Source: a virus. Taken from it: a stretch of 26,287 nucleotides of DNA. The notes beneath the pieces were generated by a model, which was given only the letters and a program-made list of their open reading frames with translations, did not search any database and had not been told where the DNA came from. This document shows, piece after piece, positions 1 through 26,287 of the stretch (positions within the stretch are counted from its first letter, which is position 1; each line of letters starts with the position of its first letter). The DNA is taken from the IMG/VR virus record IMGVR_UViG_3300005939_000043, positions 1 through 26,287 of that record. The stretch is one strand, 5' to 3'. The translations under genes and the position numbers were made by a program.

Positions 1-3000
1 AAGTCAACAAATCTTATAGCCTTTCCAGATGTCTGAGCATATAGCATGAATGGTCTATCTGGGTCTGTTGATGGATTAGTCCCGGCTTCAAATCTCTTTA
101 CTGATCTATAAAAGTTTTGGAGTTTTTGAGACTGGACTCCAAATGCTATTCCTCCATAGATTTTCATCGTACTTGTTATATCTTTCCATGCTTTATTAAC
201 ATCATCATCAATATTATTTAATGCAGAACTCATTGCTCCGACTCCAGTAGCCATCATCTTTCCTAAAGGACCGAATCCAAATCCTCCCATCGGTCCAATG
301 ACTGCCCACTTAGAAGCATCAATTCCTAACGTCTCTTCAGCTGTTCTTTTGACTGCGGTTCCTGCCGCATACCATCTTATTAATTTGTCCCATTGACGAC
401 GAGATATCCATTTTTTTAATGTATTGGCATATTCAAATCCCCATTGTGTAAATTGCAATGCCACTTTACCGCCTAGCCCATAATGGAATCTTGACTCTGA
501 TCCTTTCCTGTATGGAAATTGTGTATCATCTATCTTATCCTGAATCATCATGTTCAAGGCTTCTTTAACCGCAGTTTTATCTCCGTCTATTCCTTCAAGA
601 AGTCTTTTTCTTACCATATCTTGTAATACTGGATTGAAACCATCTAGATTGATATTTTTCTCAAAATCTTCGTAACTTATTTTGCCACTCCTCACTAATT
701 CCCAGTTTTCGTCAAATCTTCCTTTTGTAGAAAAGTATGCTTGGGTTCTATTCGTTGTATCTCTTGATGCGTAAGGTATTAACGTGGCTGCATTTATCTT
801 TTTTACTGCATCGACAGATTTACCGACAACACCTTTTCCTTCTGCTGCAAATACTTCTGATCCGTATGGTACACCACTTTGAACCAAAAATCCGGCTTCT
901 CTTACTTCTTGTTTTCCTCCAGGTTCAAGTGCTTTTTTAACACCATAAGCATACCATTTTGGTCCAAACTCAGGATAGTTCATTAATGGACTTTGCATTG
1001 AATTCCTAACTACTGGCATTGGTCTTCCACCAAGTGCCCCAGCATAAGAAAGTGACATTGCTGCATCGATTGATTGTTTTCCTACATTTTCTGGAATATG
1101 TCCATTCGTTAGCTTGCTAACTTTTTGACTAAGTTTGTCTAATAAAAATGTTAAGTTATCTTTATATCCAAGTTTTTCTTGTAAATAACTAAGCGCGTTT
1201 TTTCTAATATAGTTAGGTGCTTCGTCTATAACATTCTTCGCGTTTTCAACTGGCTCTGCAAGAAAGATTTTCTTTGCAGTGGCGCCCATGTATACATCGA
1301 ATAATGCTAGTGCATTATCTTCTACATGACTAAGCATTCCAGTTCTTTCGAAAGAGAAAAATGGTCTAAGCTCTGCTGGAAGTTCATTTGATTTATATCT
1401 ACTATAGGTTCCTCCAGTTCTGGCCAGAGATGGTCCATATTCGCCAAAAAACTCTCCAAGATCTAACTCTTTTCCATAGAGTTTTTTCATTATTAAATAT
1501 TGCTCTTTGTATTGCTTTATAAACCAGTCTCCGATCTCTGATAATTCTGCTTTTTGTATATCCGTAAGCCTATCGTTTTGTAATACAGTATCTTTGTTTC
1601 CCCTCACATAATCATCGACAAGTCTCATTTCTTCTGTATTATTTCCATGCTTCCCGGTGACTTCTCGTGCCGCGGCTTTCCATCTATCTGTAAAAACTTT
1701 AACTTGTCTTGTTGCAAGTTCTATCGGCATAAAAACTTCAGAATATACTGGTACTCCAAGTTCTTGTTCCGCCGCAGCCATCCAATCTCTTGTCCTGCTT
1801 ACCCATGGACGAACCATGAAAGCTTTCTCAAGGTCTGGAGACGTTGGGGTAGTATCGTTGAATGCAAGAATAGCTTCAGAAACTTTATAGGCTTCATCTT
1901 GATCTAGTTCGTGCAAGCTATCTTTCCCAGTCATTACCTTGACTGTTGCGCGAATTATTACGTCTGGCAAACTTCGATCAACTGCTAAAGCCTGTATTTG
2001 TCCAATCTGCTTCTTAGTAACAACTTTATTATTAAAGCCTTTCAGTGGCTTTGACATTACTGATGGAATAATTCTTTCGCTATGTGGCGTTACTGGTTTT
2101 GATCCTGCGATTGTTGCTGTTCCGGTTGTTTCTTGTCCTGGTAATTGTTGAAGGCCTGTTCCACCTCCTGTTGGATCTGTTGAGGAGATTTCCCCTCCGT
2201 CGATATTAGCGATATTAGTCTCTTTGGCATGTAATTTTGTAAAAACAGTTTCAAATTTTTCTAAGTCAAATACTCCAAGTTGCCCAGCACTTTCAGCTTC
2301 AGTTATAGTTTCTGGCGTAGCTGGACCAACTTTTGATATGTCTAAATATATTTCTCCATCTTCTTCCCATGTCCCTATATGATTCCCTGGCTCTAGGAGT
2401 TTCGGAAGGTTGGTTTGTATGAAAGATGTCACGGCTCCTTTGGTAAATGTTTCCACTGGAACCTTTGTTTCGAGTCCTTTGTATGGAGAATAAGCATATC
2501 CTTTTACTGGGACGTCTCCAGATAGATTGATAGTGACTCCTTTATTTTCAACTGTACTTTTATATGCTAAATCTCTAACGCCTTGATATTCTGGAGCAAG
2601 TCCAGCTCCTTGAGTTAATCCTGTTGCTAATTGAGTATTGTCGATAATTGGTGATACTTCTGAGACTTGTGGTTCTGTATATCCAAGACTCGTTAATGAT
2701 CTGGCGATATCTTGAGTTGCTCCAATGCTTCCGTCTGGTCCAGCAACTTGCATTATCGAATCGATTGCAGATTTGCCAGTAATTCCTTCTGGTAAATTTT
2801 CTACAGCTTCAATTCCAAGAGATTCTTGTTCTCCTCTATAAATACGATTCAATTCGTTATAGGCATTTACTTCTACCGGTGCATCTTGAGGAAATGTATT
2901 TACTCCTTGCTCCGGTACTGCTGGGCTAGTCACTGCTCCAGGTATTGCGCTGGGTGGCACAATTCCAGAAGTTGCGACTCTTTCAGCTGCGACTTTTGTC

Positions 3001-4055
3001 ACTGCTCCAGCTGCTATTCCTCCGGTTGCTTGGGCCGGAGTGACTGCTGCTGGGCTGATTGGGTTTGCTGTTGTAATTGCCCCAGTTGATTGCGAAGTAT
3101 TCTTAACAATAGTTTCCAGTCTTATTTCAGTTCCGTACTGTCCTGTGGTTACGTTTGATTTACCGAATTTCTTCACGAAAAAATCTTTTGCTGTTTTTGC
3201 AACAGATCCTTTTATATCAACGAGAGTATATTCTACTTGTCCTTGTCCTACTGGAGTTCTTTTTATCGCAGTATTTTTAGCAACTTTAACATATGTTGAT
3301 TGTTGATTCTGTACTCCAGTTCCAAATTTTTGTGTTGCGGTTGGATCAATCTTAGTTTCTATTTTAGACTTGAGAGTTTGTTTTGAAACAAAACGATCTG
3401 TATTTTTTTGTGTTATGGTTTTTGTCCCAGGAGACTTAACTAATCTTTCCTGAAATGCAGATGACCCTAATTGAAACATCGAATAAAGGATTGCCAAATC
3501 ACCGGATGTTTCCCCTGTTGCTTTAATTGCTGATGATACTTTTCCAAGGCCCATTTCCCGTCCTTCTGCATATGATCCTCCAAATCCTCTAACCTCACCA
3601 AGCCATGGTAAATTATAGCTCATACCGATTCCTTCTTCTCGATATATATCTTTTGCTGTACGATTTTTATCTAACGAAGCTCTTCCTCCAACCGATATAT
3701 CATATAAGGTTTGTGCTACCTTGAATGGAACTTTTAGTAAAGATTTTCCAATCATTGGTCCTTTATCTTTAAGCTGTTCGTTCTTCCATTCCATTTTTTC
3801 GAATTGACCCATCTGATCCCAGTTTTCTGGAGTTTCTCCTTCTATGTTAGAAACAAGTTCTTCTCCAATATAATCATACCAGTGCGTTCCTTTGTCTTCC
3901 TGAACTGGAGCTTGCTGTGCTATATTTACTTGATTGTCTCTTACTTGCTGAAAAAGATCAGATTGGTTTCCTTGATCTGTCTGTGCTTTATCTATTGGTT
4001 GACTCTGTTGCGGTTGAACAGAATACTCTGGTGAATATATATCTTCTCTTGGCAT
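1..4055 (-). CDS. Giant phage virion protein, probably internal/ejection type (C-terminus beyond left edge)
   Basis: The frame is open from an ATG at 4055-4053 to the left edge: 1351 codons with no stop, and the 3' end is missing. Residues about 315-390 and 618-651 are rich in Ala, Pro, Gly and Thr and look like flexible linkers. From about residue 660 the protein is mainly helical, with an Asn/Arg/Gly-containing segment around 998-1035 (SYAGALGGRPMPVV) and a Gly/Met-rich hydrophobic stretch near 1250-1275 (GPMGGFGFGPLGKMMATG). Size, position at the end of the packaging-portal operon and this mix of linkers and helical parts fit the large internal or DNA-ejection proteins of short-tailed phages. 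That role is inferred; no catalytic motif was recognised. It starts 21 nt after the 448-aa gene with no Shine-Dalgarno sequence. A tail or polyvalent enzyme protein is the alternative. Confidence 0.85.
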   Translation of the reverse strand, partial: MPREDIYSPEYSVQPQQSQPIDKAQTDQGNQSDLFQQVRDNQVNIAQQAPVQEDKGTHWYDYIGEELVSNIEGETPENWDQMGQFEKMEWKNEQLKDKGPMIGKSLLKVPFKVAQTLYDISVGGRASLDKNRTAKDIYREEGIGMSYNLPWLGEVRGFGGSYAEGREMGLGKVSSAIKATGETSGDLAILYSMFQLGSSAFQERLVKSPGTKTITQKNTDRFVSKQTLKSKIETKIDPTATQKFGTGVQNQQSTYVKVAKNTAIKRTPVGQGQVEYTLVDIKGSVAKTAKDFFVKKFGKSNVTTGQYGTEIRLETIVKNTSQSTGAITTANPISPAAVTPAQATGGIAAGAVTKVAAERVATSGIVPPSAIPGAVTSPAVPEQGVNTFPQDAPVEVNAYNELNRIYRGEQESLGIEAVENLPEGITGKSAIDSIMQVAGPDGSIGATQDIARSLTSLGYTEPQVSEVSPIIDNTQLATGLTQGAGLAPEYQGVRDLAYKSTVENKGVTINLSGDVPVKGYAYSPYKGLETKVPVETFTKGAVTSFIQTNLPKLLEPGNHIGTWEEDGEIYLDISKVGPATPETITEAESAGQLGVFDLEKFETVFTKLHAKETNIANIDGGEISSTDPTGGGTGLQQLPGQETTGTATIAGSKPVTPHSERIIPSVMSKPLKGFNNKVVTKKQIGQIQALAVDRSLPDVIIRATVKVMTGKDSLHELDQDEAYKVSEAILAFNDTTPTSPDLEKAFMVRPWVSRTRDWMAAAEQELGVPVYSEVFMPIELATRQVKVFTDRWKAAAREVTGKHGNNTEEMRLVDDYVRGNKDTVLQNDRLTDIQKAELSEIGDWFIKQYKEQYLIMKKLYGKELDLGEFFGEYGPSLARTGGTYSRYKSNELPAELRPFFSFERTGMLSHVEDNALALFDVYMGATAKKIFLAEPVENAKNVIDEAPNYIRKNALSYLQEKLGYKDNLTFLLDKLSQKVSKLTNGHIPENVGKQSIDAAMSLSYAGALGGRPMPVVRNSMQSPLMNYPEFGPKWYAYGVKKALEPGGKQEVREAGFLVQSGVPYGSEVFAAEGKGVVGKSVDAVKKINAATLIPYASRDTTNRTQAYFSTKGRFDENWELVRSGKISYEDFEKNINLDGFNPVLQDMVRKRLLEGIDGDKTAVKEALNMMIQDKIDDTQFPYRKGSESRFHYGLGGKVALQFTQWGFEYANTLKKWISRRQWDKLIRWYAAGTAVKRTAEETLGIDASKWAVIGPMGGFGFGPLGKMMATGVGAMSSALNNIDDDVNKAWKDITSTMKIYGGIAFGVQSQKLQNFYRSVKRFEAGTNPSTDPDRPFMLYAQTSGKAIRFVD

Positions 4056-4076
4056 ATTAGTTAGCTACAAAAACTT

Positions 4077-5423
4077 TTAAGAGAATATCCTCTTTAAGTA
4101 ATCTACTCCAGATCTTACTGTCTTTTGAATTACGTTACCTGCTGCGACTGGAGATTCTTCATCTGGTTTTTTTGGAGTTTTTTTAAGTGTTGGAACTCCT
4201 GGTTCTGGGGTCGTTGGAACATTCCTCTGTATAACTGACATGTCTCCGAGTGATTGTGTTTGAGGTAACGCTTGTGGTGCGGCCTCTGGAACTCCTTCTT
4301 GGAGTTGTGGTCCCAATGGAGCTTGGTTTAATCCTTCATCTGGAGCTATCGGAGCCGACATATCAATAGTGTCATCAGACTTACTCATGATTGCTTTCTC
4401 ATAATAATCTGGCAATGTTATCATTCGATCTTGATCTGGCATGTTTGGCATCGATCTATTTATGTTTATATATTTTGAATATCCTCCGTCTTCTCTTCTT
4501 TTATAAACACTACCATCAACGCCCTTAGCCCATGAGTTTGTTGGAATATATCCCTGAACTTGCAGTGATTGTCCTTGCAAATTCACATATCCACTTTCTC
4601 CTATTAGCCTTCCTCCAGCAGACTTTGAGTTTGCGACAAGTTTATTTGGCTTCATAGAGCTAGGATTCTCTGGATCTGGCATTATCATATCAACTGCCGA
4701 GAATTCAGTGTCACCTAATATAAAATAATTATTTCCATCCCTCTTGTAATTTGTTTTACCATAAACCTGGAAGCCATCTATAGTTCCGTTAGTTTCCGCA
4801 TATCCAGACTTAGATCCATATTTTGCATAATCAACATCGACAATTTCTCCGTTGTTATTGGTAGTAACATATGCAACGTGTCCTTGTATTGGATTAGTTC
4901 CGTCAAAGTTTGCCATTGCTGATACAGCCTCTAGTTGGTTCCTGTATTGATTCATCGTTGCATTATATTCATTCATATACTCTGAAACATCATCTCCGGC
5001 TTGCTGTTTTATAGATATCATTTCATTCAAATCATTTATCTTCGCTTCGGTACTTAGCTTTCTATAAAATAGAAAATCTACTGGACTATTTCCAACTGCC
5101 ATAACATCTTCAGCTCTTTCTGATTCAACAGATCGGTTCATAAAGCCTATATCTCCCTCTTTCGATAGAACTCCTACTGACTTTTGTTTTTCAAAGGCTG
5201 AGATTTTCACATTATATTCGGACTTCTGACTTGCACTTAATCCGGGCATAGATTGTATTGTTCTAGCCTTTTCGATTAAGAGATCGTAATCTCCAGGCGA
5301 CAAGAAACCATCTTTTCCTAGCTCGTTTTGTAAAATGGAAAGTTGGTCTGCAAGAAGTCCGGAGTTTGATCCACCAGAACTTCTCATCGCTGGGTTTAAG
5401 AATGATACGTTAAATACTGCCAT
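4077..5423 (-). CDS. Probable virion protein, unknown function (448 aa)
   Basis: I do not recognise the family. Residues about 20-170 are predicted helical and charged. The middle (about 175-320) is rich in Gly, Tyr and Asn with alternating hydrophobics, suggesting a beta-rich fold. Residues about 355-430 are Pro/Gln/Ser-rich and probably disordered, followed by a short basic C-terminus (VDYLKRIFS). It starts 1 nt after the stop of the 611-aa gene and has the giant virion gene next, so a structural or assembly role is inferred from operon position only. The upstream leader has no Shine-Dalgarno motif. It lacks the features I would expect of a major capsid protein, but a divergent one cannot be excluded. 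Confidence 0.85.
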   Translation of the reverse strand: MAVFNVSFLNPAMRSSGGSNSGLLADQLSILQNELGKDGFLSPGDYDLLIEKARTIQSMPGLSASQKSEYNVKISAFEKQKSVGVLSKEGDIGFMNRSVESERAEDVMAVGNSPVDFLFYRKLSTEAKINDLNEMISIKQQAGDDVSEYMNEYNATMNQYRNQLEAVSAMANFDGTNPIQGHVAYVTTNNNGEIVDVDYAKYGSKSGYAETNGTIDGFQVYGKTNYKRDGNNYFILGDTEFSAVDMIMPDPENPSSMKPNKLVANSKSAGGRLIGESGYVNLQGQSLQVQGYIPTNSWAKGVDGSVYKRREDGGYSKYININRSMPNMPDQDRMITLPDYYEKAIMSKSDDTIDMSAPIAPDEGLNQAPLGPQLQEGVPEAAPQALPQTQSLGDMSVIQRNVPTTPEPGVPTLKKTPKKPDEESPVAAGNVIQKTVRSGVDYLKRIFS

Positions 5424-5424
5424 G

Positions 5425-7260
5425 TTATATTTCGAAAGATTTTAATAGGCTTACGTTTTGTTCTGAGGTTCCAGAAAAATCAAGTTCTTCTCCAAGACCT
5501 TGCTGTTTGTATAGTTTTTTCCTTGACTCAAAGGATGCGTCTTGACCTGTTGATTTTAGATAATCAACTATAGACGCGAATCCTTGTGACGTTTGAGTTG
5601 GTTTAATTGGTTCTGGTTTGACTATCGTCGGAGTGGAGGTTGCTTTAATCTCAGATCCGATTGGTGATTGACCAAAATTGGTTATTTCTTGAACTGCCGA
5701 ATATCCCTTACCAGTTGATTGTTTTAGGGTATCTTCGTTCCAGTCTCCAGTTAATGGCCGTAGAGATCCACCTTCCATTTTATAAACTGTTATCTCGCCA
5801 GGCTTTCTGTATAATCCACCTTCTTCTATTTGTGGTTGTTGTGCGAACGAACTTCCTTCTGCCTTTGGATCAATAGTAATTTTATCGGTTTCTCCGAATT
5901 GCTGTCCTTCGGCTTTTGCTCCAACTCCCGTAATAACATCAGTTGCTTTGGCCGTCGCTAGTTCTTCTGGAGAGAACAATACTCCAGCTCCAGACTTTAC
6001 GGCTCGATCGAGATATTGTTGTTGTGATAATCCTGGAGTGTTTGCCATATCTTGCTGCATCGTACTAAGGATCTCTCGTACTTGAGATTCTTTTTCCTTA
6101 GCCGCTGACGATATAATCTTTTGATAGTTTAGAGTTTGGTCAACTCCGTAAGTGTCCTGAATAGCTGATATGTCGCTTATGGCTTTTTTAGCATCTAATT
6201 TTACGGCAAATTCATTTAATATGCTTTGTGCTCTCAAGTCAGCAGTGCTCTGAAGTGCTACTTGCTGTTCTTGCGCTATCCTATCTTGGTAATCTGTAAG
6301 CTCTGGTCTATTTTTTATAGTTTCGTAGAATGCTTTAACTTCTGACAATGATTCAGTTGATAATATTCCACGACTTTGTTTATAGGTAACTTGATCACTA
6401 AGCTCTCCTTGATATCTTGCGAAGAATCCATTATCGGTTCTGTCATTCAAATAGTCTCCTCTCTTCATTTCCCAGAATTGTTTCGCAGAATCATATTGAA
6501 CTCCACCGATATTAATTGGAGATAGTTCATTTGCTCCAGAGACTTTTGTATTAAGTTCGTTGAGTGTTCCAAGTGCCGATTGACCAGTCATTGTGGCAAC
6601 AGAAAAGTCTAAGATGGCTCTACTTACCATAGCCTCTTCGTTAGTTTTATTTAGTGACTGTAACTGTAAGTCCAATAGCGTAACATAGTCTTCGTTCCCT
6701 GCCAATGATGCGCTCGTGCGCTCATTATTAATTCTCTCAATTTGGTCTTGGACTATTTTTGGTGTCTTATCTTTATTTGCATAATCTGTCTGACTTGACA
6801 AGGCATTCTGTCTTTTTTGGTATCGCATCCCTTTTAACTTGCTTATGTTTTCTTTAACATCTTGCTTGATTTTTATGTCTGTTGTTTGTTCTAGTTTTTT
6901 ATTTAACCAATTGATAGTTGTATCGATTGATTGCATTCCAGAGTTCAAGAACATTACTTGTTTCAAATAGGCGTCAGAAAATTTCTTCTGTTCGATTAAA
7001 TCTTTAACTGTTGAGATTTCGTTCTTAATTCTCCTTTTTTCATCTTTATCTCCAGAGACTACTCTTCCTAGTTGATCATTCCTATATTTGAGTTGTTGAT
7101 CCAACGTAAGGTTATCTTCTAATACTGACCTAGTGAAGATTGCTTCGTCCTCTAAGTTCCTTCTAGTTCTAGCTTTTGATATAAGCAAAATCTGAGAACT
7201 TATATAGGTTCCTAGGTTTGTTGCTATGACTTTTTTGTCACTTAATCTTTCATAGGCCAT
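5425..7260 (-). CDS. Probable virion protein, helical, with a muralytic-enzyme-like C-terminal motif (611 aa)
   Basis: Residues 1-430 are strongly helical, charged and Gln/Lys/Glu-rich, likely coiled coil. A Pro/Thr/Ser/Gly linker follows (about 470-555). The last 50 residues contain FASIVDYLKSTGQDASFESR and, after a short gap, GTSEQNVSLLKSF. From memory this pattern (SIVDYLKS-G-D-SF-R-KL, then GT--QN--LL) recurs at the ends of cell-wall hydrolases and some phage proteins of Gram-positive bacteria, so it may be a wall-contact module; this is recognition without a database search. The gene lies 2 nt after the portal stop. An internal virion protein, tail-tube or scaffold role is possible. A scaffold would normally be shorter and followed by the major capsid gene, which is not seen here. 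Confidence 0.85.
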   Translation of the reverse strand: MAYERLSDKKVIATNLGTYISSQILLISKARTRRNLEDEAIFTRSVLEDNLTLDQQLKYRNDQLGRVVSGDKDEKRRIKNEISTVKDLIEQKKFSDAYLKQVMFLNSGMQSIDTTINWLNKKLEQTTDIKIKQDVKENISKLKGMRYQKRQNALSSQTDYANKDKTPKIVQDQIERINNERTSASLAGNEDYVTLLDLQLQSLNKTNEEAMVSRAILDFSVATMTGQSALGTLNELNTKVSGANELSPINIGGVQYDSAKQFWEMKRGDYLNDRTDNGFFARYQGELSDQVTYKQSRGILSTESLSEVKAFYETIKNRPELTDYQDRIAQEQQVALQSTADLRAQSILNEFAVKLDAKKAISDISAIQDTYGVDQTLNYQKIISSAAKEKESQVREILSTMQQDMANTPGLSQQQYLDRAVKSGAGVLFSPEELATAKATDVITGVGAKAEGQQFGETDKITIDPKAEGSSFAQQPQIEEGGLYRKPGEITVYKMEGGSLRPLTGDWNEDTLKQSTGKGYSAVQEITNFGQSPIGSEIKATSTPTIVKPEPIKPTQTSQGFASIVDYLKSTGQDASFESRKKLYKQQGLGEELDFSGTSEQNVSLLKSFEI

Positions 7261-7262
7261 GA

Positions 7263-8999
7263 TTATGGGGTTATTGGATTTACTGGAACAGCTGCGCCAC
7301 CAGTGGCGTGCTGATTCGCCATATTAACTGCGCCTTCTTGTCCAGCAGAAGTCTGATTCCCTGGTGCTGGTCCCAATCCCTGATCATTAGATCCTGGCGT
7401 ACCTTGCTGTTCCTCCGGTGGTGGTTGCAATAATATTCCAGGTTGGCGAGCAATCTGTGGACCAAGAAGCGGATCTTTGAGATCTCTCTTCATCCTCTTT
7501 TGTTCTATCTTTGGCTGAGGAATTCCGAGGTTCTTCTGGGTCGTAGTGAGTGATTGTACTCCTGATTGTAGTTTGTTTAATTCGTCGATGATGTTTCTTA
7601 GTAAGGTTGAGATAATACTGACTTCGTTTGTATAATCGCCCATTATAATTTCTTTTGTTTCTGGCCAATATTTTTCTAATAATTTGAATATATTCACATT
7701 CAAACTTCTCAAACTTTTTTGATACCTTTTAATCTTTGGATTCAATTTCCTGACAACTGACTGAAGAGCCATTCCCATGGCCCGTCCTGATGGATTCTGA
7801 TTTTGTATAGTTGACATGAGTGCCTCTGAGATTCCAGAGACATCAAGTATTGCAGTTCTCCTGCCGCCAACAAAATTGCTAGTAGCATAAGGATCACCGC
7901 TACGCTGTATTGGGTCTAGCTCTCCTTCGTCTGGCATGTTAAATATCTTCGATAGCCCATGAACCAAGACTTCCATTCCGTCAAGATTTTTACCTTTTAA
8001 GTTTATCGTTGATAAGAATTTAAGAGCATTCGCTAAATCATTATTGACTCTTGTATAGAATAACTGTGGATCGATAACATCTTCTATGTCGGATCTTCCG
8101 TACGGATGGTTAGGTACATAGATATTTTTTATAAACTCGAGTGGTACAAATCCCCATCCATGCCAATACCAATCTACAAGCTCGTCTTCTAGGAAGATTG
8201 CCATTACATCTTTCGTCCAATATTCATTTCTGCTAATTAAAGATTGATAGGTTTGCTGAGAATTAATATTTGGGTTTGATCTAAATCCAATTCGTGACTT
8301 AGCTTTATATTTCTTCAAAAGATCTTTCATTGCTATTCCTCTCTCGCTGAGATTTTTTTCGTATAGTCGCGCTGCCTTCATTGGAGAGATAGATGTCGTA
8401 TCGATGAAGCCATAAAGTTTTTTATAGTTTTCGTCTTCAAAGATTGGTCGAATATTTGCAGGATTCTCAACATTAAAAAAGACCATTTTCCAATCATCTT
8501 TATTCTTACTATTGTTTTTTTCTAGCATCGGTCCCTTTAGGTAACTATCACCATAAAGAGATCCGCACTTTGAAAGCTCTGGAAATATAATATCATCAGC
8601 ATCATTATCGTCGTAAATCTTTTTCAACATTTTTTCTTTGAACTCTGCTTTCATTTCTAGAAGTTCGTCAGTTTCGTCCTGAGAAGGGCAATTTACCTCT
8701 ACCGGAGCATCAAAAAGAAGAGATGAGAAATTATCTACTATTGGTGCGCAGTAATTATCTGTTCTCTGACTTGCTCCAGGCGGCTCGTCATGATCCCATT
8801 GATCTCCACGATAGAACTGACCCAATGTCTCATAGCCAACGAATTGCTTGCCACTTGATCCACGGGTTGCAGAAATACCATTCAACCTAAATTCTAGGTC
8901 TTTTTGTGTTTCACCATCATGGTCTAGGTATTCTTGTTTTAATGACTCTTCGAAGCTTGTATGCTCCTTTGAAGTCATGTCTGTTTTGTATTCTAACAT
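7263..8999 (-). CDS. Phage portal protein
   Basis: The portal forms the dodecameric ring at one capsid vertex through which DNA is packaged and ejected. The 578-aa length is typical of portals. An N-terminal FYRGDQW (residues 62-68) followed by a helical region, and the central DWYWHGWGFVPLEFIKN and HPYGRSDIEDVIDPQ segments, match the wing and clip-type pattern of SPP1-like and short-tailed phage portals. The final 110 residues are Gln/Pro/Gly-rich and probably disordered. It directly follows the large terminase (5 nt gap), the classic neighbour. The leader carries no convincing Shine-Dalgarno sequence. Family assignment rests on motif pattern and context. Confidence 0.88.
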   Translation of the reverse strand: MLEYKTDMTSKEHTSFEESLKQEYLDHDGETQKDLEFRLNGISATRGSSGKQFVGYETLGQFYRGDQWDHDEPPGASQRTDNYCAPIVDNFSSLLFDAPVEVNCPSQDETDELLEMKAEFKEKMLKKIYDDNDADDIIFPELSKCGSLYGDSYLKGPMLEKNNSKNKDDWKMVFFNVENPANIRPIFEDENYKKLYGFIDTTSISPMKAARLYEKNLSERGIAMKDLLKKYKAKSRIGFRSNPNINSQQTYQSLISRNEYWTKDVMAIFLEDELVDWYWHGWGFVPLEFIKNIYVPNHPYGRSDIEDVIDPQLFYTRVNNDLANALKFLSTINLKGKNLDGMEVLVHGLSKIFNMPDEGELDPIQRSGDPYATSNFVGGRRTAILDVSGISEALMSTIQNQNPSGRAMGMALQSVVRKLNPKIKRYQKSLRSLNVNIFKLLEKYWPETKEIIMGDYTNEVSIISTLLRNIIDELNKLQSGVQSLTTTQKNLGIPQPKIEQKRMKRDLKDPLLGPQIARQPGILLQPPPEEQQGTPGSNDQGLGPAPGNQTSAGQEGAVNMANQHATGGAAVPVNPITP

Positions 9000-9004
9000 A
9001 GTTT

Positions 9005-10747
9005 TTATCCGATAATTCTTTCGCTGATGTTAAATGATTTTGTTTTTATTTCTTTATTTTTATTGTCTGGAATATTTATAATTTGCTCTGGCTTATCGGC
9101 AAGTATATTTAGATTAAATACTTTATTTCTATGACCAGAGAGCTTCTTTTCGCAGAACCATATTGGTAGTCCGAATGCCATTACTTCATCTTGCTCGAGC
9201 TTGCTATCGTCAATGCGATAATTACCGAGTTGCTCTTCTAGATCAGCAATATAGTACGATCTTACCTTGCCAAAGTCTGGATTTAATTCTTCAATTCTTC
9301 CATCTTCTGTTGTTTTGACTGCACGACCGCTTGTTAGTGCTCTTGCCATGAGGAAAAGCATTTCATCTTTCGGATTTCCTCCACTCGTGAAGCTGAAATC
9401 GTATATATGACGGACGTGCATCTCTCTGAGCATTTTCTTTATCATAGTTCCTCCCATAGAAGATGAATCATGAATAATCCTTGCATCATTGAAATCTTGT
9501 TGTAATATTTTAAGTTTTGCTAGAACTGCATACGGAGATCCTCCTTTTATTGATTCCCGGAAGACTACTTTGTATAATACTTTGTCATTTTTCGGCTTCG
9601 CTTGGCTATTGAGAACGTCTAACAGCTCTGTATAGTCAAAGATATAGAAGACTGTTGGATCACCTGTGTCGGAAAATCCCCAGTCAGCACCGATAATGTA
9701 GTGCTTATTTGGTTCACCCATCTGCAATGGAGTCTCTCCTTCCCATAATCTTGATACTGCGATGTTTGGAAGAAGCTTTGCTCCTGAAGTGACAAACTCT
9801 CCGAAGGCAACTTGCCTATATTTTTCAGGATCTGTCTGTCTAATTGCTTCTAAAGTGATACTTTTTTCTTCTTCGCCAATAAATATATTCTCTGATAGCT
9901 TACCAAGAAGAGTAAAGAAGCCCTTTTTAAGACCAATTCCTTGCTTTACTATGCGTTGATAGTAAGTATGAGATGGTTTATCAACCTCTGGAGTGCCAAT
10001 AATGTCTAATGGACCACCAGAATCAATCAACCTAGATTGAATCTTTGCAGGCAACTCCTTGCGAAGATGCAGAGATTGAGGTGCTTCATCGTATGAAATA
10101 TAGAAGAATTGTGTTCCGGCTAATGATGAAGCCTGATCTTCTCCTGTTGGAACGCCTTTGATCGTTGCGTTATTATTAAAGATTATTTCGCGCCTGGTTT
10201 GTTTGTGATCGACTAGAAATCCTTGCAAAATACAATTATTCCTGACTTTCGCTCCATCCCATTCGTAAATAAACTTATTATCGAATATATCAATGATATA
10301 TCTATAGGCTGCATCAACCTGTAATGAGTGAGGTGAGATATTTAAGGTACTATATCGGACGTCATGAATGTATTCCGGTGGACCCTTACATCCGATCTTA
10401 TAAAAATTATACCATATATGTTTGACAGATGTAACAAAGGTCTTGCCAAATCTATTTGCTGGGCACAAAATGTTCTTCAAAAATGGGTGGATCAGTAACT
10501 CTTCTAACTCTGGCAATTCTATACCTACTGCAACAGCCAGCTCATGTGCTCTTTTTATTTGAGTCTTTGTTGTCAGCCAGAGCCAAATCTTTTGACTAGG
10601 ATGAAATTTCAGTCCTAGAAAGTGCTCTCCAAAAAAAACAGGATCTTTTCTCCCTTTTGCAATTGCTTCTACCAAAGGAAGAACTGTTTCCCTTTCTTGG
10701 TCAGACATTTCTTTTATAGTTTTTGAGTGATTTTTGTTATTCTGCAT
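9005..10747 (-). CDS. terL: Terminase large subunit (packaging ATPase-nuclease)
   Basis: This motor translocates DNA into the prohead and cuts it. The ATPase half shows a Walker A-type loop NRFGKT (98-103), Walker B with catalytic Glu in FFYISYDE (214-221), and a coupling-motif GT at 251-252. The nuclease half has the RNase H-like acidic residues: D355 in GADWGFSD, D427 in IIHDSS, and D520/E521 in EQDEVMAFG. At 580 aa it is of normal length and looks intact. Its start overlaps the 3' end of the preceding gene by 11 nt, so the two are translationally coupled, consistent with small-large terminase order. Confidence is high because all expected active-site residues are present in order. Confidence 0.95.
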   Translation of the reverse strand: MQNNKNHSKTIKEMSDQERETVLPLVEAIAKGRKDPVFFGEHFLGLKFHPSQKIWLWLTTKTQIKRAHELAVAVGIELPELEELLIHPFLKNILCPANRFGKTFVTSVKHIWYNFYKIGCKGPPEYIHDVRYSTLNISPHSLQVDAAYRYIIDIFDNKFIYEWDGAKVRNNCILQGFLVDHKQTRREIIFNNNATIKGVPTGEDQASSLAGTQFFYISYDEAPQSLHLRKELPAKIQSRLIDSGGPLDIIGTPEVDKPSHTYYQRIVKQGIGLKKGFFTLLGKLSENIFIGEEEKSITLEAIRQTDPEKYRQVAFGEFVTSGAKLLPNIAVSRLWEGETPLQMGEPNKHYIIGADWGFSDTGDPTVFYIFDYTELLDVLNSQAKPKNDKVLYKVVFRESIKGGSPYAVLAKLKILQQDFNDARIIHDSSSMGGTMIKKMLREMHVRHIYDFSFTSGGNPKDEMLFLMARALTSGRAVKTTEDGRIEELNPDFGKVRSYYIADLEEQLGNYRIDDSKLEQDEVMAFGLPIWFCEKKLSGHRNKVFNLNILADKPEQIINIPDNKNKEIKTKSFNISERIIG

Positions 10748-11285
10748 TTTCTTGAACTATAGCACCTTCAAGCTGGTCTACAGATCCTTCTCCTCCGTAT
10801 TGCGCGCTCTGAAGCATGTCTTCAAACATACTTGTTTTTCGTTTCTCGGCATTTATCTTAGCTACCGCAGTCATTCTTGAGTCTCTTGCATTCATGGTAC
10901 TAAAAAACCACGCCATTCTTTTCGCTATTGGTATTTGTTCCAATAACTCTGGCTTGTCTATTACTTCTTCTAGCGTAATGTCTGCGATAGTAAGAATCTT
11001 TCTAAGAGAATTTTGTTCCATCTTCATGTCAGTGATTGCGCTGTCACTAACTCGGTTCATAATCTTATTAGTTTTTATAGCAATCTTTTTATCGATCTTC
11101 GAAACGTGAAAGTTCCATTGCCTATAAGATATTGTAGGATCTAGAGTCTCAACATATTTCTTATGAAAATCAGCACTGGTCATGTGTCTTCCCACTAGCT
11201 CATACTTCTCCATTATTTTGGAGAAATATTCAGATTTCTGTATCGCTGTTATTCTTATTTTTTTTAACTTTTTTCGTTGTGTCAT
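10737..11285 (-). CDS. Putative terminase small subunit
   Basis: This 182-aa protein is basic at the N-terminus (MTQRKKLKKIRIT), predicted almost wholly helical, with an acidic Gly/Glu-rich tail. It is the first gene of the leftward operon and overlaps terL by 11 nt. In tailed phages that position is usually occupied by the small terminase, which recognises the packaging site and forms a ring with N-terminal DNA-binding helices. I see no strong sequence signature of the family, so the call rests on context, size and helical composition. The start lies about 15 nt downstream of the inferred transcription start at about 11300. A regulatory DNA-binding protein is the alternative. Confidence 0.65.
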   Translation of the reverse strand: MTQRKKLKKIRITAIQKSEYFSKIMEKYELVGRHMTSADFHKKYVETLDPTISYRQWNFHVSKIDKKIAIKTNKIMNRVSDSAITDMKMEQNSLRKILTIADITLEEVIDKPELLEQIPIAKRMAWFFSTMNARDSRMTAVAKINAEKRKTSMFEDMLQSAQYGGEGSVDQLEGAIVQENAE

Positions 11286-11306
11286 TAGTGTTGATTACTT
11301 GCTATT

Positions 11307-11335
11307 ATTATAATACTTTGAATGTCTTTCTGCAA
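11307..11335 (-). promoter_or_regulatory. Promoter for the leftward packaging/virion operon
   Basis: On the minus strand, -35 TTGCAG (11335-11330), a 17-bp spacer, and a perfect -10 TATAAT (11312-11307) form a sigma-70-type promoter. The predicted start is near 11300, giving a leader of about 15 nt before the ATG at 11285. Confidence 0.75.
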
Positions 11336-11336
11336 C

Positions 11337-11345
11337 TTATCCACA
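11337..11345 (+). promoter_or_regulatory. DnaA-box sequence TTATCCACA
   Basis: This is a perfect match to the bacterial DnaA box consensus, immediately behind the leftward promoter. A second perfect copy in the opposite orientation lies at 13312-13320, so the two bracket the non-coding region. Replication use is inferred; a single 9-mer can occur by chance. Confidence 0.5.
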
Positions 11346-11359
11346 GGTTAGCATAATTG

Positions 11360-11475
11360 TATAATTAAAAATAAAGAGTAAACTATTATTAGTTGAGAAT
11401 ATCTAAAAAACTAAATGCAATACATAGCAAACAACCTAGCAGACCATACCAGCCGATAACAAGGTTGGTTTTTTT
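11360..11475 (+). ncRNA. Possible short terminator-bounded RNA (about 100 nt)
   Basis: A perfect TATAAT (11360-11365) without a clear -35 box is followed about 90 nt later by the intrinsic terminator at 11448-11475. No convincing gene lies between. A 14-codon reading frame (ATG at 11415, stop TAA just before the terminator loop ends) is present but untestable here. A small regulatory RNA or an attenuated leader of the structured RNA downstream is possible. Confidence 0.4.
11448..11475 (+). terminator. Intrinsic terminator
   Basis: ACCAGCC (11448-11454) pairs with GGTTGGT (11463-11469) over 7 bp including one G-U, with an 8-nt loop, directly followed by a run of six T. The G-U pair exists only in the plus-strand RNA, which fixes the direction. 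Confidence 0.75.
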
Positions 11476-12152
11476 ATATAATATAAAAGAGTTATGGCTT
11501 CGATACTGCGTGTAAGTAGGGCTTCAACTGTTCTTCGAAAAAAATCTATTGCATAGATTCTTAACTCGGGTGAAGTCATCCATTCCTCTCTAATATATTG
11601 CGACCTTCTAAGGGTGGGTCAGGGCAGTACCTTCAAAAAAAATCTCATAATATTTAGACATAGAAAACGAATATACAAAAAACCCAATTTTGGCTCACAT
11701 TAAGAATTAGTCTGAAGTTTCTTATCTAAACTGAGTAGATTCTTATTTCAGACAAACCTGTGGACACACAGACAAAATCTGCCCACCCCTAAAAGTACAC
11801 AATAAAAAATATATAACACGAATTAGATTAATAATCTAAACCATCACTGATGGTAAATCGCCGTGCGTGTGGCCTAAATCTCCACCATTAATAAAGCGGC
11901 GCGTTCAGAAGGCCCGGAAGTAATAACGACCACAGAAGGCCAAGCTGATCCAACGTCAAGTCTGTGGGACCTTCCTGGTTGAAATGCCAGGACGGGTACG
12001 AGAACGGGCGAATAGCATATAATTGAGTGTTATTTCTTACCTTCGACACACAAGGGATGTAGGACCAGGCAAGTTTGGAGATAGCTCATGTAATAATATA
12101 CATATATTAAATACATAACTTTAGCCAATCCCCTTGCTCGCCTGGCCCAAGC

Positions 12153-12180
12153 AAAAAATCCCCTTATAATAAAGGAGATT
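12153..12180 (-). terminator. Minus-strand intrinsic terminator inside the structured region
   Basis: In minus-strand RNA, the complements of 12172-12180 and 12057-type pairing partner 12157-12165 form a 9-bp helix (one G-U, which would be a C-A mismatch in plus-strand RNA) with a 6-nt loop, followed by six U from the A-run 12153-12158. The source of such a leftward transcript is not evident. Confidence 0.5.
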
Positions 12181-12575
12181 GATTGCAAGTTTTATACCCA
12201 TCGAAGCTCTGAGTTTTTTCTAGTAGATTATAAGCTGTATGTACCTATAAAATGTTCGTAAGTATTAACCCAGGATAGCTCTACAGGTTGAGAAAATCCG
12301 AACTCTATAAGATCCTAGCATGAGGAATATTATCGTGTCAATAAGCGCCGATTGAAAAAAAATATATATAGGAATTGCTATATAGGGAATATCCATTAAG
12401 CGGAGTGTCCTCTCCCCCGATCGTAATCGGGTTCTGATCACAGCCTCGAACTATACGCTTATAGTTGGGGGAAATGACATTTCGTCGAAAATAATTGAGG
12501 ATATCCTATAAGACAAAGAAGAGATTCAAATCTCTCCCGTTGCAACTCCTCGCCTCCTGTTGTTACAAGCTATTG

Positions 12576-12612
12576 CTATAGTGTAAAACACTCTTCCTAT
12601 AGTGTTTTTTTA
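12576..12612 (+). terminator. Intrinsic terminator with a competing hairpin
   Basis: ACACT (12588-12592) pairs with AGTGT (12601-12605) over an 8-nt loop and runs into seven T (12605-12611). An identical AGTGT at 12580-12584 could instead pair with the same ACACT, destroying the terminator, so the element may switch between two forms. Confidence 0.65.
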
Positions 12613-13057
12613 TTGTCACACTGGGATGACAGGTGCTACAAATGGTTACAAACTGATACATAGTGATAGCATTGTAGATACACTTTGAGAAAACCCTGTG
12701 TTATAGAGGTAGAATCCTAGAATGCTAAGATCGCTCTTGTATGACCCCTCACTACCTTTTCCAGTAGATGGTTTTCTACTGTTGTACATTTGTTTGCAGA
12801 GGTGTAGACAACCTGTACACAATATCACACCTATTGCAACACAATGTATCACAATGTGTACAAACACAGTGTACCCCCCCGTGTACAATGTGTACAAGTG
12901 CTGGCACAGTGGGCAAATGTGTAGTGTGCAACACAATGGAGACAAAGGTGTTGAAGAACACTATAAGGGACACAAGGGTGCAACTGCTTGCATTGTAGGT
13001 AAAAACAAATGTAAGCGAGACACACGATGAAGACAACTAATAGGAAGGGGAACAATT
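12613..13057. repeat. Non-coding tract with clustered TGTACA palindromes
   Basis: TGTACA occurs exactly at 12783, 12814, 12857, 12882 and 12891, and TGTACC at 12870, all within 115 bp. The surrounding sequence repeats ACAATGT, CACAATG and GTGTAC in degenerate form over about 400 bp. Reading frames without stops occur on both strands here, but their products are Cys/His/Thr-rich nonsense made of the repeat, so I call no gene. A cluster of short palindromes fits a multi-site protein-binding region such as an operator, replication iterons or a partition site. Confidence 0.6.
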
Positions 13058-13087
13058 GAGGCGAAACATATTCGTCTCTTTTTTTTT
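13058..13087 (+). terminator. Strong intrinsic terminator
   Basis: GAGGCGAA (13058-13065) pairs with TTCGTCTC (13071-13078), 8 bp with one G-U pair, a 5-nt loop, followed by nine T (13079-13087). It closes any rightward transcript across the TGTACA tract. Confidence 0.85.
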
Positions 13088-13386
13088 GTTCGACGAAACT
13101 ATATCTATTAAGTGGAGAAGATTACTATAAGGCGTTTCGTTGGTGATACTCTTCTGGGTTGGTCTTTACTATATATGTTGAAAACAATGGGCGAGCCGGC
13201 GAGAACGGGACGGATCGGATTAATGATGAGATATTGACTATAAGGCAAAAAGACTTACGCCTAGCGGCGAAGCTTCGGATGATCTTATTCTTTTTTTTTG
13301 TTCGGCGGGGCTGTGGATAACTCATGGCATTAAATAAGGGGATTTTTTGTGCTTTTATATAGCAAGCTAGCGTTGAGTTTGGGAAG
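13088..13386. other. Non-coding segment with duplicated motifs
   Basis: No gene is supported. Two identical runs of nine T followed by GTTCG(A/G)CG occur at 13079-13095 and 13291-13307. ACTATAAGGC occurs at 13124-13133 and 13237-13246. A 10-bp palindrome CGAAGCTTCG lies near 13269. The 16-mer ATAAGGGGATTTTTTG at 13334-13349 is an exact inverted copy of 12152-12167. A GC-rich patch lies at about 13190-13220. These suggest small RNAs or regulatory duplications, but none can be assigned. Confidence 0.4.
13312..13320 (-). promoter_or_regulatory. DnaA-box sequence (TGTGGATAA on plus)
   Basis: A perfect reverse-complement DnaA box, about 2 kb from and in opposite orientation to the copy at 11337-11345. 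A third perfect copy at 20894-20902 lies inside the 3' end of a gene and may be incidental. Confidence 0.5.
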
Positions 13387-13421
13387 CATTGTCAATCATT
13401 GAAAAGCATTGAAAACTATTG
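13387..13421 (+). repeat. Four helically phased (C/T)ATTG repeats at the early promoter
   Basis: CATTG begins at 13387, 13397 and 13407 and TATTG at 13417: exactly 10-bp spacing, so all sites face the same side of the helix. The last copy overlaps the -35 box of the promoter at 13419-13447, which suggests an operator or activator array. Confidence 0.7.
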
Positions 13422-13447
13422 ACATGTATTATAGCGTATGCTAAAAT
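13419..13447 (+). promoter_or_regulatory. Main rightward early promoter
   Basis: A consensus -35 TTGACA (13419-13424), a 17-bp spacer and -10 TAAAAT (13442-13447), preceded by TGC as an extended -10. The start is predicted near 13454, about 30 nt before the first gene of the right module. Confidence 0.85.
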
Positions 13448-13483
13448 AGACTTAGGATTGATTAATAAGTTTATTAAAAAAAC

Positions 13484-13651
13484 ATGGCAGAAATAAAACA
13501 CAAAAAATTGAGTAAAGAAATGTTATTAAATTACTTGGTTGATGTGCTGGGATATGATGAGCAAGAGGCAAAGCACGAAATATCAGTTTACCGCTTGCCG
13601 GAGCTGTTGAGCGTTGAGCAAGTCGATGAGTGTATAGCTTATAACTCTTAA
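13484..13651 (+). CDS. Small acidic protein, unknown (55 aa)
   Basis: This is the first gene after the early promoter. The ATG is preceded by an A-rich leader (AAAAAAAC) and no Shine-Dalgarno motif. The product is helical and acidic (LGYDEQEAKHEISVY, LLSVEQVDEC). No family was recognised. As the promoter-proximal gene it may be a host-takeover or regulatory factor, which is inference. The stop is 8 nt before the next start. Confidence 0.65.
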   Translation: MAEIKHKKLSKEMLLNYLVDVLGYDEQEAKHEISVYRLPELLSVEQVDECIAYNS

Positions 13652-13659
13652 ATAAAACA

Positions 13660-13842
13660 ATGATAACTAAAAAAGACTTATTGAAAAATGTTGAGCTGTT
13701 AAAAAAAAGACTTTCTAAGAATGAGATTAAACAAATAAAAGGAGAAGACTTTATATATAATTCACCAATCTTCTGGGTTGATAAAGATAAAGATATATAT
13801 TTTTACATGGTAGGAGATAGACTTATTTTTCAAAACAAATAA
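13660..13842 (+). CDS. Small basic hypothetical protein (60 aa)
   Basis: A Lys-rich N-terminal helix (residues 1-30) is followed by an aromatic beta-like C-terminal half (FWVDKDKDIYFYMVGDRLIF). No family was recognised. It sits in a tight series, with the next gene starting 1 nt after its TAA. Codon use and the A-rich leader are like its neighbours. Confidence 0.65.
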   Translation: MITKKDLLKNVELLKKRLSKNEIKQIKGEDFIYNSPIFWVDKDKDIYFYMVGDRLIFQNK

Positions 13843-13843
13843 A

Positions 13844-14011
13844 ATGACAATACAAGAAAAAACAATCTTACAGGAGATAGAACAAGAGGCGAAAAAATAT
13901 GAAAGTAAAAGAAGTTTCGCAACTCTTCGATCTTTGATCCTCTGGAGCTGGTATGTAATTTTTGCTTCGGCTCTAGCGTTGGGGATTGGTATTAATTGGG
14001 CTGGATTATAA
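13844..14011 (+). CDS. Small single-pass membrane protein (55 aa)
   Basis: A charged helical N-terminus (residues 1-28) precedes one transmembrane segment (about 32-52, LILWSWYVIFASALALGIGI) and a three-residue tail. It could be a superinfection-exclusion or lysis-accessory protein; nothing in the sequence decides. It starts 1 nt after the previous stop. Confidence 0.65.
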   Translation: MTIQEKTILQEIEQEAKKYESKRSFATLRSLILWSWYVIFASALALGIGINWAGL

Positions 14012-14151
14012 ATTATTAAATCCCCCGCAATTGATACACTTAGCGGGCTTGTGCGGGCTTCGGCTTGCCGGCTAAGGAGAAAAAATAGTAAAAAAATGAT
14101 GGCTCTGGATATATAACTTGTTATCTATTCGGAGCTATCGAGAGGAAAAAA
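14012..14151 (+). promoter_or_regulatory. Structured leader upstream of the 214-aa gene
   Basis: CTTAGC (14039-14044) pairs with GCTAAG (14071-14076), and after a G-G mismatch GGC pairs with GCC. An overlapping inner hairpin GCGGGC/GCTTGC with a TTCG tetraloop (14053-14068) is an alternative. A clear Shine-Dalgarno GAGAGG (14140-14145), rare in this genome, precedes the ATG at 14152. Confidence 0.5.
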
Positions 14152-14796
14152 ATGACTACACAAGAATTTATTCAAGCAAATATCGGGAATGTACCAGTGC
14201 GGGATAAATGGTGCTCTTCTGTTATGCAAGGTACAGACGGAAATTTTTATAGCTATGGTTATCGTTATCCGCTACTGTTTAATGTTGCCGGTGTTTGGTT
14301 GGTCAATACTAGAGGATATTCAAATTCTACGGCAAAGCACATAAATTTGGCGTGGAGCTGTGCGGATGGTGGCGTTAGTCTCGCAAGCCGTCAAGTTGAT
14401 CTATCTCCGGAGGCAATCAGAACGGCTCTAAAGAATGAGCTTGATGAAAAGCTGGAAGAATTGGGCGGGCTTGTTAGAAAAAACACAAAGAGAGAACAAG
14501 GCATTAAAAATGATATCCTAGAAATTAAAAGAGTTATCTCTTTAATGACTGGGCGAGGTGATGGCGAAAGAAAAGATCCGGCTTCACAAAATAGTAGTAT
14601 TCTAAAAACTACGGGGATGATCGCTCTTCTTGGGGATGTATTCGGCAATACAAAAAAAGAAAAAAATGACTGGAAAGCTAGAATGATGAAAGCGGGATTA
14701 GAAGGGAAGGGATTGACTATGCCGGAAGACTGGGACGATCTAACAGAAGACGAGAAGGAAAAAAGGTTAAATGGTGCTATTGAGTGTATATTATAA
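14152..14796 (+). CDS. Conserved-looking phage protein, unknown (214 aa)
   Basis: The N-terminal 95 residues look like a compact beta-rich domain (FYSYGYRYPLLFNV, VNTRGYSNSTAKHINLAW). This is followed by a coiled-coil-like charged section (about 95-125) and an acidic helical tail. I have an impression of seeing the FYSYGYxYPLLF and NTRGYSNxTAKHI pattern in other phage hypotheticals, but can give no function. It is one of only two genes here with a strong Shine-Dalgarno, GAGAGG 6 nt before the ATG, suggesting high translation. The stop overlaps the next start (TAATG). Confidence 0.85.
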   Translation: MTTQEFIQANIGNVPVRDKWCSSVMQGTDGNFYSYGYRYPLLFNVAGVWLVNTRGYSNSTAKHINLAWSCADGGVSLASRQVDLSPEAIRTALKNELDEKLEELGGLVRKNTKREQGIKNDILEIKRVISLMTGRGDGERKDPASQNSSILKTTGMIALLGDVFGNTKKEKNDWKARMMKAGLEGKGLTMPEDWDDLTEDEKEKRLNGAIECIL

Positions 14797-15002
14797 TGAA
14801 AAAGATATACTTAGAACTCACTGGAGATCAAAAAGAAAGAGGCGTTATCTTTTCATCGTCCCTATCTTATCACAAACAAGACGGGGGAAAAATTCATGAA
14901 GTACTAGGGGATAATGAAAGAAAACATCAAATAATCAAAAATCTACTTGATGATAAATTCTTTAATGGTAGCCCTTTCAAGTACAACATTATAAGAGAAT
15001 AA
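14796..15002 (+). CDS. Small hypothetical protein (68 aa)
   Basis: The ATG at 14796 is chosen because it overlaps the previous stop (TAATG), a typical coupling; an in-frame ATG 12 nt upstream is less likely. The product is a mixed alpha/beta charged protein (MKKIYLELTGDQKERGVIF). No family was recognised. Confidence 0.65.
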   Translation: MKKIYLELTGDQKERGVIFSSSLSYHKQDGGKIHEVLGDNERKHQIIKNLLDDKFFNGSPFKYNIIRE

Positions 15003-15020
15003 ATTAATTAAAATAAAAAC

Positions 15021-15380
15021 ATGGCAAAAAAAATAAACTATAAAGAATTTATCGATGAAAACCAAATAAGTTTTGATGCCTCCAGTCGAGGCGGAAGCAT
15101 AAAAATTGATGTATTAGAATTATTCCCTGATCTAGAAGGAGAAGCAATCATGGGAGCATATCAAAACTATCTAGGCGGAGAGCTTGCTGGATCAGTCGTC
15201 GGGGCTTCTATGTTTAATCCGGATGATCTATCGAAAGACAACAGAATTATTTTCGATGAACTGAAAGAAGAAATTAAAAAGTATTTTTTCTACTATACAA
15301 ATGAAATAGCAGAAGACTGGGACGAGTGGTCGGCTATGAGCTATAAGAAAAATCAAAATATGCCGGTAAGTGCTTATTAA
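15021..15380 (+). CDS. Acidic hypothetical protein (119 aa)
   Basis: The product is acidic, with a Gly/Ala-rich centre (YQNYLGGELAGSVVGASMF) and an aromatic helical C-terminal part (KYFFYYTNEIAEDWDEWSAM). No family was recognised. The leader is A-rich (AAAATAAAAAC) with no Shine-Dalgarno. The next gene follows after 5 nt. Confidence 0.75.
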   Translation: MAKKINYKEFIDENQISFDASSRGGSIKIDVLELFPDLEGEAIMGAYQNYLGGELAGSVVGASMFNPDDLSKDNRIIFDELKEEIKKYFFYYTNEIAEDWDEWSAMSYKKNQNMPVSAY

Positions 15381-15385
15381 AAAAT

Positions 15386-15700
15386 ATGACTACAAAAACA
15401 TACGAAATATTAAAAAAACTTATCAAAGCCACTGAAGGACTTAAAGAAAGTGAGGTCTGTGGATTGTTTGAGGCTAGGGCTTTGTTTAATAGAACAAAAA
15501 AAGAAAATATAGAAAAATATCTTAAAAAGCAATATGAGATATTACTTAAAATGCAAGACAAGGGATTTAATGCTGTAGCCTGTGGTAGCTGTGGCGAGGC
15601 TTTTCTTCACATAACCGGAGATGAACTACTTACATGCCCATTTTGTGAATTTAATGACGAAATATGCGAATTCCCTGATTTATTTGTTGATAACTTCTAA
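15386..15700 (+). CDS. Zinc-ribbon protein (104 aa)
   Basis: A charged helical N-terminal region (1-60) is followed by a zinc ribbon with C66xxC69 and C84xxC87, 14 residues between the pairs, in CGSCGEAFLHITGDELLTC and CPFC. Such ribbons in small phage proteins usually bind nucleic acid or an RNA polymerase subunit. Which applies here is not visible. Spacing to neighbours is 4-5 nt on each side. Confidence 0.75.
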   Translation: MTTKTYEILKKLIKATEGLKESEVCGLFEARALFNRTKKENIEKYLKKQYEILLKMQDKGFNAVACGSCGEAFLHITGDELLTCPFCEFNDEICEFPDLFVDNF

Positions 15701-15704
15701 GACT

Positions 15705-16031
15705 ATGCCAAAATATAATGCAAATGCACACGAAACAACTTATTATTTAACTAAGGTTATCGAGGCGAAAGATGAAAACGAGGCAGAAGAAAAATATACA
15801 GACATGATCGCAATGGGAAATGTTGAGGAGGTAAACACTGATGAGTATGTATGTAATGTAGAATTAATTGATCCGGAAAAGCATGACTTAAACAATATCG
15901 CAAAAATAATATCGGCAGAAGCACATGAAATAATTCAATCACAAATCAATGAACCTCTAGACGGAGACAAGACGGAAAAATTATCTAAGTTATTTTTAGA
16001 AGAGTTTAATAAACTAAATGGAAATCTTTAG
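15705..16031 (+). CDS. Acidic hypothetical protein (108 aa)
   Basis: I choose ATG 15705 (MPKYNANAHETTYYLTKVIE), 4 nt after the previous stop, rather than an in-frame start 84 nt upstream inside that gene. The pattern (beta strand, then EAKDENEAEEKYTDMIAMG) resembles small phage proteins with a beta-alpha fold; the rest is helical and acidic. The TAG stop lies in the base of the hairpin at 16029-16072. Confidence 0.7.
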   Translation: MPKYNANAHETTYYLTKVIEAKDENEAEEKYTDMIAMGNVEEVNTDEYVCNVELIDPEKHDLNNIAKIISAEAHEIIQSQINEPLDGDKTEKLSKLFLEEFNKLNGNL

Positions 16032-16072
16032 TCTTTAGGTTGCCGGCTTTATAGCCGGCGAGCTAAGAACTA
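16029..16072 (+). other. Long imperfect RNA hairpin between genes
   Basis: Three nested stems are separated by small internal loops: TAGT/ACTA, TTAG/CTAA and GCCGGC/GCCGGC, with loop TTTATA. There is no T-run, so it is not an intrinsic terminator. A processing or mRNA-stability element is likelier. The outer stem includes the stop of the preceding gene. Confidence 0.55.
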
Positions 16073-16116
16073 AAAATGGTCGGGGTACTTTAACAACTTA
16101 ATATATACAGCTTACC

Positions 16117-16209
16117 ATGAAAAATAATCCTGAAAAGATGAACAAATTCCAGTGGTTAGCTTTAATTATTGCCGGAGTGTATTACTTATATTCGAAAGTA
16201 TATAAATAA
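16117..16209 (+). CDS. Tiny membrane peptide (30 aa)
   Basis: An N-terminal KNNPEKMNK stretch precedes one transmembrane helix (about residues 11-25, FQWLALIIAGVYYLY) and a basic tail. The region before the ATG (TTTAACAACTTAATATATA, 16089-16107) resembles the repeat found at 17106-18687 and may be a promoter. It is short, so the call is tentative. Confidence 0.5.
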   Translation: MKNNPEKMNKFQWLALIIAGVYYLYSKVYK

Positions 16210-16235
16210 TATACTCCAGTCGAGAGGAAAAAATT

Positions 16236-16715
16236 ATGGCAAAAAAACAACAGGAAACAATTCGAGAGATGAGCATGAAAAAACTTCTAAACGGCGAGCA
16301 GAAAAAAGTCTTATATAAACTTTTTGAAGCTAAGATCATAACAAAGATCAAAGAAGCACAACAAAAACATAATCATGATGAGGAAGTATTGAGCAATGAG
16401 CTGGAAGAAAAAGCTATCGGTAAAGGCGGAGCAATTCAAAAATTGATGGATGACATCAAAAATGCGGATGAATTGATCGGTAGGGCGGACAAGAAAATCG
16501 ATGAAGCCGGCTTCACTAGATCCAGATATGGCAAAGAATTTAGTATCACCGGAAAGCATAAGGAGATCGCAAAAATGGGTGATAACTGGAGGATCAAGAG
16601 AAATAAAATGGAAGAGTTAAAATTGCAACTCTTGGCGGATATTCACGGCTTACCAATGACTTATAAAGAAATGACGAGCTATATTGAAAAAGAAATAGCG
16701 AGGATCATGGAATAA
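16236..16715 (+). CDS. Helical, charged hypothetical protein (159 aa)
   Basis: Almost entirely helical with heptad-like spacing, especially residues 20-80 and 115-155, and Lys/Glu-rich. No catalytic motif was seen. A strong Shine-Dalgarno GAGAGG (16222-16227) precedes the ATG, in the same context (GAGAGGAAAAA) as the 214-aa gene at 14152, so these two may be the highly translated proteins of the module. A DNA-binding, scaffold or anti-host role cannot be told apart. Confidence 0.8.
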   Translation: MAKKQQETIREMSMKKLLNGEQKKVLYKLFEAKIITKIKEAQQKHNHDEEVLSNELEEKAIGKGGAIQKLMDDIKNADELIGRADKKIDEAGFTRSRYGKEFSITGKHKEIAKMGDNWRIKRNKMEELKLQLLADIHGLPMTYKEMTSYIEKEIARIME

Positions 16716-16945
16716 ATTTTTTAGGCGGAAACCCCGACCGCCTAAAAAAAAGAAAAAAATTATAAGTCGCAGAGGAAACGACCCAGTCACGGTGATTGGC
16801 AGAGGAAACGACCCTCTATCAATCTCCTTGTCTGGTTCACCGGCAAGGAAACTAGATGTGCAGTCATGCCTATCGCCATGTAGGTAATCATCTAGCAAGA
16901 CTCCTCTAGGCGTAAGCCTAGGGGGGTCATTCCCCTCTAAATATA
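16716..16945 (+). ncRNA. Compact structured RNA candidate (about 230 nt)
   Basis: There is no gene, but stems are closely packed: TTTTTTAGGCGG (16717-16728) with its exact complement (16738-16749); two direct copies of GCAGAGGAAACGACCC (16769-16784 and 16799-16814), the second inside GATTG/CAATC plus AGAGG/CCTCT (16794-16824); CCTTG/CAAGG (16826-16848); CTAGATG/CATCTAG (16852-16895); and a 13-bp helix 16899-16911 with 16916-16928 capped by a GTAA (GNRA) tetraloop. The last helix uses two T-G pairs, favouring plus-strand RNA. I could not match it to a known class from memory. Confidence 0.6.
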
Positions 16946-16958
16946 TATAGTTCGTTAC

Positions 16959-17029
16959 TTATTAGAGACATGACGCGGTGTAGGGAGATGGCCACCCAGA
17001 GGGTTCGAGTCCTTCCTTGTCTCTAATAA
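16959..17029 (+). other. tRNA-like element 1, truncated
   Basis: A perfect 12-bp outer stem (TTATTAGAGACA 16959-16970 with 17018-17029) encloses a T-arm-like hairpin GAGGG-TTCGAGT-CCTTC (16999-17015). Measured as a tRNA it would be about 57 nt, too short for both a D-arm and an anticodon arm. It may be a degenerate tRNA or a tRNA mimic. Its 3' end merges into the AAATAGTGAATTA repeat remnant at 17028-17040. Confidence 0.5.
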
Positions 17030-17043
17030 ATAGTGAATTATAT

Positions 17044-17104
17044 GCCCCAGTAAAGAGCGCGCTGGCAGATATGCCTGTAGGAGGTGCAATTCCTCCCTGG
17101 GGCT
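17044..17104 (+). other. tRNA-like element 2, lacking a D-arm
   Basis: A 7-bp acceptor-like stem GCCCCAG/CTGGGGC (17044-17050, 17097-17103) is followed by T at the discriminator position. The T-arm has GGAGG/CCTCC with a 7-nt loop TGCAATT, which keeps T54, C56 and A58 of a T-loop but has G at 55. GGCA-GATA-TGCC (17064-17075) takes the anticodon-arm position but has no 7-nt loop. There is no D-stem: only about 60 nt in total. No CCA is encoded. It is directly followed by the repeat at 17106-17130. Confidence 0.55.
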
Positions 17105-17105
17105 T

Positions 17106-17130
17106 AAATAGTAAATTAACTTAGTAATAT
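17106..17130 (+). repeat. Cassette repeat copy 1
   Basis: Core TTAACTTAGTAATAT preceded by AAATAGTAAA. It follows tRNA-like element 2 by 2 nt and lies just before the gene at 17145. The downstream extension ATAACTATGAAG found in other copies is absent. Confidence 0.85.
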
Positions 17131-17144
17131 GTGTATACAAAAAC

Positions 17145-17354
17145 ATGCCAGATAGCACAATAAAACAATTTGAAAAAGAGCTGAGTGAGCTAATAAATAA
17201 GCATTGTCGAGAGAATCTATCAAATACTCCAGACTTTATTTTAGCAGAATACTTGGTTGGTTGCTTGACTAATTATGAAAAGATTCACAACAATAATGAA
17301 AAATGGTACGGTAGAGGGCTTGAGATAGAAATGCCAAATAATAATTTAACTTAG
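17145..17354 (+). CDS. Conserved small phage protein, unknown function (69 aa)
   Basis: The sequence FEKELSELINKHCRENLSNT, followed by PDFILAEYLVGCL and WYG, matches a pattern I know from many small hypothetical proteins of phages and their hosts; its function is unknown. It is helical and acidic. The last residues and TAG stop (N-N-N-L-T-stop) are encoded by repeat copy 2, as in three neighbouring genes. The leader is ACAAAAAC with no Shine-Dalgarno. Confidence 0.8.
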   Translation: MPDSTIKQFEKELSELINKHCRENLSNTPDFILAEYLVGCLTNYEKIHNNNEKWYGRGLEIEMPNNNLT

Positions 17355-17372
17355 TAATATATAACTATGAAG
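17336..17372 (+). repeat. Cassette repeat copy 2
   Basis: AAATAATAATTTAAC, then TTAGTAATATATAACTATGA and AG: it contains the stop of the 69-aa gene and the ATG of the next. TAATAT lies exactly 6 nt before the ATG, the geometry of a -10 box for a leaderless mRNA. Confidence 0.85.
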
Positions 17373-17576
17373 AAGAAGGAATTAAAATGTCCAATATGCA
17401 AAGGAAAAGGAACAATAGATATTCCAAATAAACTTAATCCATATTTCAATATACAGGTTGACGCTAAGTATATTGCAAAGTCATTGAGAGCAGAAAAGTA
17501 TTCTTATCGAGAAATTGCTCGCATTATGGGTTATAACAATCCACAAAGTATTAAAAATTTAATAGAAAGCACATAA
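17367..17576 (+). CDS. Zinc-knuckle plus HTH-like protein (69 aa)
   Basis: An N-terminal CPICKGKGTI with a C8xxC11 pair is followed by a helix-turn-helix-like section (residues about 44-68, YSYREIARIMGYNNPQSIKN). This combination suggests a small DNA-binding regulator, possibly of the repeat-borne promoters around it (inference). With only one Cys pair, metal binding may need dimerisation. Its TAA overlaps the next ATG (TAATG). Confidence 0.75.
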   Translation: MKKKELKCPICKGKGTIDIPNKLNPYFNIQVDAKYIAKSLRAEKYSYREIARIMGYNNPQSIKNLIEST

Positions 17577-17815
17577 TGAAAGAACTTAATAGACCGATTT
17601 TTATAGCAAAGAAAAATTATAACTTTGAAGAAGTAGATATTTTTCTACGAGTTAAGGGCAGATTGCCCACGGAAAAGGGAGATGGGCTTACACAAGAGAT
17701 ACTAGATGAGTATTGTGAAAAGTTTGATAAGAAAGAATTGGTGCAGGGAATTGTGCCACTAAAGTTAATGTATGACCTTATTAAAAGTGGAGAAATAAAT
17801 AGTAATTTAACTTAG
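17576..17815 (+). CDS. Hypothetical protein (79 aa)
   Basis: Translationally coupled to the previous gene by a TAATG overlap. Mixed alpha/beta, charged; no family was recognised. Its C-terminus (N-S-N-L-T-stop) is encoded by repeat copy 3, showing that the repeat supplies coding ends. Confidence 0.7.
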   Translation: MKELNRPIFIAKKNYNFEEVDIFLRVKGRLPTEKGDGLTQEILDEYCEKFDKKELVQGIVPLKLMYDLIKSGEINSNLT

Positions 17816-17833
17816 TAATATATAGCTATGAAG
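17797..17833 (+). repeat. Cassette repeat copy 3
   Basis: AAATAGTAATTTAAC, then TTAGTAATATATAGCTATGA and AG. It differs from copy 2 at only a few positions and again spans a stop codon and the next start codon. Confidence 0.88.
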
Positions 17834-18226
17834 AAAATAACTTGGGAAGACATGGACTTTATTTGTCTAATTGAATACGGTGATACATTTATGAATTTTT
17901 GGGTCTATGAAATTGTTGGGCACGAACAAAACTTTTTTGGGAAATTTAATATTCCGATATACGAAAAGAAAGGCGTTGATAGCTCTGTAGATACTACCAA
18001 AAAGTTAGGGGATGCCGAAACCTATATGGACGGAACAATAAAATGGGATGGATGTTCTCATGTTTACTTTGGCGAAGAAGGATATATACATATCTGTGGT
18101 GGAAGGAAGTGGCGAAGCCATATAGAAGTATGTAAGAGGCTCTTTGACCTAGCCGCACAATATTTCAATGAAGAACATCAGAAAGAATATTTCTATAAAG
18201 AATTTAACGCAATAGACCATGACTAA
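17828..18226 (+). CDS. Hypothetical protein (132 aa)
   Basis: It starts at the ATGAAG supplied by repeat copy 3. The product is rich in aromatic residues (FMNFWVYEIVGHEQNFFGKF, YFGEEGYIHICGGRKW) and probably a beta-rich compact fold with a helical C-terminal third. No active-site motif was recognised. An overlapping ATG at 18219 may start a 39-aa frame. Confidence 0.75.
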   Translation: MKKITWEDMDFICLIEYGDTFMNFWVYEIVGHEQNFFGKFNIPIYEKKGVDSSVDTTKKLGDAETYMDGTIKWDGCSHVYFGEEGYIHICGGRKWRSHIEVCKRLFDLAAQYFNEEHQKEYFYKEFNAIDHD

Positions 18227-18338
18227 ACAAGAGATACTAATGTTCAATAAATTAGTTTATTGCTTGGTGAGGTGGCGGAATAGTAGACGCAAAGGCTTCG
18301 GTGCAGATACAAGTCCCGAAGATACACGAGAGCAATAG
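18219..18338 (+). CDS. Possible 39-aa peptide overlapping tRNA-like element 3
   Basis: An ATG overlapping the previous stop opens a 39-codon frame ending in TAG; the product is basic (LVRWRNSRRKGFG). It covers the first 73 nt of tRNA-like element 3. One of the two readings is probably accidental. The tRNA-type pairing favours RNA, while the coupled start favours a peptide. Confidence 0.25.
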   Translation: MTKQEILMFNKLVYCLVRWRNSRRKGFGADTSPEDTREQ

Positions 18339-18485
18339 AGTGTGGCGTTGAAGCTAACTTTTTGAGATGATTAGTTGCAAATAATCATTGCTGAGAAAAT
18401 TTAGTGGATACTACTTGCATAGAGTAGGACAGGGCGCATACGTGCCAACTGTCTGCATGCGAGGTGCAAATCCTCGCTCTCACCA
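18266..18485 (+). other. tRNA-like element 3, tRNA-Leu-type ends with a large insertion (220 nt)
   Basis: GGTGAGG (18266-18272) pairs with TCTCACC (18478-18484), followed by A. The 5' part GGTGGCGGAATAGTAGACGC closely follows the tRNA-Leu D-arm pattern, with a GCG/CGC stem. The T-arm is GCGAGG-TGCAAAT-CCTCGC (18459-18477), the same G55 T-loop as element 2. Between them lie CTTCGG/CCGAAG (18296-18321), ATGATTA/TAATCAT (18367-18388), an anticodon-arm-like CTACT-TGCATAG-AGTAG (18411-18427, but G where U33 is expected), and a long-variable-arm-like double stem GACAG/CTGTC with GGCGC/GTGCC (18428-18453). No group I intron core or tmRNA pattern was recognised. It ends exactly where the repeat at 18485 begins. 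Confidence 0.5.
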
Positions 18486-18519
18486 AATAGTAAATTAACT
18501 TAGTAATATGAAAATGAAG
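18485..18519 (+). repeat. Cassette repeat copy 4
   Basis: AAATAGTAAATTAACT, then TAGTAATATGAAAATGAAG. It begins at the last base of tRNA-like element 3, paralleling copy 1 behind element 2, and supplies the start of the 53-aa gene. Confidence 0.88.
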
Positions 18520-18669
18520 ATACGTGATATTGAAAAGGAATATGGCATTAAAATGGATGCTCGTAAAAACATGAACACAAGTACGTGGTTGCGCAAGAAA
18601 GGCTTATCTAACATAGCAAAGGCATTAGACTTAATTGAACAAAAAAAACCAAATAGCAAATTAACTTAG
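18508..18669 (+). CDS. Small basic hypothetical protein (53 aa)
   Basis: Starts at 18508, or more likely by analogy with other repeat copies at the ATGAAG of 18514. The product is basic and helical (DIEKEYGIKMDARKN, TWLRKKGLSNIAKAL) and resembles a small DNA-binding helix bundle, with no recognised family. The C-terminus N-S-K-L-T-stop comes from repeat copy 5. Confidence 0.65.
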   Translation: MKMKIRDIEKEYGIKMDARKNMNTSTWLRKKGLSNIAKALDLIEQKKPNSKLT

Positions 18670-18687
18670 TAATATATAACTATGAAG
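18651..18687 (+). repeat. Cassette repeat copy 5
   Basis: AAATAGCAAATTAAC, then TTAGTAATATATAACTATGA and AG. It spans the stop of the 53-aa gene and the start of the membrane protein at 18682, with TAATAT 6 nt before the ATG. Confidence 0.88.
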
Positions 18688-18888
18688 ATAACAAAAAAAA
18701 TAGAACAGTTTTATCACGAAGAAGATCGTCGTGGCGTCATAGTAGTCGCCTTAGTAACCCTTATATTTGTCATAGTAATGGTCGGCTTACTTATATTAGC
18801 AATAGGAAAGGGTTCTGATGGAGTGACTGCGTTTGTAGTAGCGGTATTTATAGCATTTATATTTACTGTTGCTGTTCTAAAACATTAA
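18682..18888 (+). CDS. Two-span membrane protein, holin-like (68 aa)
   Basis: A charged N-terminus (1-18) is followed by two hydrophobic segments (about 20-43 and 48-66) joined by a short Gly/Ser/Asp turn (GKGSDG), ending in KH. Size and two-helix layout resemble class II holins, and a cell-wall-type 3D protein is encoded about 0.9 kb downstream. The holin role is inferred from topology only. Confidence 0.7.
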   Translation: MKITKKIEQFYHEEDRRGVIVVALVTLIFVIVMVGLLILAIGKGSDGVTAFVVAVFIAFIFTVAVLKH

Positions 18889-18897
18889 TCAAAAAAT

Positions 18898-19086
18898 ATG
18901 AGCACAAAATTAAAAATTAAAGAACTTAACCTTTCAAGTGACGAAGTCCTCGCGCTGGTAGTTCATGCGGCTGTACACATTAAAGAAACAGCTATGATTT
19001 CAACTAAAAATGATCACATAAAAGCGATTAAAAAACTTAACTTCTGGACGAATATTCTCCTAAAATTAGCCCAGAGAAAAGATTAA
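18898..19086 (+). CDS. Small helical hypothetical protein (62 aa)
   Basis: Basic, helical throughout (LSSDEVLALVVHAAVHIKET), no family recognised. The leader is AATCAAAAAAT without Shine-Dalgarno. The next gene begins 1 nt after its TAA. Confidence 0.65.
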   Translation: MSTKLKIKELNLSSDEVLALVVHAAVHIKETAMISTKNDHIKAIKKLNFWTNILLKLAQRKD

Positions 19087-19087
19087 T

Positions 19088-19282
19088 ATGTTCAAAAAAT
19101 ACTTCAAAAGAAAGAAACACATTGGCAACTACATGACTGTTACAATAGATATTAGGTTTGCCAATAGAGGTCAACGCACTCTATTTAATAGTGTCTTCCT
19201 CTCTTTATTAGAAAAGACTAAGGAGGGATTTGAGTCTCAAGATAGAAGTAATAAATTCAAAATCAAACATGAGTACCACTAA
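19088..19282 (+). CDS. Small basic hypothetical protein (64 aa)
   Basis: Very basic N-terminus (MFKKYFKRKKH), then a beta-like stretch (MTVTIDIRFANRGQRTLF), then a helix. An internal ATG at 19133 is an alternative start. It overlaps the next gene by 14 nt. Unknown function. Confidence 0.6.
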   Translation: MFKKYFKRKKHIGNYMTVTIDIRFANRGQRTLFNSVFLSLLEKTKEGFESQDRSNKFKIKHEYH

Positions 19283-19814
19283 CTTTAAGTTATTTAGGAA
19301 GGCGAAGGATTTTCGTGCCGTTCTGGAAGGAGACAGTATACTCAGGAAGAAACTTGGCTTTTGCCCAACCTGTGGCCATAACATAAAGGACAGGAAGGTT
19401 ACGCTCTATAAGGAGCTTATAAGCGCGCTGTACGAGATATATAAGTGGTGTGGAGAAAAAGAAGTCCACGAGTTCGAGACTAAGGATATTAAGCATCTGT
19501 TATCTAAAAATAACTACGCTCGCTTTGGTGATTTAGTCAGATTTGGAGGCGTAGTATATAAGCCAAAAGATGAGCATGGAAAGAGTCGCAAAGCACTCTT
19601 CGGCCTTAATATGAAACGCGCTAAGGAATTCTTTGCTGGCAAAAGAGACATTCCAATCCAAATAACACTTAATCAAATCACAAATGAGATCGTCGAGTCT
19701 CATTATGTGACAGTTAGGGATTTCCCTAAACTGATTGAATTGTTAGATGAAAAAGGATTATATGACTATGAAAAAGATCTTATCCCGTCACCTAGGGCCG
19801 GGAAGCTTTTCTAA
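19269..19814 (+). CDS. Phage hypothetical protein with a zinc-binding loop (181 aa)
   Basis: The ATG at 19269 (AATCAAACATG) is chosen over an in-frame start 39 nt upstream because it limits overlap to 14 nt. A CPTCGH loop (C32, C35, H37) is followed by a helical segment and a winged-helix-like portion (NYARFGDLVRFGGVVYK, ALFGLNMKRAKEFFAGK). I have seen this CPTCGH plus GLNM-RA--FF arrangement in other phage proteins of unknown role. A nucleic-acid-binding function is plausible. Its 3' end overlaps the 3D-domain gene. Confidence 0.75.
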   Translation: MSTTNFKLFRKAKDFRAVLEGDSILRKKLGFCPTCGHNIKDRKVTLYKELISALYEIYKWCGEKEVHEFETKDIKHLLSKNNYARFGDLVRFGGVVYKPKDEHGKSRKALFGLNMKRAKEFFAGKRDIPIQITLNQITNEIVESHYVTVRDFPKLIELLDEKGLYDYEKDLIPSPRAGKLF

Positions 19815-20238
19815 ACTTATCTGGGCTTGTCTAATCGCTACTCTCCTGATTGTGGTTTGTTACTGTGAGAGTATTGAGTATTACATCGAGACTCTTGGCC
19901 TAGATAGATACACTGATGAAGCAATCACTCCTGTAGTTAATAACCATATAGAGGTGGTAGCTAAGGTCTATGCCTATAATTCAGAAGTATCTAAAACTGA
20001 TAGCGATCCATTTATAATGGCAAGCGGAAAAATTGTATACAATGGTGCTATCGCGTGCCCATCCTTTATGGATCTAGAAACTAAAATAGGAATAGACGGG
20101 AAAATTTATACTTGTGAGGATCGTATGGCTCCAAGATATAGAGATAATTATAACTTCGATATCTGGATGGAAACTACGACTGATGCAATTAACTGGGGCG
20201 TTCAAGAAAAATTAATTAAAATTTATAACTCAAAATAA
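19768..20238 (+). CDS. Membrane-anchored 3D-domain (RlpA-like fold) protein, probable wall hydrolase
   Basis: From ATG 19768 (ACTATGAAAAAG; upstream in-frame ATGs at 19747 and 19762 are possible), a hydrophobic segment at about 16-32 acts as signal anchor. Residues 84-153 follow the 3D domain layout: ASGKIVYNG, then a strand with IGIDGKIYTCED, then NFDIWMETTTDAINWG and VQEKLIKIY. The three aspartates that name the family can be aligned as D118, D131 and D139. 3D domains occur in lytic transglycosylase-type and related wall enzymes with a double-psi barrel. Two Cys (C97, C116) could bridge outside the membrane. This is likely the lysis or wall-remodelling enzyme, but activity is unproven. Confidence 0.65.
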   Translation: MKKILSRHLGPGSFSKLIWACLIATLLIVVCYCESIEYYIETLGLDRYTDEAITPVVNNHIEVVAKVYAYNSEVSKTDSDPFIMASGKIVYNGAIACPSFMDLETKIGIDGKIYTCEDRMAPRYRDNYNFDIWMETTTDAINWGVQEKLIKIYNSK

Positions 20239-20242
20239 AACA

Positions 20243-20629
20243 ATGAAAAATAAAACAGCTTGGATCATAGGAGGCGCAATATTGATAGCAGCTATCGGTA
20301 TCTCAACTCTGATTGCTAATAATTATTACATTAGTAATCAGCGAAAAGAACAAAACATACCCACTGAAAGTCTTGTAAGAGAGTTCTTAAAAGATGATGA
20401 TTTGACTAGCAGCTATTCAATGAGAGACGACTATATTTGGGGTTGCACGGAAGAAATTGGAGGCCAAGAAGACTATTGCCAGTGTACATACGACTATATG
20501 TTAAAAAGAGTTGGAGAAGATAATCTATTTGAATTCTTTGTATCGCTATATACTGATGATGCCTCAGATGAATCAATAGGCATCTTTACAGATACAATAG
20601 ACAACTGCATGGGTGAGATTAATTGGTAA
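20243..20629 (+). CDS. Membrane-anchored, cysteine-containing protein (128 aa)
   Basis: One N-terminal transmembrane segment (about 6-27, TAWIIGGAILIAAIGISTLI) precedes an extracytoplasmic-type acidic domain with four Cys: C-x(10)-C-x-C (WGCTEEIGGQEDYCQC) and a late Cys. The pattern suggests two disulphides. It lies 4 nt after the 3D gene and may work with it, for example as a spanin-like or regulatory partner (inference). Confidence 0.7.
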   Translation: MKNKTAWIIGGAILIAAIGISTLIANNYYISNQRKEQNIPTESLVREFLKDDDLTSSYSMRDDYIWGCTEEIGGQEDYCQCTYDYMLKRVGEDNLFEFFVSLYTDDASDESIGIFTDTIDNCMGEINW

Positions 20630-20639
20630 AACTATAACA

Positions 20640-20906
20640 ATGGAATCAATAGGAGACTATCTAAATAAACTTAAAGATAGGAAAGGAGAGACACAAAAAG
20701 TTCATTCTGCACACCAACAACTCGCAATTGATGTTGCTAAGGGCTTCGACGATATGGATCATATAGGAATATATATGAAAATCTGCAAGGTGTTTCCTGA
20801 CTACTTTGTGCGAAAAAAAGTAACTCTTGTTAAAGAAATGAACCCAAGAAATCCCGGTCGATACTTTACAAGTATCATGTTTAAGGAGATGGCTGTGGAT
20901 AAGTAA
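20640..20906 (+). CDS. Hypothetical protein (88 aa)
   Basis: The ATG at 20640 follows the previous stop by 10 nt; an upstream in-frame GTG is less likely. Helical and basic (MESIGDYLNKLKDRKGETQK, CKVFPDYFVRKKVTLVKEM). The last codons (V-D-K-stop) contain a perfect DnaA-box sequence at 20894-20902. No family was recognised. Confidence 0.65.
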   Translation: MESIGDYLNKLKDRKGETQKVHSAHQQLAIDVAKGFDDMDHIGIYMKICKVFPDYFVRKKVTLVKEMNPRNPGRYFTSIMFKEMAVDK

Positions 20907-20910
20907 GAGC

Positions 20911-20945
20911 TTTTAAGGGTATCTAAGATGTGTTATAATCAACTT
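20911..20945 (+). promoter_or_regulatory. Extended -10 promoter, probably leaderless
   Basis: TGTTATAAT gives a perfect extended -10 (20931-20939); the -35 (TTTTAA 20911-20916, 17-bp spacing) is weak. The expected start about 7 nt downstream coincides with the A of the ATG at 20946, so the transcript should be leaderless. Confidence 0.7.
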
Positions 20946-21149
20946 ATGGCAACTAAGACACGAAAGATAATAACTAGAAATAATGGGACAAATCTCATGG
21001 ATTTATTAAGTGATAAATCTCTGAAGGCGTTAAGCAAGTTCGGTCATGTATATTGCGATCCTTACTCAGGACGTAACCGTATTCGTGTTTATAACAAGCC
21101 AAACAAACAAAATGTCATTAATAATTCCACTACTAGACGAGTCAATTAA
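20946..21149 (+). CDS. Small basic hypothetical protein (67 aa)
   Basis: Starts at MATKTRK, directly at the predicted transcription start. It is basic, Asn/Arg-rich with little hydrophobic core (KIITRNNGTNLMDLLSD, RNRIRVYNKPNKQN). The last 38 nt overlap the nuclease gene in another frame. Unknown function; could be a leader for coupled translation. Confidence 0.55.
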   Translation: MATKTRKIITRNNGTNLMDLLSDKSLKALSKFGHVYCDPYSGRNRIRVYNKPNKQNVINNSTTRRVN

Positions 21150-22029
21150 ATTATCGAGAAACGAAGAATATCTTGGCAAAAAGAAGTCAACCTTCTGGGC
21201 CTCTGAGTCAGAGATCATGGCCTTTGAGATCTTCCATAGGTGGATAGGAACTAAGCCTACCAATCCTATAAGTGAAGAGAAGCTTATGATGTTAAAGATG
21301 CGCAAGCTTACGGAAGAAGCCGTTATTCTCTTCCTAAGAAAGTCCGGAAAACTTATAGAAAGATTTTCCAATGACGAGAGATGTTTTTTCGAATGGGGCA
21401 AACACAAGGTCCCGATCTCTGGATATCCTGATGCAGGAATAGAGATAAACGGCGAAGAAATCATTGTAGAAGTAAAAACGTATTACGGAGGATTTCAGCA
21501 TAGCAGGGTACGGATAGGAGATGTAAAGACATCTTATCTGTCTCAGTTAGCTATCTATCTATATCACTTAAAGATCAAGCGAGGAATTCTATTAATGATT
21601 AATCAAGGTACTGGCGAGCGATATGAGTACGACTTGTATCAAACTGGAGACAATCCTCATCACTTTATCTGTCCCGACAATACGGTTGAGATAGATCTAG
21701 AACGAGTCTTTAAGAGATTCGAGAAGATCTGGATTGAGAACGTCAAGCCAGGAATAGAACCAAAAATAGAATACCTATATAAATATCCTGTTGATAAGAT
21801 TAATTGGGATAATGTATCATCCTCTATAATCTCTAAGGCGCGAAACGATAAATCTGTTCACGGAGATTGGCAAATCAAGTACAGTGACTTCAAAGACATG
21901 ATTGTTAAGAAGCAAGGAACGTGCCTAGGATATTCAGAAAAAGAGCTAGAGATAATTAGAAAAGTAACCACTGGATATTCTACTCGTAAAAAGAATCAAG
22001 TAAGATTCGATCCGAGCGAATTAAAATAA
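21112..22029 (+). CDS. PD-(D/E)XK nuclease, RecB/Cas4-like
   Basis: ATG 21112 (MSLIIPLLDESIK) is preferred because the extension upstream reads as a random frame inside the previous gene. The nuclease core shows D107 in GYPDAG, E120-V-K122 in IIVEVKTY and a QxxxY motif (Q145, Y149 in SYLSQLAIYLYHL), with an upstream Glu in LTEEAVILFL. These are the metal-binding and core residues of the RecB-type exonuclease superfamily. No iron-sulphur Cys cluster of true Cas4 is visible, so I call it Cas4-like in fold only. With the SbcC-like ATPase downstream it probably processes DNA ends for phage recombination or replication. 305 aa, intact. Confidence 0.85.
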   Translation: MSLIIPLLDESIKLSRNEEYLGKKKSTFWASESEIMAFEIFHRWIGTKPTNPISEEKLMMLKMRKLTEEAVILFLRKSGKLIERFSNDERCFFEWGKHKVPISGYPDAGIEINGEEIIVEVKTYYGGFQHSRVRIGDVKTSYLSQLAIYLYHLKIKRGILLMINQGTGERYEYDLYQTGDNPHHFICPDNTVEIDLERVFKRFEKIWIENVKPGIEPKIEYLYKYPVDKINWDNVSSSIISKARNDKSVHGDWQIKYSDFKDMIVKKQGTCLGYSEKELEIIRKVTTGYSTRKKNQVRFDPSELK

Positions 22030-22030
22030 C

Positions 22031-22207
22031 ATGACTAAAGAAAAGATAATACAATACAGACCAATCAATAGAAAAAGGCGTATTAAATGTGGAAGATGGA
22101 CTTGGTCTACAACATGTCCAGCGCATTTACCAATGACACTCCAAAGATTGGGACATAAAATAGATATTATAGAAGGATTTGAAGTTATTAAATCTAAGAT
22201 TAAATAA
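22031..22207 (+). CDS. Small hypothetical protein (58 aa)
   Basis: Starts 1 nt after the nuclease stop. Basic N-terminus (KEKIIQYRPINRKRRIK), two Cys (C20, C29) in the middle and a beta-alpha-like C-terminus. Unknown family. Confidence 0.65.
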   Translation: MTKEKIIQYRPINRKRRIKCGRWTWSTTCPAHLPMTLQRLGHKIDIIEGFEVIKSKIK

Positions 22208-22221
22208 ACATAACGGAATCT

Positions 22222-22425
22222 ATGAACCATAAACAAAAACTAAAGCTTGCTAGGCGATTGAGGGGTAGTGAAGAAACAAAGCACAATGTTCCGGTGTTTC
22301 AATCGAAAGCATGGAATGAAAGAAAAACCGCTATCCAAGAAAAAGTTGAGCGTAAGATAAAAAAGCGCCGAAAAAAAATGAGAAAAAAGCAAAATAAAAA
22401 CAAACAAAATTTATGGAGAAAATAA
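22222..22425 (+). CDS. Highly basic small protein (67 aa)
   Basis: Over a third of residues are Lys or Arg, concentrated in the C-terminal half (KKRRKKMRKKQNKNKQN). Probably binds nucleic acid non-specifically. Overlaps the KTSC gene by 13 nt. Confidence 0.6.
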   Translation: MNHKQKLKLARRLRGSEETKHNVPVFQSKAWNERKTAIQEKVERKIKKRRKKMRKKQNKNKQNLWRK

Positions 22426-22652
22426 AACATCATTCAGTAGTATCGTCAAACATTCAATCAGCTGGATATGACGAGACAAGCAGAAGTCTTGAGATAACAT
22501 TTAGTAATGGATCTACTTATAGATATGACGAAATTCCACGTTATATTTATGAAGGTATCTTTAAGTCTGATTCTCCCGGTGGATTTGTCCAGAAGTGGAT
22601 TGTTAGGGGTAAGTATAAGAACAAAAAACTTGGAGCTAAACCAAAAAAATAA
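22413..22652 (+). CDS. KTSC-domain protein (79 aa)
   Basis: The whole protein fits the KTSC domain pattern (a small domain also found after lysyl-tRNA synthetase): SSNIQSAGYDETSRSLEITF, NGSTYRYDEIP, IYEGIFKSDSPGGF and a basic tail. KTSC proteins are common in phages next to recombination genes; biochemical function is not established, RNA or DNA binding has been suggested. It lies between the nuclease and the SbcC-like ATPase. Confidence 0.85.
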   Translation: MEKIKHHSVVSSNIQSAGYDETSRSLEITFSNGSTYRYDEIPRYIYEGIFKSDSPGGFVQKWIVRGKYKNKKLGAKPKK

Positions 22653-22653
22653 C

Positions 22654-22818
22654 ATGAAGCTATATTACCTAATACCGCTTATTATCTTAGCTGAAATGAT
22701 AATTACATTTATCTCTCTAAGTTATAGCAGAAAAAGGATAGAAGTTGCTTTCATGTTTTGTATCGCTAACATCATATCTGCACTATTGGTCTTGATGATT
22801 ATATTAAAAACAACTTAA
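22654..22818 (+). CDS. Two-span small membrane protein (54 aa)
   Basis: Two hydrophobic segments (about 4-22 and 31-50) flank a basic loop (SYSRKRIE). Starts 1 nt after the KTSC stop and abuts the ATPase start (TAAATG). Membrane proteins embedded in recombination operons can be exclusion factors; here unknown. Confidence 0.65.
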   Translation: MKLYYLIPLIILAEMIITFISLSYSRKRIEVAFMFCIANIISALLVLMIILKTT

Positions 22819-24006
22819 ATGAAAATTATAGAATTAAAATCAAATAACATTAAAAAATTGAAGGCCGTTGAGCTAAAGCTTGACGAGAATAAAAATGTCA
22901 TATTAGTCACTGGAAAGAATGGTCAAGGAAAGACTTCGGTTCTAGACTCAATATGGTACGCGCTGGGTGGCAAGAAAGCTGCACAGCAAAAGCCAATCCG
23001 TGATGGCGAAGAGAAGGCCGAGATCGAAATAGATCTAGATGGATATATCGTAAAGAGAACATTCACTGAAAGCGGTTCATATCTATCTGTTACGAATGGC
23101 GAAGGATCTAAATATAGCAATCCACAGGAATTCCTTGATTATGTGGTTGGAAGCTTATCGTTTGATCCTCTGGAGTTTTCAAGGCTCGACAATAAAAAAC
23201 AAGTTGACGAGCTTACAAGAGTCGTTGGGCTTGATCTCTCACCGTTAGATGAAAAGAAGAAGGAACTTACCCAGGATAGATTATTAGTTGGTAGACAAAT
23301 AAAAGCCATGCCAACAAGATTACCTGAATCAATTCAGGAATCGCAAAAAATATTAAAGGAAAATCCCAAGATTCCGTCCATGCAAGAGCTTGTATCAAAA
23401 TTTAATGACGCCAGTGCTGAAGTAAGTAATTACGAGCGCGCACTTAAAGCTATTAAGGAACAAGAACTTTATGTTAAAGATGCTCGTTCAGCGATAGTAA
23501 ACCTTAAAAAAGTAAAGAAACCTTTACATGACTTAACTGCCATGAAAGATGAGATTAGTAACATACAATCTCTTAGCGAGCAGATAGTAAGCTCTAGGCA
23601 GGTCGTTGAAGATGCTGATAAAATAGATAAGGCCAAGAGCGAATACGATAAGCTTACTAGGGTTATTGCTGGTATTGATAAAGAGAAAAAGGATAAGCTA
23701 TCGAAAGTAAAGATGCCTGTAAGTGGGCTTAGTTGGGAAGAAGACGGGGTTTTGTACAATAACATTCCTTATAGTCAAATATCCGCAGCTGAACAACTAA
23801 GAGTATCAATGGCCATCGCAATGGCTAGTAATCCAAAGCTCAAAGTCATTCTGATCAGAGACGGCTCTCTCCTCGATAGCGATAATATGAAAGTTATAGA
23901 AAGCATGGCTAAAGATAAGGATTGGCAAGTTTGGATCGAACGAGTTGATAATTCCGGTAAAGTCGGAATATTTATGGAAGATGGCGAGATTAAAAAGATT
24001 AATTAA
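22819..24006 (+). CDS. SbcC/Rad50-like AAA-type ATPase, compact phage form
   Basis: The N-terminus has the SMC/Rad50 pattern: MKIIELKSNNIKKLKAVEL, then Walker A GKNGQGKTS (32-40) and LDSIWYALGG. The middle (about 165-295) is a short coiled coil. The C-terminal lobe has SAAEQLRVSMAIAMASNPK (322-340), taking the place of the ABC signature region, and VILIRDGSLLDSD as Walker B/D-loop. At 395 aa it lacks the long coiled coil and zinc hook of SbcC and resembles the compact phage recombination ATPases. An Asp rather than Asp-Glu pair appears in Walker B (RDGS), so hydrolysis may be unusual. With the PD-(D/E)XK nuclease 0.8 kb upstream it probably forms a DNA-end-processing pair. Confidence 0.85.
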   Translation: MKIIELKSNNIKKLKAVELKLDENKNVILVTGKNGQGKTSVLDSIWYALGGKKAAQQKPIRDGEEKAEIEIDLDGYIVKRTFTESGSYLSVTNGEGSKYSNPQEFLDYVVGSLSFDPLEFSRLDNKKQVDELTRVVGLDLSPLDEKKKELTQDRLLVGRQIKAMPTRLPESIQESQKILKENPKIPSMQELVSKFNDASAEVSNYERALKAIKEQELYVKDARSAIVNLKKVKKPLHDLTAMKDEISNIQSLSEQIVSSRQVVEDADKIDKAKSEYDKLTRVIAGIDKEKKDKLSKVKMPVSGLSWEEDGVLYNNIPYSQISAAEQLRVSMAIAMASNPKLKVILIRDGSLLDSDNMKVIESMAKDKDWQVWIERVDNSGKVGIFMEDGEIKKIN

Positions 24007-24012
24007 AAAAAC

Positions 24013-24378
24013 ATGAAACAAACACATCTAATCGCAAGATCAAATCCAGATGATCTCAAAAAAAAGAAAGATGAGATTATTAAAAATGAGACCAATAAGA
24101 GACAATTAATAAAATGGAGTGATACAGCAGTCGAAACTAGGACTAAATTATTCATCTTCAAAGTTGTTTCTCTTCCAAGAAATTTACTAGATCAAATAAA
24201 AGGTTACGATTTTGTCGACGCGGAACCATTATTAGAGGATTTAGACAAGTTTGTGAGTGAAATAGGGGTAGTTTGTGGTAAAATAGACAAAAGCGACACC
24301 AAGACCTCACCAGAAGCACCAGACGCCACAGAGAAGAAGGATACGAAAGAAACGAAGGATAGTTCAAGTAAGCAATAA
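24013..24378 (+). CDS. Hypothetical protein with charged disordered tail (121 aa)
   Basis: Helical basic N-terminal 95 residues and a Ser/Thr/Lys/Asp-rich disordered tail (TKTSPEAPDATEKKDTKETK). It follows the ATPase gene by 6 nt and may be an accessory of that module. No family recognised. Confidence 0.7.
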   Translation: MKQTHLIARSNPDDLKKKKDEIIKNETNKRQLIKWSDTAVETRTKLFIFKVVSLPRNLLDQIKGYDFVDAEPLLEDLDKFVSEIGVVCGKIDKSDTKTSPEAPDATEKKDTKETKDSSSKQ

Positions 24379-24404
24379 TAAATGTAACTGAAGGGCACAC
24401 AAGT

Positions 24405-24752
24405 ATGAAATTTAACGTCACAAGAAAAATCTGCTTGACAAATATCGATAAAAAGATTTGGCCGTATGAAACGGAAGATCTTGGCGTTATTGAAGCTGAC
24501 AGTTTTGAGGAAGCATACAAAATTGTCGATCCGGCAGTTGCGGAACGCATCGGATATTATCGAGCAAAAGCAGAGGCAATAAATAATGCAAAAACTAAAC
24601 CGAAGACACCAAAATTAAAATTACCAGACCTGACTCCAGCTCCGGCCCCGACTCCAATTCTAAGTCAGCCAGCCACAGCTTTGCCTCCAATGACTCCTCC
24701 TATGACTCCAAGTGATACAGCCTCTCAACCGCCAGTAGAATTTCAAGTATAA
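24405..24752 (+). CDS. Small domain plus proline-rich tail (115 aa)
   Basis: Residues 1-60 form a beta/alpha domain (FNVTRKICLTNIDKKIW, GVIEADSFEEAYKIVD). Residues 65-115 are Pro/Thr-rich (PAPAPTPILSQP, PPMTPPMTPS), likely extended. The tail may recruit partners. Function unknown. Confidence 0.7.
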   Translation: MKFNVTRKICLTNIDKKIWPYETEDLGVIEADSFEEAYKIVDPAVAERIGYYRAKAEAINNAKTKPKTPKLKLPDLTPAPAPTPILSQPATALPPMTPPMTPSDTASQPPVEFQV

Positions 24753-24754
24753 TT

Positions 24755-24970
24755 ATGAAAGAATATTACACGCCACAAGAAGCAGCCGAGCTATTATCTG
24801 TAAATAAATATCTTATCTTACGTTTTATTAATACAGGTAAGCTTGTTGCATCTAACTTAGGAACCGGCCAGAGATCCGTGTATAGAATCTCTAGGGAAGA
24901 AATTGATAAATTCATCAAAAAAAGTAAGAACAAAAAAGATGACAAACAAAACAGAAATACCAAGGATTAA
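24755..24970 (+). CDS. Excisionase-family HTH DNA-binding protein (71 aa)
   Basis: YYTPQEAAELLSVNKYLILR at residues 4-23, then FINTGKLVASNLGTG and YRISREEIDKFI, match the MerR-like winged HTH of excisionase-type DNA-binding domains, followed by a Lys-rich tail. No integrase is in the window, so it may be a regulator rather than a recombination directionality factor. Its 3' end overlaps the next gene by 32 nt. Confidence 0.85.
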   Translation: MKEYYTPQEAAELLSVNKYLILRFINTGKLVASNLGTGQRSVYRISREEIDKFIKKSKNKKDDKQNRNTKD

Positions 24971-25448
24971 AAAAATAGCTGAAGTTGGAGAAAATCCTTT
25001 TCAGTGTATTGAAAAAACGGAAAGCATATTACAAGGATGGGATAGCACTATATCTAAAACTGTTTATTTGTTCAAGACCGACGATGGAAGTTGGGGATAT
25101 TTTGATAAAGAAACCAGTCAAGTTATCCCAATAAGTCAGTGGAAGGAAAAAGCTGCATGGATAAATGGCCACTGGGTTAAGATGGCTCTGTATCATAGAG
25201 TGCATGTTAGGTTCTCAGAAGAAGTATCTTACTCTGAATGGAATAGCGAAGAGAAAAAGCAGTATAGTGATTCAACACTAGAAGCAATAATTACAATGAC
25301 AGATACCTCTTACAAATCTCTCATTGAACAGATGACCGGTAGAGAACGAGATTCATTCTTTAAGTTTGGATTTACCACCAGAAAAATGGGAAAAAGAACA
25401 ATCACTTATGTTGATAAAGTTTTATGGGTTAATCCGGATAAAAAGTAG
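24939..25448 (+). CDS. Hypothetical protein (169 aa)
   Basis: ATG 24939 (MTNKTEIPRIKKIAEVG) is chosen; an in-frame TTG upstream is unlikely. Rich in Trp and Tyr (GWDSTISKTVYLFKTDDGSW, KAAWINGHWVKMALYHRV), a beta-rich central part and helical C-terminal half. The family was not recognised. Ends in TAG. Confidence 0.75.
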   Translation: MTNKTEIPRIKKIAEVGENPFQCIEKTESILQGWDSTISKTVYLFKTDDGSWGYFDKETSQVIPISQWKEKAAWINGHWVKMALYHRVHVRFSEEVSYSEWNSEEKKQYSDSTLEAIITMTDTSYKSLIEQMTGRERDSFFKFGFTTRKMGKRTITYVDKVLWVNPDKK

Positions 25449-25507
25449 TATAATCAATAATATCAAAGGTCGACTAAAAATAAGTAATTAATTGAAAAAA
25501 CAATAAC

Positions 25508-25714
25508 ATGAATGGAAAAAGAATTCCTGGTATGGCTCCAGATGCAGCCTCATTACCAGAAGACAAACACATCGCACGCGGTAGCATGCCAGACATGCCA
25601 CAAGAAGAGAATTCTGTAGAAGTTTCCGATAAGGCCCCTATAACAAAACCAAAGAAACTTGAAAAGAAAGTAAAGAAAGGAATTAAGCTTGATAAAAAGA
25701 AACTTAAAAAATAA
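25508..25714 (+). CDS. Small lysine-tailed protein (68 aa)
   Basis: Pro/Met/Asp-containing N-terminal half without clear structure and a C-terminal Lys run (KKLEKKVKKGIKLDKKKLKK). A TATAAT at about 25450, 59 nt before the ATG, may be its promoter. Possibly nucleic-acid binding. Confidence 0.6.
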   Translation: MNGKRIPGMAPDAASLPEDKHIARGSMPDMPQEENSVEVSDKAPITKPKKLEKKVKKGIKLDKKKLKK

Positions 25715-25716
25715 TT

Positions 25717-26073
25717 ATGTCAAAAAAGAACAAAAACAAAATCGTTGCTACTCCTGAATCTGTGTGGAGACAAAGATGCGCAGAGTCTAATGGCACGATG
25801 ATTGCTGTTCCATCCGGGATGGAAGTGGCAACAACCGAATTTCAGAAGAAAAGCGAAGCATTTATCGGAAAGGCAAGAGAATTTGATAAGCTAAATGTAG
25901 AATTCGATGTTTATGCAAAGAACTTCTGGTTCGCAATGCGTCAAGCTATCGAGAAAATTGGAGATGAAGATATTTTTACAAAAAATATCGGATGGAATGA
26001 ATTAGCTAAAAAAGAAGGAGTAAGTATCATAAATCTTTCTTCAGCCAACAAGCCCCAGCCGATGAAGATGTAA
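25717..26073 (+). CDS. Hypothetical protein, last gene of the rightward operon (118 aa)
   Basis: A basic start (MSKKNKNK), a helical body (residues about 35-90) with FDVYAKNFWFAMRQAIEKIG, and an acidic-to-polar end. Followed by in-frame TAA TAA TAA and then the terminator at 26084. Unknown family. Confidence 0.75.
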   Translation: MSKKNKNKIVATPESVWRQRCAESNGTMIAVPSGMEVATTEFQKKSEAFIGKAREFDKLNVEFDVYAKNFWFAMRQAIEKIGDEDIFTKNIGWNELAKKEGVSIINLSSANKPQPMKM

Positions 26074-26083
26074 TAATAAAAAG

Positions 26084-26116
26084 GCCCGATGTTCCTGTAG
26101 ATATCGGGCTTTTTTT
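26084..26116 (+). terminator. Intrinsic terminator ending the rightward operon
   Basis: GCCCGAT (26084-26090) pairs with ATCGGGC (26103-26109), 12-nt loop, then seven T. Confidence 0.9.
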
Positions 26117-26128
26117 ATATATAGAATA

Positions 26129-26160
26129 AAGGGCGAAGCTATCTCCGCCCTTGTTTTATT
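26129..26160 (+). terminator. Second, back-up intrinsic terminator
   Basis: AAGGGCG (26129-26135) pairs with CGCCCTT (26146-26152), followed by GTTTTATT. It overlaps the 3' end of the convergent minus-strand frame. Confidence 0.65.
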
Positions 26161-26287
26161 TTATCCAACCTTTCTAGAAGTTGAATAACTTCTCTTAGGG
26201 TTCTTAACCCAAAGATTTTGTGCCAACAAGCATGCTTCTCTATCTCAATCAAAAGGAGGTTGTTTGGTGTAGCGCGCCCACCCCGCG
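26139..26287 (-). CDS. C-terminal fragment of a convergent gene (right edge)
   Basis: The frame is open on the minus strand from the right edge to TAG at 26141-26139: 48 codons with a protein-like helical composition (LLLIEIEKHACWHKIFGLRT). The start is beyond the window. If real, it shows that leftward transcription resumes to the right of the early module. The GC-rich last 20 bases may be atypical sequence. Confidence 0.45.
   Translation of the reverse strand, partial: RGGRATPNNLLLIEIEKHACWHKIFGLRTLREVIQLLERLDKIKQGRR

Follow-up and report, generated by a model that had tools for sequence, protein, structure and literature searches.

A probable large structured noncoding RNA with a pseudoknotted core, possibly of an undescribed class, beside the terminase genes of a phage

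Does the gap beside the terminase genes of this phage specify a large structured RNA and, if so, of what kind? The window (the whole stretch of DNA analysed) is a 26,287-base phage record in which the terminase large subunit gene (9005-10747; phrog_2 match, E 5.7e-18) and an SPP1-like portal gene (7263-8999) are read leftward. A 182-aa protein encoded at 10737-11285, also leftward, matched no family and is taken, from its position, for the terminase small subunit. Rightward small ORFs start at 13484, and the 2,198-base (2.2-kb) gap between terminase genes and small genes holds no ORF above 102 aa. An earlier note on this DNA read 11480-12612, inside that gap, as about 1.1 kb of dense hairpins with no gene, closed by an intrinsic terminator, and proposed a giant phage RNA, either a divergent GOLLD or ROOL member or a new class. 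The absence of a gene, and the observation overall, were confirmed: the ORFs of at least 50 aa within 11480-12612 are 53, 52 and 58 aa long, every one on the minus strand, and across eight phages carrying the element 46 of the 48 reading frames through its core are interrupted by stops.

Folding energy was compared with 60 dinucleotide shuffles for each 200-nt window, six windows tiling 11401-12600 and 125 lying elsewhere in the record; the z-scores refer to these windows and none to the entire 1133 nt. On the plus strand three of the six windows fell strongly below their shuffles, with z of -2.98 (11601-11800), -3.54 and -3.32, and -2.8 was reached in 4 of the 125 remaining windows. The others did not, with +1.35 at 12201-12400 and just -1.18 at 11401-11600. 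Minus-strand z-scores were about equal to those of the plus strand, the fold energy of the whole stretch was -325.7 kcal/mol on the minus strand versus -293.6 on the plus, and windows in relatives were equally mixed. Because the z-scores are mixed and the strands alike, energy alone settles nothing and gives no strand. The data support hairpins above the usual density and nothing further.

A search with the terminase protein gave 20 loci and a terminase profile 24, four of them new; the profile approach also found L037, one bacterial bin contig titled Candidatus Omnitrophota. By blastn the window shares 11855-12063 with L006 (78% over 210 nt) and shorter blocks with L010, L013, L018 and L021; L016 was added afterwards. 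The conserved core is present in seven other distinct phages (L006, L010, L013, L016, L018, L021 and L037), contigs L002-L005 being the same phage as the window and so uncounted. In all members it lies upstream of the terminase genes, on the same side and oriented away from the terminase, with 195 to 1778 nt between it and the small-subunit-like gene; it is most distant in L013 and L021, where intervening ORFs reach 134 aa. The core occurs in 8 of the 8 distinct clade phages whose sequence covers the region upstream of the terminase, a count that leaves out L007, L008, L009, L011, L012, L014, L015 and L017, whose contigs end too near the terminase.

Wider searches returned no further member. 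Six phages with 46-54% identical TerL (L019, L020, L033-L036) gave no R1 match with filters off in their available sequence (best 8.6 bits). Neither two core patterns run against viral contigs, nor a 3'-element pattern, nor a portal-protein search added a phage, and one core pattern had zero matches in genome contigs. The single new match of one of the two viral-contig patterns, L027, was judged unrelated by eye from its sequence. A looser core pattern gave 35 stretches, 27 of them new loci, where the best R1 score was 14.8 bits; these were judged chance matches, the sequence of the best scorer, L055, having been read. Blastn found no match for the window's gap among 50,697 phage records, nor for the L010 RNA region among those records and 72,556 plasmids, and 384 genomes from the phylum of L037's bin, under stricter filters, yielded only the already known contig. 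In L019, L020, L033, L034 and L035 the gap beside the terminase genes holds a different conserved noncoding stretch of ~200 nt, with GGGCTAATCC / GAGCTAACTC, in some GGTAGTGCTACC, in five of five ACAGAGCA and in some a hairpin with a T-run; it had no Rfam match at gathering thresholds.

The best conserved part of the element is the core, which consists of six helices:

11856..12015, plus strand: conserved pseudoknotted core (homologue alignment, covariation, held-out L037)
11860-11864 with 11896-11900, plus strand: helix 1, which encloses helix 2 (94.3% of cells paired)
11869-11871 with 11883-11885, plus strand: helix 2 (95.0% of cells paired)
11901-11905 with 11952-11956, plus strand: helix 3 (100% paired; both sides changed in 3 of 5 pairs)
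11911-11915 with 11937-11941, plus strand: helix 4, first pseudoknot stem (97.1% paired; both sides changed in 3 of 5)
11930-11936 with 11961-11967, plus strand: helix 5, second pseudoknot stem (100% paired; both sides changed in 6 of 7)
11969-11977 with 11988-11997, plus strand: helix 6 hairpin (95.2% paired; both sides changed in 6 of 9)

This model was drawn on the first seven sequences, with 500 shuffles and partners slid by 1-3 columns as controls. Across 237 base-pair cells 97.0% are paired, versus a shuffled mean of 75.0% (sd 1.9), and pairing falls to 34.8-48.5% when the partners are slid. Both sides changed in 21 of 34 pairs (11.2 in shuffles), the covariation score is 0.727 versus 0.257 shuffled, and none of the 500 shuffles equalled the core in pairing, both-side changes or covariation score. 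Covariation among homologues, which the earlier note had named as a check on its reading, is therefore present above both shuffled and slid controls, as expected of a structured noncoding RNA. The pseudoknot that the note had considered possible is present as well: helix 5 crosses helices 3 and 4 to give an H-type pseudoknot, and itself covaries. Since the structure was drawn from the same seven sequences, the held-out L037 is important; it scored 146.9 bits with a model built without the pseudoknot, and forms 34 of 34 core pairs, including the pseudoknot pairs absent from the search model. G-U cells far exceed A-C cells (35 versus 3), which fixes the plus strand, and RNAalifold gave -26.5 for the plus and -19.97 for the minus strand of the core. 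Over seven sequences 52 of the core's 160 positions in the window are invariant, and a large share of these lie in unpaired stretches, AGTAATAACG and GGTACGAGAACGGGCGAATAG among them. From the alignment, paired mutations seem to have preserved the core fold while the sequence changed. The locus carries a conserved, folded, plus-strand element with no sign of a protein.

Downstream of the core lie a second covarying domain, a linker and the terminator:

12146..12192, plus strand: hairpin with an A-rich internal loop (weak; pairing drawn by hand in 7 of 8 members, RNAalifold no consensus)
12205..12253, plus strand: conserved strand GCTCTGAGTTTTTT ... TGTATGTAC (homologue comparison)
12254..12303, plus strand: 3' domain, a double hairpin with GATAGCTCT as its conserved loop (covariation, 7 of 8 sequences)
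12304..12586, plus strand: variable linker, its length free among members
12587..12611, plus strand: terminator hairpin and T-run (stem 12587-12592 / 12601-12606, T-run 12605-12611)

In the 3' domain both sides changed in 12 of 12 pairs, a level matched by 2 of 500 shuffles, and 76.2% of cells are paired versus 45.3% shuffled; these counts leave out L006 because of an insertion and include L016, whose loop has diverged. Covariation there is 0.798 versus 0.251 shuffled, and sliding the partners by one column brings it down to 0.33 and 0.31. The 3' domain result as a whole depended on how the alignment was trimmed. RNAalifold on a wider 3' block showed no strand preference with one alignment (-5.71 plus, -5.89 minus) and no consensus fold with a second. 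For the A-rich hairpin the helix arms were hand-picked, so the count is illustrative, and L016, which is without this hairpin, was left out. Within 12146-12219 most members have a conserved U-run behind the A-rich internal loop, and a U-A-U triple helix is conceivable.

From core start to T-run the members span about 0.56-1.16 kb. The terminator loop and 3' arm CTTCCTATAGTGTTTTTTT are conserved, and in seven of eight members (window included) a 6-8 bp stem, in some with G-T pairs, stands at a T-run in the matching place, which bears out the closing intrinsic terminator; the run in L037 is just TTTT, and L016 fails. A generic terminator scan did not list the hairpin at 12587-12611. The reverse strand of the 3' element carries CACTATAGGAAG, which we take to resemble a phage-polymerase start; a T7/SP6-like promoter was considered and rejected, the terminator reading fitting better, though it leaves unaccounted for the conservation of bases past the T-run. 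RNA_pol (PF00940) had no match in six records, but no control genome came over the cut-off, so this negative is no proof of absence.

The 5' end is less sharply bounded:

11448..11475, plus strand: terminator-like hairpin with a seven-T run, upstream of the RNA (terminator scan)
11490..11822, plus strand: possible 5' extension, hairpin-rich (z -2.98 window; candidate start ~11490)
11823..11853, plus strand: 5' hairpins TTAGATT/AATCTAA and CCATC/GATGG (arms picked by hand)

By eye, L006 has a similar terminator-like hairpin in a like place. Five relatives carry hairpins of differing sequence at the position of 11823-11853, and blastn of 11480-11822 against relatives found no shared sequence. 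Of the 11480-12612 extent first given (~1.1 kb), the part backed by conservation runs from ~11823 to 12611 (~0.79 kb), and 11480-11822 is a possible extension. The candidate start near 11490 comes from a weak TATAAT match, with a score of 9 and a background rate of 1.87 per 630 nt. Five relatives (L010, L018, L006, L016 and L037) have promoter matches of 11-12 on a home-made 13-point scale, their chance frequency uncomputed, which predict starts 103-595 nt ahead of the core; scores in the window, L013 and L021 reach 9-10 only, which equals background. A generic promoter scan of 11280-13500 gave 4 sites where shuffles gave 8.1, and no site immediately before the RNA. Before the window's rightward genes, 13419-13447 is promoter-like (11 of 12, with TG), so the RNA need not be their leader. 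We consider it quite probable that the element is transcribed as a unit ending at 12611, and infer that it is made as a separate RNA.

Comparison with known families found no match. Against Rfam 15 (including HEARO, raiA, introns and ribozymes) the window had 0 matches at gathering thresholds and, at E <= 10, four unlike hits, each on the minus strand, which we put down to chance. Seven relatives' loci gave only three tRNAs at gathering, all in L025, the L006 piece being without the 3' part of the RNA, some of which was covered in a weaker scan of five relatives' loci; that scan gave nine weak hits, judged chance. The models for GOLLD (RF02032), ROOL (RF03087) and OLE (RF01071) were silent at E <= 10 in six of six phage records, with no control genome over the cut-off. 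At that sensitivity, the proposal of a divergent GOLLD or ROOL member was not upheld.

OLE, described mostly from Bacillota, is likewise a large ornate bacterial RNA; it differs by the absence of an RF01071 match in those records, with the same limit on the control, and we know of no OLE in a phage. Neighbouring tRNA genes have been reported for both GOLLD and ROOL; to our knowledge large ornate RNAs are few, and these phage ones are without known function. Like GOLLD, the present element is a large structured phage RNA with a conserved and a variable part, and in one member, L021, tRNA genes lie next to the locus and inside it. Unlike GOLLD, it has tRNAs nearby in just one of eight members, and its best conserved part is the 5' half, whereas the conserved portion of GOLLD is described in the 3' region (PMC12286853). 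ROOL, in the account given there, is phage-borne, several hundred nt long and pseudoknotted, with a low-conservation linker, all of which apply here; the silence of RF03087, again with no control genome over the cut-off, sets the two apart. In L021 (4998-6524) tRNA genes for Gln and Asn lie just upstream of the core on the same strand, a doubtful third was called beside them by ARAGORN only, and a tRNA-Met lies inside the RNA linker on the opposite strand. We found no recognisable description of such an RNA in the open-licence PubMed Central literature. Covariation in both core and 3' domain upholds what the earlier note proposed, a large structured RNA in a phage and possibly one of a new class; GOLLD or ROOL membership was not supported by these searches, and the full 1.1-kb length is partly backed. 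On sequence comparison, the RNA possibly represents an undescribed class, not a member of GOLLD, ROOL or OLE.

As to its function, we give an even chance to a free-standing large noncoding RNA of undescribed class that acts in trans as a stable scaffold; the scaffold role itself is conjecture, and binding or oligomers are predictions. Transcription of the RNA would begin in the gap next to the terminase genes and run rightward until the hairpin terminator stops it at 12611, giving ~0.79 kb from the first conserved hairpin and up to 1.12 kb from a start near 11490. Its 5' half would fold into a compact core built on the H-type pseudoknot, with ~50 invariant bases, and its 3' half would comprise the conserved-loop hairpin and the free-length linker. 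Core and conserved loop may then offer the surfaces on which the RNA binds or assembles with a phage or host protein, or with copies of itself, the linker being spacer. Three features favour a separate scaffold RNA: its size, the conservation of the terminator and the promoter match that the rightward genes have of their own. Against it, the window has no convincing promoter before the RNA, homologues are few (n=8), RNAalifold gave no consensus for 12146-12192, nor for the 3' block in one of its two alignments, and possibly coding ORFs of 60-107 aa, at positions not common to members, overlap the locus in L013, L018, L021 and others. The adjoining repeat array also points to a cis role at an origin:

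12612..13110, no strand assigned: ACAC/GTGT repeat array (21 motifs in 500 nt versus 1.3 expected)
12690..12757, no strand assigned: second conserved element GAGGTAGAATC ... CCCCTCACTACCTT, ~60 nt, inside the array (7 of 8 members)

The array resembles iterons and is therefore a possible replication origin, or another protein-binding array, on sequence grounds. Relatives have 20 (L006), 16 (L010), 8 (L018), 26 (L021), 15 (L013), 5 (L016, in 289 nt only) and 16 (L037) motifs where 1.0-3.4 are expected. The second conserved element gave poor consensus folds (-1.39 and -4.83). Three plus-strand copies of ACTATAAGG (12960, 13124, 13237) and two of TCTTTTTTTTTGTTCG[AG]CG (13077, 13289) are possible further small transcripts or regulatory sites. 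Together, the repeat array and the fixed address favour an RNA tied to the candidate origin. We regard as possible, at about half the weight given to the trans-acting scaffold, a giant phage RNA class unrelated to GOLLD and ROOL whose pseudoknotted core shares one conserved cassette with a replication origin and acts in starting or timing replication or packaging.

Slightly more doubtful is an RNA-based replication origin proper, in which the transcript, or read-through into the array, would start phage DNA replication or control it, whether as a primer precursor or in a regulatory role. ColE1 RNA II is a precedent for RNA in replication initiation. Here the RNA ends at the array, which has at least 15 motifs in six of eight members, but a terminator stands between the two, and L018 and L016 have few motifs. 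RNA and array lie at the point where the genes change direction and the cumulative GC skew reverses, although gene orientation would also explain the skew. A scan of 30 phage proteins named no replication initiator or polymerase; it left out most small genes, the largest open frame (3-4055) and named ParA/ParB and RepA searches. A plain primer would also not be expected to require so many invariant bases. Among cluster A mycobacteriophage prophages, RNA-based origins are described in which a noncoding RNA is proposed to act in replication of phages without RepA, and the noncoding-RNA regions of Alma and LadyBird are required for prophage stability (PMC7157519). The likeness is a phage noncoding RNA proposed for replication; the deleted regions there are 0.4-0.5 kb long, adjoin parA and are shown to be functional, and the passages on them in that source describe no conserved fold and no link to terminase genes (PMC7157519).

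The scaffold reading also competes with a cis-acting leader, which we think unlikely: a long rightward transcript would begin with the folded RNA, which would carry RNA polymerase through a series of terminator-like sites (12611, ~13087 and ~13299) and on into the operon of small genes, as modelled on put- and EAR-like antitermination. A hairpin and T-run at 13058-13087 and a T-run at 13291-13299 lie on the same strand, and downstream of the RNA there are rightward ORFs in the window and in L006, L013, L018 and L021. However, the good promoter match at 13419 is downstream of all three sites, the later T-runs have no common pattern among relatives, and the RNA far exceeds the antitermination RNAs known to us. 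A catalytic or intron-like RNA, with the pseudoknotted core as ribozyme, is very unlikely: the invariant, often unpaired core positions would suit it, but there is no Rfam intron or ribozyme match and no recognised gene is interrupted. A DNA element or chance hairpins, to which the mixed, strand-symmetric energies would conform, are the least credible reading given the G-U excess, covariation beyond controls and the pseudoknot formed in held-out L037.

A large-RNA class unrelated to those known, with a compact core, a fixed address by the terminase genes and an adjacent repeat array, would offer a handle on the role of such RNAs in phages. The 160-nt core is of a size that suits chemical probing and cryo-EM, and the 2.2-kb cassette one that suits a replication assay.
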